Shown one piece after another: positions 1 to 64,000 of a DNA stretch of 64,000 nucleotides. Positions within the stretch are counted from its first letter, which is position 1. Each line of letters begins with the position of its first letter. This DNA comes from Flavobacteriaceae bacterium. Its GTDB lineage: Bacteria; Bacteroidota; Bacteroidia; Flavobacteriales; Flavobacteriaceae. Under the pieces are notes generated by a model, which worked only from the letters and a program-made list of their open reading frames with translations, had not been told where the DNA came from and did not search any database. A program made the translations under genes and the position numbers. The stretch covers positions 248,001-312,000 of the forward strand of contig JABABD010000005.1 of the NCBI GenBank assembly GCA_014238425.1, read 5' to 3'.

Positions 1-1804
1 TAGCAACATTAATGGCATGCGCGAGTTTTTCCTTGTCAACAAAATCTGCACCAACAGCTATGTTACTAGCAATAGTGTCATTAAAAATATAACCTTCCTG
101 CATCACCGTTCCACAATGGTCTCGCCAGACTTTTTGCGATATATTATTTAAATTAAAGTTATCAATAAGTATGTCACCTGTATCAACAGCGTAAAAATGC
201 AGTAATAGCTTCATTAAAGTAGTTTTTCCACTACCAGAAACGCCTACTATAGCTGTTGTTTTGTTAGCAGGAATGGTAAGTGATACGTCTTTTAAAACAG
301 GCTCTAATCCACCAGTATAGCGAAATGAAATATTTTTTAGTTGAATATCTGCTTGCTCTGGAATGTCTTTAATCGTTTGATTATCCGGATTTTCTTCATC
401 TTCTTTATTGTGGATTTCTCCTAAACGATCAATAGATATTTTGGCGTCTTGCACATCTCTCATAAATTCAATGAGCTGTGTAATAGGTGCATTTAATTGC
501 CCAATAATATAACTAATGGCCAGCATCATTCCTAAGGTGATATCACCATCAATAACCAATTTTGCAGATAAAACGGTAATGAGCATATTCTTAATCTCAT
601 TAATAAAATTGGAACCAACACTTTGTGTCTGCTCTAAGGCTAAACTTTTAGATGCGATCTTAAAGAGCCGCGCTTGAACATATTCCCAATTCCAACGCAT
701 GCGTCTTTCGGCATTATGCAATTTAATTTCCTGCATGCCATTAATAAGTTCAATGACCTTACTTTGCTCATCGCTTAGCTGCGAGAAGCGTTTATAATCG
801 AGTTCTTTTCGTTTTTTAAAGAAGAATAGTACCCATACAAAATATAATATGCTACCCAATACGAAGACCCCAAGTATTTGCATGCTATAATAGCCTAAAA
901 CAAAGCTGAAAATAATGAGATTGAACATCGAAAAAAGAACGGTAAGTGATGATGTCGTTAGAATGCGCTCAATACGACTATGGTCATTGATCCGTTGCAA
1001 CAGATCCCCAGTCATACGTACATCGAAAAAAGAAATGGGCAATTTCATGAGTTTGATAAAGAAATCTGAAATTAAAGAAATATTTATGCGAGTACTTAAG
1101 TGTAGCAAGATCCAACTACGTATAATTTCTAATGCGGCTTTACCAATAAAGAGAAAGAGTTGCGCTATTAAAATAAGGTAAATGAAATTTAGATCTTGAT
1201 TTTTTATACCAACATCAACGACACTTTGTGTAAGAAAAGGCAAGATGAGTTGCAGTAAACTCCCAGCAAGTAAACCAATAATGAGTTGTACAATAAAAGC
1301 TTTGTATTTAAAGAGATATTTAAATATAAAACCAAATCCAAACTTTTGATCTTCCTCAAAGGCACTTTCATAAAATAGAGGCGTTGGCTCCACCATCAGT
1401 GCAATACCTTCTTGGGTAAACTCGCTAGCATTATTGCCAATCCAATGCTTTAAAAATTCTTCTTTAGTATAAGTGAGTAAGCCATGTGCAGGATCTGAAA
1501 CATACACAATTCCCTTTTTTATTTTATAGATGACGACATAGTGGTTTTTATTCCAATGTACAATGCAAGGTAAAGGAGCTTCTAAGAGCTTATTATACGT
1601 TAATCTAACACCTAAAGAATGAAACCCCATGCTTTCTACAGCCTCACTAAGTCCAAGTAAGCTACTGCCTTCTCGTGTGGTTTCGCTTAGTGTACGGAGT
1701 TGTTGTGTATTAATTGTTTTTCCGTAGTGTTTGGAAATAATTTTAATACAGGTTGGACCGCAATCTTTGGCTTCAGTTTGAGTATAGTGTGGGAATTTTT
1801 TCAA
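1..1804 (-). CDS. C39-peptidase bacteriocin ABC exporter (partial, cut by window edge)
   Basis: Peptidase-containing ABC transporter that removes a GG-type leader while exporting the peptide across the inner membrane. The N-terminal C39 peptidase shows catalytic Cys15 in KDCGPTC, the His in NKNHYVV and the Asp in VSDPAHG. It is followed by a multi-helix membrane domain (roughly residues 155-430) and an ATPase domain whose Walker A motif GVSGSGKTT is visible; the signature motif and Walker B lie beyond the window. No in-frame ATG precedes KKFPHYTQ, so I take the TTG at 1804 as start. It is the natural exporter for the GG-leader precursor upstream at 2457, and its KGG/GG specificity would also suit the lanthipeptide precursors at 9.1-9.6 kb (inference). 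About 601 codons are visible of a usual 700-730. Confidence 0.93.
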   Translation of the reverse strand, partial: MKKFPHYTQTEAKDCGPTCIKIISKHYGKTINTQQLRTLSETTREGSSLLGLSEAVESMGFHSLGVRLTYNKLLEAPLPCIVHWNKNHYVVIYKIKKGIVYVSDPAHGLLTYTKEEFLKHWIGNNASEFTQEGIALMVEPTPLFYESAFEEDQKFGFGFIFKYLFKYKAFIVQLIIGLLAGSLLQLILPFLTQSVVDVGIKNQDLNFIYLILIAQLFLFIGKAALEIIRSWILLHLSTRINISLISDFFIKLMKLPISFFDVRMTGDLLQRINDHSRIERILTTSSLTVLFSMFNLIIFSFVLGYYSMQILGVFVLGSILYFVWVLFFFKKRKELDYKRFSQLSDEQSKVIELINGMQEIKLHNAERRMRWNWEYVQARLFKIASKSLALEQTQSVGSNFINEIKNMLITVLSAKLVIDGDITLGMMLAISYIIGQLNAPITQLIEFMRDVQDAKISIDRLGEIHNKEDEENPDNQTIKDIPEQADIQLKNISFRYTGGLEPVLKDVSLTIPANKTTAIVGVSGSGKTTLMKLLLHFYAVDTGDILIDNFNLNNISQKVWRDHCGTVMQEGYIFNDTIASNIAVGADFVDKEKLAHAINVA

Positions 1805-1820
1805 AGAATATTATTTAATG

Positions 1821-1850
1821 AAAAGTATATTCTATATAGAGTATGCTTTT
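1821..1850. terminator. 15-bp palindromic hairpin ahead of the exporter gene
   Basis: A 30-nt palindrome with A4/T4 ends (left arm AAAAGTATATTCTAT). All 15 pairs form if G-T wobbles on the plus strand are allowed. It is the degenerate copy of the hairpin at 2214-2245 and lies 17 nt before the exporter start codon. It may be a relic terminator or attenuator inherited through the local duplication. Confidence 0.5.
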
Positions 1851-1859
1851 AGAATAAGA

Positions 1860-2035
1860 ATTATTGATTAATAAATATACAAATATTATTATCTGCGTAA
1901 TGGCCAAGTTCAGATAATGAAAGCGTGCTTACTGCTATACATCAACGATTGCCATAACAGTGTCACCTTGCACTATCAGTAATAGTTTTTTGTTCTTTTT
2001 GTTTTGGATTTTTCTAAGTTTTTTATTTTTTTCAT
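1860..2035 (-). pseudogene. Decayed GG-leader bacteriocin precursor
   Basis: Reading leftward from the ATG at 2035 gives MKKIKNLEKS and then runs out of the expected frame. Shifting by one base recovers KEQKTITDSAR, which lines up with KEQKAINGGAGWR of the intact precursor at 2269-2457. The GG cleavage site has become DS, and stops follow shortly after. The upstream element at 2067-2100 and the downstream hairpin at 1821-1850 are also copies of those around the intact gene. This is therefore the frameshifted product of a tandem duplication. No function is expected. Confidence 0.72.
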
Positions 2036-2066
2036 AATTAAACTATTTAACAATCAAATTTCCTGC

Positions 2067-2100
2067 GAACATTTAAAGACATTCTCAATTTATGTCTATC
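2067..2100 (-). promoter_or_regulatory. Precursor upstream element, copy B (GACAT/ATGTC hairpin)
   Basis: Read on the minus strand it starts GATAGACATAAATTGAGAAT and ends TCTTTAAATGTTC, 31 nt before the decayed leader ATG. It matches the copies at 2488-2521 and 11996-12030. The closing stem is GACAT with ATGTC, whereas copy A has GACAC with GTGTC, which is a compensatory change. A near-palindrome TCTCGTGAGA (2101-2110) sits just upstream. Confidence 0.6.
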
Positions 2101-2160
2101 TCTCGTGAGATTTTATTACTTATTTCAGTCCATATTTTAATTTATGTCTAGCCAAAATAT

Positions 2161-2196
2161 TTATCTTCGGTTTGTGTAGTGTGGGAATTTTTTCAA
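2161..2196 (-). pseudogene. Orphan duplicated N-terminus of the C39 exporter
   Basis: TTG-AAA-AAA-TTC-CCA-CAC reads (M)KKFPHYTNRR and then stops. The first seven codons match the start of the real exporter at 1804 in both bases and frame, and the match continues to GAAG after a 3-nt gap. No peptidase follows. It is the downstream end of the tandem duplication unit and marks a former precursor-exporter junction. Confidence 0.7.
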
Positions 2197-2213
2197 CTAA
2201 ATAAAGCTAGTAT

Positions 2214-2245
2214 AAAAAGCACACTCTATATAGAATATGCTTTTT
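2214..2245 (-). terminator. Hairpin terminator/attenuator after the intact precursor
   Basis: A 32-nt hairpin with arms AAAAAGCATATTCTAT / ATAGAGTGTGCTTTTT on the minus strand. It pairs fully in minus-strand RNA (two G-U wobbles) and ends in a U run, 23 nt beyond the precursor stop. It would separate abundant precursor transcript from downstream genes. Confidence 0.6.
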
Positions 2246-2268
2246 TTGATTAAACTATCTAAAATAGA

Positions 2269-2457
2269 TTATAATAAAATACAAAAAGACACAATACCAA
2301 GAATTTTCCAACATTGGCATGGTTCTCTAAGTTGTTCACCTGTGTTTGTCGTTCTGCAACAAAAACCTTCGCCACATGGTCGCCATCCAGCTCCACCATT
2401 AATGGCTTTTTGTTCTTTTCTATTTAAGGTTTTTCCTAAATGTTTTAAATTTTTCAT
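2269..2457 (-). CDS. GG-leader, six-cysteine bacteriocin-like precursor
   Basis: 62-aa secreted peptide precursor. The leader MKNLKHLGKTLNRKEQKAI ends in NGG, the classic double-glycine site cut by C39 exporters. The predicted 40-aa core has cysteines at positions 6, 11, 12, 25, 27 and 37 and a hydrophobic C-terminus. An upstream in-frame ATG at 2493 would add 12 residues, but the leader family starts at MKNLK, so I use 2457. Six cysteines and an adjacent VKOR/thioredoxin protein suggest three disulfides (inference). It is flanked by its own upstream element (2488-2521) and terminator (2214-2245), and lies between the oxidoreductase and the exporter. Its activity is unknown. Confidence 0.85.
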   Translation of the reverse strand: MKNLKHLGKTLNRKEQKAINGGAGWRPCGEGFCCRTTNTGEQLREPCQCWKILGIVSFCILL

Positions 2458-2487
2458 AATAAAATAATTATAAATTATATTTGATGT

Positions 2488-2521
2488 GAACATTTAAAGA
2501 CACTCACAATTTGTGTCTATC
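2488..2521 (-). promoter_or_regulatory. Precursor upstream element, copy A (GACAC/GTGTC hairpin)
   Basis: Minus strand: GATAGACACAAATTGTGAGT followed by GTCTTTAAATGTTC, ending 30 nt before the precursor ATG. GACAC can pair with GTGTC, and an inner CACAA/TTGTG pairing is also possible. A perfect palindrome TCTCGCGAGA lies directly upstream at 2522-2531. It is shared with 2067-2100 and 11996-12030. It could be a 5' leader structure or an operator. Confidence 0.65.
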
Positions 2522-2552
2522 TCTCGCGAGAAGATATTGTTCCCTTTGCGCA

Positions 2553-2576
2553 ACTTTTCCGCTAATGCGGAAAAGT
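2553..2576 (-). terminator. Hairpin terminator of the VKOR gene
   Basis: Perfect 10-bp stem ACTTTTCCGC / GCGGAAAAGT with a 4-nt loop, 19 nt past the VKOR stop codon. It lies ahead of the precursor's own upstream element, so the precursor is probably transcribed separately. The U tract is short. Confidence 0.65.
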
Positions 2577-2594
2577 GTTTGCATTGGTTTTCTA

Positions 2595-4217
2595 TTAAAC
2601 TGCTATTGAATCTGATTCAATAGATGTATTTATTGTTGAATTATATTCAATTAAATCTTCAATAAAATAGGAAATATCACTTCTTTCATATTCTTTAGGA
2701 AATTCTTTGCCATTAATATATAGTGCAGGTGTAAAGTTTATGTCATTGTCATGACACCATGTTTGTTGTTTTTCTAAAACTGTATCAAAAGAATGACTGG
2801 CGTTTTTCCAATGCTTTATCCAATTATCTAAATTCACATCATTTTTATAGGCATTATGTAAAGCATTTGCAAAGATGGTTTCAGGTTTTGTATTGTATAA
2901 TTCTAGAAGCCTGCTGGTTACTTTATAAGCAATGTTGTTTTTATCGCTAACATTTATACTGAAGCGTAGTGTTACCTTGAGGTGATTAGGATGTTTCTTT
3001 AATAGTTTTTCTATATCTGTATGCACAGTTTTGCAAAAATAACACTGTGGGTTTGTTACAAGAAGTATATGCAACGGTGCATTTTTATTGCCCAGAATAA
3101 TTTCTGATTCATGAACAGGTTGTGTGTTTAAAACTTTACCTTTACTATAAATGGCATTAAACAAATCGAAATTTCGTTTGAACTTATAGTGTTTGATTTG
3201 AAGTTTCTCTAAATCTTGACGTTTTATAATAAGAGGTTTTATAAAAAGCCATAATGCTGCAGTCAGGATGAAGCTAAAAAAAAGTATAACACCACTTTTT
3301 AAGCTGAGAGTTATATTTTCCATTAACCCATTAAGAGTAAATAAAGAACAGCACTGTAACCATAATACTGCTACTATAACTAAACATAATGGGCACCATT
3401 TTTTTATGACGAAGTACTGATAGTAAATCGAATATAGAGTTGCAGGAATTACGAATAGAGATATTGTAATAATTGAAACAATACTAACGCTAATATTTAC
3501 AAAAATTATCCAAGACAATGTTAAGCCTATAAAGTAAATAAGACTAATATCACTTAGCTTATAATGCTTTAAAATGGTAGCTCCTTTAGAGTTTAAAGCA
3601 GCATCACAACTTGTAGATTTATTGGCTGTACAAAATTTATTTACAATTTTAGATCGAAATCCAAACTCATGTTTAATAATTTGCAAACTAATAAATATAC
3701 CAACGAGTGATAGTACAAAATGTAAAGATGAAAATAGAGTAGGCTTGGCGAAAAAGAATGCTGCGAGTATAAAGAACCCACTTAATATATACAAACTATT
3801 AATAAATGCTGGATTATTTGTTTGTTTCGTTTTGGTTATAAATTCATTTTTTTCTACAGCCACAATAATTCCGTCCCAGATACTTAAAAAATTATCTACA
3901 GGCATTGAAGTTTTCTTTTTATCTCCTGAAATTACTTCTACACTATTTTTACGCTTAACAATGACCGAAAATTCTTTATCATTTTCGTTGTCAATCAATG
4001 CAATGAAAAATTTTGGAAGTTGAGAAAGCGTTTCTAGATTGGGTAAAACTTCAAGTGCTAAATTTTCAATATTGAAATGGTCTAAAACGCCAGTAATAGC
4101 ATGTAAACTAGGGTAGGAAGGATGAGATTCAATTTGTAGTTTAAGTTCACTTCGGTTAATCATTATTTTTAAATGAGATAATAACTTATCTAATACAAAA
4201 AATACATTGTCATTCAT
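2595..4217 (-). CDS. VKOR-thioredoxin fusion with degenerate C39-like N-terminus
   Basis: 540-aa inner-membrane thiol-oxidation protein. Residues 1-120 resemble a C39 fold but lack the catalytic Cys, so this part may bind leader peptides rather than cut them (inference). Residues 140-325 form the vitamin K epoxide reductase domain, with the loop cysteines C196 and C204 and the active-site pair C275-C278 (WCPLC). Residues 370-525 form a DsbA/thioredoxin-like domain with CYFC at 392-395. VKOR domains regenerate disulfide-donating thioredoxin partners, and here both are fused. The neighbouring six-cysteine precursor is a plausible substrate. It is divergent from the dehydratase gene at 4525 and followed by a terminator. 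Confidence 0.88.
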   Translation of the reverse strand: MNDNVFFVLDKLLSHLKIMINRSELKLQIESHPSYPSLHAITGVLDHFNIENLALEVLPNLETLSQLPKFFIALIDNENDKEFSVIVKRKNSVEVISGDKKKTSMPVDNFLSIWDGIIVAVEKNEFITKTKQTNNPAFINSLYILSGFFILAAFFFAKPTLFSSLHFVLSLVGIFISLQIIKHEFGFRSKIVNKFCTANKSTSCDAALNSKGATILKHYKLSDISLIYFIGLTLSWIIFVNISVSIVSIITISLFVIPATLYSIYYQYFVIKKWCPLCLVIVAVLWLQCCSLFTLNGLMENITLSLKSGVILFFSFILTAALWLFIKPLIIKRQDLEKLQIKHYKFKRNFDLFNAIYSKGKVLNTQPVHESEIILGNKNAPLHILLVTNPQCYFCKTVHTDIEKLLKKHPNHLKVTLRFSINVSDKNNIAYKVTSRLLELYNTKPETIFANALHNAYKNDVNLDNWIKHWKNASHSFDTVLEKQQTWCHDNDINFTPALYINGKEFPKEYERSDISYFIEDLIEYNSTINTSIESDSIAV

Positions 4218-4524
4218 GCCTAAGAGGGATTAAAATAAATAATAAAAATGCTCAAGAAATAAGCAAACGTTAACATTTAAAATGCTAGCCTTTTTTATTA
4301 AATGTATAAAGGTTTGCTGTAGTAAGAAAGCTAAGTCACCTCAAATCGAACAAATTTTTGATAAATTAAGGCGCAAAAAAACTTCAGTTTTAAAAGTATT
4401 TTAAGTTTAAAAATTGATCACACAAATTCACCCTAAATTGATTGAATTGAGGTAGCAGTTGGGAATGATATAATCTAAGTTAAAATAGATTTAACTATAT
4501 TTAAAATATTCATGAATAATACAA
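4218..4524. other. Divergent intergenic region between VKOR and lanB genes
   Basis: 307 bp without a convincing ORF. It should hold the promoters for both divergent genes. I see an interrupted inverted repeat, ACATTTAA with TTAAATGT, at about 4273-4312, flanked by CAAAC and GTTTG, and several short AT-rich direct repeats. No copy of the 34-nt precursor element is present. No clean TAnnTTTG box stands out. Confidence 0.5.
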
Positions 4525-6768
4525 ATGAGCGGGAACAATCCTTATAAACCTTTTTTAAAATATGTATTAAGAGTTCCTTTGTTTTCATTCTCCTTTTACA
4601 AACAATTCACTACAAAAAATAAGCTTGCCAATAAAGACTTAAAAGAGATTCTGAAAGATTCTAATTTTAAAGAAGCTTTATTTTTAGCTTCACCATCATT
4701 ATATAATGAAGTAATAAGATGGCTTGCTGGAGATTTAGAAGATGAAAGGAAAATCGAAAAGTTAAGATATTCTGTATTCAAATACATTTCCCGAATGTGT
4801 TCTAGATGTACACCTTTTGGTCTTTTTGCAGGATGTGGGGTTGGGCATTTTGGAGACGCTACAGAATTAGAGATAAAAGGAGCCACTGAGAATAAACGTC
4901 AGACCAGATTGGATATGAACTATCTAGTGGCTTTGTCTCAGGATTTGACAAAAGACCCAAACATCAAGAAACAATTATTGTTTTTTCCAAATACTAGTAT
5001 TTATAAGGCTGGAGACCAATTACGTTATGTAGAGTATTATTATCTCAATAGTAAACGAGTTCACCAAATAGTTGCTGTATCCAATTCTATATACTTACAA
5101 AAAGTGCTGAAAAAAGCTTATGAAGGTGCTTTGTTAAAAGATCTTGTAAGCACTCTGATGGATGATGAGATTACTATGGAAGAAGCTTATGGGTTTATTG
5201 ATGAACTTATAGATAGTCAATTATTGGTTAGTGAGTTGGAGCCTTCAGTATCTGGAACTGAATTTTTGAAGCAGATTTATGATGTCTTGAAGAACCTAAA
5301 AGGTGTTGAAAAGATTCTCACTACTCTAGAAGAAATCGAAAGAAAATTATTAAAGATTGACCAGCATATAGGGAATGACCCACAGTTATACATCGATTTA
5401 AGCGATTATATCAAAATATTAGGCACTGATTACGACTTAAAATACTTGTATCAGACAGACATGATATTAAATGCTAAGGAGAACACTATCAATAAAGAAC
5501 TCCTTAATAATATAAAGAAAGGGATGTTATTAATGAATAGAATGTCCCAATATGTTGAGAATACTGATATAGCTGATTTTAAAGATGCTTTTTTAAAGCG
5601 TTATGAACAGCGACAAATAGCATTATCCAAAGCTTTAGACGTTGAAATAGGGTTAGGTTACCTTCAGGATAGAAGTCATGGAGACGTTAATCCATTGATT
5701 GACGATCTTGTATTATCGATACCTTCTTCAAAAGATAGAGTAGTAGATTTAAAATGGAGTACTGTTGATAATTTGATGCATAGGAAGTTGACAAAAGCTT
5801 TTCAAGAAAAAGCATATGTAGTTAAGATAACGGATACAGAGTTTGAGGGTCATGAAGCACAATGGAGTAATTTACCAGATACAATATCGTGCATGGTAGA
5901 ATTGTTGAGCATAGATGGTCAAGAAAAAATTAAGTTTAGTGGCTGCGGCGGATCTAGTGCTGCTAATTTGATGGGACGCTTTTGTCATGCAGATAAAGAA
6001 CTCAATGATTATGCTCGAGAGATTGTTGCCATGGAATCCAAAATGAATCCTAATATTATACTTGCAGAAATAGTACACCTTCCCGAATCTCGTGTAGGTA
6101 ATATTTTGATGCGTCCAGATTTTCGTGATTATGAGATTCCATATTTAGCGAGGTCCACTAAGTCAGAAGTTTATCAGTTACCTTTGGATGATCTCATGAT
6201 TTCGGTTAGAAGAGGAAAAATCATATTAATTTCTAAGAAACTCAATAAAGAAATCCGTCCTCATCTTACCAATGCTCATAATTTTTCATCTAATTCATTG
6301 CCTATTTATCATTTCCTTTGTGATTTACAAACCCAAGATTTACGTCGTGGCATAGGATTTAACTTTGGCCCTTTAGTTAATGAATATGAGTTTTTGCCAA
6401 GAGTAGAATATGAAAATTTGATACTTCATAATGCAACCTGGAATCTAGGAAAATTACACATCGAAATCTTGATAGCTACCCAAAAAGATGATAAAAAACT
6501 TTTGGAGGCTATAAAAAGGATGCGAAAAAAATTAAGAATGCCAGAGTATGTTATGCTTGTTGACGGAGATAATGAATTATTAATAAACATGGAAAACCTT
6601 ACTTCGGTCAGGATGCTTCTCAGTATCGTTAGCAAGCGTCCAACATTCAAGCTTAAAGAATTTCTATTCATTGATGATTGTAGTGTTAAAGGAAAGAATG
6701 AACGATACACTAATCAGGTCATTGTATCTTTTTATAATAGTGACAAACTAAAAATCGAGTCTCAATGA
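4525..6768 (+). CDS. Lanthipeptide dehydratase, glutamylation half (split LanB)
   Basis: 747-aa Lant_dehydr_N-family protein. In class I lanthipeptide synthesis this domain transfers glutamate from glutamyl-tRNA onto Ser/Thr of the precursor. The N-terminus [10 protein letters not shown] is the usual family opening, and motifs such as [11 protein letters not shown] near residue 92 and the HNF(S)[10 protein letters not shown] stretch near residue 590 support the call. A full LanB is about 1000 aa; here the elimination domain is a separate gene that overlaps this one by ATGA. The split resembles that described for pinensin dehydratases of Chitinophaga (from memory). The likely substrates are the KGG precursors at 9072 and 9423. 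It is convergent with the LanC gene. Confidence 0.93.
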
Positions 6769-7661
6769 TAGTGAAGCATGATAGTATTCAACGCCGCTTC
6801 CTTCCAGGGGATAGCTGGCTGTATTATAAGTTGTATACTGGAGCTAAGACCTCAGACATAATTTTAACGACCATAATAAAGCCAGTATCAGAGCAATTGT
6901 TTGCAGAAGGAATTTGCGACCAATGGTTTTTTATTAGATACAGAGATCCTAAACATCATTTGCGCATACGATTTCATTATACAAAATCTAGTAATGTTGA
7001 AATAATTATCAATAGATTGAAACCGTACTTTAATGAATTTGTTGAACAAGATCTCATTTGGAGCGTACAAATAGATACCTATCAGAGGGAGTTAGAACGA
7101 TATGGTAGTAATACCATGATATTGTCTGAAGCATTATTTTATCATGATAGTAAGATGATTGTTAATTTTATTGATATGATAGAAGGAGATGAAGGAGAAG
7201 AATTACGCTGGTTGTTTTCATTGAGGGCCATTGATGCTCTTTTGAATGTTTTCAATTTAGACAATAACGAGAAATTAAAATTAATGGATATTTTGAAAAC
7301 GAGTTTTAGGGGTGAATTCGATACCTCTAAAGCATTAGGAAAGCAACTTAATGATAAGTACAGAAAATATCGTGAACGCATAGATGCTTTCATGACTTTT
7401 ACAGCAAAAGAAAATCCTGATCATAGCGCAATACTAAATGTGTTGGATACAAGGCATAAAGCAATAGAATCTATTGCTAAATCTGTGCTGAAGTGTAAAG
7501 AAAATGACAAACTTGAAGTGCAACTTAATGATTTGATAGCTAGTTATATACACATGCATATGAACCGTCTTTTTAAATCAAAAAACCGTATGCATGAAAT
7601 GGTATGTTACGATTTTTTGTGTCGCTACTATAGATCATTGATAGCGCGTACAGGTGGTTAG
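6765..7661 (+). CDS. Lanthipeptide dehydratase, elimination half (thiopeptide-type LanB C-domain)
   Basis: 298-aa protein of the Lant_dehydr_C / thiopeptide-type bacteriocin biosynthesis family, which eliminates glutamate from glutamylated Ser/Thr to give dehydroamino acids. Typical features are the opening [15 protein letters not shown], the [17 protein letters not shown] block near residue 55 and the C-terminal HMHMNRLF...[11 protein letters not shown] segment. The start overlaps the stop of the glutamylation half by 4 nt (ATGA), so the two are translationally coupled and presumably form one enzyme. Length is normal for a stand-alone elimination subunit. Confidence 0.93.
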
Positions 7662-7738
7662 ATTAATTATAGCAATACTTCATTCTTATACCTATTGTCG
7701 ATAGCACGCTATTCCTTATTAAAAACAAGGTCTTTTTT

Positions 7739-8956
7739 CTACCCAATCATCAAGCATTCATCCCATTTAGTTTCAAAAGACGCTAAATGCGATATGATTG
7801 CCAAGCCTATACCTGATATGCCTTCCAGAAGGTTTACTTCCTTACGCCAACCTGGATTATCCCCGCCACGCCATTGATAATACCCAGCATAACCGTCTTT
7901 ATGTATGGCCATGTCAAGAGCTTGTTGTAGCCAATATATAGCTGTTTCTTTAAATACAGGCTCTTGTGTCTCTTTGTACATATAATTAAAGATATGAGCC
8001 ACACCATAAGAACCATGACATAACCCAGCATCCATTATTCTGGCTTCTTCGATATCTCTACGTTTTGTTGAGTGTTTAAGAACTGTTAGCGCTTTTTTGC
8101 ATAATTCTTGATCTGACAATATTTTACCAGCCCTCCATAAAGATATACCAATGCCTAAGTCTCCGTAACACCATGCTAATCTTGCATTCTTACTTTTTTC
8201 GTTAGTGGTCGTAATCCAATCCGGAAAGCATGAAGTACTAGTAACAGAATCGTAATGCTGTTGTAAAATATAGTTAGTTGCTTGTTGCAAGAGTGTTATT
8301 GTAGCGTCCTTAAAATCGCTATGTTCGGCAAGACGTGCCAAGAAATTGGTAATGCTAGATATGCCGTGAGATAAACTAAGATTATAACCTCTTAGTTTTT
8401 CTGAAAAGATTAAATTAGATTCCCATTTAGCAGTATTGCCTTTTATTAAAGCTGTTTCTTGTAATTTGCTTATAATTTTTAGTAAGTATCTTTTATAGTT
8501 TGATTTAAGCTCTGTAGAAGCCGTGTTTTCATAACGTTTTAAGAAGTATAAGCCAATACCAATATTACCATGAAGAAAATCATAGAAATTATAGCGTTTA
8601 TCGACTTGTAATGAGCTTTCTAAAAAATCATCTAAATTGCCTAGTAAGGCATCAGAGTCAAGCTCGATGAAATCTTCTTCTCGTAGCAACTCTATGGCCC
8701 AAGCTGCACCTGCAATGCCTGTACAAAATGTAGGCATATGGTAACCTTTATTTATCTTTTGAACGACCGAGCTAATGATGTCTGAGCCAATAGATGCATT
8801 GATTTCTTGCTGTTTGAACTTGGAATAATAAAAGTGAAACAAAGCAATGCCAGTAGAGCCAGTTAAAACTCCTATGTTATCAATGTCTTTATAATCTACT
8901 TGAAGTATAGCATTTATTTCTTCAAGCTTACTTAATAATTGACTGTTTTTTACCAT
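7739..8956 (-). CDS. LanC-like lanthionine cyclase
   Basis: 405-aa zinc enzyme that adds cysteine thiols to dehydroamino acids to close (methyl)lanthionine rings. The zinc ligands are visible: Cys263 in WCYGD and Cys313-His314 in GLCHGSYG. Other LanC repeats show as SLSHGISS and FLHGNIGIG. I start at the ATG at 8956 (MVKNSQLL). The in-frame ATG at 8989 falls inside a perfect terminator-like hairpin (8973-9000), so the 11 extra residues it would add are unlikely. It lies downstream of the two short precursors on the same strand and faces the split LanB genes, 77 bp away. Confidence 0.93.
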   Translation of the reverse strand: MVKNSQLLSKLEEINAILQVDYKDIDNIGVLTGSTGIALFHFYYSKFKQQEINASIGSDIISSVVQKINKGYHMPTFCTGIAGAAWAIELLREEDFIELDSDALLGNLDDFLESSLQVDKRYNFYDFLHGNIGIGLYFLKRYENTASTELKSNYKRYLLKIISKLQETALIKGNTAKWESNLIFSEKLRGYNLSLSHGISSITNFLARLAEHSDFKDATITLLQQATNYILQQHYDSVTSTSCFPDWITTTNEKSKNARLAWCYGDLGIGISLWRAGKILSDQELCKKALTVLKHSTKRRDIEEARIMDAGLCHGSYGVAHIFNYMYKETQEPVFKETAIYWLQQALDMAIHKDGYAGYYQWRGGDNPGWRKEVNLLEGISGIGLAIISHLASFETKWDECLMIG

Positions 8957-8972
8957 AGATGATAATAAGGAT

Positions 8973-9000
8973 AAAAGCTGTCTAAACATAGACAGCTTTT
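8973..9000 (-). terminator. Hairpin between lanthipeptide precursor and lanC
   Basis: Perfect 12-bp stem AAAAGCTGTCTA / TAGACAGCTTTT with an AACA loop, 72 nt after the precursor stop and 16 nt before the lanC start at 8956. It probably acts as a partial terminator giving more precursor than cyclase mRNA. Confidence 0.75.
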
Positions 9001-9071
9001 AAAAATAGTTAAAAGATTAGGTTCTATATAATGATTGAATACAAAACAACAAATCTATTAAGCTTGTTACA

Positions 9072-9218
9072 TTAATAACATTGTCTTCCAGGAGGTGGAC
9101 AAGAATTAAAAGCGTCATAAGTTGGACAACAATGTGTATCGCCACCTTTTATTTTACTCAATTCTAATTTGCTAATAACTTCTTTTTTAAGTGTTAAACT
9201 TTTTAATGACTTCTTCAT
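9072..9218 (-). CDS. Class I lanthipeptide precursor (KGG leader)
   Basis: 48-aa peptide, too short for routine gene calling. The leader begins MKKSLKSLTLKKEVISKLEL and ends in KGG, matching the LxLKKxxIxxL pattern of Bacteroidota lanthipeptide leaders. The predicted 22-aa core DTHCCPTYDAFNSCPPPGRQ plus CY has Thr2, Thr7, Ser13 and Cys4, 5, 14, 21, so up to three rings are possible. It is directly upstream of lanC on the same strand, separated by a hairpin. The KGG site could be cut by the C39 exporter at 1-1804. Ring pattern and activity are unknown. Confidence 0.82.
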   Translation of the reverse strand: MKKSLKSLTLKKEVISKLELSKIKGGDTHCCPTYDAFNSCPPPGRQCY

Positions 9219-9281
9219 GATATTGAAAATTAAGTTTTATAAATACCTACTCTATTAAAAGGTTTTCGGTTTCCCCTTATA

Positions 9282-9293
9282 TACTGTACAGTA
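9282..9293. promoter_or_regulatory. 12-bp perfect palindrome TACTGTACAGTA
   Basis: Perfect palindrome 64 nt upstream of the precursor start at 9218, in the 200-bp space between the two lanthipeptide precursors. Its position fits an operator for that precursor's promoter, possibly for the TPR/AraC-type regulator nearby. There is no direct evidence for a binding protein. Confidence 0.35.
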
Positions 9294-9375
9294 ATAAAAT
9301 TCTTAGTTTAAAATTAGAGTTATAAAGGTGTATTAAAAAGAAGGGGTTCCTTATATTGAATAAAATAGGGCATAA

Positions 9376-9403
9376 AAAAACCCTATAAATTTATAGGGTT
9401 TTT
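9376..9403 (-). terminator. Terminator after the second lanthipeptide precursor
   Basis: Perfect stem AAAAACCCTATAAA / TTTATAGGGTTTTT flanked by A and T runs on both sides, 20 nt past the stop of the precursor at 9423-9587. It looks like a strong Rho-independent terminator. Confidence 0.85.
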
Positions 9404-9422
9404 AATTGCTGATTTTGAACTC

Positions 9423-9587
9423 TTAAGGGGTGTGACCACCGTTGCAAAAAATATCTGATTCATGCGTTGTCCAACCTTCCTCAGTTGGAAGACAATCGCC
9501 TCCTTTTATGGTAGACATCATGTCACGACTTATCTTCGCTATCGTTAGTTTTTTTAAAGAAATCTTGCCTTCTGCTTGTTTTTTCAT
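9423..9587 (-). CDS. Second class I lanthipeptide precursor (KGG leader)
   Basis: 54-aa peptide. The leader MKKQAEGKISLKKLTIAKIS continues to STIKGG. The SLKKLTIAKIS block is equivalent to TLKKEVISKLE of the neighbouring precursor. The predicted 24-aa core starts DCLPTEEGWTTHESDIFCNG and has Cys2, Cys18 and Thr5, 10, 11, 23 and Ser14, so at most two rings and several unringed dehydro-residues. The core is unrelated to that of the 9072 peptide, suggesting a two-peptide product or two independent products. It has its own strong terminator and an inverted repeat upstream (9615-9636). Confidence 0.8.
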   Translation of the reverse strand: MKKQAEGKISLKKLTIAKISRDMMSTIKGGDCLPTEEGWTTHESDIFCNGGHTP

Positions 9588-9614
9588 GAGTTGCTTTTTA
9601 ATAGTTAATGAATG

Positions 9615-9636
9615 GTCATGATCTTGGAATCATGAC
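9615..9636. promoter_or_regulatory. Inverted repeat GTCATGAT-N6-ATCATGAC upstream of precursor
   Basis: A perfect 8-bp inverted repeat whose near edge is 28 nt upstream of the precursor start at 9587. It may be an operator or a 5' leader hairpin. It is unlike the GACAC element of the six-cysteine precursors. Confidence 0.4.
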
Positions 9637-9714
9637 TTTAGTATTTTGAATATACCATTAAAACAATTTAAGACATAATTTATAGACCCTATATTGAACG
9701 ATTTAGGGTGTGTA

Positions 9715-11415
9715 TTATTGGTTGGTTTGAATCTGTAATTGATTAATTTGTTTTATATAGTATGAAGGATTCAATCCTGTCTTGGATTTAAAATGCTTAG
9801 CGAACGAATAGTCACTTTTATAGCCTACTTCAGTTGCAATGGATTTTATGGAGAACGAGCGAAATTGCTTATCATTTCTTAAGCGTTTTATAGTATAATC
9901 TATGCGAAGGTCATTGATATAGTCATTAAAATTCTTGGCTTTGTGGGTGTTGATAATCTTAGATAGATACGTCGCATTGGTTTTGACCTTCTTGGCAACG
10001 GAACGTAAATTACAGCTAGAATTCAGGTAATATTCTTGTTTTTCGAGTTTGTTCAATCGTTCAATGATGGCGGCTATCTTATTGTCATTGATGATGATTT
10101 CCTTAACTGAAGACGTAGCTTTTTGCTCTAAAGCTTCTAATGTGGTGATTTTTTCCATTAGATTGTTGAATACAACTTTATTGGATTTCTGTTTTTTTCG
10201 ATACTTGATTAAGAGCATAATAAGCGTGAGTATGCCGATAGATAAAATAATCAATATATACCAGTAGTTTCTTTTACGTTTTAATTGATCTTTCCTTAAT
10301 TTCTCGATTTTTAGGTCAAGATCTTTGGTGTCTTTTTTATGTATTTTATCAACGGTTTGACGCTGGTTTTGATGAGACTGATCCTTTAATTGATCGTGTT
10401 TAGCATACCAGCTGAGAGCTTCATCTGCTGAACCAATTTTTTCGAGACTTTTAGCTAAGAGACGATGTGCCTTAAGAACTTGCCCTTTCCTTGGATCTAT
10501 TGGGTCGCCAAAAAGAGGTAAGATTTCCTTTAGGAGCGAAATCGCTTTATGATACATTTCTTTTTCGTAAAAACAATGTGCTTTGGCATATTTCAGGTTG
10601 ATAAGAAACTTATTGTTTTTAATATCATTGTCTTTGATAGTCCTTTCGGCCTTGCCTAAATAATCCATGGCTCCTTCAAAATCTTTGTTCAGGCAATGGA
10701 TAATGCCTTTTTTTATATAAAGGTCTATCATACCATTATGATAGCTTATTTTCTTGCTCAATGCAATACCTTTATCAGCATAGAAGGATGAAGAATCCAA
10801 TTGCTTGAGATCGATATGGATTTCACTTAAAATAGTTATGATGTTAATAGAATTTTTTTCTTCAAGGATTAGTTTTGAGGCATCATGACATATTTTTAGG
10901 GCCTCCTCGTTTTTTTTCATCCGTCTATAGATAATGGCAATACCCGATAGAGCTTTAGCTTTACAGTTAAGGTCTTTCGTTTTTTTTGAATAGTCTATTG
11001 ATTCATAATAAGCACCGAGGGCTTGTTGATTCTTCCAATCTAGTAGAAAGACATTTCCTTGCCTTAGATATGCAAGGGACAAGAGTCTATCGTTCTCAAT
11101 ATTTTTTGCAAAACCAATGGCTTTGTCTAAGTAGTACTGACTGCGTTGATACGTTTCTTTTTTGTAAAAGGCATAGCTAATATCAAGATAGATTTCGGCA
11201 AGTTCTTTCTTGTCAATGGGAAATTCTAGTAAAACTTCTTCATGTACTTTTGCATGTTCTGTATCTGAATCCTTGATAAGGACTATTAAGTCGTTTATTG
11301 AAACGTCTTGAGCTTGAACCTCTGATGTTGTAATAATTATAAACAACACCGTGGTAATTGACGCTTTTAAAAACATATATAATCCGTGTGTCATACTATT
11401 GCTATAAGGAATCAA
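9715..11415 (-). CDS. TPR - transmembrane - AraC-type HTH regulator
   Basis: 566-aa one-component regulator of a Bacteroidota type. A signal peptide or N-anchor ending EVQAQ is followed by about six tetratricopeptide repeats (residues ~40-340), a transmembrane helix (~385-405, YILIILSIGILTLIMLLI), a short coiled segment and a C-terminal AraC-family double helix-turn-helix (~465-560: SVAKKVKTNATYLSKII and SIATEVGYKSDYSFAKHF). The TPRs would face the periplasm and the DNA-binding domain the cytoplasm. ATGs at 11394 or 11376 are alternative starts. It sits among the precursor genes and is the only regulator in the island, so it probably controls them (inference). Confidence 0.88.
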   Translation of the reverse strand: MIPYSNSMTHGLYMFLKASITTVLFIIITTSEVQAQDVSINDLIVLIKDSDTEHAKVHEEVLLEFPIDKKELAEIYLDISYAFYKKETYQRSQYYLDKAIGFAKNIENDRLLSLAYLRQGNVFLLDWKNQQALGAYYESIDYSKKTKDLNCKAKALSGIAIIYRRMKKNEEALKICHDASKLILEEKNSINIITILSEIHIDLKQLDSSSFYADKGIALSKKISYHNGMIDLYIKKGIIHCLNKDFEGAMDYLGKAERTIKDNDIKNNKFLINLKYAKAHCFYEKEMYHKAISLLKEILPLFGDPIDPRKGQVLKAHRLLAKSLEKIGSADEALSWYAKHDQLKDQSHQNQRQTVDKIHKKDTKDLDLKIEKLRKDQLKRKRNYWYILIILSIGILTLIMLLIKYRKKQKSNKVVFNNLMEKITTLEALEQKATSSVKEIIINDNKIAAIIERLNKLEKQEYYLNSSCNLRSVAKKVKTNATYLSKIINTHKAKNFNDYINDLRIDYTIKRLRNDKQFRSFSIKSIATEVGYKSDYSFAKHFKSKTGLNPSYYIKQINQLQIQTNQ

Positions 11416-11995
11416 AATACCCTAAGTATAAGCAGGTGTTTTTATTATACATTTTCTAAAAGATGGGTAGTATAAAAGTAGTAAAAATCTTTCTTTAAGA
11501 GCTATTGATAATATCATAAAAAACAAAATCATGTATTAGCTTATCCCTATCTAAATAAATGATTCCAAATAGGAATTAAGCACATATAAACTCAATACAA
11601 TTCAAACTACGGAGAATGGGGAAAAACACTCATTGTTTTTCATTAGTATTTGATTAAAATAGGAAGTTGTCTGAAATAGTCTTTTTCAATTAAGTAAGAT
11701 GCGTTCAAATAAACTTTGTTAAATAACGATGACACGTTTCAAAATAGACTCAATTATTTCTTGGTTAATTTGATAGTTAATTTACTCCATAGTTTGTATA
11801 CCTCATTTTGACTTATTTGAGGAACTATTTATTTTATATCAGAGATGTGTTAACTAGCTTGGGTTGAAAATTGATAGTACATCATCATGCCGTACTTATT
11901 ATGTTTTAGGTTGGAGGCCTATTTGAATATTATGAATCTTGCTGCATTAGTTAATTGAGGGCGTATGATGGCGAAATAAAAATAGGATGAAAAGG
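11416..11995. other. Long AT-rich intergenic region upstream of precursor C
   Basis: No convincing ORF in either strand and no homology I recognise. It holds one inverted repeat, GAAAAACA-N5-TGTTTTTC (11621-11641), without a U tract. It should contain the promoters of the divergent regulator and of the precursor at 12063. I saw no further GG-leader peptide here. Confidence 0.5.
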
Positions 11996-12030
11996 GATAG
12001 ACATAAGTCTTGAGTGTCTTTAAAATGTTC
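11996..12030 (+). promoter_or_regulatory. Precursor upstream element, copy C
   Basis: Reads GATAGACATAAGTCTTGAGT and then GTCTTTAAAATGTTC, ending 32 nt before the ATG at 12063. It aligns across its whole length with the elements at 2488-2521 and 2067-2100, with a single-base insertion. The closing stem here is GACAT with GTGTC (one G-U pair). Confidence 0.65.
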
Positions 12031-12062
12031 AAGGCATTATAAGTTTATTAAATTAATATAAA

Positions 12063-12266
12063 ATGAAAAAACTAAGAGATTTAAAAGATGCCAAAATACT
12101 TGATTCTGGCCAACAGAAATTAATTACAGGTGGTTTTTTACCGCTTGGACGTTTCTGTTGTGGGTGTATTACACCAAACTCAAATGGAATTCTAGAAATA
12201 ATTGAAGTGGATTGCAATAGTGATTGTCCAGATGGTTCTCCTTCTGTATCTGGACTAGGTTGTTAG
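12063..12266 (+). CDS. GG-leader, six-cysteine bacteriocin-like precursor
   Basis: 67-aa peptide. The leader MKKLRDLKDAKILDSGQQKL ends in ITGG. The 43-aa core has cysteines at positions 8, 9, 11, 27, 31 and 43, rich in Gly, Ser and Pro. It lacks the LKK-type lanthipeptide leader, so I group it with the precursor at 2269 as a likely disulfide-bonded peptide exported by the C39 transporter. The shared upstream element (11996-12030) supports joint control despite the 9.6 kb distance. It is followed by a very strong terminator and then the core-genome rodA gene, so it marks the right boundary of the island. Confidence 0.82.
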   Translation: MKKLRDLKDAKILDSGQQKLITGGFLPLGRFCCGCITPNSNGILEIIEVDCNSDCPDGSPSVSGLGC

Positions 12267-12277
12267 TGTGAATACTG

Positions 12278-12324
12278 AAAATGATATAAAAGAAGCTCTA
12301 TGCAAGCCTCTTTTATATCATTTT
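12278..12324. terminator. Strong 16-bp hairpin terminator
   Basis: A perfect 16-bp stem AAAATGATATAAAAGA / TCTTTTATATCATTTT follows the precursor by 11 nt and ends in a T run. It can serve both the precursor (+) and rodA (-), which converge here. Confidence 0.88.
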
Positions 12325-12366
12325 GTTTCTTGTGTAAATATGCTTTAAAAACAACGGATATTTATT

Positions 12367-13647
12367 CTACCATTCATTAATTCTATTGCTGTCTAATCTA
12401 ATAAAGATGAATAGTAATAACGTATAAGCTAAAATACCTGAACCACCATAACTAAAGAATGGTAGAGGGATTCCAATGGTAGGAATCAGACCCATGACCA
12501 TTCCTATATTGATTAAGAAATGAATAAAGAAAATGGAAGCCACTGCGTAGCCATAAACTCGACTAAATTGACTTTTTTGTAATTCTGCGCGTTGGAGAAT
12601 TCTAATAATAAGTAATACAAAAAGAAGAACCACTATGGTGCTTCCTATAAAACCCCATTCTTCACCTACAGTACTGAAAATGTAATCTGTATGTTGCTCA
12701 GGCACGAATTTACCTGTAGTACGTGTGCCTTCCATAAATCCTTTTCCTGTAAATCCACCTGAACCAATGGCTTTTTCTGATTCATTGAGGTTATAGAGGA
12801 TGGTTTTCTTCATCTTCTCCAATTTCACTGGATCTTTCTCTAAACGAAGCCATAAACTAATTCTGTCTTGTTGATGTGGTTGTAAGATGCTGTTGTAGAA
12901 GAATTTAACACCAAAAGATAAACCTATAGAAAGAATGATGATAGATAATGGTTGTAATAGATTAGGTCGTTTTTTTCGACCAAAGAAATGTATTATAAAA
13001 ATAATCGCAGCGGTTAGCAGGACAGCTGATAAAACTCCAAATTTAAGAGTTAAAATACCTACTAATATCAAGAATACGGCAACTAATAAATACCACTGAG
13101 GCAAGCCTTCTCTATAAAACACAAAAAAGAAAGCACTATAGACAATGGTGCTACCTGCATCGTTTTGAAGTAAGATTAATATAGCAGGAATTCCAATAAT
13201 TACAAATAAACGAACCTGATCCTTAAATGTTTTTATATTAGTTTGTAGGTCACTAATATATTTTGCAACGGCTAAAGATGTGGCAACCTTAGCAAATTCA
13301 CTAGGTTGTACGGTGAAACCACCAATGCCATACCAAGAAGTCGCACCAGAAACTGTTTTGCCAAAAAGAAAAAGCCCAAGCAACAATACAATAGAGAGTA
13401 TATATATGATGCTTGAGAACCGTTCATAAAACTTAGATTCAATAGATAGAATAAGTATGATTAGAACAAAGGATAAAATGATGAATATCGCTTGCTTTCC
13501 ATATGGTTGACTAATATCGAAATAACTGTTTACGTCTCCTGTATGTGATGCTGATAAGATATTAATCCAGCCAAAACCAACTAGTAATACATAAATTAGA
13601 ATGGAAATCCAATCAAAATTGTAGTTTCTATTCCTGTCCGGACTCAT
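12367..13647 (-). CDS. rodA: Peptidoglycan glycosyltransferase RodA
   Basis: 426-aa SEDS-family membrane glycosyltransferase that polymerises lipid II during lateral wall growth with its transpeptidase partner PBP2. It has about ten membrane helices, the family segments GSGGFTGKGFMEGTRT and FVPEQHTDYIFSTVGEEWGF, and the C-terminal GIPLPFFSYGGSG signature. The start overlaps the end of mrdA by 20 nt and it is the last gene of the mreBCD-mrdA-rodA operon. Confidence 0.96.
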   Translation of the reverse strand: MSPDRNRNYNFDWISILIYVLLVGFGWINILSASHTGDVNSYFDISQPYGKQAIFIILSFVLIILILSIESKFYERFSSIIYILSIVLLLGLFLFGKTVSGATSWYGIGGFTVQPSEFAKVATSLAVAKYISDLQTNIKTFKDQVRLFVIIGIPAILILLQNDAGSTIVYSAFFFVFYREGLPQWYLLVAVFLILVGILTLKFGVLSAVLLTAAIIFIIHFFGRKKRPNLLQPLSIIILSIGLSFGVKFFYNSILQPHQQDRISLWLRLEKDPVKLEKMKKTILYNLNESEKAIGSGGFTGKGFMEGTRTTGKFVPEQHTDYIFSTVGEEWGFIGSTIVVLLFVLLIIRILQRAELQKSQFSRVYGYAVASIFFIHFLINIGMVMGLIPTIGIPLPFFSYGGSGILAYTLLLFIFIRLDSNRINEW

Positions 13648-15541
13648 CTTCAGTTGGTGTTTCTATGATATTGAATTTACTGCCATCATTGATGGAAAAA
13701 GATTCACCTGATAATGGCTTGGCATATTCTTCTTCTAAGCTACCTTCTATGACAAAGCGTTCCATCTGTTTCTGCGTTACTTCTCCTTTGATGTATTTTT
13801 CAATCATCAACCCAGCAATACGTCCAGCCCAACGACTACCCCAATAGCCATTCTCTACATACACAGCAATAGCAATTTTCGGATTGTCTTTTGGAGCAAA
13901 AGCAACAAAAATAGAGTGATCTGTTAATTGTACTTTTTTACCATCTATAATTGTGAAATTTTCAGCGGTTCCAGTTTTTCCACAAATGTCTATATCTGGG
14001 ATTTTTATATATTTTGCAGTTCCCTTATTGTAAACATCAAACATCCCTTGAACTACTGGCTCAAAGTGTTTGGAATCTATAGTTGTCCTTTTAGGAATAG
14101 TGTAGTTTTTATCAATAGTTTCATCATAAATTTGTTTAATGATGTGTGGTGTGTAAAAATGGCCTCTGTTGGCTATGGCGGCTATCATGTTGGCTAACTG
14201 TATTGGTGTGGCAAGTACCTCTCCTTGACCAATGGCGTTGGAGATGGTAAAAGTTGTGAACCATCGATTCTTTCCATAGGCTTTATCATAATATTTTGCG
14301 GATGGTATTAATCCTGGTGCCCCTATTTTTAGGTCATATCCTAAATAATTTCCTAAACCAAAACTTTTTACGTGGTTGCTCCATACATCCATACCTTCGG
14401 CAGGACTAGGAAAAGCATCTATGATACGTCGGTATACGTTTGCGAAATAAGCATTGCATGATTCATAAATCCCGAGATTCATATTAGCGGGACTCTTATG
14501 AATATGGCATCCCATGGGTTTTTTGCCACCATAATTATAGCCACGTCTGCATACAAATCGCTCTTGAGTATTTATGACACCTTCTTGAAGCCCAATAAGG
14601 GCATTCAGTACTTTGAAAGGAGACCCTGGTTCGTACATGGCCTTCAATCCTCTATCAAACAATGGTTTTGCTATGGTGTCGTTATGCAATTTCGTGTAAT
14701 TTTTGGAGCGAACGCGCCCAACCAAAAGATTTGGATTGTAGTTTGGAGCGGTTATCATCGTCAAAATTTCTCCAGAACTAGGCTCAATAGCGATTATGCC
14801 ACCACGTTTGTTAATCATCAAACGTTCGCCATATTCTTGTAAATCGGCATCTATAGTTATAGTTATGTCTTTTCCCGGTTGAGGAATAGTATCGCGTGTT
14901 CCGTTTTTAAATGGTCCAATATCACGATTGAACCGGTCTTTCTGTATAAATTTGATGCCCTTCACACCACGTAATTCATTTTCATACGATAATTCTATGC
15001 CAGATTTACCAATAAGATCTCCTCTTCGGTAATAGGGGTTTTTCTTAATTTGTTCTGGGTTAGCTTCTGCTATATATCCAAGAACATTAGCACCTATTGA
15101 TGTTCTGTAATCTCTGAGAGATCGTTTTTGGATATAAAAACCATCAAATTTTCGCATTTTTTCTTGGAGAGATGCATAATCTTCTTTTGATAGATGTGAA
15201 AGGAATACGGATGGTAAGCGTGGCGAAAAATGATAAGCTTTGTCGTAAGTTTTCTTAAAATATTCCTTATTGATTTTTAATAGAAGACAAAACTCGAGCG
15301 TATCTAACGGCTCCACTTCGCGTGGAATAACCATCACATCATATGAAGGTTGATTGGAAACCAATAATTTGCCATTACGATCATAAATGTATCCGCGCTT
15401 TGGGTAATCAAACTCTTTACGAATCGCGTTGTCAGTAAATAAATCTTCTGATGGCGCATTATAAACCTGAAGATAGAATAATCTAGAAATAAAGATTAGT
15501 CCAACAGCAATTACAGAAAGAAGAAGTAATAATGGCCTCAT
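13628..15541 (-). CDS. mrdA: Penicillin-binding protein 2 (elongasome transpeptidase)
   Basis: 637-aa class B PBP that cross-links peptidoglycan in the Rod complex. One N-terminal membrane helix (residues ~3-23) is followed by the dimerisation/pedestal region and the transpeptidase domain with all three motifs: SPFK (SxxK) after YEPG, SCN (SxN) in YESCNAYF, and KTG in CGKTGTAEN. It lies between mreD (4-nt overlap) and rodA (20-nt overlap), so translation is likely coupled. Confidence 0.96.
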   Translation of the reverse strand: MRPLLLLLSVIAVGLIFISRLFYLQVYNAPSEDLFTDNAIRKEFDYPKRGYIYDRNGKLLVSNQPSYDVMVIPREVEPLDTLEFCLLLKINKEYFKKTYDKAYHFSPRLPSVFLSHLSKEDYASLQEKMRKFDGFYIQKRSLRDYRTSIGANVLGYIAEANPEQIKKNPYYRRGDLIGKSGIELSYENELRGVKGIKFIQKDRFNRDIGPFKNGTRDTIPQPGKDITITIDADLQEYGERLMINKRGGIIAIEPSSGEILTMITAPNYNPNLLVGRVRSKNYTKLHNDTIAKPLFDRGLKAMYEPGSPFKVLNALIGLQEGVINTQERFVCRRGYNYGGKKPMGCHIHKSPANMNLGIYESCNAYFANVYRRIIDAFPSPAEGMDVWSNHVKSFGLGNYLGYDLKIGAPGLIPSAKYYDKAYGKNRWFTTFTISNAIGQGEVLATPIQLANMIAAIANRGHFYTPHIIKQIYDETIDKNYTIPKRTTIDSKHFEPVVQGMFDVYNKGTAKYIKIPDIDICGKTGTAENFTIIDGKKVQLTDHSIFVAFAPKDNPKIAIAVYVENGYWGSRWAGRIAGLMIEKYIKGEVTQKQMERFVIEGSLEEEYAKPLSGESFSINDGSKFNIIETPTEDESGQE

Positions 15542-16041
15542 TTACGTTTACCAAAAATTATGATAGTGAATATACAGAGTATTATGGTGAAAATACTTGA
15601 AAATAACGTCTTTTGGAGTATCAAAATTATTTCAGAAGTGTTAAAAACTTCCAATGAAAATAAAACAAAGTGATGAATGATTGTTAAAATCGATACATAG
15701 GTCAGGTTGGAGATAAATTCTGCTGTAGCAAACTTTACCGTTTGATGGTCGTACATAGCTCCGAAAGTAAATTTTAATGCAGCGGGACGAATAAATGCTA
15801 TAGTAACACATGCAGCAGCATGAACACCACCAGAATCTGAAAACATATCAACAGTCAATCCAAGTAAGAAGCTTAAGAAAATAAATAAGGACCTATTATT
15901 CTTGATGGGATATAAGATGATAAATAGTATGTATATGTATGGGTTTATATAACCCATGAAATTGATATTGTTCAATATAAGGACTTGTACCAAAATAAGT
16001 ACGATAAAACGAATGCTATTGATTGTTATCGAATTATTCAT
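15538..16041 (-). CDS. mreD: Rod shape-determining protein MreD
   Basis: 167-aa integral membrane protein with five or six predicted helices. It has little sequence signature, but the length, hydrophobicity and position between mreC (8-nt overlap) and mrdA (4-nt overlap) identify it. MreD works with MreC in positioning the wall-synthesis complex. Confidence 0.9.
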   Translation of the reverse strand: MNNSITINSIRFIVLILVQVLILNNINFMGYINPYIYILFIILYPIKNNRSLFIFLSFLLGLTVDMFSDSGGVHAAACVTIAFIRPAALKFTFGAMYDHQTVKFATAEFISNLTYVSILTIIHHFVLFSLEVFNTSEIILILQKTLFSSIFTIILCIFTIIIFGKRK

Positions 16042-16855
16042 CGTTATTCAATAAGTTCATGATTTCTTCGGCATCAATATTCTCAATAACATACACATGA
16101 CCGATGTTGGTCATATCATTAAAGAGTTTCACATTTATCGTATAATAATCTTCTGCAGCATCTAATTTAAAATCGGTCACAAGGCCTATAGGTATCCCTT
16201 TCGGAAAAATGGTAGAACGCCCACCAGTTACAATAGTGTCGCCAATGTTAACTGGCGCGATTTTTGGCATATCAACAAGTTGTACAATTTCGGAAGAAAC
16301 GGTATTCCATTCAAGAGTTCCAAAATGATTTGTTTTTTTAAGTTGGGCATTAATCTTGCTATTAGTATTTAGAATTGAAATTATGCTTGCATAATTGCCA
16401 CTGAGGTTGTCTAGAATTCCAACAATGCCTTTTGAGGTTATAACTCCTAAATCCTCTTTTAAACCATCTTTTACACCTTTGTTAATCGTTAACTTATTAG
16501 TTGTTAAAGAGTAACTATTCTTGATTACTGAGGCAGAAATCAATCTATATTTAGAGTCGAACGACGTACTATCTACCAAAGATGAATCTATATTCGTGAC
16601 ATTTGTATTGAACAAAATTGATTTCAATCGATTGTTCTCTTCTAGTAATACCTGATTTTCTTCTTTTAGCCCAAAGTATTGCGAAATGCTATTTGAACTA
16701 TTATAAATACCGCCAGATATGAAGTTCGCAGAATTAATGAACTTACTCTTATGGTAAGAATGGGATTGAATTGTAAAGAAAACAGAGAGGGCGAACAGCA
16801 ACGCAAACAATAGAAAATTTTGGTTTCTAATGATAAAATTAATAATCCGTTGCAT
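16034..16855 (-). CDS. mreC: Rod shape-determining protein MreC
   Basis: 273-aa periplasmic scaffold with one N-terminal membrane helix (residues ~12-30), a coiled coil (~58-82, EENQVLLEENNRLKS) and a beta-rich domain containing GVITSKGIVGIL and the GDTIVTGGRSTIFPKGIPIG segment typical of MreC. It links cytoplasmic MreB to PBP2 and RodA. It starts 11 nt after mreB. Confidence 0.94.
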   Translation of the reverse strand: MQRIINFIIRNQNFLLFALLFALSVFFTIQSHSYHKSKFINSANFISGGIYNSSNSISQYFGLKEENQVLLEENNRLKSILFNTNVTNIDSSLVDSTSFDSKYRLISASVIKNSYSLTTNKLTINKGVKDGLKEDLGVITSKGIVGILDNLSGNYASIISILNTNSKINAQLKKTNHFGTLEWNTVSSEIVQLVDMPKIAPVNIGDTIVTGGRSTIFPKGIPIGLVTDFKLDAAEDYYTINVKLFNDMTNIGHVYVIENIDAEEIMNLLNNDE

Positions 16856-16866
16856 GCTTTAATCTT

Positions 16867-17895
16867 CTATTTTATCAATACGCTTTTGTATTTGTTGAGG
16901 TTTTTTAATGTAATGCCTGTACCACGAACAACAGCTCTTAATGGGTCTTCAGCGATATAAACTGGCAAATCAGTTTTTTGTGATAAACGTTTATCTAACC
17001 CACGAAGCATAGACCCACCACCAGCAAGATAAATACCAGTATTGTAAATATCTGCCGCTAATTCAGGAGGTGTCTGTGATAAGGTTTCCATCACAGCATC
17101 TTCAATACGAAGAATCGATTTGTCCAATGCTTTGGCAATTTCACGAAAAGAAATTTGGACTTGTTTTGGTTTTCCTGTTAGAAGATCACGTCCTTGTACG
17201 CTCATGTCTTCTGGAGGAAGTTCCAAATCTTCAGTTGCTGCTCCAATCTGTATTTTTATTTTTTCAGCAGTTCGTTCACCAACATAAAGATTATGTTGCG
17301 TTCTCATATAATAAACAATATCATTAGTGAAAACATCACCAGCAATTTTAACCGATTTGTCACAAACAATACCACCCAAGGCAATGACAGCAATTTCAGT
17401 TGTACCACCACCTATGTCAACAATCATATTTCCTTTAGGTTGCATGATATCTACGCCTATACCAATAGCTGCAGCCATTGGTTCATGAATTAAATATACT
17501 TCTTTGCCATTGACGCGTTCAGCAGATTCTTTAACTGCTCGCATTTCAACTTCAGTAATACCTGAAGGTATACAAATAACCATGCGTAATGCAGGAGTGA
17601 ACAGTTTTTTCTTAAGTGCAGGGATGTTTTTTATGAACATACTGATCATTTGCTCGGAGGCATCAAAATCTGCAATTACACCATCTTTTAATGGTCTAAT
17701 AGTTTTAATGTTTTCGTGTGTTTTTCCCTGCATCATATTAGCCTCTTGGCCAACAGCAATAATTTTACCCGAAATTCTATCACGAGCAACAATGGATGGA
17801 CTGTCAACCACTACTTTATCATTGTGAATGATAAGCGTGTTTGCAGTACCAAGATCTATAGCGATTTCTTCTGTTAGGAAGTCAAAAAATCCCAT
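16867..17895 (-). CDS. mreB: Rod shape-determining actin homologue MreB
   Basis: 342-aa bacterial actin that forms membrane filaments and guides elongation. The phosphate-binding loops are visible as DLGTANTLI (residues ~14-22) and DIGGGTTEIAVI (~160), with the adenosine motif LAGGGSMLRGL near residue 290. It is the first gene of the mre operon and 64 bp downstream of purH on the same strand. Confidence 0.97.
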   Translation of the reverse strand: MGFFDFLTEEIAIDLGTANTLIIHNDKVVVDSPSIVARDRISGKIIAVGQEANMMQGKTHENIKTIRPLKDGVIADFDASEQMISMFIKNIPALKKKLFTPALRMVICIPSGITEVEMRAVKESAERVNGKEVYLIHEPMAAAIGIGVDIMQPKGNMIVDIGGGTTEIAVIALGGIVCDKSVKIAGDVFTNDIVYYMRTQHNLYVGERTAEKIKIQIGAATEDLELPPEDMSVQGRDLLTGKPKQVQISFREIAKALDKSILRIEDAVMETLSQTPPELAADIYNTGIYLAGGGSMLRGLDKRLSQKTDLPVYIAEDPLRAVVRGTGITLKNLNKYKSVLIK

Positions 17896-17959
17896 GCGTA
17901 TTAATTGGTTATTTAAGTTTAATTAGCGTCTTGCTTGAATAGCTGTAAAAGTAATAAAA

Positions 17960-19492
17960 TTAATGCTTAAAATGACGTGTTCCAGTAAATACCATTGCAA
18001 CATCATTTTCATTACAATAATCTATACTTAACTGATCTTTGATTGAGCCTCCAGGCTGTATTACAGCAGTAATTCCAGCTTTGTCTGCAATTTCAACGCA
18101 ATCCGGAAATGGGAAGAACGCATCACTTGCCATTACAGCACCTTTTAAATCAAATTTAAATGATTTAGCTTTATGAATGGCTTGATTTAAAGCGTCTACA
18201 CGACTTGTTTGTCCTGTGCCACTAGCGCATAATTGTCTGTTTTTTGTTAAAACGATGGTGTTCGATTTGGTGTGCTTGCAAATTTTTGAAGCAAATATCA
18301 AGTCCTCTAACTCACTTTCCGTAGGTTTATTGTTTGTTATATGACTTAAATCTTCAATACTGTCCGTTTTATTGTCCCTGAATTGTACTAGGGCACCATT
18401 CAAGCAAGTCCTGACGGTAGTCTCTGGTAACTCAAAATCTTGAAGGATTAAAATGATCCGATTCTTTTTACCTTTTAAGATGTCTAATGCTTCCTCTGAA
18501 AATGACGGTGCAATCACCACTTCACAGAATAAATTATGAATATCTTCTGCGGTGGCTTTATCAATTTGAGTATTGCTAATTAAAATACCTCCAAAAGCAG
18601 ATATTGGATCACCTGCCAATGCATCAACATATGCTTGATGTATAGTATTTCGTGTTGAGATTCCACAGGCGTTATTATGTTTTAGTATAGCGAAGGTGGG
18701 GTCATCGTTTTTGAATTCGTTCATTAGGGTCACAGCTGCATCTACATCTAGGAGATTATTATAACTTAATTCTTTGCCGTGAAGTTTGTCGAATACGTCA
18801 TTAAAATTCCCAAAGAAAAACCCTTTTTGATGTGGATTTTCACCGTAACGTAATACCTTTCCTTTAGTCTCACTTATCTTAAGGACCGCTTCGTCATGAT
18901 TCTTGTTAAAATAATTAAAAATGGCAGAATCATAATGCGAAGACACATTAAAAGCTTTGATAGCAAAACGTTTTCTGTCTTCTTCTGAAATATGCCCGTT
19001 TGTGTTGAAAATAAGATCTAAAAATTCTGAATAATCATCAACAGATGAAACACAAATGACATCTGCAAAATTCTTAGCAGCAGCACGTATTAAAGAAATG
19101 CCTCCAATATCTATTTTTTCAATAATATCTTGCTCACTTGCTCCGGAAGCAACTGTTTTTTCAAAAGGATAGAGATCAACGATCACCACATCTATCTGAG
19201 GGATTTCAAAGCTTTCTAATTCAGCAACATCACTTTCGTTGTTTTGCCTATTTAAAATGCCGCCAAACACCTTTGGGTGAAGTGTTTTTACACGTCCTCC
19301 TAATATTGATGGATAAGAGGTGACTTCTTCTACAGGTACCACATTTATGTCAAGATCATTAATGAATTTTTGTGTACCACCAGTTGAATAAATAGTCACT
19401 CCAAGACTATCTAATTTCTTAACAATTGGTTCCAAACCATCTTTACTGAAGACAGATATTAATGCAGATTTGATGTGTTTTTTGTTATTCAT
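17960..19492 (-). CDS. purH: Bifunctional AICAR formyltransferase/IMP cyclohydrolase
   Basis: 510-aa enzyme for the last two steps of IMP synthesis. The N-terminal MGS-like cyclohydrolase domain (SALISVFSKDGLEPIV, GGRVKTLHPKVFGGIL) precedes the AICAR transformylase domain (LRYGENPHQKGFF, ILKHNNACG, SDAFFPFPDCVE). Full length. It directly precedes mreB, an order common in Flavobacteriaceae. The 160-bp upstream gap is shared with a divergent permease gene. Confidence 0.97.
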   Translation of the reverse strand: MNNKKHIKSALISVFSKDGLEPIVKKLDSLGVTIYSTGGTQKFINDLDINVVPVEEVTSYPSILGGRVKTLHPKVFGGILNRQNNESDVAELESFEIPQIDVVIVDLYPFEKTVASGASEQDIIEKIDIGGISLIRAAAKNFADVICVSSVDDYSEFLDLIFNTNGHISEEDRKRFAIKAFNVSSHYDSAIFNYFNKNHDEAVLKISETKGKVLRYGENPHQKGFFFGNFNDVFDKLHGKELSYNNLLDVDAAVTLMNEFKNDDPTFAILKHNNACGISTRNTIHQAYVDALAGDPISAFGGILISNTQIDKATAEDIHNLFCEVVIAPSFSEEALDILKGKKNRIILILQDFELPETTVRTCLNGALVQFRDNKTDSIEDLSHITNNKPTESELEDLIFASKICKHTKSNTIVLTKNRQLCASGTGQTSRVDALNQAIHKAKSFKFDLKGAVMASDAFFPFPDCVEIADKAGITAVIQPGGSIKDQLSIDYCNENDVAMVFTGTRHFKH

Positions 19493-19653
19493 TTTTGAGA
19501 TGTATTGCGTTGTTTTTTGAATGTTTCAAAAGTAGAGATTTAGGTGCTAAATATCCGACAGTTGCAAGTCATTTAATTAACTTTTTTGTAACGATTATTA
19601 ACAAAGAACGTCTTATCTTTATATCAGAGTGAAAATCAATCAGAAAATAACTC

Positions 19654-20898
19654 ATGTTAGTATATCTCCGTCTTTTTAAAGAAAGTTTTTCATTTGCGGT
19701 AAATGCGCTGAAAAACAATAAGTTACGTACTTTTTTATCGCTCCTAGGTGTAACAGTGGGTATTTTTTCAATTATTGGCGTACTGGCTGCCGTTGAATCA
19801 TTAGAAAAGAGCATCATGGATGATCTTTCTGGATTAGATAAGAATACCATATATCTTGCTAAATATTCTTTTGGGCCAACTAGTGTGCCGAGATGGCAAC
19901 GTGAAAGTTATAAGCAAGTGGAGAATGATGCGTTTGAATTTGTGCAAAGAAATGTGCCAGATATCCAAGCCGTTGCTTATGTGATGTTTGGAGGTGGAGA
20001 AACTATGAAATTTGAAGATAAAACTATAGCTGGCGTTGATGTTACTCCAGTATCAAATGGAATATACGAAATTGATGATTTGAAGATTGACGCGGGAAGA
20101 ATGTATACGGAAGCCGAATCTAATTCTGGTCAACCTGTGATTGTTATTGGAGATGGATTGGCCAAGAACCTATTTGAAAATTCTAATCCCATCGGAAAAC
20201 AAATACGCGTTTATGGTCGTAAAGTTACTGTAGTTGGTAAACTAAAGAAATTTGGGCAAACCATTTTTGATTCTCCTGACGAAAAAGCTTTTATTCCTGC
20301 TAATTTTGTACGCAGGTTTCGTAATGGAGGTTCTGATGGTATTCCCGGAGCTGTTGTTATCAAGCCAAAGGCGGGAGTAGATATAGGGGCGTTTGAGCAA
20401 GTATTAAAACAAAAATTCAGAAATTATAGAGGTCTTAAGGCTGGAGAGCCTGATAATTTTTTTGTTAATAAGCTCTCAGGTATGACGGATGCCATAGATG
20501 GGATTATAGGAATGTTGAATATGATAGGTTGGATTATTAGTGGGTTCTCTTTATTGGTAGGTGGATTCGGAATTGCGAATATCATGTTTGTTTCGGTTAA
20601 AGAACGAACGAATCTTATTGGGATTCAGAAATCTCTTGGCGCCAAGAACAGATTTATCTTGTTTCAGTTTTTGTTTGAAGCTGTAGTATTAGCAGTAATT
20701 GGAGGTGTGGTTGGATTGATTTTAGTTTGGTTGACCTCATTGGTCGCCAGCTCAGATGCCTTTACATTTATTCTCTCTCCTAAGAATATGATTATTGGAT
20801 TCTCCCTTTCTACATTTATAGGGTTGTTGTCTGGTGTTTTACCAGCAATTTCGGCATCAAGATTGGATCCAGTTGAAGCCATTAGAACAGGGATGTAA
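19654..20898 (+). CDS. MacB/FtsX-type ABC transporter permease
   Basis: 414-aa inner-membrane permease with a MacB-type architecture: an N-terminal helix (LSLLGVTVGIFSIIGVLAAV), a large periplasmic MacB_PCD domain (residues ~45-280) and three C-terminal FtsX helices with VGGFGIANIMFVSVKERTNLIG. No ATPase gene is adjacent, so its partner must be encoded elsewhere. The substrate cannot be read from the sequence. Divergent from purH. Confidence 0.9.
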   Translation: MLVYLRLFKESFSFAVNALKNNKLRTFLSLLGVTVGIFSIIGVLAAVESLEKSIMDDLSGLDKNTIYLAKYSFGPTSVPRWQRESYKQVENDAFEFVQRNVPDIQAVAYVMFGGGETMKFEDKTIAGVDVTPVSNGIYEIDDLKIDAGRMYTEAESNSGQPVIVIGDGLAKNLFENSNPIGKQIRVYGRKVTVVGKLKKFGQTIFDSPDEKAFIPANFVRRFRNGGSDGIPGAVVIKPKAGVDIGAFEQVLKQKFRNYRGLKAGEPDNFFVNKLSGMTDAIDGIIGMLNMIGWIISGFSLLVGGFGIANIMFVSVKERTNLIGIQKSLGAKNRFILFQFLFEAVVLAVIGGVVGLILVWLTSLVASSDAFTFILSPKNMIIGFSLSTFIGLLSGVLPAISASRLDPVEAIRTGM

Positions 20899-20903
20899 CT
20901 CAA

Positions 20904-21362
20904 TTATTCTAGTAGGGTAGCGACTTCTTCACAAACAAATTCTAAAAAGCGTTCATCTTCTTCTGTGAACGGGTTTGCAGTATTTGAATCTATATCTATT
21001 TGGCCTATGTTTTCTCCATATACAAAGATTGGAATAACGATTTCAGCTTTAACAGTAATACTGCACGCAATATAATTGTCCTGTGCTGCTACATCTGGTA
21101 CTACGAAATTTTTATCGCTAACAGCCACTTGACCACAAATACCTTTACCAAACGGAATGATGGTATGATCTGTTGGTTCGCCTACATATGGCCCAAGTTT
21201 TAGTTCATTCTTATTACCATTTTTAAAATAAAATCCAACCCAATCATAATAATCAATATGAGCTTCTAATAGTTCGCAAACAGTCATTAATTTTTCAAAT
21301 TTTGATGTTGTATCATCGGCTATAATGCCTGTAATTTCAGGTTTTAATTCTTCGAATGTCAT
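20904..21362 (-). CDS. GAF-domain protein, free methionine-(R)-sulfoxide reductase-like
   Basis: 152-aa single GAF domain. The segments DWVGFYF, GKGICGQVA, DNYIACSITVKAEIVIP and IGQIDIDS match the fRMsr family, which reduces free methionine-R-sulfoxide. Two of the three family cysteines are present (ICG and IAC). The third, which I expect between LKLGPY and IIPFGKG, is replaced (PTDHT). Two cysteines could still support a catalytic/resolving pair. It converges with the permease, 5 bp away. Confidence 0.8.
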   Translation of the reverse strand: MTFEELKPEITGIIADDTTSKFEKLMTVCELLEAHIDYYDWVGFYFKNGNKNELKLGPYVGEPTDHTIIPFGKGICGQVAVSDKNFVVPDVAAQDNYIACSITVKAEIVIPIFVYGENIGQIDIDSNTANPFTEEDERFLEFVCEEVATLLE

Positions 21363-21455
21363 GTGTGTTGAAAAGTTTAGTCAAAAGTATTTAAAAACAC
21401 TTTAAAATCATTCGCTCATTTGTATAATTTTGTCTAATTCATTAAATGAAAAATT

Positions 21456-22007
21456 GTGCGCGAACTCTTTACGAAATATAAGTCGGTAGTTCGATTTATC
21501 CTTACATTCTTATCTGTATATATAGTTTTGTCACTGGTTTATAAATTCTATTTAGATTTTTCAGAAGATTCAAAATATTATCCAGATTATATTACCCATA
21601 TAGTAGCAAAGCAAAGCGAAGAATTATTAAATGTGTTTGGATATGAATCAGAAGCATTACCTCATCCAGATGAGCCCACAATGAAGCTTATCGTGAATAA
21701 TAAGTATGTAGCTAGGGTTATTGAAGGCTGTAATTCGGTGAGTGTTATTATATTATTTGCCTCTTTTATTATCGCATTTGCAGGTAGAAAACGAACAACT
21801 TTCATTTACATTTTGGCGGGAAGTGTTCTTATTTATGTGGTTAACTTATTACGAATTGTGGTACTCTCTATAGGATTGTTTCATTACCCATGGAGAAGAG
21901 AGATTTTACATACAGTCATTTTTCCATTAATCATCTATGGAATGGTATTCTTACTTTGGATGTTTTGGGTGAATCGTTTTTCTAATCTAAATCAAAAACA
22001 TGAATAG
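21456..22007 (+). CDS. xrtF: Exosortase family protein XrtF
   Basis: 183-aa polytopic membrane protein of the exosortase family. The catalytic triad is visible: Cys in VIEGCNSVSV, Arg in NLLRIVVL and His in EILHTVIFP. XrtF is the Flavobacteriia variant; its substrate is not established. The start is GTG at 21456; no in-frame ATG is suitably placed. It overlaps the next gene by 8 nt. Confidence 0.9.
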   Translation: MRELFTKYKSVVRFILTFLSVYIVLSLVYKFYLDFSEDSKYYPDYITHIVAKQSEELLNVFGYESEALPHPDEPTMKLIVNNKYVARVIEGCNSVSVIILFASFIIAFAGRKRTTFIYILAGSVLIYVVNLLRIVVLSIGLFHYPWRREILHTVIFPLIIYGMVFLLWMFWVNRFSNLNQKHE

Positions 22008-22425
22008 CCTTCCTAAGATCATAGCGGTTGGGGTTTTAGCAGGATTACTTATCTTAATAAGAGTTTTTGAAAATGAGCTGTTTTATGACCCTTATTTGTT
22101 ATTCTTCCAAGACGATTATTTACGCATGGATTATCCAAATAGAGAAATTTTTAAACTAACGGCATTTACGACCTTACGATATGTATTGAATTCTGTAATT
22201 TCATTAGGAATCATTTATGTGATTTTTAGGGACAGAAGCATGATTAAGTTTGCTGGAATGCTTTATATAATAGCCTATATTATTCTATTACTATTTTTCT
22301 TGTATTTTGTCTTGAATCCTAAGCAGGAAGATTACTTAATTTTCTTTTATATAAGAAGATTCTTGATTCAGCCTATTTTTCTTTTGTTACTATTGCCAGC
22401 ATTTTATTACTTCAAGAAATCGTAA
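22000..22425 (+). CDS. Exosortase F system-associated membrane protein
   Basis: 141-aa protein with about four membrane helices. It is recognised by length, topology and its fixed place immediately after xrtF (8-nt overlap, ATG in the xrtF 3' end). The segment FFQDDYLRMDYPN lies after the first helix. Its role is unknown beyond the association with XrtF. A weak hairpin AACTGTT/AACAGTT (22428-22448) follows. Confidence 0.85.
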   Translation: MNSLPKIIAVGVLAGLLILIRVFENELFYDPYLLFFQDDYLRMDYPNREIFKLTAFTTLRYVLNSVISLGIIYVIFRDRSMIKFAGMLYIIAYIILLLFFLYFVLNPKQEDYLIFFYIRRFLIQPIFLLLLLPAFYYFKKS

Positions 22426-22463
22426 GGAACTGTTAATAAAAAACAGTTTGAAGCTATTTTGTC

Positions 22464-22471
22464 TACCTTTG
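22464..22471 (+). promoter_or_regulatory. TAnnTTTG promoter -7 box close to a start codon
   Basis: TACCTTTG matches the Bacteroidota -7 consensus. Its last base is only 5 nt before the GTG at 22476, so transcription would begin at or next to the start codon (leaderless mRNA). No good -33 TTG at standard spacing is seen. Confidence 0.5.
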
Positions 22472-22475
22472 CAAA

Positions 22476-22871
22476 GTGAAACATACGATATTACATAAAA
22501 GAGTTTCAGTTGTAATGGCACTTTTGGTGTTGTTTTCAACCATGTCTTTTGCTATAGAGAAGCATTTCTGTGGGACTACACTAGTCGATGTTGCCATATT
22601 TACTCAAGCGCATGGTTGTGGTATGGAAATACCTTCGGATATCGAAAAACCTTGTTGTAAGAATGACGTAGAGATTATTAAAGGTCAAGATGAATTGAAG
22701 TATTCTTTCAATGATTTAAGCCTTGATCAACAACAGTTTGTTGCAACATTTGTTTATACATACTTAGATTTATTTGAAGGATTACCAGAACAGGTCATTC
22801 CTTTTAAAGACTATTCGCCTCCTAATCTTTTCTATGATAGGCAGGTTCTACATGAAACATACCTGATTTGA
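22476..22871 (+). CDS. HYC_CC_PP family protein
   Basis: 131-aa small secreted or periplasmic protein of a Bacteroidota family named for its conserved motifs. Here they are HFCG (residues ~29-32), CC in KPCCKN (~62) and PP in YSPPNLFY (~111). A signal peptide with a basic start and ending SFA precedes the mature part. The conserved Cys/His residues suggest metal binding. The function is undescribed, but the family is commonly found near heavy-metal genes, as here. GTG start at 22476. Confidence 0.85.
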   Translation: MKHTILHKRVSVVMALLVLFSTMSFAIEKHFCGTTLVDVAIFTQAHGCGMEIPSDIEKPCCKNDVEIIKGQDELKYSFNDLSLDQQQFVATFVYTYLDLFEGLPEQVIPFKDYSPPNLFYDRQVLHETYLI

Positions 22872-22952
22872 TTTTACAATTCTTATTGAAAGATTGAGAG
22901 ACTTCGTTAATGTCTTTCAAATATGAGTTGTATAATTAAATTTAAAAAAAAA

Positions 22953-23735
22953 ATGAAATCAAGAATTTGGCTTATAGCCATTATAATAATAGCTTCTGGA
23001 AGCAAAATCAGCGCTCAAGGACCTCCAATAACGGCGGACAAGCCAATTATGCTTGGAGGGAAAGCGGTTATTTTAAAAACATTAACTGAAATACGAAATA
23101 CAGAAACAGGAACTTTTGTGAGAGTGCCATTAATGGCTCACTATCTACCAACATCAAACTCGTTGATTGCGGTACATATACCATATGTGTCTTATGATTT
23201 TGATGACTCAAATATTGAGTCAGGAAGCGGGTTAGGAGATATCAATATCTTAGCAAAGTATCAATTTTATCGCAAAGACGCTACAGCTAAATCCTTTAGG
23301 ATGGTAGTAAAGACATTGCAAACACTTCCTACGGGAAAAGAAATTGGGGTTGAAGGAATCAGTACTGGAGTTTATCAAAGCTACATAGGTTTAGTAGCAG
23401 GTTATGAATCTTTGAAATATGGTATTTCTAACGAAATAGGCTATAATATTGTACCCGATGGTAATTTCGATGAATTTAAATACCAATTAGGCTTTGGGTT
23501 ACCGTTATTAAAACCAACATATCCTGTAAATCAATTGAATTTGTATTTTGAATATGCTAACTTATATCAACCTGATTCCAAAAGTTATGAACTATTGTAT
23601 GCGCAAGGCATTCAATACGCAAAAAAACAATTTACCTGGGAAGTTGCTGTACAACTCCCATTGATTCAAAATAATGTGCCAGAATTAAATAAAAGAAACT
23701 ATAGTATACTTCTTGGCACGAGATATGTATTCTAG
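22953..23735 (+). CDS. Outer-membrane beta-barrel, transporter-like
   Basis: 260-aa protein with a signal peptide (MKSRIWLIAIIIIASG...ISAQ) and alternating beta strands ending in the terminal aromatic YVF typical of outer-membrane barrels. It resembles the phenol-degradation 'meta pathway' porin-like family often found beside metal-handling genes. I start at MKSRIW; the ATG at 22923 would put ten extra residues before the signal peptide. Its position between two Cys-rich metal-type proteins suggests export or uptake of the same ion (inference). Confidence 0.75.
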   Translation: MKSRIWLIAIIIIASGSKISAQGPPITADKPIMLGGKAVILKTLTEIRNTETGTFVRVPLMAHYLPTSNSLIAVHIPYVSYDFDDSNIESGSGLGDINILAKYQFYRKDATAKSFRMVVKTLQTLPTGKEIGVEGISTGVYQSYIGLVAGYESLKYGISNEIGYNIVPDGNFDEFKYQLGFGLPLLKPTYPVNQLNLYFEYANLYQPDSKSYELLYAQGIQYAKKQFTWEVAVQLPLIQNNVPELNKRNYSILLGTRYVF

Positions 23736-23762
23736 ATAAGTATAATGTTTAAAACAATAATG

Positions 23763-24395
23763 ATGAAAAAAATAATAATGATATGTGTTGTAGCGATAAT
23801 CGGATTATCGACAACCACAGTAAAAGCACAAAAGAAAAGTATGGACGAGTTTGCCATTCAGGTAGACGGGCTAGGTTGCCCATTCTGTGCCTTCGGACTT
23901 GAGAAAAAATTCAAGGAGTTTAAGGGCATCAAGAAAGTTGCCATTGATATTGAAACTGGAATGTTTACATTTTCCTATCCTTCGGAAAAGAAATTGACAT
24001 TAGTTGATATAGAAAAACAAGTCGTAAAAGCTGGTTACACACCAATAACGGCCAAGATTCAGCGCGCAGATGGTATGGTGGAAACTTCTGGGGTTGAAAC
24101 TAAAACCATCAATGAAAATACAGTACTTGCAGAAGCCTCGATAACTGTAGGAGGTAATTGTGGAATGTGTGAAGCAAGAGTTGAAAAAGCAGCAAAATCT
24201 ATTGAAGGTGTTGCGTCGGCTGAGTGGGATAAAGACACAAAATTAATGACACTAAAATTTGATGCTTCAGTAACTTCTACAAATGTTATTGAAAAAGTGA
24301 TTGCAGTTTCTGGACACGATACAAAAAGCCATAAAGCAGATGAGAAAACTTATAAAGGTTTACCAGGATGTTGCCATTATGAACGTATTCAGTAA
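23763..24395 (+). CDS. Periplasmic protein with two heavy-metal-associated domains
   Basis: 210-aa protein with a signal peptide ending VKAQ and two HMA folds in tandem. The first has GLGCPFCAFGLEKKF (CxxC near residue 46), the second GGNCGMCEARVEKAA (CxxC near residue 133). HMA domains bind and pass soft metals such as Cu(I), Hg(II) or Zn(II). A C-terminal GCCHYE tail adds further possible ligands. ATGs at 23745 and 23760 are alternative starts. Metal identity cannot be decided from sequence. Confidence 0.9.
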   Translation: MKKIIMICVVAIIGLSTTTVKAQKKSMDEFAIQVDGLGCPFCAFGLEKKFKEFKGIKKVAIDIETGMFTFSYPSEKKLTLVDIEKQVVKAGYTPITAKIQRADGMVETSGVETKTINENTVLAEASITVGGNCGMCEARVEKAAKSIEGVASAEWDKDTKLMTLKFDASVTSTNVIEKVIAVSGHDTKSHKADEKTYKGLPGCCHYERIQ

Positions 24396-24404
24396 ATTTT
24401 TGAT

Positions 24405-24437
24405 AGACCTTACAGGTTCTTAAAACCTGCAAGGTCT
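24405..24437. repeat. Palindromic AGACCTTACAGGTT element
   Basis: Arms AGACCTTACAGGTT and AACCTGCAAGGTCT with a 5-nt CTTAA spacer and one A-C mismatch. It sits 10 nt after a stop codon. From memory, near-identical palindromes (ACCT-ACAGGT-TTAAA-ACCTGT-AGGT) recur between genes in many Flavobacteriaceae, so this is probably one copy of a dispersed repeat that may also act as a terminator. Confidence 0.6.
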
Positions 24438-24462
24438 TATCCTAACCAAAACAAGAATTAAA

Positions 24463-25323
24463 ATGAAACACATACATTATGTAGCATTAGCTACACTATT
24501 CTTTTTTTCGTGTAAAGACGAAATGCCTAAAGAATGGGTTTTAAATCAACAATTAAAGATTGAAGGAGTTAATCCAATCGGTATTACTGAATTCAATAAT
24601 GCTATTTGGTTATCAGACGGTGACCATAATAGATTAGTAAGAATAGACGCCTCAGGAAAAATCGTAGAAACTATTGATGGTTTTGAACGTCCAATGCATA
24701 TCGACTCTGATGATACACAGATATATGTGCCAGAGTATGGTTCTGATGCAGTCATTAATGTAAAAGGAACAGAAAGGACAATGCTCCAAATTACAGATAG
24801 TTTGGATGCACCTGCTGGTTTTTCAATTTATAAAACTGAAAAAGCAATTGCAGATTTTTATAATAACAGAATTCTATATAATGATGGAAGTAATTGGATG
24901 TCTTTCGGAAAAGAGGGTAGGGCACATGGAGATTTTTATTATCCTACAGATGTGCAAATAACAGAAAGCGAAATATGGGTAGCCGACGCTTACAATAATC
25001 GTGTTCAAGTATTTGATAAAACTGGAAAATTCTTAAAAGTTATTGGTGAGGATCAAAAAATGAATGCTGCGACTGGTGTTTTCATTTCTAAAAATGAAGT
25101 GTTTGTCACCGATTTTGAAAACGATAGAATCTTAATTTTCGACCATGAAGGTGTTTTGAAACAGGAACTTTCCGATAAGGTTGAAAAGCCAACAGATATG
25201 ATTATCAAGGATGATACATTGTATGTTATTAATTATCGTTCAGGATATCTGAATGCATACGAATGGAAAGAAGCTGAAAAGCAACATTTAGAAGAGACGC
25301 ATCACGACGACCACGATCATTAG
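24463..25323 (+). CDS. NHL-repeat lipoprotein with His/Asp-rich tail
   Basis: 286-aa protein with a lipoprotein signal (FFFSCKD, Cys at ~17) and repeated NHL/beta-propeller units (DGDHNRLVRID, DAYNNRVQVFD, DFENDRILIFD). The last residues are HLEETHHDDHDH, a probable metal-binding tail. NHL propellers usually bind ligands or proteins rather than catalyse. Four bases separate it from the HMA-MauE gene, so the two are cotranscribed. Confidence 0.85.
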   Translation: MKHIHYVALATLFFFSCKDEMPKEWVLNQQLKIEGVNPIGITEFNNAIWLSDGDHNRLVRIDASGKIVETIDGFERPMHIDSDDTQIYVPEYGSDAVINVKGTERTMLQITDSLDAPAGFSIYKTEKAIADFYNNRILYNDGSNWMSFGKEGRAHGDFYYPTDVQITESEIWVADAYNNRVQVFDKTGKFLKVIGEDQKMNAATGVFISKNEVFVTDFENDRILIFDHEGVLKQELSDKVEKPTDMIIKDDTLYVINYRSGYLNAYEWKEAEKQHLEETHHDDHDH

Positions 25324-25326
25324 GTT

Positions 25327-26058
25327 ATGACACGTACATATGCAGTCACAGGAATGACCTGTAATGGTTGTCGCGCTTCAGTTGAAGAAAAATTGAAGAC
25401 AATTGAAAATGTAATAAATGCATCAGTTAATTTAGAGGCTCATGAAGCTATTGTTGAAATGAGCCAGCATATTTCTACTGAAATATTGCAAAAAACATTG
25501 TCAGACAAATACGCGATTAAAGAAAAGAATGAGCGAAATATTTTTCAATCTTCTAATGCGATAATTCAAGAAGAAGAAAAACCAGAGCTAAAACAGTTGT
25601 TCCCATTGTTTATGATTTTGGGTTATATATTTTTAGCTTCTTTAATGTTGAATAGAAATCCGTGGAATTTAAGCGATTTCATGTTAGACTTTATGGGCTT
25701 ATTTTATATTGTGTTTAGTTTTTTTAAATTACTAGACTTAAAAGGATTTTCAGAGTCATTTAAAATGTATGACCCTTTAGCTAAAGCAGTACCATTTTAT
25801 GGTAAGATATATCCTTTTATGGAGGTTATGTTGGGGCTTATGTTTCTGATGCGATTCGAGATTCCGATAGCTTTAATTGCCACATTAATTATTCTTGGTA
25901 TTACAACAGTAGGAGTTGCAAAAACATTGCTAGATAAAAAGGCCATAGAATGTGCTTGTTTGGGTACAGTCTTAAAATTGCCGATGACAAGAGCCACTAT
26001 TATTGAAAATGTAATTATGATCATAATGGCAGTCGTTATGCTGATAAAAATGTTTTAA
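25327..26058 (+). CDS. HMA domain fused to MauE/DoxX-type membrane protein
   Basis: 243-aa fusion. Residues 1-65 form an HMA domain with VTGMTCNGCRASVEEKL (metal-binding CNGC). Residues ~90-243 contain four or five membrane helices of the MauE/DoxX redox-associated type, including the conserved ECACLGT motif. The fusion suggests metal delivery to, or metal-dependent redox chemistry at, the membrane. It follows the NHL lipoprotein with almost no gap. Confidence 0.87.
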   Translation: MTRTYAVTGMTCNGCRASVEEKLKTIENVINASVNLEAHEAIVEMSQHISTEILQKTLSDKYAIKEKNERNIFQSSNAIIQEEEKPELKQLFPLFMILGYIFLASLMLNRNPWNLSDFMLDFMGLFYIVFSFFKLLDLKGFSESFKMYDPLAKAVPFYGKIYPFMEVMLGLMFLMRFEIPIALIATLIILGITTVGVAKTLLDKKAIECACLGTVLKLPMTRATIIENVIMIIMAVVMLIKMF

Positions 26059-26088
26059 ATTTTTATTGAGAATTTGTATCTTTAATCA

Positions 26089-26847
26089 ATGATAAAAACC
26101 CTACTATTCATAATTAAAAGCTCGAAAATTGTTTTCGGGCTTTTTTTTATAAGCGCTTTGATTGCATGTTCAAATAGCACCCAAAATGAGGCTGTTTCTT
26201 TGGTTAAAAGTAGTATCAAAGCACATGGAGGTCAACAAAAGTATGATGCACTAAAATCTATAAGTTTTGTAAAGACTTCGCGTTTGTTTTTGGAAGATGG
26301 TAGTATAGACTATGAAGTAGTGCAAAAACAATCTTTTCAATTTAAGCCAGATTATAGAGTTCAGATTGAATGGCAGAAGAAAGGGAGTACTCATGTTATT
26401 TTCTATAATGGCAATAATGCCATTAAGACCATCGACGGAAAGGTGATAACAGATTCATTAGAAATAGTGAAAGCCAAAAACACTGCAAAAGCTGCGGCAT
26501 ATGTGTTTTTTCAACCGTTTGGATTGGTAGATGAGAATACTATTTTATCCTTAGAGAATAATGTGCAATTAAATGACTCAGTAATCGCCCAAGCTGTGAG
26601 TGTTAGATATAAGGGAGATATAAAAGAGTCTGATAAATGGACCTTTTATTTTAACGATGATGATATATTAATTGCTAATTCCGTAATCTTAACTGACCAT
26701 AAAAGTTTAATAGAGAATTTAGAGCTTCAAAATGCTTATGGATTGGTATTTAATAAACACAGGAAAAGTTATAGGGTAGACAGTCTTCTTAATAAGAAAT
26801 ATTTACGTGCAGAATACTACTATGATAATCTGTCTATTTCTAACTAA
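26089..26847 (+). CDS. DUF6503-like lipoprotein
   Basis: 252-aa probable lipoprotein (signal followed by LIACSN). The opening of the mature region, SIKAHGGQQKYDALKSISF, resembles the DUF6503/outer-membrane LolA-like proteins of Flavobacteriia that begin with 'A.GG...y..l.si.f'. A mostly beta structure is expected. Function unknown. It lies 30 bp after the HMA-MauE gene, so it may share its transcript. Confidence 0.7.
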   Translation: MIKTLLFIIKSSKIVFGLFFISALIACSNSTQNEAVSLVKSSIKAHGGQQKYDALKSISFVKTSRLFLEDGSIDYEVVQKQSFQFKPDYRVQIEWQKKGSTHVIFYNGNNAIKTIDGKVITDSLEIVKAKNTAKAAAYVFFQPFGLVDENTILSLENNVQLNDSVIAQAVSVRYKGDIKESDKWTFYFNDDDILIANSVILTDHKSLIENLELQNAYGLVFNKHRKSYRVDSLLNKKYLRAEYYYDNLSISN

Positions 26848-27031
26848 AACGAGACATCATATTTTTCGTACAAAATTTAAACATTTTTGTCAATTTAACG
26901 AATAAAATAGCATTTTATCGATAGTTTTTAACAAATATTTTAAGAAACATTAGCATAACTGCCTCGAAATTAGTTTATTTGCTCTCTTCTTCCCTCTAGA
27001 AGCATGTTAATTTGTATTAATTTACCTACTT

Positions 27032-30000
27032 ATGAAAAGATTTACTTTTACTCTTTTGTTGTGCATAAGTTTTCTGGGTTTCGTGAATGCGCAAGGACCT
27101 GGAAATGTGTCAACTAACCTGCAATTATGGCTACGTGCTGATCAAGGAACATCACTTACAGGAACGGATGTAGATTCTTGGACTGGCCAATCTACTAATG
27201 GATTTGTTGGTGCATCTCAAGGGTCTGCTGATGCTCAATATGTAGCCACGGGACTTAATTTTAATCCTGTATTAAGATTCGCAGGTAATTCATTCTATAA
27301 CTTAGGAAATCCAGCTGTATTGGATTTACAACCAAATACAGATGAGATGACCATTATCACGATGGTTGTTACTGGTGGCTCTACTACTGGAACGGTTATT
27401 TCTAAAGCCGAAAATGACAATGGGCCAGATAGAAACTATCAAGTTTGGTTTGGATCTACAGATAGGGTTTTGCATCATACTTTAGGTCGTGATAGTAGCT
27501 ATGACCCTGTGCGTTGGGGAACGATTTATGCCTTAAACGAACCAAAAATAACTACAGGTATTGTTGCAAATACTGGGAATCCAATGACAAGACTTACGCC
27601 ATATGTTAATGGCGTTGTTGATCCAGCAGATACTAATAATGGTACACATTCTGGAGGAGATTCGTCTATAGATGTATTGGTAGGAGCTAGGCGACAAACT
27701 GGTAATTCTGGATCTGGTTATAGATTTACGGGAGATATTGCAGAAGTCATAATGTACAATAGAGATTTAACATCTACAGAAAGACAGAAAGTTGAATCAT
27801 ATCTTGCTATAAAATACGGAGTCACTTTGGGATCTAATGATGCCTATTGGGATACTCCTTCAAATACATCATCTCCATTTGGGTATGCAGGAACGAGTAA
27901 TGACTATTTAGCATCTGATGGAAGTGTGCTTTGGGATGGAAGCACTAATGCTGGTTATGGATATAATGTTTTCGGAATCGCTAGAGATGATAACTCGAAT
28001 TTATTACAGACGAAATCAAAAAGTGTAAACATCATCCCTGAACCTATACTTTCTATGGAAAGTGAGATAGGAGGTTTAAGTACCGACCTGAGTTATCTTC
28101 TTGCAGGAAACGATAGTGGTAATATTGCACTTAAGGTAACTGGTTTGCCAGTAAGGTCAACAAGTCTTCTAGAGAGAATATGGCTGGCACGTGAAAGCAC
28201 TAATGATGCAGGAACCGTTACTCTTGAGTTCGATTTAAGTACGTCTTCAATTACAGATGCAGAAGCTACAAACCTTGATATTTTTATTGCCGATAATACG
28301 AGCTTTAATAATTATAAAAATATAGCAGGTTCTTATAATACTACTACCAATATCTTGACTTTTACAGGAATTAGTTTTGATGATGGAGAGTATTTTACTT
28401 TGGGGACACCTCAAGTATATAATGATTCATACCATATGGAATTTGATGGTACAGATGATTATGTATCTACAGGAATGGACTTAAGTGGGAAATCACAATT
28501 AACAATGAGTGCTTGGTTCAAGAGAGACAATAATAGTGACCCCAATTTTACTGGGATTATCGGACAGATTGGTGTTGCTAGTTTAAATTTCAGGGATGAT
28601 AGTATGACATTTACCTACGGAGGAAATATTACTTCATACGGTATACATTGGACGACAACTGGTCTTGGTAATACTAATGAATCTTGGAACCATGTCGCGG
28701 TATCATTTAATAGTGGTACTATCAAATTATACTTTAATGGAGCATTAGTCAATAACACAGTTGATGCTTCAGGTAATACGTCGCTATCGACATCGACAAC
28801 TACAAATCTCAATATTGGTGGATATGCATCATTAGGAGGGCTCGGTAAACACTTTGATGGTTTGATAGACGAGGTACGAGTATTCGATACAGCTTTAACA
28901 GATGAGCAAGTGCAGCAAATGGTGTATCAAGAAATACAAAATAATGGTGGAAATGTTAGAGGAGCAATAATCCCAAAAGATATAGAGGATACAACTACAA
29001 ATGCAAACGTTCTATGGTCCGATATAGATGCTTACTACCCAATGACAAAATTTAGAGGAAATTGTCTTTTAGATGAAACAACCAATGCGGTTAATGGACG
29101 ACTCTATAATTTGCCTGCAAGCACTATTCAATCCCAAACTAGTCCAATGCCGTACGAAACTACTAACAATGGTCCATGGACAACACAAAATACTTGGTTG
29201 CACGGTGATGTATGGGATATAGAAAATCTACCAAACAAAGATTGGACAATAGTAGAAATACATGATAATATTAATACGAATACCAGCCATACCCAATTAG
29301 GACTTTTTGTAGACTCAGGGAATACATTAACTATTAATGGAACCAATGAGTTGAATAATACATGGTATTTAAACCTAAATGGAACAATAGACCTTTCGGA
29401 TGATTCACAATTAGTACAAACTGAAGAAAGCGACCTCGAAGTAACCAGTGCAGGAAAAATATTAAGACGACAAGAAGGGCTGAGCAATATGTATAGGTAT
29501 AATTATTGGGGATCACCTGTAGGAGCTCAGAGTACAATTGCAAACAATACTGATTATGCGATGAATATGCATCAAGATGGGAGCGGTAGTATTCAATTTA
29601 CTACGGCCTTCGATCCGCCAATTACTAGTCCGGCAACTATTAGTACAACATGGTTGTATACCTATCAAAATGGATATAGCTATTGGCAATGGAATGCAGA
29701 AGCATCCACTTCAAGCATTCCAGCTGGTGTTGGATATATTCATAAAGGACCTGGGACAGCAGGAACAGATCATCAATATCTATTTGAGGGCAAGCCAAAT
29801 AACGGTGTTATATCGTTAACTGCTACAGATACTGGAGGTCCAGGTTCTGTCGAAGGTGTTTCAAAAACACAATACTTATTGGGTAATCCTTACCCATCAG
29901 CATTAGATGCTCATGAATTTATCGACGATAATGTGGGAGTGAGTAGTGGTACACTATATCTTTGGGAACAATGGTCAGGTAGTAGTCATATATTAGATGA

Positions 30001-30976
30001 ATATGAAGGTGGGTATGCCATATTGAATAAGATGGCAAAGACGAGAGCTTATCAGTTTGTTGGTATAAATGGTGCAAATAATGGCTCTCAAGATGGAACA
30101 AAAACACCTACGCAATTTATACCAGTTGGTCAAGGTTTTATGACAGAGGTAGTAGCGGATGGAACTATAGAATTTAATAATAGTCAAAGAATATTCAAAG
30201 AAGAATCTTTAGGAGAATCTGTTTTCTTTAGAGGAGAAGAACATTCTTTCAATGAAAACGGAAGTACAGAGAATAGTGAGAATGCTATTAAAATGATACG
30301 ATTAGAGTTTAGAGTTTCAAATGACTTGAGTAGGGAGCTGGTTCTAGGCTTTAGTGATTCAACTTCAGATACATTTGATTATGGTTATGATTCTAGACCA
30401 AATAAGTTTAATAGTAATGACCTTGCGACATCTTTAAATGGTGAAGAAATGGTTATACAAGCATTTTCTCCAATTACCGATGAAAAAATCATTGATTTAA
30501 TATTGAGTAGTAGTGGAGATTATGATTTAGGAATAAGATTATTAACTACAGAAAATATTGATTCATCGCAAGAAATCTATATCTATGATACAGAAACGGA
30601 TATATATTTTGACATTGTTAATGAAGAGATATACGAGTTTACTGCTCCAGAAGGAAAGAACCCAGACAGATTTAAGTTAGTGTTCAAAAATAATAATGAG
30701 ACATTATCCAATAACGATAGCGACATTAATAATAACATTTCAATATTTGTAAGTTCTTCGGATAATAAATTATATGTAAAAGGCTTGCAAGAAGATGTAA
30801 AGGCTTTGAAGATAATTAATTTATTAGGCCAAGAAGTAACTTCAATTTATGGCTCTATCAGAAAAACAACATTGGAATCTGGACTGCAAATGGACGATTT
30901 TAAGACAGGTGTTTATATCGTGAGTATTACCCAAAATAATGGAATAGATATCAGTAAAAAAATATCGCTGAATTGA
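27032..30976 (+). CDS. Secreted LamG-domain protein with type IX sorting signal
   Basis: 1314-aa surface or secreted protein. After a signal peptide (ending VNAQ) comes a concanavalin-like region opening LQLWLRADQGTSLTG (residues ~28-265), which is common in T9SS cargo, then a LamG/pentraxin-like lectin domain (~470-625, MEFDGTDDYVSTG ... DGLIDEVRVFDTALTDEQV). Beta-rich regions follow, and the C-terminus is a type A T9SS sorting domain (~1238-1314, INLLGQEV ... FKTGVYIVSI). The gldKLMN genes in this window encode part of the machinery that would export it. It stands alone, with a 184-bp leader region. Confidence 0.9.
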   Translation: MKRFTFTLLLCISFLGFVNAQGPGNVSTNLQLWLRADQGTSLTGTDVDSWTGQSTNGFVGASQGSADAQYVATGLNFNPVLRFAGNSFYNLGNPAVLDLQPNTDEMTIITMVVTGGSTTGTVISKAENDNGPDRNYQVWFGSTDRVLHHTLGRDSSYDPVRWGTIYALNEPKITTGIVANTGNPMTRLTPYVNGVVDPADTNNGTHSGGDSSIDVLVGARRQTGNSGSGYRFTGDIAEVIMYNRDLTSTERQKVESYLAIKYGVTLGSNDAYWDTPSNTSSPFGYAGTSNDYLASDGSVLWDGSTNAGYGYNVFGIARDDNSNLLQTKSKSVNIIPEPILSMESEIGGLSTDLSYLLAGNDSGNIALKVTGLPVRSTSLLERIWLARESTNDAGTVTLEFDLSTSSITDAEATNLDIFIADNTSFNNYKNIAGSYNTTTNILTFTGISFDDGEYFTLGTPQVYNDSYHMEFDGTDDYVSTGMDLSGKSQLTMSAWFKRDNNSDPNFTGIIGQIGVASLNFRDDSMTFTYGGNITSYGIHWTTTGLGNTNESWNHVAVSFNSGTIKLYFNGALVNNTVDASGNTSLSTSTTTNLNIGGYASLGGLGKHFDGLIDEVRVFDTALTDEQVQQMVYQEIQNNGGNVRGAIIPKDIEDTTTNANVLWSDIDAYYPMTKFRGNCLLDETTNAVNGRLYNLPASTIQSQTSPMPYETTNNGPWTTQNTWLHGDVWDIENLPNKDWTIVEIHDNINTNTSHTQLGLFVDSGNTLTINGTNELNNTWYLNLNGTIDLSDDSQLVQTEESDLEVTSAGKILRRQEGLSNMYRYNYWGSPVGAQSTIANNTDYAMNMHQDGSGSIQFTTAFDPPITSPATISTTWLYTYQNGYSYWQWNAEASTSSIPAGVGYIHKGPGTAGTDHQYLFEGKPNNGVISLTATDTGGPGSVEGVSKTQYLLGNPYPSALDAHEFIDDNVGVSSGTLYLWEQWSGSSHILDEYEGGYAILNKMAKTRAYQFVGINGANNGSQDGTKTPTQFIPVGQGFMTEVVADGTIEFNNSQRIFKEESLGESVFFRGEEHSFNENGSTENSENAIKMIRLEFRVSNDLSRELVLGFSDSTSDTFDYGYDSRPNKFNSNDLATSLNGEEMVIQAFSPITDEKIIDLILSSSGDYDLGIRLLTTENIDSSQEIYIYDTETDIYFDIVNEEIYEFTAPEGKNPDRFKLVFKNNNETLSNNDSDINNNISIFVSSSDNKLYVKGLQEDVKALKIINLLGQEVTSIYGSIRKTTLESGLQMDDFKTGVYIVSITQNNGIDISKKISLN

Positions 30977-30987
30977 TTAAAATTGAT

Positions 30988-31641
30988 TTAACTTATATCC
31001 AGTTTAAGGATTTTGAGTAGTTCATCACAACTATCAATAGCTCTTTGGGTTGCATCAGTTTTTAACCTTAGAGCTCCAGAAATGCTTTGTATGATGTTCT
31101 TTAAAAGTTGTTCATCTTGAAATGGAGATTTATCTAACTTCATATTGTCATAATTACTATTATGTATAAAATAACTACCTAAATACTCTTTATTAATATT
31201 TTCCATACGTTCATAATCCTTTAGTGTTAGATCGTAGTTTGAGTAGTGCTTTTCGATAGCGGTTTTCGTTTTGAAATCATGAATTAATTTAAAATCTCCT
31301 GAATTAATAAGTGCCTGGTAGGTAATATTGTTTGGCCTGAAATTAACGAGTCGAGCAATTTCAAATACATTTTTAGTTATGGCCATTTTATTCTGATCAT
31401 CGTTACCTAATAGGGGCATGATTTCATTGACCTTATTAAACTTTTCTTTAATCGAGATCAAATTGCCTGACAAGGTTACTTTGTCTGCTTCAATATCATT
31501 GATCAAGCTATTAATATATTGCTCTTTTTGTGTTTTATTATTGGTTTCATCTGCGCATTTATTCATACTGAAAGCAATGGTGATTCCAATAATTACGATT
31601 AATATTTCGCCAAGTGTGTACTGCCAATTTATCTTTTTCAT
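30988..31641 (-). CDS. DUF6090-like membrane-anchored protein
   Basis: 217-aa protein with one N-terminal membrane helix (LGEILIVIIGITIAFSMN) and a helical remainder (DIEADKVTLSGNLISIKEKF). The opening INWQYTLGEILIVIIGI is shared by DUF6090 proteins of Flavobacteriia. Function unknown. It ends 12 bp from the convergent secreted protein and lies downstream of the groEL terminator. Confidence 0.72.
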   Translation of the reverse strand: MKKINWQYTLGEILIVIIGITIAFSMNKCADETNNKTQKEQYINSLINDIEADKVTLSGNLISIKEKFNKVNEIMPLLGNDDQNKMAITKNVFEIARLVNFRPNNITYQALINSGDFKLIHDFKTKTAIEKHYSNYDLTLKDYERMENINKEYLGSYFIHNSNYDNMKLDKSPFQDEQLLKNIIQSISGALRLKTDATQRAIDSCDELLKILKLDIS

Positions 31642-31685
31642 TATAAAAGAGTTAGTTACCTTAAAGCTATGGAATATATCAAAAC

Positions 31686-31717
31686 AAAAAAAGCCTCAAA
31701 TTTTTGAGGCTTTTTTT
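31686..31717. terminator. groEL terminator
   Basis: Stem AAAAAAAGCCTCAA / TTGAGGCTTTTTTT, symmetrical and usable on either strand. It lies 20 nt past the groEL stop. Confidence 0.88.
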
Positions 31718-31736
31718 GTTTTGATATCTGTCACAA

Positions 31737-33383
<1,647 letters not shown>

Positions 33384-33662
33384 TTATATGATTGCCAATA
33401 TATCTTCTTCACGCATCATTAGGTAGTTGATGCCATCTAGGTTGATTTCAGAACCAGAATACTTTCCATAAAGTACGACGTCACCAACTTTTACAGTTAA
33501 AGGTTCATCTTTCTTGCCTTTTCCTGCTGCGACAACAGTTCCTTTATGTTGTTTTTCTTGTGCTGAATCTGGAATGTATAGACCAGAAGCAGTTTTGGTC
33601 TCTGCTGGTAGAGGTTCTACCAACACACGATCTGCTAATGGTTTGATTTTTACTTTACTCAT
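33384..33662 (-). CDS. groES: 10-kDa co-chaperonin GroES
   Basis: 92-aa lid of GroEL. It shows [24 protein letters not shown] with the mobile loop, and [18 protein letters not shown] near the C-terminus. First gene of the groES-groEL pair. No CIRCE-type inverted repeat is visible upstream. Confidence 0.98.
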
Positions 33663-33760
33663 TGTATATGTGTATTTTGATTAATTAAATTTTTATTCTA
33701 TAATGCTATTCAGAAATTATGCCAATACAAAAACACTGAAATTCTGACAGATTGAAACAA

Positions 33761-33793
33761 AAAATGCCAGCGTGATTGACAAGCTGGCATTTT
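33761..33793 (-). terminator. secG terminator
   Basis: Stem AAAATGCCAGC / GCTGGCATTTT with an 11-nt loop, 22 nt past the secG stop. It separates the lptE-secG transcript from groESL. Confidence 0.85.
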
Positions 33794-33815
33794 TGTATTT
33801 AGTTTTCATGTAATA

Positions 33816-34169
33816 TTAGTTCCCTGTAGTGTCAGTTTGTGTAGCAGGGGTTTGTTGTTGTGTATCAGGGATGACATTCTGTACAGGTGTTGTAGTGTTA
33901 TCATCTAAGACTCTTGAATCTGTATTGACACTGCCTTTGTCAATTGCAACATTAGATAGTAATATGAGTATCAATAATAAGGTAGCCAATGCCCATGTGC
34001 TTTTATCTAAGAAATCGGTTGTTTTTTTAACACCTCCTAATTGCTGAGATCCACCACCGCCAAAAGTAGAAGATAAGCCACCACCTTTAGGGTTTTGTAC
34101 CATAACAACGACCACAAGCAAAAATGCAACGATCACTATGAGTATCAAGAATATTATAAATTTGTCCAT
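33816..34169 (-). CDS. secG: Preprotein translocase subunit SecG
   Basis: 117-aa membrane subunit of the SecYEG channel. Two helices (residues ~3-25 and ~55-73) flank the conserved VVMVQNPKGGGLSSTFGGGG loop. The C-terminal tail is Thr/Gln-rich, as usual in Bacteroidota. It follows the TPR gene by 2 nt. Confidence 0.93.
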   Translation of the reverse strand: MDKFIIFLILIVIVAFLLVVVVMVQNPKGGGLSSTFGGGGSQQLGGVKKTTDFLDKSTWALATLLLILILLSNVAIDKGSVNTDSRVLDDNTTTPVQNVIPDTQQQTPATQTDTTGN

Positions 34170-34171
34170 TA

Positions 34172-35098
34172 CTATTTATTGTTTTGTTCTTGTAATTGTT
34201 TTACTGCTTTAATTTGATCTGCAAAGAAACCACTTTTTTCTGGATATTTCAAACTTAAGATTCTATAAGATTGAATGGCTTTTTCGTAGTTTTTTTGCTC
34301 AAGATAAATACGTGCTAGAGTCTCTGTCATTAGAGATTCTGGCTGAATCATTTGTGCTTTAGCAAGGTTTTTTGAACTGCTTGAAGATTTGTGAGGGTCG
34401 ATTTTTGGCATGTCTGCTAAAAACTTATCAATCAAATCATATTTTTTAGTTCTCACTTCTTTTTTAAGATCTTCAATTTTTGATTCACGCGTTGTAATAG
34501 ATACTCTCTGAATAGGTTTGAAATCGGTAATTTTTAACCATTCGGAAAAAGAATGAGTTTCGCTCTTGTCAAAATCTAAGGGAGTGCCAATTTTCAATTT
34601 CTGTTCTGGAAGTTGTTCGATATTTTGAGCATCAATTTCTAATAATTCTTCATTTTCAGAAAAATTAGCTACTTTCTCTATATCTATTTTTGGTTGAAAT
34701 AACGCTGGGTCTAATACCCCTTTTGTATCCTGAACTTGTTTTTTAAGAGCATGATCTATAGTCACACTTTTATGTACTGAGATATCCTCTTCATCTCTGA
34801 CGTCTATTTCCTTGAGGTGTTCGGTACTTTGCTTTATGTATTGTGATATTTCGTTTTGCACGAAAATTTCTGAAGTGATAAAATCAAATAAAATACTTCT
34901 ATCAGTAGTATAGGCAGCAGTCGTTTTTAATTCTTGATTATACTTAAAGCTTTCTTTGTTTTTAAGACCTTTTAAGTATACAGCTCGAGCCGATTGAAAA
35001 TACGGGAATTGTTGTAAAACACCTTTTAGTTCAGAAGTTTGTTCTGAGTTAATGGATTGCGGATGCTGTAAGAGATATGTAAAGTTATTTGTATTCAT
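34172..35098 (-). CDS. TPR-containing protein of the lptE-secG cluster
   Basis: 308-aa, mostly cytoplasmic protein by composition (no signal peptide). The C-terminal part (residues ~255-300, MTETLARIYLEQKNYEKAIQSYRILSLKYPEKS) is a tetratricopeptide repeat; the rest is acidic and probably disordered. I use the ATG at 35098, which overlaps the lptE stop as TAATG, rather than the GTG at 35104. The exact role is unknown; position between lptE and secG is conserved in this group. Confidence 0.8.
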   Translation of the reverse strand: MNTNNFTYLLQHPQSINSEQTSELKGVLQQFPYFQSARAVYLKGLKNKESFKYNQELKTTAAYTTDRSILFDFITSEIFVQNEISQYIKQSTEHLKEIDVRDEEDISVHKSVTIDHALKKQVQDTKGVLDPALFQPKIDIEKVANFSENEELLEIDAQNIEQLPEQKLKIGTPLDFDKSETHSFSEWLKITDFKPIQRVSITTRESKIEDLKKEVRTKKYDLIDKFLADMPKIDPHKSSSSSKNLAKAQMIQPESLMTETLARIYLEQKNYEKAIQSYRILSLKYPEKSGFFADQIKAVKQLQEQNNK

Positions 35099-35610
35099 TA
35101 CCACTTTGCGAGTGATGCATTAAAAATGTCTTGTGTAATACGTTCAAAAATGTCTTCTATAGCGGTGTCTTTTTGGCTTCCTACTAACTGTGCATTTCCA
35201 GGATAATCGAAGTAAAAAGAGAAACGCTGTTCTAAAGCGGCTTCTGGATCGTTCTTGTCAAAAAATCTAACATTTACACCAATGGTAAGTCTGTTTTGTG
35301 CTGCTGTATTTTGAGCTGTAGCTGTCATTGGAGCAATACGATATTCTACAATTTCACCTTCGTACACTAAGTCACCATTAGATCGAACCAAATCTAACTT
35401 GGTTTGATTAAGAATAAGGTCTTGAAGCGCTAAAGTAAAAGTTCTCTCTAGTCCTGGCTCAATTAAAGGTGCATTGTTCTGAAAATAATTGACTTGAAAT
35501 GTTTTGGTATCTTCAGAAATAGACGCTCCAGAAAAAGAATATTGTACAGAGCCACAACCAAATATGATCAATGAGATTGTTAGTACTAAGGCGTGTTTTA
35601 AATAATTCAT
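35098..35610 (-). CDS. lptE: LptE-family LPS-assembly lipoprotein
   Basis: 170-aa outer-membrane lipoprotein with a lipobox IIFGCG and the family segment VQYSFSGASISEDTKTFQV. LptE plugs the LptD barrel and takes part in LPS insertion. The ATG at 35610 (MNYLKHAL) fits the signal peptide better than the upstream start at 35628. Translationally coupled to the TPR gene. Confidence 0.88.
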   Translation of the reverse strand: MNYLKHALVLTISLIIFGCGSVQYSFSGASISEDTKTFQVNYFQNNAPLIEPGLERTFTLALQDLILNQTKLDLVRSNGDLVYEGEIVEYRIAPMTATAQNTAAQNRLTIGVNVRFFDKNDPEAALEQRFSFYFDYPGNAQLVGSQKDTAIEDIFERITQDIFNASLAKW

Positions 35611-35656
35611 TTGCTTGAGACCTCTCAACTATTCTCGAGGTTACATTTAAGTTTCA

Positions 35657-35854
35657 TTAATATGTATTAGGTCGTTTCATGGTAATGAACGCGTAAATAT
35701 AGCCCGCATTATCGGCAACATCAAAATCTACATTAATCAATCTATATCCTTGGTAATGTTTTTCATTAACCAAGTTCTCAGCTTCTTGACGTATTACTTC
35801 CGAACTATTGGGTCTAAACGATTTTTTAATCATGAATATTTCTACTGCTTTCAT
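35657..35854 (-). CDS. Small conserved-looking protein of unknown function
   Basis: 65-aa ORF that starts 9 nt after the sigma54 regulator and ends 46 nt before lptE, filling the gap in the operon. Sequence MKAVEIFMIKKSFRPNSSEV... with charged N-terminal helix and a beta C-terminus; no motif I recognise. A second start at MIKKSF (35833) is possible. Codon use and placement suggest a real gene. Confidence 0.6.
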   Translation of the reverse strand: MKAVEIFMIKKSFRPNSSEVIRQEAENLVNEKHYQGYRLINVDFDVADNAGYIYAFITMKRPNTY

Positions 35855-35863
35855 AAACTTGTC

Positions 35864-37129
35864 TTAAAGGTCAAATTGTTTAATTTTTCTATATAAGGTT
35901 CGCTCACTAATGCCCAATTCAGCTGCTGCCATCTTACGTTTGCCTTTATGGCGTTCTAAAGATTTTTTGATAAGTTCCAATTCTTTATCATGAAGCGATA
36001 AAGTTTCTTCTTCTTCAATTTCTTCTGCAAAATGGTACTTGTCTTGCCCTGAGTCTTGCTCAATATAGGCATCAGTAGTGTCTGATGGAATTGGCATAAC
36101 TTCCATGGCATCGTCAATACGCTTTTCGTAATTAGTTTCGGGTTCGCCATATATTTTTTCTATCAACCCTTCATTTTTATGCTCAACATCCCTTGTGCTT
36201 CCGCTTTTCATTAGTTCTAAAGTGAGTTTTTTGAGGTCGTTGAGGTCACTTTTCATGTCGAATAGTACTTTGTACATAATCTCACGTTCACTGCTAAAAT
36301 CACTTTCAGATTTAGTATTACCAATAACAGCTGGTAGGTTATTACCAAGATTTGGCAAATATTCTCTAAGTCTATTTGGATGAATGGTTCGGTCTTGTTC
36401 TAAAACAGACAATTGTTCGGCAACGTTGCGTAATTGACGAATATTACCGTTCCAACGATAATTCAAGAGCATATTCACTGCGTTATCCGTTAACCTAATA
36501 GTCGGCATTTTGTATTTTAAGGCGAAGTCACTTGCGAATTTTCTAAATAGTAAGTGGATGTCTTCCTTGCGTTCACGAAGTGGAGGAAGTGCTATTTCGA
36601 CAGTGCTTAAACGATAGTATAAATCTTCCCGAAACTTGTCTTTTTTGATAGCTTCTGCCATATTTAGATTAGTAGCAGCCACGATGCGGACATCGGTCTT
36701 CTGTACTTTACTGCTTCCTACTTTAATAAACTCTCCATTTTCCAATACACGCAGTAAACGCACTTGAGTAGTAAGTGGTAATTCACCAACTTCATCTAAG
36801 AAAATAGTGCCGCCATCTGCGACTTCAAAATAACCATTACGTGTTTGCGTGGCACCCGTAAAGGATCCCTTTTCATGTCCAAAAAGTTCGCTGTCGATAG
36901 TGCCTTCTGGTATAGCACCACAGTTTACAGCAATATATTTGCCATGTTTTCTATGCGATAATTGGTGTATGATCTTAGGAATGCTCTCTTTTCCAACACC
37001 ACTTTCTCCAGTCACTAAAACAGAGATGTCTGTAGGTGCAACTTGGATGGCTTTCTCAACAGCGCGATTAAGTTTTGCGTCATTACCTATGATGCCGAAA
37101 CGTTGTTTTATAGCTTGAACTGATTCCAT
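35864..37129 (-). CDS. Sigma54-interacting AAA+ transcription activator
   Basis: 421-aa bacterial enhancer-binding protein lacking any N-terminal sensor domain. Walker A is GESGVGKES (residues 41-49) and Walker B is TIFLDEVGE. The sigma54-contacting loop reads GSFTGA (88-93) instead of the usual GAFTGA. The C-terminal Fis-type HTH (~378-421, KRKMAAAELGISERTLYRKIKQF) binds DNA. An acidic linker of about 90 residues separates the two parts. With no receiver or GAF domain, activity must be set by expression or a partner. It follows miaB by 3 nt. Confidence 0.93.
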   Translation of the reverse strand: MESVQAIKQRFGIIGNDAKLNRAVEKAIQVAPTDISVLVTGESGVGKESIPKIIHQLSHRKHGKYIAVNCGAIPEGTIDSELFGHEKGSFTGATQTRNGYFEVADGGTIFLDEVGELPLTTQVRLLRVLENGEFIKVGSSKVQKTDVRIVAATNLNMAEAIKKDKFREDLYYRLSTVEIALPPLRERKEDIHLLFRKFASDFALKYKMPTIRLTDNAVNMLLNYRWNGNIRQLRNVAEQLSVLEQDRTIHPNRLREYLPNLGNNLPAVIGNTKSESDFSSEREIMYKVLFDMKSDLNDLKKLTLELMKSGSTRDVEHKNEGLIEKIYGEPETNYEKRIDDAMEVMPIPSDTTDAYIEQDSGQDKYHFAEEIEEEETLSLHDKELELIKKSLERHKGKRKMAAAELGISERTLYRKIKQFDL

Positions 37130-37132
37130 TTC

Positions 37133-38578
37133 TTAATTATTATTTGAATATCCAACAGCTTTCCCTATAAGGGTGGCTCCTGTGCAATCATGTATTTTTA
37201 CATTGACGAAATCGCCGATTTTATAATGTTCTTTCGGAAATACTGCTACTGTACTTTGCGGTGTGCGCCCACTCCATTCTGTATCACTCTTTTTTGATGA
37301 TTTTTCAATCAGTACTTCTACCACTTTACCTAGGTTTTGTTTTGTACGAAATGCGCTATGCTGTAATTGCAGTTCCACGATTTCCGCAAGACGATGCTGC
37401 TTTATCTCAGCAGTAATATCATCTTCCATTTTACGCTCAGCCATTGTACCTGGTCTTTCTGAGTATGCATACATGTAACCAAAATCATATTTTACATGCT
37501 CCATTAGCGATTTTGTGTCCTTATGATCGTCTTCTGTTTCTGTCGGAAAACCAACAATCATATCTTGGCTGATACCACAATCTGGAAGTATGTTTCGAAT
37601 ATTATCTATAAGTGTTTTGTATTCTTGAACGGTATGTTGACGATTCATTTCTTTAAGAATGCGATTACTACCACTCTGCACAGGTAAATGAATATAATTG
37701 CATATGTTGTCAAATTTTGCCATTGTTTCGACAACATCTAATGTCATATCTTGAGGATTTGATGTGCTAAATCGAATACGCATTTTAGGTTGTGCTTTAG
37801 CACATAATTCTAAAAGTTTCGAAAAGTCAATGGCTGTTGCTTTTTGCATGTCTGATGCCTTCACGAAATCTTTTTTCAGACCACCGCCATACCAAAGATA
37901 ACTATCAACATTTTGACCTAGTAAGGTAATTTCTTTATAGCCTTTATTCCATAAATCATTGACTTCTTCAATGATACTTTGTGAGTCACGACTGCGTTCA
38001 CGACCTCTTGTAAATGGTACTACACAGAAGGTGCACATATTGTCACAACCACGAGTGATAGAAACAAAAGCAGTCACCCCATTGCTGTTTAGTCGAACAG
38101 GAGAAATATCGCCGTAAGTTTCTTCTTTTGATAGGATAACATTAACGGCATTATGGCCATCATCAACTTCTGCAATAAGGTTAGGCAGATCTTTGTAGGC
38201 ATCAGGGCCTACGACCATATCCACTATTTTTTCTTCTTCTAGAAATTTGTTTTTCAGACGCTCGGCCATACAGCCAAGCACTCCTACTTTCATTTTGGGA
38301 TTCTGTTTTTTTACAGCATTATATTTTTCTAGACGTTTCCTTACCGTTTGTTCTGCCTTGTCTCGTATTGAACAGGTATTAACAAGCACCAAATCTGCCT
38401 CTTCTAGTTTTTGCGTGGTATTGAAACCTTGCTCAGAAAGTATTGAAGCTACAATCTCGCTATCAGAAAAATTCATAGCACAGCCAAAGCTTTCGATATA
38501 CAGCTTTCGATTGTTTTCTTTTTTTTGTTCTAAAACAAGACTTTGACCTTGCTTGTTCTCATCAATTGTCTTCTCCAT
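37133..38578 (-). CDS. miaB: tRNA-2-methylthio-N6-dimethylallyladenosine synthase
   Basis: 481-aa radical-SAM methylthiotransferase acting on A37 of tRNAs reading UNN codons. Domains in order: UPF0004 (ESFGCAMNFSDSE, GCMAERL), radical SAM with RGCDNMCTFCVVPFTRGRERSR, and a C-terminal TRAM domain. I start at MEKTIDEN (38578); the longer ORF start at 38605 adds nine residues before the conserved region. First gene of the miaB-regulator-lptE-secG operon. Confidence 0.95.
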   Translation of the reverse strand: MEKTIDENKQGQSLVLEQKKENNRKLYIESFGCAMNFSDSEIVASILSEQGFNTTQKLEEADLVLVNTCSIRDKAEQTVRKRLEKYNAVKKQNPKMKVGVLGCMAERLKNKFLEEEKIVDMVVGPDAYKDLPNLIAEVDDGHNAVNVILSKEETYGDISPVRLNSNGVTAFVSITRGCDNMCTFCVVPFTRGRERSRDSQSIIEEVNDLWNKGYKEITLLGQNVDSYLWYGGGLKKDFVKASDMQKATAIDFSKLLELCAKAQPKMRIRFSTSNPQDMTLDVVETMAKFDNICNYIHLPVQSGSNRILKEMNRQHTVQEYKTLIDNIRNILPDCGISQDMIVGFPTETEDDHKDTKSLMEHVKYDFGYMYAYSERPGTMAERKMEDDITAEIKQHRLAEIVELQLQHSAFRTKQNLGKVVEVLIEKSSKKSDTEWSGRTPQSTVAVFPKEHYKIGDFVNVKIHDCTGATLIGKAVGYSNNN

Positions 38579-38675
38579 ATTGTACTTGAACCCTTTTGTG
38601 GTCAATAAGTATGCAAAGATAGGATTTATTTGAATTATATGACAAAGTGGCAGTTTTTCTGTGCTTTAGAAATTA

Positions 38676-38683
38676 TATATTTG
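38676..38683 (+). promoter_or_regulatory. TATATTTG promoter -7 box
   Basis: Exact TAnnTTTG match 24 nt upstream of the ATG at 38708. It lies downstream of the alternative start at 38630, so it favours the later start for the membrane protein. Confidence 0.5.
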
Positions 38684-38707
38684 ATTCATACTAACCAATC
38701 AACTATT

Positions 38708-39487
38708 ATGAATACAATTAACTTTATTAATGAAAGAATTAGAACTGCCAAAGAACTAGACTTCGGAACCATATTTGGCGAGTCTATTGAGCTTTTTAAG
38801 AAAACTTGGGTGCAAGGTCTCTTGATGCAATTATTCACTTTTTTAATCATGCTACCAGTAATCATAGTGCTGTACTTGCCACTTATATCTGCGGTTATTG
38901 CACAAGAGCAAAATGGAGGTTATGATTCAGAAGCTTTTAGTGGTGTTTTTGCTGGCTTCTCGATTTTGTACATGATAGGCTTTATTGTAGCCATTGTGGT
39001 TTTAGGTGCCGTTTCTTCGGCTCTAGTTGCTGGATTCTACAGGATTATTAAGATGATAGATTACGGAGAAACAGTAATTACTAAAGATGTATTTCACTTT
39101 GTGAAAAGTCAGTATTTAGGAAAGTTTTTAGTACTTATGTTAGCATCCGTTATCATTTCTATTCCTGCGGCATTATTGTGTTATATACCTTTATTATATG
39201 TAATGGTGCCTTTGTCTTTATTTGTACCATTCTACGCTTATAATTCGCATCTAGAAATTATGGACGTTGTAAAAGCTGCTTTTAATCTTGGAAATAAGAA
39301 GTGGTTATTATTATTCGGTTTACTCATTATTTCATCTTTATTAGCTCAAATTGTTGGCGTGCTCGCATGTGGTATTGGCGTTTTTGTAACCGCTCCATTC
39401 GTGTACCATCCTGTGTATTTGGTGTATAAAAAAGTGATAGGTTTTGACGATGAAGATGAGATTAAGCAAATAGGAGATAGCGTCTAA
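38708..39487 (+). CDS. Multi-pass membrane protein of unknown function
   Basis: 259-aa protein with about six membrane helices in pairs, beginning MNTINFINERIRTAKELDFG. Similar proteins in Flavobacteriia are often mislabelled as beta-carotene monooxygenase; I see no support for that. The start at 38708 is chosen because the promoter box at 38676-38683 would not transcribe the upstream ATG at 38630. Ends 24 bp before a terminator. Confidence 0.8.
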   Translation: MNTINFINERIRTAKELDFGTIFGESIELFKKTWVQGLLMQLFTFLIMLPVIIVLYLPLISAVIAQEQNGGYDSEAFSGVFAGFSILYMIGFIVAIVVLGAVSSALVAGFYRIIKMIDYGETVITKDVFHFVKSQYLGKFLVLMLASVIISIPAALLCYIPLLYVMVPLSLFVPFYAYNSHLEIMDVVKAAFNLGNKKWLLLFGLLIISSLLAQIVGVLACGIGVFVTAPFVYHPVYLVYKKVIGFDDEDEIKQIGDSV

Positions 39488-39511
39488 TTATTTCACATAA
39501 ATATCCAATAT

Positions 39512-39537
39512 AAAATCCCGCTTTTATGTGGGATTTT
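39512..39537 (+). terminator. Terminator of the membrane-protein gene
   Basis: Stem AAAATCCCGC / GTGGGATTTT (one G-U pair) with a 6-nt loop, followed by more T residues. Confidence 0.82.
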
Positions 39538-39582
39538 TTGGTTATATATTAATGACGAAATTTCGATATTAAAAAAAACATA

Positions 39583-39590
39583 TACTTTTG
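39583..39590 (+). promoter_or_regulatory. topA promoter -7 box TACTTTTG
   Basis: TAnnTTTG match 19 nt upstream of the topA ATG, with TTTC 18 nt further upstream as a possible -33 box. Confidence 0.6.
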
Positions 39591-39609
39591 TACCTCCAAA
39601 AAATCAAAT

Positions 39610-42099
39610 ATGGCAAAGAATCTAGTAATCGTTGAGTCACCTGCAAAAGCTAAAACAATCGAGAAATTCTTAGGAAAGGATTTCAAAGTAGAATCTAGTT
39701 TTGGACATATAGCAGATCTTCCTTCAAAAGAGTTGGGAGTAGATGTTAACGGCGATTTCAAACCTAAATATCAAGTATCGTCTGATAAAAAGGCAGTAGT
39801 TAAAAAGCTAAAAGATTTAGCCAAAGTTGCGGAGATGGTTTGGTTGGCTAGTGACGAGGATCGAGAAGGAGAAGCAATAGCCTGGCATTTGGCTGAAACC
39901 CTAAAATTAGATAAAGATAAAACTAAGCGCATCGTATTTCATGAGATTACTAAATCTGCGATTCAAAAAGCAATAGAGAATCCAAGAGGTATCGATTACG
40001 ACTTAGTAAACGCACAGCAAGCACGTCGTGTTTTAGATAGGATTGTAGGCTATGAATTGTCTCCAGTACTTTGGAGAAAAGTTAAAGGAGGCTTGTCTGC
40101 AGGTCGTGTACAATCTGTTTCAGTGCGTTTAATTGTTGAAAGAGAAAGAGATATACAAGAATTTGTAGCTCAAGCATCATATAGAATTGACGCAGAATTT
40201 TCAAGTGAAAATGGTAAGTCATTCAAAGCAAAGCTACCAAAGACATTTAAGACGAAGGAAGAAGCGCTGAAGTTTTTACAATCTAATACGAACGCTAATT
40301 TTAAGGTCGGTAATCTTGAAAAGAAACCGGCTAAGAAATCTCCAGCTGCACCTTTTACAACGTCTACTTTACAGCAAGAAGCATCAAGAAAATTATATTT
40401 TTCGGTGAGTAAGACTATGACCATGGCACAGCGTTTATATGAAGCTGGTCTTATCACGTATATGAGAACAGATAGTGTAAACCTTTCTGATGAGGCAAGA
40501 AAAGGAGCTGAAGCTGAAATCAATAGTGCATATGGTTCAGAATATAGTAAACAGCGCAATTATAAAGGAAAATCTAAAGGTGCTCAGGAAGCTCACGAGG
40601 CAATTCGACCAACAGATTTTTCAAGACATTCAGTAAATGTTGACAGAGATCAAGCAAGATTATACGATTTAATCTGGAAACGTGCGATAGCGTCGCAAAT
40701 GAGCGAAGCACAATTAGAACGTACTAATGTGAAAATTAGCGCATCAACTCACAATGAAGATTTCTCAGCTAATGGAGAAATCATCAAGTTTGATGGATTT
40801 TTGAAAGTGTATCTTGAAGGAACAGATGATGAAGATACGGAGCAAGAAGGTATGTTGCCAAATCTTCGAATAGGAGAGTCTTTAGATAATAATTATATAA
40901 CCGCTACAGAACGTTTTACAAGACCTCCATACCGATATACAGAGGCATCTTTAGTAAAACAACTAGAAGAATTAGGTATAGGACGACCATCTACATATGC
41001 GCCAACCATATCGACTATTCAGAATAGAAAGTATGTAGAGAAAGGTGCTATTGAAGGGCAAGAAAGAAAGTACTCTCAATTGACTTTTAAAGGTGGTGAT
41101 ATAAAGGATAATATGCTTTCAGAAAAAGTGGGGTCGGATAAAGGTAAATTAGTGCCAACAGATGTTGGAATGATTGTTACGGATTTCTTGGTGAATCATT
41201 TTGAGAATATTTTAGATTATAATTTCACAGCTAAGGTAGAAGCAGATTTCGATAATATTGCTGAAGGAAAACAGGTGTGGACAGATATGATGAGAGATTT
41301 TTATAAAGACTTTCACCCTCAAGTTGAAGATGTTCAAGAGAACGCAGAAAGAGAATCAGGAGAACGCATATTGGGAGAAGATCCAAAAACAGGGAGGCAA
41401 GTCAGTGTACGTTTAGGTAAATTCGGACCAATGGTTCAAATAGGAACTGTCGATGAAGAAGAAAAACCAAAATTTGCAAGTTTAGCACCTGATCAACAAC
41501 TTAATACTATAACTTTTGAAGAAGCTATGGACCTTTTTCAACTTCCGAAAGACTTGGGGGAATACAATGGAGAAGATCTGCAAGTGGCTATCGGTAGGTT
41601 TGGGCCTTATGTAAGATATGGTAAGAAATTTGTGTCGTTACCAGCAGGAGTAGATCCGCTGAATGTTGATTTAGACCAGGCTATAGTGTTTGTTAAAGAA
41701 AAAGAAAAGGCTGATGCTCCTATATACACATATGAAGGTCTACCTGTTCAAAAAGGTAAGGGACGTTTTGGTCCGTTTATTAAATGGAACAATATGTTTA
41801 TCAATGTAAATAAGAAATATGATTGGGATAATTTATCGGAATCTGATGTTACACAATTAATTGAGGATAAAAAGCAAAAAGAAATTGATAAATTAGTGCA
41901 TAATTGGGAAGAAGAAGGTATTAGAGTAGAAAAGGCAAGGTGGGGAAGGCATAATATCATTAAAGGTAAAATTAAGATCGAATTGGCTAAGACCATCGAT
42001 GCTTCAAAATTAACTTTAGATAAAGTAAAAGATCTTATTGAAAAAAACGCGCCTAAGAAAAAAACGCGAGCTAAGAAAAAAACAACTACTAAAAAATAA
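39610..42099 (+). CDS. topA: DNA topoisomerase I (type IA)
   Basis: 829-aa enzyme that relaxes negative supercoils. The N-terminal TOPRIM domain shows VIVESPAKAKTIEKFLG and ASDEDREGEAIAWHL. The catalytic tyrosine is in LITYMRTDS (~residue 283). In place of zinc fingers, the C-terminus has repeated TopA_C-like units (KFGPMVQIG, RFGPYVRYG, RFGPFIKWN) and a Lys/Arg-rich tail, the usual Bacteroidota form. It is 6 bp upstream of the arginase-fold gene. Confidence 0.97.
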   Translation: MAKNLVIVESPAKAKTIEKFLGKDFKVESSFGHIADLPSKELGVDVNGDFKPKYQVSSDKKAVVKKLKDLAKVAEMVWLASDEDREGEAIAWHLAETLKLDKDKTKRIVFHEITKSAIQKAIENPRGIDYDLVNAQQARRVLDRIVGYELSPVLWRKVKGGLSAGRVQSVSVRLIVERERDIQEFVAQASYRIDAEFSSENGKSFKAKLPKTFKTKEEALKFLQSNTNANFKVGNLEKKPAKKSPAAPFTTSTLQQEASRKLYFSVSKTMTMAQRLYEAGLITYMRTDSVNLSDEARKGAEAEINSAYGSEYSKQRNYKGKSKGAQEAHEAIRPTDFSRHSVNVDRDQARLYDLIWKRAIASQMSEAQLERTNVKISASTHNEDFSANGEIIKFDGFLKVYLEGTDDEDTEQEGMLPNLRIGESLDNNYITATERFTRPPYRYTEASLVKQLEELGIGRPSTYAPTISTIQNRKYVEKGAIEGQERKYSQLTFKGGDIKDNMLSEKVGSDKGKLVPTDVGMIVTDFLVNHFENILDYNFTAKVEADFDNIAEGKQVWTDMMRDFYKDFHPQVEDVQENAERESGERILGEDPKTGRQVSVRLGKFGPMVQIGTVDEEEKPKFASLAPDQQLNTITFEEAMDLFQLPKDLGEYNGEDLQVAIGRFGPYVRYGKKFVSLPAGVDPLNVDLDQAIVFVKEKEKADAPIYTYEGLPVQKGKGRFGPFIKWNNMFINVNKKYDWDNLSESDVTQLIEDKKQKEIDKLVHNWEEEGIRVEKARWGRHNIIKGKIKIELAKTIDASKLTLDKVKDLIEKNAPKKKTRAKKKTTTKK

Positions 42100-42105
42100 T
42101 GGCAA

Positions 42106-43272
42106 ATGAATTTTAATTTTCTGTCTCCTGTCGAGGATGCTGTTTTGGCACATAACGAATTATTATCTGAGCATTCACTAGGTAGAAAATTAAAAATTAA
42201 CTCTCAACAGCATGGTATTCCAGAATTGGATGACGTGCAAATAGCCATTATTGGTATTCCTGAAAACAGGAATGACATCAATTATATCGGAGAAGAATTT
42301 AAATTAGGGGAAATAAGAAAAGCTTTATATGCACTGTTTCCAGGAAATTGGTATTCTGAGATGGCAGATCTTGGGAATATAAATAAAGGAGAAACTGTTG
42401 AAGACACCTATTTTGCTTTGCGCACAACCCTATCAATTCTTATTGAAAAAGATATCATACCTATTATAATTGGAGGTAGTCAAGACTTGGCTTATGCTAA
42501 TTATCGTTCTTACGATACGTTTAAGCCAATGGTCAATATCGTTAATGTGGATAGCAAATTTGATTTAGGAGATTCTTCTAAGCCAATAAAGAATGATAGC
42601 TTTATGGGTAAAATCATTTTGGAAAAGCCTTATAATCTTTTTAATTACTCTAATATCGGATATCAGACCTATTTCAATTCTCAGGAAGAAATCGATTTAA
42701 TGGATAAATTGTATTTCGAAGCTTATAGGTTAGGTGAAATATGCAATGATATTACATTAGCTGAACCTGTGATGAGAGATGCAAATATAGTGACTATAGA
42801 TATGTCCTGTATTAAAGGCTCAGAAGTGAGTCTTAAACAGCGTTTTTCTCCTAATGGTTTTGATGGAAAAGAAATTTGTGCGATCTCTCGTTATGCAGGT
42901 ATAAGTAATAAAGTGTCTTCCTTTGGAATTTATGAATACAAACCGTCAAAAGACGATGAGGTGACTTCCATGCTTATTGCACAGATGATATGGTACTTTA
43001 TTGAAGGTGTAAATTGTAGGATTAAGGATGATGATTTCTCAGATAGTAATAGCTACCAAAAATTCACAGTTCTTGTGGAAGATGACGAACTTATGTTTTA
43101 TAAAAGTAACAAAACAGGCCGTTGGTGGATTGAATTGCCTTTTTTATCAAATGTTAATAATAAATTAAAAAGACATACGTTATTACCTTGCATGCATCAG
43201 GATTATGTTGATGCTTGTAACAATAAAATACCTGAAAGGTGGTATAAGGCACATCGAAAAAATAGTATCTAG
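42106..43272 (+). CDS. Arginase/formimidoylglutamase-fold protein with altered metal site
   Basis: 388-aa member of the ureohydrolase (arginase/agmatinase/HutG) superfamily by fold and order of motifs. However, the metal-binding motifs are changed. GGxH is GGSQ (123-126), DAHxD is DSKFD (149-153) with the His lost, and SxDxDxxDP is TIDMSCIKG (Asp232 kept, second Asp is Ser234, no DP). Only about three of the six usual manganese ligands remain, so ordinary hydrolase activity is doubtful despite the likely automatic name formimidoylglutamase. No hut genes are nearby. It lies between topA and gldKLMN. Confidence 0.85.
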   Translation: MNFNFLSPVEDAVLAHNELLSEHSLGRKLKINSQQHGIPELDDVQIAIIGIPENRNDINYIGEEFKLGEIRKALYALFPGNWYSEMADLGNINKGETVEDTYFALRTTLSILIEKDIIPIIIGGSQDLAYANYRSYDTFKPMVNIVNVDSKFDLGDSSKPIKNDSFMGKIILEKPYNLFNYSNIGYQTYFNSQEEIDLMDKLYFEAYRLGEICNDITLAEPVMRDANIVTIDMSCIKGSEVSLKQRFSPNGFDGKEICAISRYAGISNKVSSFGIYEYKPSKDDEVTSMLIAQMIWYFIEGVNCRIKDDDFSDSNSYQKFTVLVEDDELMFYKSNKTGRWWIELPFLSNVNNKLKRHTLLPCMHQDYVDACNNKIPERWYKAHRKNSI

Positions 43273-43288
43273 AATGCGGTTTAGTTTT

Positions 43289-43310
43289 GACACTTTATCG
43301 ATAAAGTGTC
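43289..43310. terminator. Terminator between arginase-fold gene and gldK
   Basis: Perfect palindrome with arms GACACTTTATC / GATAAAGTGTC followed by T8, 17 nt after the stop codon. It separates topA and its neighbour from the gld operon. Confidence 0.92.
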
Positions 43311-43372
43311 TTTTTTTTAAGATTAAATGTAAATTTTTGGGCTAAAAAGTTGTTTTTCTGGAAATATATAAA

Positions 43373-43380
43373 TATGTTTG
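43373..43380 (+). promoter_or_regulatory. gldK promoter -7 box TATGTTTG
   Basis: TAnnTTTG match with TTG at 43350-43352, 20 nt upstream, as -33 box. It lies 43 nt before the gldK ATG and is the likely promoter for gldKLMN. Confidence 0.65.
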
Positions 43381-43423
43381 AGCCCTTGAATTTATAAGGA
43401 CTAGTAATTTAACCTCGAATTTC

Positions 43424-44794
43424 ATGAATATGAAGAAGTATGTTTTATTAATCGCAGTACTAACACTGATTGCAAGTTGTGGCTCCAAAGACAAAGGAGA
43501 ACTAGTTGGTGTTAAAGGAAAAAAATGGCATCCAGAGAAACCTTACGGGATGGCTCTTGTTCCTGGTGGAGCATTCATTATGGGTAAAGCAGACGATGAT
43601 CTAGCTGAGATACATGATGCGCCTACTAAGACAGTTACGGTAAGATCTTTCTATATGGACGAGACGGAAATCACAAATAGTGAATATCGTCAATTCGTAC
43701 ATTGGGTAAGAGATTCTATCGTCCGAACTAAGCTTGCTATCCTTGCGGATGAAGTAGGTGAAATACCTGGCAATGGTGGTATTGGTGAGTTTGCATTTAA
43801 AGATGCAGATACAGCTAGCATGTCAGTTTACGAAAAATACATGTTAGATAACTACAGCGGACTTGGTGACACAGGTTATGAAGGTCGTAAGCTTAATGAC
43901 GATGTGGATCTTATTTTTAATACAGATGATTATCCAGATGAGTATTATGCTGAGGTTATGGATACAATGTACCTTCCAATTGAAGAATCTTATAATGGAC
44001 AAAGAACTTGGGATGTAACCAAGTTTAAGTTCCAGTATACATATATGGACATCCAAAAAGCGGCTAAAAATAGAAAATTGAGACGTAAGGATGTTATTAT
44101 GAAAGAAGAAATTGAAATATATCCAGATACAACATCATGGATTCGAGATTTCTCTTACTCGTACAATGAGCCAATGCACAATGATTATTTCTGGCATGAG
44201 GCTTATGGAGACTATCCTGTTGTAGGAGTCTCTTGGCAACAAGCAAAAGCATTTTGCCAATGGAGAACACTTAACAAAAACTCGTACCAGAAATCTAGAA
44301 AAGGCTTAGCTTTTGTAAACTCATTCAGATTACCATCTGAAGCAGAGTGGGAGTACGCTGCTAGAGGAGGTTTAGAATCAGCAACATATCCTTGGGGCGG
44401 TCCTTATGCGACTAACGATAGGGGTTGTTTCTTGGCAAACTTTAAGCCAATGAGAGGTGATTATGCTGCGGATCAAGCACTCTATACAGTAGAAGCAAAA
44501 TCTTATGAACCAAATGATTATAACTTATACAACATGGCAGGAAACGTATCTGAATGGGTACATTCATCTTACGACCCTGCATCCTATGAATTCTCTTCTA
44601 CAGTTAATCCAACTGTAAATGATGACCAGAATATGCGTAAAGTCGTTAGAGGTGGTTCATGGAAAGATGTTGCCTACTTCTTACAAGTGAGCTCAAGAGA
44701 TTATGAGTATGCTGATTCCGCAAGAAGTTATATTGGTTTCAGAACTGTTCAAGATTATATGGGAACAGAAGTGACCAAAAATGCAAAAAATTAA
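43424..44794 (+). CDS. gldK: Gliding motility/T9SS lipoprotein GldK
   Basis: 456-aa outer-membrane lipoprotein (lipobox LIASCGSK) that forms the periplasmic ring of the type IX secretion system with GldN. The body is a formylglycine-generating-enzyme (SUMF1) fold: GMALVPGGAFIMG, FYMDETEITNSEYRQF, PVVGVSWQQAKAFC, RLPSEAEWEYAARGG and NVSEWVHSSYD. It acts structurally, not as an FGE. First gene of gldKLMN. Confidence 0.96.
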   Translation: MNMKKYVLLIAVLTLIASCGSKDKGELVGVKGKKWHPEKPYGMALVPGGAFIMGKADDDLAEIHDAPTKTVTVRSFYMDETEITNSEYRQFVHWVRDSIVRTKLAILADEVGEIPGNGGIGEFAFKDADTASMSVYEKYMLDNYSGLGDTGYEGRKLNDDVDLIFNTDDYPDEYYAEVMDTMYLPIEESYNGQRTWDVTKFKFQYTYMDIQKAAKNRKLRRKDVIMKEEIEIYPDTTSWIRDFSYSYNEPMHNDYFWHEAYGDYPVVGVSWQQAKAFCQWRTLNKNSYQKSRKGLAFVNSFRLPSEAEWEYAARGGLESATYPWGGPYATNDRGCFLANFKPMRGDYAADQALYTVEAKSYEPNDYNLYNMAGNVSEWVHSSYDPASYEFSSTVNPTVNDDQNMRKVVRGGSWKDVAYFLQVSSRDYEYADSARSYIGFRTVQDYMGTEVTKNAKN

Positions 44795-44865
44795 ACATCG
44801 TATTAAAACCCTATTATTAACCTACTTAAGTAATTTTAAAACTTAAACTTAAACACAAATTTATT

Positions 44866-45504
44866 ATGGCACAGTCAAGAGCATCAAAAAGATTTATGAC
44901 AATGGCTTACGGTTTCGGAGCCTCAATCGTAATCGTTGGAGCATTATTTAAAATCATTCATTATGAAATAGGACCACTTACAGGTAATGTAATGTTAACA
45001 ATCGGTCTTGTAACAGAAGCAATCGTATTTGCAATTTCAGCATTCGAGCCTGTAGATGATGATTTAGATTGGTCTTTGGTTTACCCAGAATTGTCAGGTG
45101 GACAAGGAAATAAGAAAGAAGCTAAGCAAGATGCTGAAGGTATGTTGTCTTCTAAATTAGATAACTTATTAAAAGAAGCTAAAATTGATGGAGAATTAAT
45201 GGCAAGCCTTGGTGAAGGCATCAGAGGATTTGAAACTGCTGCTAAAAACTTATCTCCAACTACAGATGCTATGAATTCTACTAAGAAGTACAGCGAAGAA
45301 TTATCTTTGGCTGCTGCTCAAATGGAATCTTTAAATAGTTTATACAAAGTACAATTAGAAAGTGTTAACCGTCAAGCTACAATTAACGAAGAAGCTGCCG
45401 AAAACGCATCTAAATTGAAAGAACAAATGCAATCATTGGCTTCTAACCTGTCATCTTTAAATGGTGTTTATGGTGGAATGCTTTCTGCAATGAACAAAGA
45501 TTAA
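44866..45504 (+). CDS. gldL: T9SS motor protein GldL
   Basis: 212-aa inner-membrane protein that with GldM forms the proton-driven T9SS motor. Two N-terminal helices (residues ~14-32 and ~38-58) carry the conserved membrane glutamate at Glu51 (GLVTEAIVF). The C-terminal cytoplasmic part is coiled-coil rich (NRQATINEEAAENASKLKEQ). It lies 71 bp after gldK and 45 bp before gldM. Confidence 0.95.
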   Translation: MAQSRASKRFMTMAYGFGASIVIVGALFKIIHYEIGPLTGNVMLTIGLVTEAIVFAISAFEPVDDDLDWSLVYPELSGGQGNKKEAKQDAEGMLSSKLDNLLKEAKIDGELMASLGEGIRGFETAAKNLSPTTDAMNSTKKYSEELSLAAAQMESLNSLYKVQLESVNRQATINEEAAENASKLKEQMQSLASNLSSLNGVYGGMLSAMNKD

Positions 45505-45549
45505 TTAGCGTTTATAGACGTTTTTACTAACCCATAAACATTAATTATA

Positions 45550-47127
45550 ATGGCAGGAGGAAAATTATCTGCAAGGCAGAAAATGATTAACTTGATGTAT
45601 CTGGTGTTCATCGCTATGTTGGCCCTGAATATGTCAAAAGAAGTACTGACAGCTTTTGGTTTGATGACCGAAAAGTTGGAGGACTCAACGAAACTTACAG
45701 CCGATAGAAATACAGCATTTCTTGAGAGTTTAGCCACAAAAGCGGCGGAAGCGCCTGAGAAGTTCAAGGAATTGAACGATAATGCTAATCAAATCAAGAA
45801 ATTGACATCGGATTTTTATACTTATATAGATGGTCTTAAGACCGGTGCTATAACGGATGGAAAATTAGAGATAGATCCAAAAACGGGTAAATTGCCGTTT
45901 GAAATTATGGATAAACCAGATCACTTTGATGAAAAATTCTTCATAGGTGATAAGTTAAAAGATGAAGGTCAACAATTCTTGGATAACATTACAAAATTCA
46001 GGGATGGTGTTGTGGCTTTAATTGGAGATGACTATAAAGAAATCGCTAAAGATGTAACTAATGAGTTCGCACTTGCTGATGTCGAAAATAAAGATGGCAA
46101 TGTGCTTTCTTGGATAGACTACCATTATAAAGGATTTCCGTTAGTAGCGTCTATGACGAATTTAACACAGCTTCAAGCAGATGCTAGGAATACCGAATCT
46201 AAGGTATTGTCTGCTATGTTAGCTGGTAAACAAACTCTTGAACTTTCAATGTCTAATTATACGACATTACTTGAAACGCCAAAATCGGCGTATTTCAATG
46301 GAGAACGTTTTGATGGAGAGATTGTACTTGGACGTAAAGACTCATCTACGAGACCAAATAAAGTAGAATTGACTTTGGATGGAAGAAAGCTTACAGACAA
46401 AGAATATACTATCGAAGATGGTAAAGTAAAGTTGAATGTTAGTTCTGGTAGACCAGGAGAACATAAAATCAAAGGTACTTTGATTTTTACTCAAGATGGA
46501 GTGGATACACCTGTAGAAGTGGATCAAAAATTCGCAACGATACCAAAACCAAACGCTGCAACGATTTCTGCAGATAAGATGAATGTGGTATATAGAGGTG
46601 TTACAAACCCTATGACTATTTCATTCGCAGGTATTCCTGATAATAAGGTAACGGCATCTGGTACTGGATTATCTAAGGGTTCTGGTGTTGGAAAATACAA
46701 TATGAATCCTGGACAAGGCCGTGAAGTAACCATTAGAGTATCTGGTAAATTACCTGACGGACAACCAGTAAGCGATAACCGAACGTTCAGAATTAAAGGA
46801 ATTCCTAAACCTACTGGAACAATCAGAGGTGAAGATGGCTCTGTAAAAATGCAGCGTAATGCATTAGAGATATCTACTGTTGGTGCTAAATTAGAAGATT
46901 TTGATTTTGATTTACCACTGAAGATTTCAGGATTTAAGTTCAAAGTTTTAGGGCAGCCTACAATAAGTGTGAGCGGAAGTAAGTTAAATGCTAGAGCAAA
47001 AGCTGCTTTGAGAAAAGCAAAACGTGGATCTTCTGTTCAGATTTTCGATATTAACGCCAAAATTAAAGGAAATAGTTCTTATTTACTTAAGAAAGTATCT
47101 CCTGTAATTATTGAGCTTACAAATTAA
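45550..47127 (+). CDS. gldM: T9SS motor/rotor protein GldM
   Basis: 525-aa protein with one N-terminal membrane helix (LMYLVFIAMLALNMSKEVLTAFG) and a long periplasmic rod of four beta/helical domains that reaches the GldKN ring. Its dimer sits inside the GldL pentamer. The C-terminal region contains GKYNMNPGQGREVTIRVSG, typical of the family. Full length. Confidence 0.96.
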   Translation: MAGGKLSARQKMINLMYLVFIAMLALNMSKEVLTAFGLMTEKLEDSTKLTADRNTAFLESLATKAAEAPEKFKELNDNANQIKKLTSDFYTYIDGLKTGAITDGKLEIDPKTGKLPFEIMDKPDHFDEKFFIGDKLKDEGQQFLDNITKFRDGVVALIGDDYKEIAKDVTNEFALADVENKDGNVLSWIDYHYKGFPLVASMTNLTQLQADARNTESKVLSAMLAGKQTLELSMSNYTTLLETPKSAYFNGERFDGEIVLGRKDSSTRPNKVELTLDGRKLTDKEYTIEDGKVKLNVSSGRPGEHKIKGTLIFTQDGVDTPVEVDQKFATIPKPNAATISADKMNVVYRGVTNPMTISFAGIPDNKVTASGTGLSKGSGVGKYNMNPGQGREVTIRVSGKLPDGQPVSDNRTFRIKGIPKPTGTIRGEDGSVKMQRNALEISTVGAKLEDFDFDLPLKISGFKFKVLGQPTISVSGSKLNARAKAALRKAKRGSSVQIFDINAKIKGNSSYLLKKVSPVIIELTN

Positions 47128-47140
47128 AAAAGTACTACTT

Positions 47141-48031
47141 ATGAAATTTAAAAGTTTTTTATTAACCGTTCTAGGTCTTTTTATAGCAGCAGGAACTTTT
47201 GCACAGTCAAATATCCTGAATGCTAAAAAGCCAGATGAAATTGGTGTAAAGTCTGAGAATCATAAAAAGTTAGACAACGATAAGCCTCTAGAGTATGGGT
47301 ACGTTGATGACAGGGACATCCTTTGGTCTAAAATGACATGGGAGGTTGTAGATCTTGACGAAAGAGTTAATTTCTCTTTATACTATCCAATTGATACCAA
47401 TAATATTGGTAGCAACAGACGATCGTTGTTTGATGTATTGATGACAAACATCAAGAAAGGTAGTATAGAAAACATTTATGACGATTCTTATTTTAAAACC
47501 AAACGTACGCTTAAAGATACAGAAGCCGCAATGTCATTGATTGACACTACCGAATTAGGACGTGAGCAAATTAATGCAGGAGAGGCACTATCTGAAGAGT
47601 ATATTAATAGACGTGACATTACTGCTGCTGATATTACTGAATACCACATCAAAGGATTATGGTATTTTGATAAGCGTCAAGGAGAACTGAAATACAGACT
47701 TCTTGGATTAGCGCCTGTAGCACCAGATGTTAACTTTATTGATTCTGATGAGCCTGATATGGTGGAGTTGTTTTGGGTATGGTTTCCGGATGCAAGAGAA
47801 GTCTTGCATGAGGCCAAAGCTTTTAATAACAATAATAGCTCCATGCCTTCATCCTTTGATCACTTGCTTAATGCAAGACGATTTGGCGGTCTCATTTATC
47901 GAGAAGAAAATGTGTATGGCGACAGGCAAGTGAAGGAGTATATTAGTGAAAATTCATTAATGCAACTTTTGGAGTCTGATAGGATTAAAGAAAGAATTCG
48001 AGATTTCGAACAAGATATGTGGAGTTATTAA
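47141..48031 (+). CDS. gldN: T9SS ring protein GldN
   Basis: 296-aa periplasmic partner of GldK with a signal peptide ending TFAQ. Conserved parts include DDRDILWSKMTWEVVDLDERVN and the acidic loop SDEPDMVELFWVWFPDARE. I use the ATG at 47141, after the gldM stop at 47127; the in-frame ATG at 47111 lies inside gldM and would spoil the signal peptide. Last gene of the gld operon. Confidence 0.95.
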   Translation: MKFKSFLLTVLGLFIAAGTFAQSNILNAKKPDEIGVKSENHKKLDNDKPLEYGYVDDRDILWSKMTWEVVDLDERVNFSLYYPIDTNNIGSNRRSLFDVLMTNIKKGSIENIYDDSYFKTKRTLKDTEAAMSLIDTTELGREQINAGEALSEEYINRRDITAADITEYHIKGLWYFDKRQGELKYRLLGLAPVAPDVNFIDSDEPDMVELFWVWFPDAREVLHEAKAFNNNNSSMPSSFDHLLNARRFGGLIYREENVYGDRQVKEYISENSLMQLLESDRIKERIRDFEQDMWSY

Positions 48032-48055
48032 GAGAACTCCAAGTATGCTTATAAT

Positions 48056-48089
48056 AAAAAAGCGCTCACTTTAAAGTGAGCGCTTTTTT
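48056..48089 (+). terminator. gldN terminator
   Basis: Perfect 12-bp stem AGCGCTCACTTT / AAAGTGAGCGCT flanked by A6 and T8, 25 nt past gldN. A strong Rho-independent terminator. Confidence 0.94.
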
Positions 48090-48162
48090 TTTGCTAACAT
48101 TTCTGCTAGTTCAAGCAGAGTAGAGAAGTATTTTTGGGTAGTTTAGTTTAATTTTACAGTCT

Positions 48163-49218
48163 ATGAAAGTTGACTACATTATCGTTGGCTGCGGATTAGC
48201 TGGTATTGCATTTTGCGAAGAGTTAAGACGTAATAAAAAATCCTTTGTTGTTTTTGATGATGCATCTCAACAATCATCAATGGTGGCAGGTGGATTATAT
48301 AATCCAGTAGTATTGAAGCGTTTTACAATGGCTTGGAAGGCAATGGAACTCTTGAAGATGGTGACACCATTTTATACCGAGATTGAAAACAATCTTAATA
48401 TTGAAATTGTATCTAAAAGCCCAATATTTAGAATATTCAATTCTGTGGAAGAACAAAATAATTGGTTTACAGCTTCGGATAAACCATTACTTTCTGAGGT
48501 TCTTTCCGATAAACTATTAAAGAATAGTAACACTAATATTAATGCTAATTTTGGTTTAGGAGAAGTGTTTCAAGCTGGTAAAATAGATACAGTTACTTTA
48601 GTTAATGCCTATATTAATTGCTTAAAGAAGGAAGAAAAATTTGTAGAAACTTCTTTTGATTATAATAAAATTATAGTTGATAAAGACAAAGTTCAGTACC
48701 AAGGCATTGAAGCTGATTTTATTGTTTTTGCAGATGGTTTTGGATTAAAAGAGAATCCATATTTTAAGTACTTACCGCTAATAGGTAGTAAAGGAGAATA
48801 TATTGTTATAGAGTCGAAAAAATTGAAATTAAAAGGGACACTTAAAGGTTCAATTTTTATTATCCCGCTAAAGGAAGAGACATATCTTGTTGGAGCTACT
48901 TATGATAACTTTGATAAAACCAACCAACCAACAGAAGAAGCGAAACACATACTTATTGATAAACTAAAGACAATGATTCATTGCGATTTTAGCATTATCG
49001 ATCATATCGCAGGCATAAGACCAACAGTAAAAGATAGAAGGCCTTTGGTTGGGAAGCATCCAATAGTAACAAGACTTGCCGTAATTAATGGGTTAGGAAC
49101 ACGAGGTGTAATGGCATCACCTTATTTAGCTCAACAACTCTTTAACCATTTAGAAAATCGAGCAGAATTAGATTCAGAAATAGATATTCAAAGATTTGAA
49201 AAATTATTTATCAGCTAA
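48163..49218 (+). CDS. FAD-dependent oxidoreductase (DAO family)
   Basis: 351-aa flavoprotein. The N-terminal Rossmann motif IIVGCGLAGIAFCEEL binds FAD; the DAO-type substrate fold follows, with GLYNPVVLKRF, LPLIGSKGEYIVIES and the C-terminal GIRPTVKDRRPLVGKHP. It resembles glycine/D-amino-acid oxidases, but the substrate is not clear. Its end overlaps the convergent DUF983 gene by 15 bp. Confidence 0.9.
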   Translation: MKVDYIIVGCGLAGIAFCEELRRNKKSFVVFDDASQQSSMVAGGLYNPVVLKRFTMAWKAMELLKMVTPFYTEIENNLNIEIVSKSPIFRIFNSVEEQNNWFTASDKPLLSEVLSDKLLKNSNTNINANFGLGEVFQAGKIDTVTLVNAYINCLKKEEKFVETSFDYNKIIVDKDKVQYQGIEADFIVFADGFGLKENPYFKYLPLIGSKGEYIVIESKKLKLKGTLKGSIFIIPLKEETYLVGATYDNFDKTNQPTEEAKHILIDKLKTMIHCDFSIIDHIAGIRPTVKDRRPLVGKHPIVTRLAVINGLGTRGVMASPYLAQQLFNHLENRAELDSEIDIQRFEKLFIS

Positions 49219-49587
49219 TTTTTTGTCATAGCTCATAAATAGGTTGATCCAAATATTACGGGATAGTCTTAAAATAATCGGCAAGAGTATAAGCATGGTC
49301 ACTACAATAATAATAAAGGCGACATTGAGGCTAGTACCAATAAGCAAGTAGCTAATAACAAATGCGACAGCGGCAAAAGCTATTCCTACTGGGTAACTTA
49401 CATACATAGCTCCATAAAAAAAGGAAGGCTCTATTTTGTATTGTGTGCTACAATGCGAACATTTTTCGTTCATTTTTAAGGTCTCCGAGATTATATACGG
49501 ATTGGAATTTTTATACATGCTTTCTTTTTGACATTTAGGACAAGAACCTTTAATGATGCTATTTATTTTCCAACCTTTCTTGAACAT
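49204..49587 (-). CDS. DUF983 membrane protein with Cys-pair motifs
   Basis: 127-aa protein with a Cys-rich N-terminus (GSCPKCQKESMY and CSHCSTQY, probably one zinc ribbon) and two membrane helices (~residues 56-76 and 84-105). This is the DUF983 layout. Function unknown. Divergent from the ABC-F gene. Confidence 0.87.
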   Translation of the reverse strand: MFKKGWKINSIIKGSCPKCQKESMYKNSNPYIISETLKMNEKCSHCSTQYKIEPSFFYGAMYVSYPVGIAFAAVAFVISYLLIGTSLNVAFIIIVVTMLILLPIILRLSRNIWINLFMSYDKKLADK

Positions 49588-49674
49588 GAAATTTAATGTA
49601 TTTTTGTGCGCTATTCTAATACAAAATTAGAACAATCTCAAACATGAGACTAAATAATCATATCGAATTTATCT

Positions 49675-51582
49675 ATGCTTAATATTCATAATTTATCTAT
49701 ATCATTTCAAGGTGAGCCATTGTTCGAAAATATTGGGTTTCGATTAGGTAATGGAGATCGCGTTGGATTGATTGGAAAGAATGGTGCTGGGAAATCAACA
49801 TTGTTGAAAATAATTTCGGGTGAGCAAGAGTCTGATTCAGGACAAATTACTGGCGATAAAGAGTTGAAAGTTGGTTTTTTGAAACAAGATATTGATTTTG
49901 TTCATGGACGTTCTGTTCTTGAAGAATCGTATCAAGCATTTACGGAGATTAAAAAACTAGAAACTCAGCTTGAAAAAGTTAATACGGAACTAGCTGAAAG
50001 AACAGATTACGAAAGCGAATCCTATAATCAGTTAATGATAGATTTGAATGATCTTCAGCATCAATACGAGATTCAAGGTGGCTATAATTATCAAGGAGAT
50101 ACTGAGAAAATCCTCCAAGGACTTGGATTTAAGCGGGAAGACTTCAATAAACTTACTGATACGTTTTCTGGTGGATGGCGTATGCGTATTGAATTGGCCA
50201 AGCTCTTGCTTCAAAGCAATGATATTTTGCTTTTAGATGAGCCAACTAATCATTTGGATATAGAATCTATTATCTGGCTAGAATTGTTTCTAAAACAATA
50301 CCCAGGTGCTGTAGTGATTGTGTCTCACGACAAGATGTTTCTTGATAATGTTACAAATAGAACAATAGAAATTTCTTTAGGACGAATTTACGATTATAAT
50401 AAACCCTATTCCAAATACTTAGTATTGAGACAGGAATTGAGAGAACAACAATTAGCATCTCAAAAGAATCAACAGAAACAAATTGAGCAGACTGAGAAAT
50501 TAATTGAGAAGTTCAGGGCTAAAGCGTCAAAGGCTACGATGGCACAATCTCTGATTAAGAAACTTGATCGACTAGATAGAATTGAAGTTGATGAAGATGA
50601 TAATGCGGTTATGACCTTGAATTTCCCTATTTCTATTATGCCAGGTAAAGTGGTTATTGAGGCTGAAGATGTTGGTAAGAATTATGATGATAATCAGGTG
50701 CTTCACAATGTAAACTTGATGGTTGAGCGTCAAAGTAAAATTGCTTTTGTTGGTCAGAATGGCCAAGGAAAATCGACGTTAGCAAAAATTATAGTTGGAG
50801 AGCTTAAACATGAAGGCAAATTAGTTTTAGGCCACAATGTGCAAATAGGCTATTTTGCCCAAAATCAAGCAGATTATCTGGATGGTAATAAAACAGTGTT
50901 AGATACCATGATTGACGCTGCTAATGAAAAAAACAGGCCAAGAGTACGTGATATATTAGGATCTTTTCTATTTAGAGGAGAAGAAGCTGAGAAATACGTG
51001 AAGGTGCTTTCGGGTGGAGAACGAAACAGATTGGCATTGGCAAAACTACTTTTACAACCACTAAATGTATTGGTGATGGATGAACCAACGAATCATTTAG
51101 ATATAAAGTCGAAAAATGTTCTCAAAGAAGCGCTTAAGCGCTTTGAAGGCACGTTAATATTGGTGTCTCATGATCGTGATTTCTTGCAAGGTGTAGCTAA
51201 CAAAGTCTATGAGTTCAAGGACAGAAAAATCAAGGAGTATCTCGGAGATATTGATTTTTATTTGAATCAAAGAAATCTTGAGAATCTTCGTGAAGCTGAA
51301 AAGAGAACCGTTGTTAAGGTTGATGTCAAGAAAAGCAACAAGGAATCGTATGAAGATCAAAAACGCCTTAAATCTCTTAATAATAGATTGAGTAAGGTAG
51401 AATCGAAGATTAATCAGTTGGAGAAAGACATTAAGGAAATGGATGTAGAACTAGCTATTAATTATGACCAGACTGCTGCTAAACCAAACTTTTTTGAAGA
51501 CTATCAATCTAAAAAGAAAGCATTAGAACAACTGATGTCAGATTGGGAGATCATTCAAGAACAACTAGAAACACCTTCTTAA
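49675..51582 (+). CDS. ABC-F family ATPase
   Basis: 635-aa cytoplasmic protein with two ATP-binding cassettes and no membrane domain. First cassette: GKNGAGKST, FSGGWRMRIELAKLL, LLLDEPTNHLD. Second: GQNGQGKST, LSGGERNRLALAKLL, VMDEPTNHLD. The linker between them is charged and helical, and a C-terminal coiled coil (~555-630) resembles Uup. ABC-F proteins act on ribosomes or DNA-linked processes. A TATTTTTG box lies at 49599-49606. Confidence 0.95.
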   Translation: MLNIHNLSISFQGEPLFENIGFRLGNGDRVGLIGKNGAGKSTLLKIISGEQESDSGQITGDKELKVGFLKQDIDFVHGRSVLEESYQAFTEIKKLETQLEKVNTELAERTDYESESYNQLMIDLNDLQHQYEIQGGYNYQGDTEKILQGLGFKREDFNKLTDTFSGGWRMRIELAKLLLQSNDILLLDEPTNHLDIESIIWLELFLKQYPGAVVIVSHDKMFLDNVTNRTIEISLGRIYDYNKPYSKYLVLRQELREQQLASQKNQQKQIEQTEKLIEKFRAKASKATMAQSLIKKLDRLDRIEVDEDDNAVMTLNFPISIMPGKVVIEAEDVGKNYDDNQVLHNVNLMVERQSKIAFVGQNGQGKSTLAKIIVGELKHEGKLVLGHNVQIGYFAQNQADYLDGNKTVLDTMIDAANEKNRPRVRDILGSFLFRGEEAEKYVKVLSGGERNRLALAKLLLQPLNVLVMDEPTNHLDIKSKNVLKEALKRFEGTLILVSHDRDFLQGVANKVYEFKDRKIKEYLGDIDFYLNQRNLENLREAEKRTVVKVDVKKSNKESYEDQKRLKSLNNRLSKVESKINQLEKDIKEMDVELAINYDQTAAKPNFFEDYQSKKKALEQLMSDWEIIQEQLETPS

Positions 51583-51667
51583 AAAGGGGAAAATGCCTCT
51601 ACCATATCTCGTTTATAAGTAATAACTTGCTATTAGCAAAGTAGTTGTTTAGTAAAAAAGGGGAATT

Positions 51668-53401
51668 ATGGCTTCAGATAAAAAATTTAAGTTATGTATA
51701 ACTATGGCTGGTGCTGTATCAGCTGGTGGGTATACTGCAGGTGTTTTAGACTACTTGTTGGAGACTCTCGAATTGTGGGAGCAGGCCAAAGAGAAGAATA
51801 GGAATTTAGGTGTTAATCACTCAAATTACGACCATTCTATACCAATGCATGAAGTAGAAATTGATGTTATTAGTGGATCATCTGCGGGTGGTATTTCGGG
51901 AACTCTTACATTGCTTGCACTTGCTGATAAGGATCATAAAAGTTATAATAAGGATAACCCGAATGGAGAGAACAATATTTTTTATAAGAGTTGGGTGGAA
52001 ATGGCTGATGATGCTGAGAGCGATACTGTAGAAAAGCTTTTAGGAACTAAAGACTTAAAACAATACGGCGAAGTAAGATCTTTACTAAATACAGAGGCTA
52101 TTGAAGTGATTGCTGACAAAGCACTTAGTATTACCAATCAAAGACCTATGCCGAGATATGCGTCTAAAAGTCTTGATGTTATCTTAACAACTACGAATTT
52201 GCGTGGACTTAATTTTATGGTTGATTTTGACGGTTCTGGAAGGAGTTCGTCCAATGGAACTGTTATCACTAATCATGGCGGCTTTTTTAGGTATAAATTA
52301 AATAATGATCAATTTTCACCAGGAATTCCAGATAACGAAGATGCTCTATACTATGTTCTTGATTTTAAAAAGCCTGAAGATATGCAGTATTTAAAGGACG
52401 CTACTTTGAGCACAGCGGCTTTCCCTATTGGATTGAAATCTCGGGAGATTACGATTTCTAAAGAGTATATAAAACGATATCCTAAATATCTTTTTGGTAA
52501 GACAAAAGGTATTACACCTATTATTCCTGAAGGTGATAATTACAGCTTCAGTTCTGTTGATGGAGGTGTTATTAATAATGAACCTTATGGAATTGGACTA
52601 AAAGTGTTGAAAGAAAAGAATCAAAATCATTTTAGAGATGATAAATATGCTGTAATCATGGTGGATCCATTTCCTAATAAGGATCATGATGTAGAAAAAA
52701 CAGGAAGCAGTATTACAAAGATTGCAGGTGGTTTGTTTAAGGCGTTGAGAAATCAAGTCATGTTTAATCAAGATGGTATTTTAGATGCTTTAGAACTAAA
52801 TGACCGAACAAAGTTCTTGATAGAGCCTATTCGTAAGATTGAGATCAATGGAGAGTGGGTGAGACCTAAAAGTGACTTGGCATCGGCGCCAATTAGTGGT
52901 TTTGCAGGTTTCTTGAATCGGGATTTGCGAGAACATGATTTTCAACTAGGCAGGAAAAATTGTCAAACCTTCTTAAGGTATTATTTTGCGGTAAGCGAAG
53001 AGAATATTGAAGCACGTTTGTGCGAACAAGTAGTGCCGAAAGCTAAGGAGCGTTTCGAGTTTTCTTTACCTCCAAGAGATCCTAATGGTAAAAAATTCTT
53101 TCCGATCATACCAGATATGAGGATTTTGAAAAATTTCAATGAACAGGTAGATGTTACTAATTTTGGTAAAGATGCTAAGATTGAATTATTTCCTTATCCA
53201 AAGATTTCTTTCGTGGCATTTGAGAAAAAGTACAAAAAACTCATTAAACAGCGTATTGGGAAATTAACTGGCGGGTTGATACATAATCGATTTGCAGCAT
53301 GGCTAGCCAATACTATTGTTGTAAAAAGGAAAGGCTATAAATTTGTAAGGAATGCTCTTTATAATTCATTAAAAGAAAACGGCCTCTTGAATGATAATTA
53401 A
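51668..53401 (+). CDS. Patatin-like phospholipase family protein
   Basis: 577-aa protein with a patatin-type acyl hydrolase core: oxyanion region AGAVSAGGYTAGVLDYLLE near the start, nucleophile elbow GSSAGG (~residues 73-78) and dyad Asp in SVDGGVINNEPYG (~300). The C-terminal third is of unknown structure. No signal peptide, so it probably acts on lipids in the cytoplasm or at the inner membrane. Lies 14 bp before the CPXCG gene. Confidence 0.88.
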   Translation: MASDKKFKLCITMAGAVSAGGYTAGVLDYLLETLELWEQAKEKNRNLGVNHSNYDHSIPMHEVEIDVISGSSAGGISGTLTLLALADKDHKSYNKDNPNGENNIFYKSWVEMADDAESDTVEKLLGTKDLKQYGEVRSLLNTEAIEVIADKALSITNQRPMPRYASKSLDVILTTTNLRGLNFMVDFDGSGRSSSNGTVITNHGGFFRYKLNNDQFSPGIPDNEDALYYVLDFKKPEDMQYLKDATLSTAAFPIGLKSREITISKEYIKRYPKYLFGKTKGITPIIPEGDNYSFSSVDGGVINNEPYGIGLKVLKEKNQNHFRDDKYAVIMVDPFPNKDHDVEKTGSSITKIAGGLFKALRNQVMFNQDGILDALELNDRTKFLIEPIRKIEINGEWVRPKSDLASAPISGFAGFLNRDLREHDFQLGRKNCQTFLRYYFAVSEENIEARLCEQVVPKAKERFEFSLPPRDPNGKKFFPIIPDMRILKNFNEQVDVTNFGKDAKIELFPYPKISFVAFEKKYKKLIKQRIGKLTGGLIHNRFAAWLANTIVVKRKGYKFVRNALYNSLKENGLLNDN

Positions 53402-53415
53402 TATAGATTACACCT

Positions 53416-53598
53416 ATGAATGAGCATTTTTTTCAATGCCCGTATTGTTGGGAAGAGATATCCATGTTATTAGATAATTCTATCAGTAATCAAATATATG
53501 TTGAAGATTGTGAAGTCTGTTGCAATCCTATTGAAGTTCATGTGCGATTCAAAGATGATGAGGTGGTAGGATTTGATGCCATTAATTTAGAGCAATAA
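53416..53598 (+). CDS. CPXCG-motif cysteine-rich small protein
   Basis: 60-aa zinc-ribbon-like protein with FQCPYCWEEI at the N-terminus and CEVCCNPIEV in the middle. It belongs to the CPXCG family of unknown function. Follows the patatin gene by 14 nt and probably shares its transcript. It converges with the S24 repressor gene, 2 bp away. Confidence 0.88.
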   Translation: MNEHFFQCPYCWEEISMLLDNSISNQIYVEDCEVCCNPIEVHVRFKDDEVVGFDAINLEQ

Positions 53599-53600
53599 AT

Positions 53601-54368
53601 TTATTGCTTAAGATTTTCAATATCTTTTTTCAGGCTGTTGATAGAGGTCTGTAAATCTTTTAAGATGACATTATCGTTTTGTCTAGTTTCAATATCAAAA
53701 GTAAGTTTACTAGTTACTTGCCAGATTTCTTGTATATGCTCAATGTCTATTTGAATTGGCGGATATTCAGTATTGAAAGAAATTAGCATAAGCTTTGAAA
53801 TGTCTTCTAATTTTTGGATTTTCTTTACCAAAACACTGTCTTTTAGAACCACGACGCAAATAGAATTCTTATCAACATCACTAATGGAGTTGATGGCCTT
53901 TCCTAATACCCACTCTTTAGGTTTTAAACTTGGTAGCATGCTATCTCCTTCTACTTGAAACCCTCTATAAGTAGCATTTCTGTATTCTGGAAGCGGCAAA
54001 TCAAATGCTGGAAGCTGTTTGTACCAGTCCAGATCAACTATATTATGAGGATAGCCTGCCGCCGCTTTAATATTTACCAATACCATGTTCTCCGCATCAT
54101 TAGCGTCAACCGTAACCACTTTTGGAGCTACGTTTGCTGATATGTCTAAAAACTGCTGAAAACTTTTCCCGAAAAGCCATAATGGATTTATCTTAAATTG
54201 TTTCAAGAGTTCTGCAACCACACTACCAGTAATCTTTGATTTTCCGCGTTCAATATCTGCTGTAGAACCTTTTATGTTTAATTTTTCTGCAAAAGATTGT
54301 TGTGTCTCATTTAGCGATTCTCGCACTTTCTTAAAACGTTGAGCTTCAATATTGGGTTGCTTATCCAT
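53601..54368 (-). CDS. HTH/S24 self-cleaving-type repressor
   Basis: 255-aa protein with an N-terminal XRE helix-turn-helix (residues ~12-66) and a C-terminal LexA/S24 peptidase domain. The catalytic Ser143 is in VEGDSMLP and the general-base Lys is K182 or K183 in SVLVKKIQ. A probable autocleavage site is Ala104-Gly105 in KAAAGYP. A short C-terminal coiled coil follows. LexA-like repressors of this kind are inactivated after DNA damage. It is divergent from a DNA-repair gene with three palindromes between them. TATATTTG at 54373-54380 on the minus strand lies only 4 nt before the ATG, so the mRNA is nearly leaderless. Confidence 0.92.
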   Translation of the reverse strand: MDKQPNIEAQRFKKVRESLNETQQSFAEKLNIKGSTADIERGKSKITGSVVAELLKQFKINPLWLFGKSFQQFLDISANVAPKVVTVDANDAENMVLVNIKAAAGYPHNIVDLDWYKQLPAFDLPLPEYRNATYRGFQVEGDSMLPSLKPKEWVLGKAINSISDVDKNSICVVVLKDSVLVKKIQKLEDISKLMLISFNTEYPPIQIDIEHIQEIWQVTSKLTFDIETRQNDNVILKDLQTSINSLKKDIENLKQ

Positions 54369-54387
54369 GAATCAAATATACTAAAAT

Positions 54388-54463
54388 TTGGAATATTTCC
54401 AATTTTAACATAATAATAATGTTTATATATTGGAATATTTCCATATATTTGGAAAAAATCCAA
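54388..54463. promoter_or_regulatory. Three TTGGAA-N3-TTCCAA operators in a divergent promoter
   Basis: Three 15-bp copies: TTGGAATATTTCCAA (54388-54402, perfect), TTGGAATATTTCCAT (54430-54444) and TTGGAAAAAATCCAA (54449-54463). Centres are 42 and 19 bp apart, about four and two helical turns. The first copy contains the TTGG -33 box of the repressor promoter (18 nt from TATATTTG on the minus strand). The second and third touch a TATATTTG box facing the repair gene (54444-54451). This is the expected layout for autoregulation by the S24 repressor. Confidence 0.78.
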
Positions 54464-54515
54464 GTGAATTGTTTTCCTTTTTCTTGGATGATAGATTCAT
54501 AAAAATTCTAGTAAT

Positions 54516-55211
54516 ATGAAGAAAGTACTTATTTACGACGGTTCCTTTGACGGTTTTTTAACGGCGGTGTATCACGTATTTGAAAATCAACTTAAAGATG
54601 TTGAAATCGTAAAACCAAAACAGTATCAGCCTAATATTTTTATTGAATCTGAAGAAATTTTGACAAACAATAGAAAGGCCAAACGTGTCTGGCAAGCGTT
54701 ACAAATAAAAGTTACAAATAGTGTTACTAATAGATTATATGCTGGCTTTTTAAGCGAAATCAAGGGTGTTGAAAATGCCTTGTTACGTTTTATTATTTCG
54801 GCATATAGTAGTGAAAGTTTCATGCATACGAACTACGAAAACAAAGATGTTTTAAGAATTAATCAAGTATCAAAAATGGTATTTAGAGAAAGAAACAGAA
54901 TGGAAGCCATTGCAAAATTTCAATTAACCAAGGATGGGATTTACTTTGCGACTGTTGAACCAGAATTCAATGTGCTTCCATTACTCTTAAAGTATGCTAA
55001 GGATAAATACCCGGATTGTCAATGGATTATTTATGATAAAAAGAGACGAATAGGAGTTCATTGTATAGATGGAGTTATACAATGGATAAATCAAGAAGAG
55101 TTCTTTAGTAGAACATCTAGATTACTCAAAAAGAAATACCATGATTCTCTATTCTTGGATTCCAATCACTTAAGGATTATAAGAAAAAAAGAGTTTAAAT
55201 CGGTGGTTTAA
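54516..55211 (+). CDS. TIGR03915-family putative DNA repair protein
   Basis: 231-aa protein opening KVLIYDGSFDGFLTAVYHVFE, the signature of TIGR03915. The middle has HTNYENKDVLRINQVSKMVFRERNRMEAIAKFQ and the C-terminal part RIGVHCIDGVIQWI. In many bacteria it is paired with a radical-SAM putative DNA-modification protein (TIGR03916) next door; no such gene is present here. The operators upstream suggest control by the S24 repressor. Confidence 0.88.
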   Translation: MKKVLIYDGSFDGFLTAVYHVFENQLKDVEIVKPKQYQPNIFIESEEILTNNRKAKRVWQALQIKVTNSVTNRLYAGFLSEIKGVENALLRFIISAYSSESFMHTNYENKDVLRINQVSKMVFRERNRMEAIAKFQLTKDGIYFATVEPEFNVLPLLLKYAKDKYPDCQWIIYDKKRRIGVHCIDGVIQWINQEEFFSRTSRLLKKKYHDSLFLDSNHLRIIRKKEFKSVV

Positions 55212-55227
55212 AATTGTTGACAAATAC

Positions 55228-55258
55228 TTGTCCTAACAAAAAAAGGGTTGTATCTTTG
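55228..55258 (+). promoter_or_regulatory. Promoter of the initiator tRNA
   Basis: TTG (55228-55230), a 20-nt spacer and TATCTTTG (55251-55258), a full match to the Bacteroidota sigma-A-type promoter. The mature tRNA starts 10 nt later. Confidence 0.8.
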
Positions 55259-55268
55259 CCGTCCACAT

Positions 55269-55341
<73 letters not shown>

Positions 55342-55346
55342 CAAAG

Positions 55347-55380
55347 AAGCTTCTTGAGAAATCAAGAAGCTTTTATTTTT
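55347..55380 (+). terminator. tRNA terminator
   Basis: Perfect 11-bp stem AAGCTTCTTGA / TCAAGAAGCTT with a GAAA loop followed by a T-rich tail, 5 nt after the tRNA. It may also serve the convergent gene ending at 55379. Confidence 0.93.
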
Positions 55381-57127
55381 ATAGTTTAGGCTCTAACCAC
55401 AAGTACCCAACGCATAGCATGAATACACAATAAAACCAAATAGGGTTAATAGGTGTATTTGGACCCTCGATATTCTTTTTGATGACCTTATGGTTGTCAA
55501 AATAACGCTCATTTGCTTTGATAGATTTATATGCTCTAAGAGATTTCCATTTACTAGAGTCCGTAACATAATAATTAAGAATAGAACTAGAGTCCTGTTG
55601 TACTTTCAATGTATGCCAACCAGAATTTTTCGGATAGGTAATGCCTTTCCAAGAACTCATGATATCTACATTTTGCTTTACTGGAATTTTTGCACCTTTA
55701 TCAGAGGTTACATTAGGTTGATTAATTTGTGACCTCAATACAAAATCAAAAGGCTCATTCTTAAATGCAAGTAGTGAAGATGTGTCCCAGTCTGCTATTG
55801 GGGTTTCTTTTTTACACATACTTTCTAGGGTTTTTGACCACAGTTGCTGATATACTTCTTGATGGCCATTGAGCACCAAGTGGTATGAGTTTTTAACTAA
55901 AGATGTTCCAACTCGACCAAACCCTAAACGTTTATAAGCCGATATAGTTTTTAAGCTGGAGGACTGGATAGGCTGTAGTGCAAACTCGGGTTTGAATTTA
56001 AATGGGTAAGTGGTTATGTTTATTCTTGGCCATTCTTTTAATGTCGTAGTGGTGCTTTTGTTTCTCTGAAAATTGAAAGACACTAAACGATTATTAGAAT
56101 TTAAAAAACTATTATCTGGCTGAATATAAACGCCAAGACCGTTTTCGATGACAGATTTTTTAATTGAATTACGTGATGCTTTAGATAACTTGTTTAAAGA
56201 AGTAGCGTCAATGATCATCAGGTCAAAAGCGTTTAAGTTTTTTTGATTGAAACTTACCGTTGACCGATTCTTCATATTGAAATATTCGTATTTGTAACGG
56301 TCTTTTGTTAATTGACTTCTAATTAAAACTTGATGCCCTTGTTTAGATAAATAATTCTTCAGGTATTTAGTTTCAAACGTTGGAAAGTTGTTGATGATTA
56401 ATACACTTAGTTGGTTCTCTTTTAAAATAGTAATAGGCAAGGGATTTTTGGCAATGATAGTATTGAATTTGTCTTTTTCGATAAGATGATAGAGAAAGTT
56501 TCCTTGTATCTTAAGGTTAGCAGAAAGTTCAAATTCTTGAATCTTTTCAGATAAAAGCACCAGAGAATCAATTACTCTCCCATTGGGGCTCTCCAACATT
56601 AATTTATGTCCTTGTGATGCATTTAGATAACGCCCTTTAAAGATTGCCTTATTGCCAACCCTATTTTTTGTGTCATAATTTAAATTAATAACACCATTAG
56701 GTTCATGCCCCTTTAAGTATGTAACTTTAATAGAATCTAATTGCCAAAGATCAAATGACGCAATACCATCGCCTAACAAGAAAATAGATTCAGGAGTTTC
56801 CGTGTTGATAAATAGTGGATTGTTAGTAGTGTAGTTAAAAATAACCAAGTCATTATAAACTAGTTTCAAACTATCTAGCTGGTCTTGATTATAGCCATTA
56901 CTTAAAATAGCAGCTTTTAATGGTTTTCCTGAACTGTATTTTAAAGGCTTTAAGGCGATTAATACTAACGCTATTATTGCAATTAGTGATACAAATATGT
57001 TGATGAAGAACTTTGTGCTGTTGTATTTTGATTTATCCTTCCAAATAAAAACGAGCCATATAAAGAGACCAATTAGAATAATTGGCCAAAGCCATTGATT
57101 ATTAAGAAAAGGAAGGTCTTTAGTCAT
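55379..57127 (-). CDS. Membrane protein of the MoxR/BatA cluster, unknown function
   Basis: 582-aa protein with two N-terminal helices (residues ~13-28 and ~40-60), a large periplasmic region and one C-terminal helix (PIWFYCVFMLCVGYLWLEP). The middle (SVLIINNFPTFETKYLKNYL ... NAFDLMIIDATSL) looks like a Rossmann/glutamine-amidotransferase-like fold, and beta-sandwich regions flank it. Overlaps the DUF4175-type gene by 8 nt; last gene of the operon. Function unknown. Confidence 0.8.
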   Translation of the reverse strand: MTKDLPFLNNQWLWPIILIGLFIWLVFIWKDKSKYNSTKFFINIFVSLIAIIALVLIALKPLKYSSGKPLKAAILSNGYNQDQLDSLKLVYNDLVIFNYTTNNPLFINTETPESIFLLGDGIASFDLWQLDSIKVTYLKGHEPNGVINLNYDTKNRVGNKAIFKGRYLNASQGHKLMLESPNGRVIDSLVLLSEKIQEFELSANLKIQGNFLYHLIEKDKFNTIIAKNPLPITILKENQLSVLIINNFPTFETKYLKNYLSKQGHQVLIRSQLTKDRYKYEYFNMKNRSTVSFNQKNLNAFDLMIIDATSLNKLSKASRNSIKKSVIENGLGVYIQPDNSFLNSNNRLVSFNFQRNKSTTTTLKEWPRINITTYPFKFKPEFALQPIQSSSLKTISAYKRLGFGRVGTSLVKNSYHLVLNGHQEVYQQLWSKTLESMCKKETPIADWDTSSLLAFKNEPFDFVLRSQINQPNVTSDKGAKIPVKQNVDIMSSWKGITYPKNSGWHTLKVQQDSSSILNYYVTDSSKWKSLRAYKSIKANERYFDNHKVIKKNIEGPNTPINPIWFYCVFMLCVGYLWLEPKL

Positions 57128-59336
57128 GTAGGTCCAGTTCTTTTAGTAATAATCTATCGATATTATTTAAAAATAAATCTGTTTTTGTAGGGTTACTGTC
57201 AGGTTTTGGAATTGCTAAAAGAAGCCCTTGTCGAACTTCCGTCATGGCTTTTTTGGACGTTTTAATTCCTTCTGCAATACGTTTTAATTGTTGTAAAGTT
57301 TTTAAATGTTTGCCAGGAAATTCAATCGCAATCTCAGATAATTCTGTTGTCGCTTTTTTAAATAATTCTTTGTCATTTTCAGAAATAGTAACGTTTTTAG
57401 ATATGATTTCCTCAAGCTTAAGAATAGCTAGTTTTATATTTAGAAAAGCCTCCTTTTCTTTCACATCTTCACTTTTTCTGTAGCTTGACACCTTATCAAG
57501 TTTTCCCGTTAGTCGTTTATCTTCTTTAATTGGTGGTGGGTCAAATCCAATACGATGCACATAGATTCTTGCATGATTTTTTATATCTTGAATAAGTTTG
57601 AGAGCCTTGTACTGATATGGGAGAGATTTTTTTGGTTCGTAAAGACGCAAATAGAGCTCTGCATCCCACATTTCTGACATGGCTTTGTACATTTTTGCTT
57701 TAAGAGATTCTTCAAATTGCGTTGCCATTTCAGAATCTTCATGTTCATGCATAAATTCTTGAAGTGGGTTTTTAGATGCTTTATTTTTTTCTTGATCTTT
57801 TGTATCTACCAAATTGTGCTCATTGTCTCCATCATGATCATGGGTGTATTCGGCTAAGGGATCTTCACTGTCAGGCGCTATTTCAGCCTCAGGAGATTCC
57901 TCTTGGATGTCTAGTCCAGAATCAGATTCTACACCCATGAACTCGCCATATTTAAGTCGAAGTGTTTTTTGGTCGAAACCTAACCCATTACTTTTGAAAT
58001 TAAATTCCTCCTTGGTGAGTTTTTTTCTTTCTCTTATCAATTTTTCTGTGTCTATTATTAATTGACGTTGACTCCTAAAATAATCTGGCATGCGATTTAC
58101 ACCAAGCGTACCTTCAATACCAAATTCATAAGATGTGGTATCTTTTATCACTGCAAAATAAGTTTCGCTTCTTGAAACATTTTTTTCAGGTTCTTTTAGG
58201 TCTGAAGTCTCTACATAAAAATAAAGCTCATCACCAGGCTCCATTTTCATATCATCCAAATGAATTTTTTTAAACAATGTCAACTTTTTTGAGCCCTTGT
58301 CTATCTTGCTATCAAATGATAGTTTTTCTTCCCTGAATTTCACCGATTCTCCTGAACCCTTGCTTACTGTTGCTATGATATGAGCTTGTGCTATTCCGAA
58401 GTCATCTATTATAATACTATTGAATTGAAGAATTTTTTCATCATCATAGTTAAATGATGTGAATTGTTTCAACCCTTGCAGTTTTATTTCGGGAGGCTCA
58501 TCTTTAAAAACATCAATTGCATATAGATCAGAAGAATGCATTGTGCCTTGGACATCTTCAAATTTAAAATTATAAAAACCAGAATTGGTGACTGTTTTTT
58601 TCTTTCTATAAAATTGTTCATGAAGTATCATTGGGTAGTCATTACTCATACTTTCCATGAAAACGCGCTTCATGTCTGAGTCAAACTTAAGTTTCCAATG
58701 CACCTGAGATCCCTCTAAGGCTTTGATATTCATTTTTGAAGTTGTAAAGGATTTGATATTAGTATATTTAGGATAACGAATCGTTACCCATTGATCTATT
58801 AGTTTTGGAGGTTTGATGTCTGTATTCGTAGAATCCTTGGTCTTGAAAATAACAGTATTTGCTGGAACATTTGGTTCTGTTGGCGATTGAAAATAATTAA
58901 TTAAGTTAAAATGATACACCAGAAAACCAGCGAGAATAAGTACTGAAGAAGTTATAATGCTTCTAGATAAATGTCCTGGTGGACGAACGGCTTTTACAGA
59001 ATCTTCAAACTTTTTGGATACTTTAATTTGCTGAAGTTTTGCCAAATCGCTAAGCGTATCCCAAGACGCGAGAAATAGGCCACTACTGTATTCTGCCGAT
59101 TCGAGTTTGAAGTCTAAAAAACTACTTGTAGATTGTAAGTTTACCTTCCAAGGTTTTATAAATAAAGACGCAATTGCAGTAGTTAAGAGAAAAACTATAA
59201 TAGAAATAAGTAGGTTTTGGTTTAAGAAATAAATCATTACAGACGCGCCTAAACCATATAGCAAGGTTTCAAGAACTAGCATTGATTGCCATCGCTTCAA
59301 AAACCGTACGAGTATGTTTTTTCCTTCGCTTCTCAT
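57120..59336 (-). CDS. DUF4175-type large membrane protein
   Basis: 738-aa protein with two N-terminal membrane helices close together (~residues 20-60), a third at ~130-150 and a long coiled-coil-rich periplasmic part. It contains Asp/His-rich tracts (EYTHDHDGDNEHN and FMHEHEDSE, ~residues 510-560) that may bind divalent metal. I use the ATG at 59336, which overlaps the BatA stop as ATGA, rather than 59402 inside that gene. DUF4175-type proteins are typical of Bacteroidota MoxR operons; function unknown. Confidence 0.82.
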   Translation of the reverse strand: MRSEGKNILVRFLKRWQSMLVLETLLYGLGASVMIYFLNQNLLISIIVFLLTTAIASLFIKPWKVNLQSTSSFLDFKLESAEYSSGLFLASWDTLSDLAKLQQIKVSKKFEDSVKAVRPPGHLSRSIITSSVLILAGFLVYHFNLINYFQSPTEPNVPANTVIFKTKDSTNTDIKPPKLIDQWVTIRYPKYTNIKSFTTSKMNIKALEGSQVHWKLKFDSDMKRVFMESMSNDYPMILHEQFYRKKKTVTNSGFYNFKFEDVQGTMHSSDLYAIDVFKDEPPEIKLQGLKQFTSFNYDDEKILQFNSIIIDDFGIAQAHIIATVSKGSGESVKFREEKLSFDSKIDKGSKKLTLFKKIHLDDMKMEPGDELYFYVETSDLKEPEKNVSRSETYFAVIKDTTSYEFGIEGTLGVNRMPDYFRSQRQLIIDTEKLIRERKKLTKEEFNFKSNGLGFDQKTLRLKYGEFMGVESDSGLDIQEESPEAEIAPDSEDPLAEYTHDHDGDNEHNLVDTKDQEKNKASKNPLQEFMHEHEDSEMATQFEESLKAKMYKAMSEMWDAELYLRLYEPKKSLPYQYKALKLIQDIKNHARIYVHRIGFDPPPIKEDKRLTGKLDKVSSYRKSEDVKEKEAFLNIKLAILKLEEIISKNVTISENDKELFKKATTELSEIAIEFPGKHLKTLQQLKRIAEGIKTSKKAMTEVRQGLLLAIPKPDSNPTKTDLFLNNIDRLLLKELDLHD

Positions 59337-60631
59337 TGTTTTCTTATATGTGCTGCGATTCTTTCTATAAGTAGTAATAAAGCTAGTAATATCCATAACC
59401 ATTTTGAAATGGATAGTGTTTGAATGTATTTGCTATCCGTTTTTGCATCTTTGAATATAGCGGCTATTGTGGTTTTGTTTACCACACGTTTATCTAAATG
59501 CTTTATTTTTTCTTCTAGGCCTGGATGAAGACCCAACCAGAATACTAAATGTTCCGTTAAATGATCGTCTATAATGTTTTCTGCATCTAAATGCCTAGTT
59601 AAATAAAACTCGTCTTTTGATGCGCCTTTAGTTATAATATCAGTTGCAAATGCGTTTGGTTTATATATTAATGTTCTTGACAAATGCTTTGGAAATGAAG
59701 CCTCGCTTAACCATACAATGTGTGTATAGGTCGGCATATCAATTTCGGTCGAGACCTGTGTTTTTAATATTTCGATCGGACGGTCTAAATACGTTGATAT
59801 TGTTTTAAGACCAGCTTCAATATAGGTTGATTCGTTTACGAGTTTGGTATCATAAACTAATAATACTTTTAAAAGCGTTTCTGTTTTTAGGAGATGTTGT
59901 TCTTTTTTGCCATGCTGAGAAAATGTAATACTATCTTTAGAAGCATTTATTTTAATATTCGAAGCCGTTAAAGAGATTTTTTCTTTTTTAAAAGATAGGT
60001 TTTGAAAATTACTTGAAGCTGTTAGTATTTCGATAGAATCTTTTTTCAGAGCGATATCAATTGCCTGTTCTTTAGGTATTTCTTGATCCAATACTATCCA
60101 TTCTATATGTTTATTAATTGTTGGTCTTTTTCCTTTTAGGCCTGAGGCAAATCCACTGGTAAAAACAACAATACTATCTGTGTGAAGCGCCTGCATGTCT
60201 CTTGCTAATTTCCAGTAATTTGGGACAGAGTAATTTGTTCTGTCGTATGTGCCATCTGATAATTCAGGAAAATCATTTTGCAGAAGCCTAACAGATGACT
60301 CAACTTTAAGGCTATCTATTAATGATGAAATGTCTTTGTTATTGATTAATGAAGGTTCAATAATATAAGTAATGGGCGTATTGATATTATCTCGTTTTAT
60401 TTGGGGTTCTGCCATAATAAGTACCACAAGGATAATTAATGAAATCCTAAGAAATAAGAGCAATAATTCATTAATAGCTATGCTACTGCTTTGTTTTGAA
60501 TCTTCTTCACTTAAGAGTTTAATGCTACCTATTTTTATTGTTTTTCCATCTTTTTTACTCCATAAGTGAATGGCTATTGGAATAGTTAATCCAAGTAAAG
60601 CCCAGAGATATAAAGGATGAAGAAAGGACAT
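59333..60631 (-). CDS. BatA-domain membrane protein
   Basis: 432-aa protein opening SFLHPLYLWALLGLTIPIAIHLW, the BatA N-terminal domain, with a second helix at ~60-78 and one at the C-terminus. The middle (residues ~85-390) resembles a VWA-like fold without a clear MIDAS DxSxS motif. In Bacteroidota such proteins follow MoxR and DUF58 genes. It starts 2 nt before the DUF58 stop and is coupled to the next gene by ATGA. Confidence 0.85.
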   Translation of the reverse strand: MSFLHPLYLWALLGLTIPIAIHLWSKKDGKTIKIGSIKLLSEEDSKQSSSIAINELLLLFLRISLIILVVLIMAEPQIKRDNINTPITYIIEPSLINNKDISSLIDSLKVESSVRLLQNDFPELSDGTYDRTNYSVPNYWKLARDMQALHTDSIVVFTSGFASGLKGKRPTINKHIEWIVLDQEIPKEQAIDIALKKDSIEILTASSNFQNLSFKKEKISLTASNIKINASKDSITFSQHGKKEQHLLKTETLLKVLLVYDTKLVNESTYIEAGLKTISTYLDRPIEILKTQVSTEIDMPTYTHIVWLSEASFPKHLSRTLIYKPNAFATDIITKGASKDEFYLTRHLDAENIIDDHLTEHLVFWLGLHPGLEEKIKHLDKRVVNKTTIAAIFKDAKTDSKYIQTLSISKWLWILLALLLLIERIAAHIRKQ

Positions 60632-60632
60632 G

Positions 60633-61529
60633 CTACAATAAATTAAGGCGTTTCTTTAAAAATAGCTGTAAAGCTTCACTCATATGGGTGTCAAGCCTAA
60701 ATAAATGATAGCTAATATCATTAGCGAGTAACAAGTTTTTTGTGGATGTCATTAAATCTTCTAAAGATTGTAGATATTGCTTTTTGGCTTCTCCTGCGTT
60801 TACTTTTAGCTTAGTACCTGTTTCTAAATCTTCAAAAGTGACATTTCCTTTGTATGAGAAGTCCATTTCATTTCTTCCCATAATATGTAATACTACTACT
60901 TCATTTCGTAGTGTTTTCAATCGTTTAATGAACCGACTTAGTTCTTCATCGTGTTCATACATATCTGTAATAAAAAAAATCAACTCTTTATGAGTGCGAT
61001 CATGAAGCTTTCTAGAGTCTTTAGGGTTTATTGGCCACTTGCCTTTATTTTCTATTTTTGTCAATTCAAGTAATAGCCGATTAAAATGCTGTTTTTGTAC
61101 TTTGGGATAAATGTTATGTAAATGATGATCATTTAGCGCAAATAACCCAACAGCATCTCCTTGATTTTGAGATAGATAAGATAAAGAAGCTACTAACACG
61201 CGAGCATAATCCATTTTGGTTATACCCTCTTCTTCATGAAGCATAGACTTGCTAGAATCCAGTATGAATTTCACTGAAATATTAGTTTCTATTTCTGATT
61301 GCTTTATGTAATATCTTCCTGATCTAGCTAACATTTTCCAATCCAATAATCGCAAATCATCTCCAGATTGATAACTTCTATATTGACTGAATTCCATGCC
61401 AGGTCCAACTCTCCTACTATGGTTCAATCCAGATAAATAACCATCGACGATTACACGAGAAATAAGTGATAAGCCCGAAACGCTTTTTACTAATTCTGGT
61501 TTTAATAAATCGTGATAATCTTGTTTCAC
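60633..61529 (-). CDS. DUF58 / VWA-like protein
   Basis: 298-aa protein with the DUF58 core motif GMEFSQYRSYQSGDDLRLLDWKMLARSG (residues ~43-70) and a VWA-like fold with FILDSSKSM (~88-96) as MIDAS. No membrane helix. DUF58 proteins work with MoxR AAA+ ATPases in membrane-complex assembly or stress tolerance. 5 bp after moxR. Confidence 0.93.
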   Translation of the reverse strand: MKQDYHDLLKPELVKSVSGLSLISRVIVDGYLSGLNHSRRVGPGMEFSQYRSYQSGDDLRLLDWKMLARSGRYYIKQSEIETNISVKFILDSSKSMLHEEEGITKMDYARVLVASLSYLSQNQGDAVGLFALNDHHLHNIYPKVQKQHFNRLLLELTKIENKGKWPINPKDSRKLHDRTHKELIFFITDMYEHDEELSRFIKRLKTLRNEVVVLHIMGRNEMDFSYKGNVTFEDLETGTKLKVNAGEAKKQYLQSLEDLMTSTKNLLLANDISYHLFRLDTHMSEALQLFLKKRLNLL

Positions 61530-61534
61530 TTTGC

Positions 61535-62539
61535 TTATTTTAAAGATGAGATAACAGTTTTTAATAGGCTTTCAGTTACATTATCTGAAGTGATTCCTTC
61601 GGCTTCGGCTCTAAAATTCACAATAATTCTGTGTCTTAATACGGGCAATGCTACATGCTTTAAATCTTCTAATGTCACAGACAAACGTCCTTGCAATAAT
61701 GCTCGAGCTTTTGCGGTTAGTATCATGGCTTGTCCAGCTCTTGGTCCTGCTCCCCAACTAACCCATTCTTTAACATAGTTATTACTTGTAGTTTCTGGTC
61801 GCGTTAACCGTGTGACTTGACTAACAAGGTTTATAAGGTCGTCACTTATTGGTACTTCTCTAACCAATTGCTGAAGCCTTAGAATATCATTCCCGCTAAT
61901 GACTTTATTTAAAGCTTCTTTTTTTGTGCCTGTAGTACTCTTTAAAATTGTGGTTTCATCTACTTCGTTTGGATAGTCAATTTTTATATAAAATAGAAAT
62001 CGATCTTGTTGGGCTTCTGGAAGCGGGAATGTTCCAGATTGTTCAATCGGGTTTTGTGTTGCTAAAATGAAAAAAGGCCTATCTAATTTATAGGTGTTTC
62101 CTGAATAAGTAATCTCGAATTCTTGCATGGCCTCTAGAAGAGCTGCTTGTGTTTTGGGAGGGGTTCTGTTTATTTCATCTGCTAATATGATATTTGCAAA
62201 AATAGGTCCTTTGTTAAATTTGAAGAATTTTTTTCCTGTACTATGATCTTCTTCTAATATTTCTGTACCAATAATGTCTGAAGGCATTAAATCAGGTGTA
62301 AATTGAATCCTTTTAAAATCAAGATCAATTGATTCGGCCAAAGACCTAATCATTAATGTTTTTGCCAATCCAGGAACACCTTCTAACAGAGCATGACCAC
62401 CAGCCAGAAAAGTAATCAGTAACTGATTAACTGTTTCTTCTTGACCAATAATTACTTTGCCAATTTCTTTTTTTAAGCCATTCAGTTTAGCTGTTAGACC
62501 ATTAACTTCCTGTTCTATTTTTACTAGTTCTTCGTTCAT
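61535..62539 (-). CDS. MoxR-family AAA+ ATPase
   Basis: 334-aa chaperone-like ATPase. Walker A GVPGLAKTLM (~residues 55-64), Walker B IILADEINRTPPKTQAALLEAMQE, sensor 1 FFILATQNPIEQSGTFPLPEAQQDRF. MoxR proteins remodel VWA-type partners, here probably the DUF58 and BatA proteins downstream. 11 bp after the DUF4159 gene. Confidence 0.95.
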   Translation of the reverse strand: MNEELVKIEQEVNGLTAKLNGLKKEIGKVIIGQEETVNQLLITFLAGGHALLEGVPGLAKTLMIRSLAESIDLDFKRIQFTPDLMPSDIIGTEILEEDHSTGKKFFKFNKGPIFANIILADEINRTPPKTQAALLEAMQEFEITYSGNTYKLDRPFFILATQNPIEQSGTFPLPEAQQDRFLFYIKIDYPNEVDETTILKSTTGTKKEALNKVISGNDILRLQQLVREVPISDDLINLVSQVTRLTRPETTSNNYVKEWVSWGAGPRAGQAMILTAKARALLQGRLSVTLEDLKHVALPVLRHRIIVNFRAEAEGITSDNVTESLLKTVISSLK

Positions 62540-62550
62540 TCATTTACTGT

Positions 62551-63171
62551 TTATGATGTTAGAGCATACATAACTATGTTTACTCCAAAGCGCGTATTGT
62601 CTATTTTATACCATCGTTTGTTTCTGAAATCGTAATCCCACTCACAACCGTAATCTTTATTACTGTAAAGTACGCCAATTCTACCATTGATTTCTATAGC
62701 TTTTAAGTATTCATGTACGAGGTCATCTCCCCATCCGTTTAATTCTTGAGAGGTTGTTGGAGGACCATCTTCAAACTCAAAGAATATATTATAAATCTCA
62801 TGATTATTAGGAATTTTCTTTAACTCTTGGACTCCAAAAATCACCTCCATCTGCCGCTCAAATGACTTGGCAAATAGACCATCTATATCATGATTGCAAT
62901 CATCTACAAAAACAAAACCTCCATTGTAGACATACTTTCTAAAATTCTCTCGTTCCTTTTTAGTGAATTGTACAAGCTTGTGCCCAGATAAGTAACAAAA
63001 TGGACAACTAAAAATATCATCACTGCTTAAGGAAATAATATTTTCACGAGTATCTATCTTAAGAGTTGTGTATTCAACGAGCGAGTTCAACAGATTTGAT
63101 GGCATTCGTTGATCTACATCCCAATCTCCAGATTCATATTGCAATCTTGTAAAAAAAAACTTGTTATTCAC
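62551..63171 (-). CDS. DUF4159 domain protein
   Basis: 206-aa protein with the DUF4159 opening FFFTRLQYESGDWDVDQRMPSNLL and the segment GGFVFVDDCNHDIDGLF typical of a Rossmann/GATase-like fold. Two Cys in FSCPFCYLSGH. No signal peptide visible. First gene of the MoxR operon. Function unknown. Confidence 0.88.
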   Translation of the reverse strand: MNNKFFFTRLQYESGDWDVDQRMPSNLLNSLVEYTTLKIDTRENIISLSSDDIFSCPFCYLSGHKLVQFTKKERENFRKYVYNGGFVFVDDCNHDIDGLFAKSFERQMEVIFGVQELKKIPNNHEIYNIFFEFEDGPPTTSQELNGWGDDLVHEYLKAIEINGRIGVLYSNKDYGCEWDYDFRNKRWYKIDNTRFGVNIVMYALTS

Positions 63172-63241
63172 TCTTATTAATTGCCTTTTGTGATTAATAA
63201 ATCTAATTATTTTTTAAGATTGATTAATTGTGTAAATAAAA

Positions 63242-63276
63242 AACTGGTTGTCTTGATGAGTTCAAAACAACCAGTT
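63242..63276 (-). terminator. Terminator of the TldD/PmbA gene
   Basis: Stem AACTGGTTGT / ACAACCAGTT with a 15-nt loop, 19 nt past the stop codon. Confidence 0.82.
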
Positions 63277-63294
63277 ATATATAATCATTAACAG

Positions 63295-64000
63295 TTATAC
63301 GGCATCCGAAAGACTCGTAAACGTGAAATCTCTAATTTTCATGTACGGAATCAGGTTGCCATCAATCCTCACTTGTTTTCCAAGTGTTTCAAGGTTATTA
63401 AGCATGATTATTGGACTTTCGTTAAATCTGAAATTTTTAACAGGGTATTTTATTTTCCCATTTTCAATATAGAAAGTTCCATCACGAGTCAATCCAGTAT
63501 AGAGTAAGGTCTGAGGGTCAACGCCTCTTATATACCATAGTCTGGTTACCAAGATTCCCTTTTTAGTACTTTTAATTAAGTCTTCTAGTGATGCATCACC
63601 ACCATCCATTATACCGTTAGAAGGGAACGGAACAGGGTCAACACCCTTCTCTTTGGCCCAAAATCTACCGTACGCCAAGTTCTTTACAACACCATTTTCA
63701 ATCCAATTCATTTTCTTTAACGGCTGTCCTGCACCGTTCCAAGTAGAGGTAGGCACATCAGGATGTTGAGGGTCAGACCATATATTGATGCGTTCATCAA
63801 CAATTTTTTCACCTAATTTAGTGCCACCACCTTCTTTAGACATAAAACTACGTCCTTCATCGGCTCTCCGAGCATTAAACGACCCAAACATATTATTGAG
63901 AAGTCCTATAGACGCTGCAGGTTCTAGAATCACTGTGTATTTACCTGGTTCAATGGCTTTAGCTTCTCTAGACATGACAGCTTTGTCAATAGCTACATTT
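63295..64000 (-). CDS. TldD/PmbA family metallopeptidase, C-terminal part
   Basis: At least 235 residues, open at the right edge. Family segments include GKYTVILEPAASIGLLNNMFGSFNARRADEGRSFM, KLGEKIVDERINIWSDPQHP and VTRLWYIRGVDPQTLLYTGLTRDGTFYIENGKIKYPVKNFRFNESP; the last is the conserved C-terminal block. TldD/PmbA proteins are zinc proteases that process peptides such as microcin B17. The metal-binding half lies outside the window. Confidence 0.93.
   Translation of the reverse strand, partial: NVAIDKAVMSREAKAIEPGKYTVILEPAASIGLLNNMFGSFNARRADEGRSFMSKEGGGTKLGEKIVDERINIWSDPQHPDVPTSTWNGAGQPLKKMNWIENGVVKNLAYGRFWAKEKGVDPVPFPSNGIMDGGDASLEDLIKSTKKGILVTRLWYIRGVDPQTLLYTGLTRDGTFYIENGKIKYPVKNFRFNESPIIMLNNLETLGKQVRIDGNLIPYMKIRDFTFTSLSDAV

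Follow-up and report, generated by a model that had tools for sequence, protein, structure and literature searches.

Class I lanthipeptides of Bacteroidetes are described, in the available part of PMC7268733, as having leaders with an LxLxKx5L motif and a GG end, a split LanB dehydratase and a C39 protease in the cluster, and some of their LanC proteins as resembling the cyclase domains of LanM. The same part states that slightly under a quarter of the class I LanCs belong to this group, yet as of 2020 only the pinensins had been isolated from it. The pinensin cluster and a pinensin-like cluster of Sinomicrobium oceani comprise the split pinB1/pinB2, a LanC and a transporter (PMC10112250, available part), in agreement with the original prediction for the locus studied here, which had stated that pinensins also have a split dehydratase. 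The accessible text of PMC13060382 terms the pinensins a two-component lanthipeptide. For the dehydratase MadB, nine residues and a domain border at 741/742 are named in the accessible text of PMC12241602.

For the window, i.e. the whole stretch of 64,000 nucleotides analysed here, the original prediction had been a class I lanthipeptide locus in which the dehydratase is split and two precursors carry KGG sites. This assignment is supported by the predicted domains, the catalytic residues, the LanC motifs and the two precursors, which are the top leader matches of the genome. The following genes are assigned to the modification enzymes:

4525..6768, forward strand: lanB1, 747 aa, glutamylation half of the dehydratase (PF04738, E 4.4e-148)
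6765..7661, forward strand: lanB2, 298 aa, elimination half of the dehydratase (PF14028, E 4.8e-74)
7739..8956 (ORF extends to 8989), reverse strand: lanC, cyclase (PF05147, E 1.1e-48; motifs LSHG, WCYG and CHG)
8972..9001, reverse strand: 13-bp hairpin located in the lanA1-lanC interval, likely an attenuator (fold z -4.5)

The dehydratase split predicted for 4525-7661 is reflected by two neighbouring genes, one with PF04738 and the other with PF14028, which overlap by 4 nt. All nine published dehydratase residues of MadB have conserved counterparts, namely R90, R94, T96, D130, D312 and R485 in LanB1 and R69, R112 and H263 in LanB2, and the break between the two proteins coincides with the MadB domain border. 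A split LanB was found in 21 of the 23 Flavobacteriaceae genomes with a match, whereas outside the family LanB was fused in 15/15 loci showing both halves (one locus each from 20 of 37 LanC-matching genomes, with both halves not visible in 4 of the 20). Since both frames are open and the two groups differ in this way, an assembly error or a pseudogene can be ruled out as the source of the split. With its predicted glutamylation and elimination domains, and with a separate LanC carrying WCYG and CHG, which we take to be metal ligands, the enzyme set is that expected for class I. The predicted extent of LanC was complemented by the PF05147 domain and the reverse strand, while its start is less clear-cut. 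The longest ORF begins at 8989, and since the ATG at this position sits in the hairpin loop, the start at 8956 is favoured, although the alignments of four relatives (L039, L040, L041 and L044) start ahead of residue 12, contrary to this choice. Hairpins 3' of LanA1 genes were present in 15/35 cases compared to 7/400 random stretches.

The two precursor genes were found as predicted, including the KGG sites:

9072..9218, reverse strand: lanA1, 48-aa precursor of the CPPPG core family, likely product (leader models, core family, coding signal)
9423..9587, reverse strand: lanA2, 54-aa precursor, likely signal (NF038153 22.1 bits, cut-off 22)

As described before, the core of LanA1 comprises 4 Cys and 3 Ser/Thr, that of LanA2 2 Cys and 5 Ser/Thr. 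The calculated masses of the unmodified cores are 2473.955 Da for LanA1, which would fall to 2419.923 Da if three waters were lost, and 2645.080 Da for LanA2. In searches of the whole own genome (3.75 Mb), LanA2 was the best match of the lanthipeptide-leader model NF038153 and LanA1 the second best with 13.0 bits (14.6 in another scan with this model), in both cases under the cut-off of 22, while a relative of LanA1, P0066, which carries the NCBI name class I lanthipeptide, reached 31.0. LanA1 and LanA2 were also the top matches of TIGR04149, both under the cut-off of 25, and a precomputed PF28317 assignment exists for LanA2 and P0066. Compared to L059, the differences at codon positions 1/2/3 amounted to 3/8/22 for LanA1 and 14/12/23 for LanA2, a coding signal in both cases. 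Leader homologues beside LanB/LanC genes, whose absence would have counted against the original prediction, were indeed found elsewhere: LanC was present at 26 and LanB1 at 20 of the 30 LanA1-profile loci in named genomes, five of the weakest of which (L082-L086) match mainly in the leader. In genomes lacking LanB1 in the examined stretch of the LanA1 locus, LanB2 was located elsewhere in 10/10.

The statement that the cores are unlike known lantibiotics has to be amended in that each of them belongs to a conserved family. For LanA1, this family comprises 129 proteins (E<=0.01) from several genera, and its core usually ends in [T/S]xxCxTx4N[S/T]CPPPGxxC. Among the 120 matches listed, 91 proteins fitted the pattern and gave 85 distinct cores, in which the three ring-donor positions were Ser/Thr in 83/85, 85/85 and 85/85; the 29 off-pattern proteins were excluded, about half of them still ending in CPPPG behind a different upstream part. 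A literature search pairing CPPPG with lanthipeptide found nothing, printed sequences being poorly searchable, and the membership of LanA1 in a conserved CPPPG core family is regarded as new. Based on this pattern, three rings would be formed, Thr2-Cys5, Thr7-Cys14 and Ser13-Cys21, with one Cys to spare. The excess of 4 Cys over 3 Ser/Thr would also fit a disulfide peptide made by a C39-like-VKOR-thioredoxin protein, whose gene with two CxxC motifs lies in the same genomic island, with LanB and LanC acting on other substrates. However, a restriction to Ser/Thr at three positions is unexpected for disulfides, and a VKOR relative occurs at only 1/30 LanA1 loci compared to 26/30 for LanC, which makes this explanation highly improbable.

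The original prediction found no dedicated LanT or LanP and suggested that a C39 exporter may serve. The latter part can be stated more firmly, since the exporter at the left edge of the window is likely the cognate one:

1..1804, reverse strand: C39 peptidase-ABC exporter of 728 aa, its gene extending 382 nt beyond the left edge of the window (PF03412, PF00664, PF00005; intact TEAKDCGP motif)
12368..12415, no strand assigned: right copy of a 48-bp direct repeat at the end of a rodA-like gene, identical to the left copy

The exporter is followed by an HlyD adaptor (HlyD_3) outside the window and is 69-73% identical to exporters directly 3' of LanB2 in L057, L060, L062 and L080; exporters no more distant than those of Dokdonia are present in loci without LanC, too (66-79%). 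The own genome has two C39 matches, this exporter and the Cys-free C39-like domain encoded at 2595-4217. Lacking the Cys, the C39-like-VKOR-thioredoxin protein is ruled out as leader protease, and since a relative occurs in just one of the LanA1 loci, it was left out of the lan machinery. The cluster is located on a 14.1-kb island flanked by the identical 48-bp repeats, which is a new observation. The left copy is found 1.8 kb beyond the left edge of the window, only these two copies exist in the genome, and the same-genus genome G148 has the empty site.

Directly upstream of lanA2, a membrane-spanning regulator is encoded, and a hairpin follows at the 3' end of lanA2:

9715..11415, reverse strand: TPR-membrane helix-AraC regulator, 566 aa (TPR_12, HTH_18)
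9376..9403, no strand assigned: hairpin 3' of lanA2, likely terminator (12-bp stem, T run on both strands, fold z -5.0)

The regulator shows hydrophobic peaks at about residue 10 and at 383-405, and its sensor part spans about residues 30-380. Peptide and sensor genes are genetically paired: a regulator lies within 700 nt upstream of the LanA2-type gene in 33/33 tested cases and in the window (33 of 36 other LanA2-type peptides entered the test; L057:1665, L073:7985 and L181 were left out). In LanA1 loci, 44 of 52 regulator frames, a number that also counts fragments, were followed by a GG ORF, compared to 203/3000 random points. Among regulator relatives chosen regardless of LanA, 11/30 (window included) had a GG peptide behind them; a script detected 8, of which one was judged false by eye, and four more were recognised by eye. 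The pairing is therefore confined to a subset, and a general pairing of TPR-AraC proteins with GG peptides can be ruled out. A protein search with LanA2 returned no match but itself, and its relatives surfaced via synteny. LanA2 belongs to a second precursor family, new here, directly behind such a regulator.

The core of LanA2 is variable and that of LanA1 conserved. In 20 loci (the window together with the 20 listed loci, less one that had no LanC ORF), the LanA2 core correlated with the sensor when LanC was held constant (partial correlation 0.49, p 0.0003), but not with LanC when the sensor was held constant (0.04, p 0.40). The opposite was determined for the LanA1 core, with 0.56 (p 0.01) for LanC and 0.15 (p 0.08) for the sensor. 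The DNA-binding part, although closer to LanA2 on the DNA, added nothing with the sensor constant (-0.27 in 20 loci, -0.01 in 34 pairs); the LanA2 core was weakly linked to the AraC part taken alone (0.21, p 0.06), and LanA2 leaders tracked sensor and AraC part alike (0.68 and 0.69). These tests were post hoc, on related loci and short peptides, and neighbouring genes have a common history. Since the LanA2 core co-varies with the sensor and not with LanC, the LanA1 core co-varies with LanC, and LanA2 lies behind the regulator, LanA2 is likely the signal and LanA1 likely the product.

Altogether, we assume with somewhat better than even confidence that the split LanB and LanC modify both precursors, with LanA1 being a secreted, presumably active product and LanA2 a secreted signal for the TPR-AraC regulator. 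Core Ser/Thr would be glutamylated by LanB1 and eliminated by LanB2, LanC would close the thioether rings, and the C39 exporter would cleave after GG and export the peptides with its HlyD partner. Since the sensor part is predicted beyond the inner membrane and the AraC part inside, the lanA1-lanC unit would be turned on when mature LanA2 is bound. Export by C39-HlyD should take LanA2 out of the cell, and a periplasmic sensor therefore requires its re-entry. Further points run counter to this model: LanA1 stays under the NF038153 cut-off, and the product of the C39-like-VKOR-thioredoxin gene nearby could form disulfides, not rings.

Two-peptide lantibiotics are common, and both GG precursors adjoin a single enzyme set. 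Hence LanA1 and LanA2 could both be effectors acting jointly, as the two-component name of the pinensins (PMC13060382, accessible text) would suggest, with the regulator sensing something else. This is rather unlikely, considering that the regulator precedes LanA2 in every tested case, that a likely terminator separates lanA2 from lanA1 and that the LanA2 core, variable compared to the conserved LanA1 core, tracks the sensor and not LanC. Such hairpins were found 3' of 16/24 LanA2 genes, against 7/400 random stretches; terminator-like sites in the scan numbered 10 compared to 4.1 expected, and a sigma-70 scan gave no excess (51 sites, 54 expected). Another explanation would be that only LanA1 is dehydrated and cyclised, and LanA2 is an unmodified or non-functional leader peptide kept behind the regulator, e.g. 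as its inhibitor. While the variable core and the 6 of 37 LanA2 cores without [S/T]x2-4C would fit, a possible ring of this kind is kept in 31/37, LanA2 shows a coding signal, and the core, not the leader alone, tracks the sensor. We regard this explanation as improbable.

For the preferred signal model, a cis-regulatory RNA ahead of lanA1 would add a second layer of control:

9244..9279, reverse strand: DUF805b RNA (RF02914), 25 nt ahead of lanA1 (48.1 bits, gathering score 35.6)

The element belongs to DUF805b by a score above gathering and by its conserved paired structure. LanA1 genes usually follow such an element (30/35), an association regarded as new, whereas the element is rare ahead of LanA2 genes, a further point against jointly acting peptides. 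In the alignment of these 30 elements (five genes had none; rows were picked by motif), 97% of 203 cells were paired and 5/7 pairs showed two-sided changes, a pairing reached in only 0-1 of 500 shuffles; the pseudoknot pairs co-vary, and the outermost stem pair fails in 6/29 rows. The association with lanA1 could be incidental if the RNA served exported proteins of Bacteroidota generally as a 5' leader, since further, mostly weak copies of it in the genome lie ahead of non-RiPP genes, two of which have signal-like starts, and larger proteins follow 4/80 matches. We give this a real but minority chance, as the lanA1 copy outscores all others in the genome and 74/80 matches precede GG/GQ-type small ORFs (72/77 distinct, since L044 and L073 are one contig; 42/47 distinct non-seed, 30 matches being the model's own seeds), numbers that apply to loci selected for their peptides. 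A literature search for DUF805 returned no paper title on the RNA, and we know of no trigger for it.

As a broader proposal, which we put forward tentatively and at slightly less than even confidence, LanA2 would found a family of lanthionine-bridged pheromones, each with its own TPR-AraC regulator, inducing a CPPPG LanA1 whose mRNA carries DUF805b, i.e. a one-component, two-layer lanthipeptide quorum sensing across Flavobacteriaceae. The conserved core family in several genera is a concrete product to seek, and DUF805b before so many precursor genes offers a setting for seeking the trigger of the RNA. If the regulator has its own peptide, a synthetic peptide could wake silent clusters, and if the signal reading is true, the control of such peptides in a little-studied group becomes directly testable.

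Compared to described systems, the cluster type as a whole, class I with GG leaders, split LanB and C39 protease, is a known kind. Leader motif, GG end, C39, split LanB and LanM-like LanC are shared with the Bacteroidetes lanthipeptides of PMC7268733, while its available text mentions neither the pairing of regulator and LanA2 nor the RNA element nor the CPPPG core family. The only LanB2 locus found in S. oceani, L154, encodes LanB1, LanB2 and LanC 56, 59 and 46% identical to those of the window and is presumably the pinensin-like cluster in the available part of PMC10112250. Its GG peptides lack the CPPPG module, and S. oceani encodes its CPPPG peptides at a separate locus (L068). The likeness to the pinensin family concerns the enzymes (split LanB, LanM-like LanC). 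With MadB and NisB, the catalytic nine and the domain order are shared, whereas the dehydratase of the window consists of two polypeptides instead of one. Different from NisC-type cyclases, LanC has its top NCBIfam score with a LanM model, below the cut-off of that model, and NisC ranks fourth among the solved structures matching it. DUF805b, known as an RNA family, here sits before lanthipeptide precursors. Nisin-type lantibiotic autoinduction works through two-component systems. As in that case, a cluster would be induced by the peptide that it secretes, but the task would fall to a separate precursor and a single TPR-AraC protein spanning the membrane.

The window starts 248 kb into a contig of 313,690 bases (genome size 3.75 Mb), and the cluster and its neighbours are arranged as follows:

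9715-11415, minus strand: TPR-AraC regulator, a membrane-spanning protein with a sensor and a DNA-binding AraC part, rightmost of the cluster
9423-9587, minus strand: LanA2, precursor of 54 aa
9072-9218, minus strand: LanA1, precursor of 48 aa
7739-8956, minus strand: LanC cyclase (Pfam)
4525-7661, plus strand: LanB1-LanB2, split dehydratase (Pfam)
2595-4217, minus strand: C39-like-VKOR-thioredoxin gene
2269-2493, minus strand: further GG peptide
1-1804, minus strand, with 382 nt more beyond the window: C39 exporter (Pfam)
outside the window, beyond the C39 exporter: HlyD adaptor (Pfam)

The sizes of LanB1 (747 residues) and LanB2 (298 residues) can be compared with the reference dehydratase MadB, which its authors divided into residues 1-741 and 742-1038 (PMC12241602, available text). 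All catalytic residues listed there, six for glutamylation and three for elimination, are kept in the alignments with MadB (R90, R94, T96, D130, D312 and R485 in LanB1; R69, R112 and H263 in LanB2), and LanC contains the motifs LSHG, WCYG and CHG. Within Flavobacteriaceae, the split is nothing special. LanB2 found matches in 23 of 299 family genomes, with a stand-alone elimination protein in 21 (frames of 282-353 aa) and a fused one in two (1040 and 1069 aa). A class-wide LanC sample gave matches in 37 of 395 genomes, from which 20 loci were fetched, four of them without both LanB halves visible. LanB was fused in all 15 non-family loci showing both halves (1023-1112 aa) and split in one family locus of this sample, L128.

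Several loci deviated from this gene set. No LanC was found by tblastn (1e-4) in the fetched stretch of 12 of the 22 family loci with LanB1/LanB2 (L042, L045-L054 and L056; L047 is fused), several of which comprise a TPR-AraC regulator and a GG peptide; perhaps their peptides are dehydrated but uncyclised, or the cyclase lies elsewhere. Conversely, L059, L067, L068, L077 and L078 carry LanA1-LanC cassettes with no LanB in the stretch, and dehydration in trans is likely, since LanB2 occurs elsewhere in the same genomes. Two consecutive LanC genes follow CPPPG precursors in L058, L063, L069 and L070. In other Bacteroidia, GG precursors form arrays next to LanC, seven in L142 and nine in L129.

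A protein search with LanA1 found 11 relatives besides itself, and a profile built from 30 members matched 129 proteins at E<=0.01, 120 of which were listed and underlie the pattern counts. Scanning of genomes yielded 30 loci, which belong to Aquimarina, Dokdonia, Lacinutrix, Sinomicrobium, Kordia and unplaced Flavobacteriaceae; no two of these loci shared a 200-mer at the positions tested. The usual core end, [T/S]xxC-x-T-x4-N-[S/T]-C-PPPG-xx-C, fits 91 of the 120 proteins. Among the 85 distinct modules from these, Ser or Thr fills the three donor positions in 83, 85 and 85 cases; the two residues replace each other freely at the first and third, and the intervening residues vary. Such conservation is as would be expected of ring donors and would be hard to fit with disulfides. 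The module also ends a 97-aa Cys-rich precursor, P0117 of Flavobacteriaceae bacterium R38, as if it were a portable tail. Neither LanA1 nor LanA2 matched a solved structure at E<=1.

Of 35 LanA1 genes, 30 have a near-invariant element 18-25 nt upstream of the start codon; the window copy is the Rfam cis-regulatory RNA DUF805b (RF02914; 48.1 bits, gathering score 35.6). Its pairs co-vary, with two-sided changes in each of the three pseudoknot pairs that close the loop and in two of the four pairs of the stem; 97% of the alignment cells are paired, values reached by 0-1 of 500 shuffles, and the outermost stem pair is broken in 6 of 29 rows. Across 82 loci, a model of this RNA matched 80 times (77 distinct). 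Of these matches, 74 (72 distinct) lie immediately upstream of small ORFs of the GG/GQ type and four ahead of larger proteins, and the rest have no ORF found downstream; in the non-family loci L145 and L147 it also precedes a GG peptide. Only two LanA2-type genes carry it (L057 and, weakly, L081), and therefore the RNA goes mainly with LanA1. The own genome holds two above-threshold copies, the best-scoring before lanA1 and the other before a 401-aa gene; weaker copies stand before two genes whose starts look signal-like and one that resembles a lipoprotein gene (named by eye). These other copies (L213-L216, outside the window) sit 9-18 nt ahead of their genes, score mostly below the gathering score and hint at a wider regulon. 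Literature searches returned no title on the RNA for DUF805 and, among the matches listed, none that looks on topic by title for riboswitch and lanthipeptide.

While a protein search with LanA2 matched only itself, synteny revealed 37 distinct LanA2-type peptides in 27 loci, window included, with the leader KKLTIA[KR]I...GG, a core start of mostly [D/S][C/S]xPT and [S/T]x2-4C in 31 of the 37 cores. In all 33 genes tested, as in the window, a TPR-AraC regulator in the same orientation lies at most 700 nt upstream, and a GG ORF follows 44 of 52 regulator frames in these loci compared to 203 of 3000 random points. Of 30 relatives of the regulator chosen regardless of LanA, 11 showed the pairing, counting the window (a script gave 8 before correction by eye); the pairing is therefore a trait of a subset of regulators. 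The regulator begins with a hydrophobic stretch, and a single strong membrane helix separates its TPR part from its AraC part. It is the only full-length protein of this kind in its genome, 18 other matches spanning the C-terminal part only.

Co-variation was assessed post hoc by partial correlations on short peptides from 20 related loci, each with one regulator, LanA2, LanA1 and LanC. The LanA2 core correlated with the sensor at constant LanC (0.49, p 0.0003) and not with LanC at constant sensor (0.04, p 0.40), whereas the LanA1 core correlated with LanC (0.56, p 0.01) and hardly with the sensor (0.15, p 0.08). Mere linkage should favour the DNA-binding part, which lies nearest to LanA2, unlike what is seen: its link with the LanA2 core was weak (0.21, p 0.06) and added nothing once the sensor was held constant (-0.27). 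There is thus moderate support that LanA2 may be the sensor's ligand; from adjacency and co-variation, we infer a signalling role.

In G148, the only genome sampled from the same genus (87% complete and without a LanB2 match), a rodA-like gene is directly followed by a methyltransferase gene (named by eye). In the window's genome, the same methyltransferase gene sits left of the HlyD gene, and 14.1 kb lie between it and the rodA-like gene. A 48-bp copy of the rodA 3' end flanks this island on either side; the two copies are identical, and the genome has no others. Since the rodA end is duplicated, a gain here is more likely than a clean loss in G148. No integrase was seen by eye among the island ORFs, and neither this rodA nor the methyltransferase was found in 52 family and LanA1 stretches (E 1e-10). 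The island also holds two GG-leader Cys-rich small ORFs, 2269-2493 (minus) and 12063-12266 (plus), with leaders of other types, to which NF047798 and PF14406 gave weak matches under their cut-offs; these ORFs possibly share the C39 exporter. The protein of 2595-4217 (minus) combines a Cys-free C39-like domain with a VKOR and a thioredoxin part, has CxxC at 275 and 392, and may be a disulfide oxidase that binds the leaders of GG peptides and acts on them.

Altogether, the cluster is ordinary in kind and well founded, and two putative control layers, without counterpart in the literature examined, would lift it above routine. Split LanBs, LxLxKx5L leaders, GG ends and C39 proteases are already known from Bacteroidetes class I clusters (PMC7268733, available text), and the pinensin cluster likewise comprises a split pinB1/pinB2 (PMC10112250, available text).
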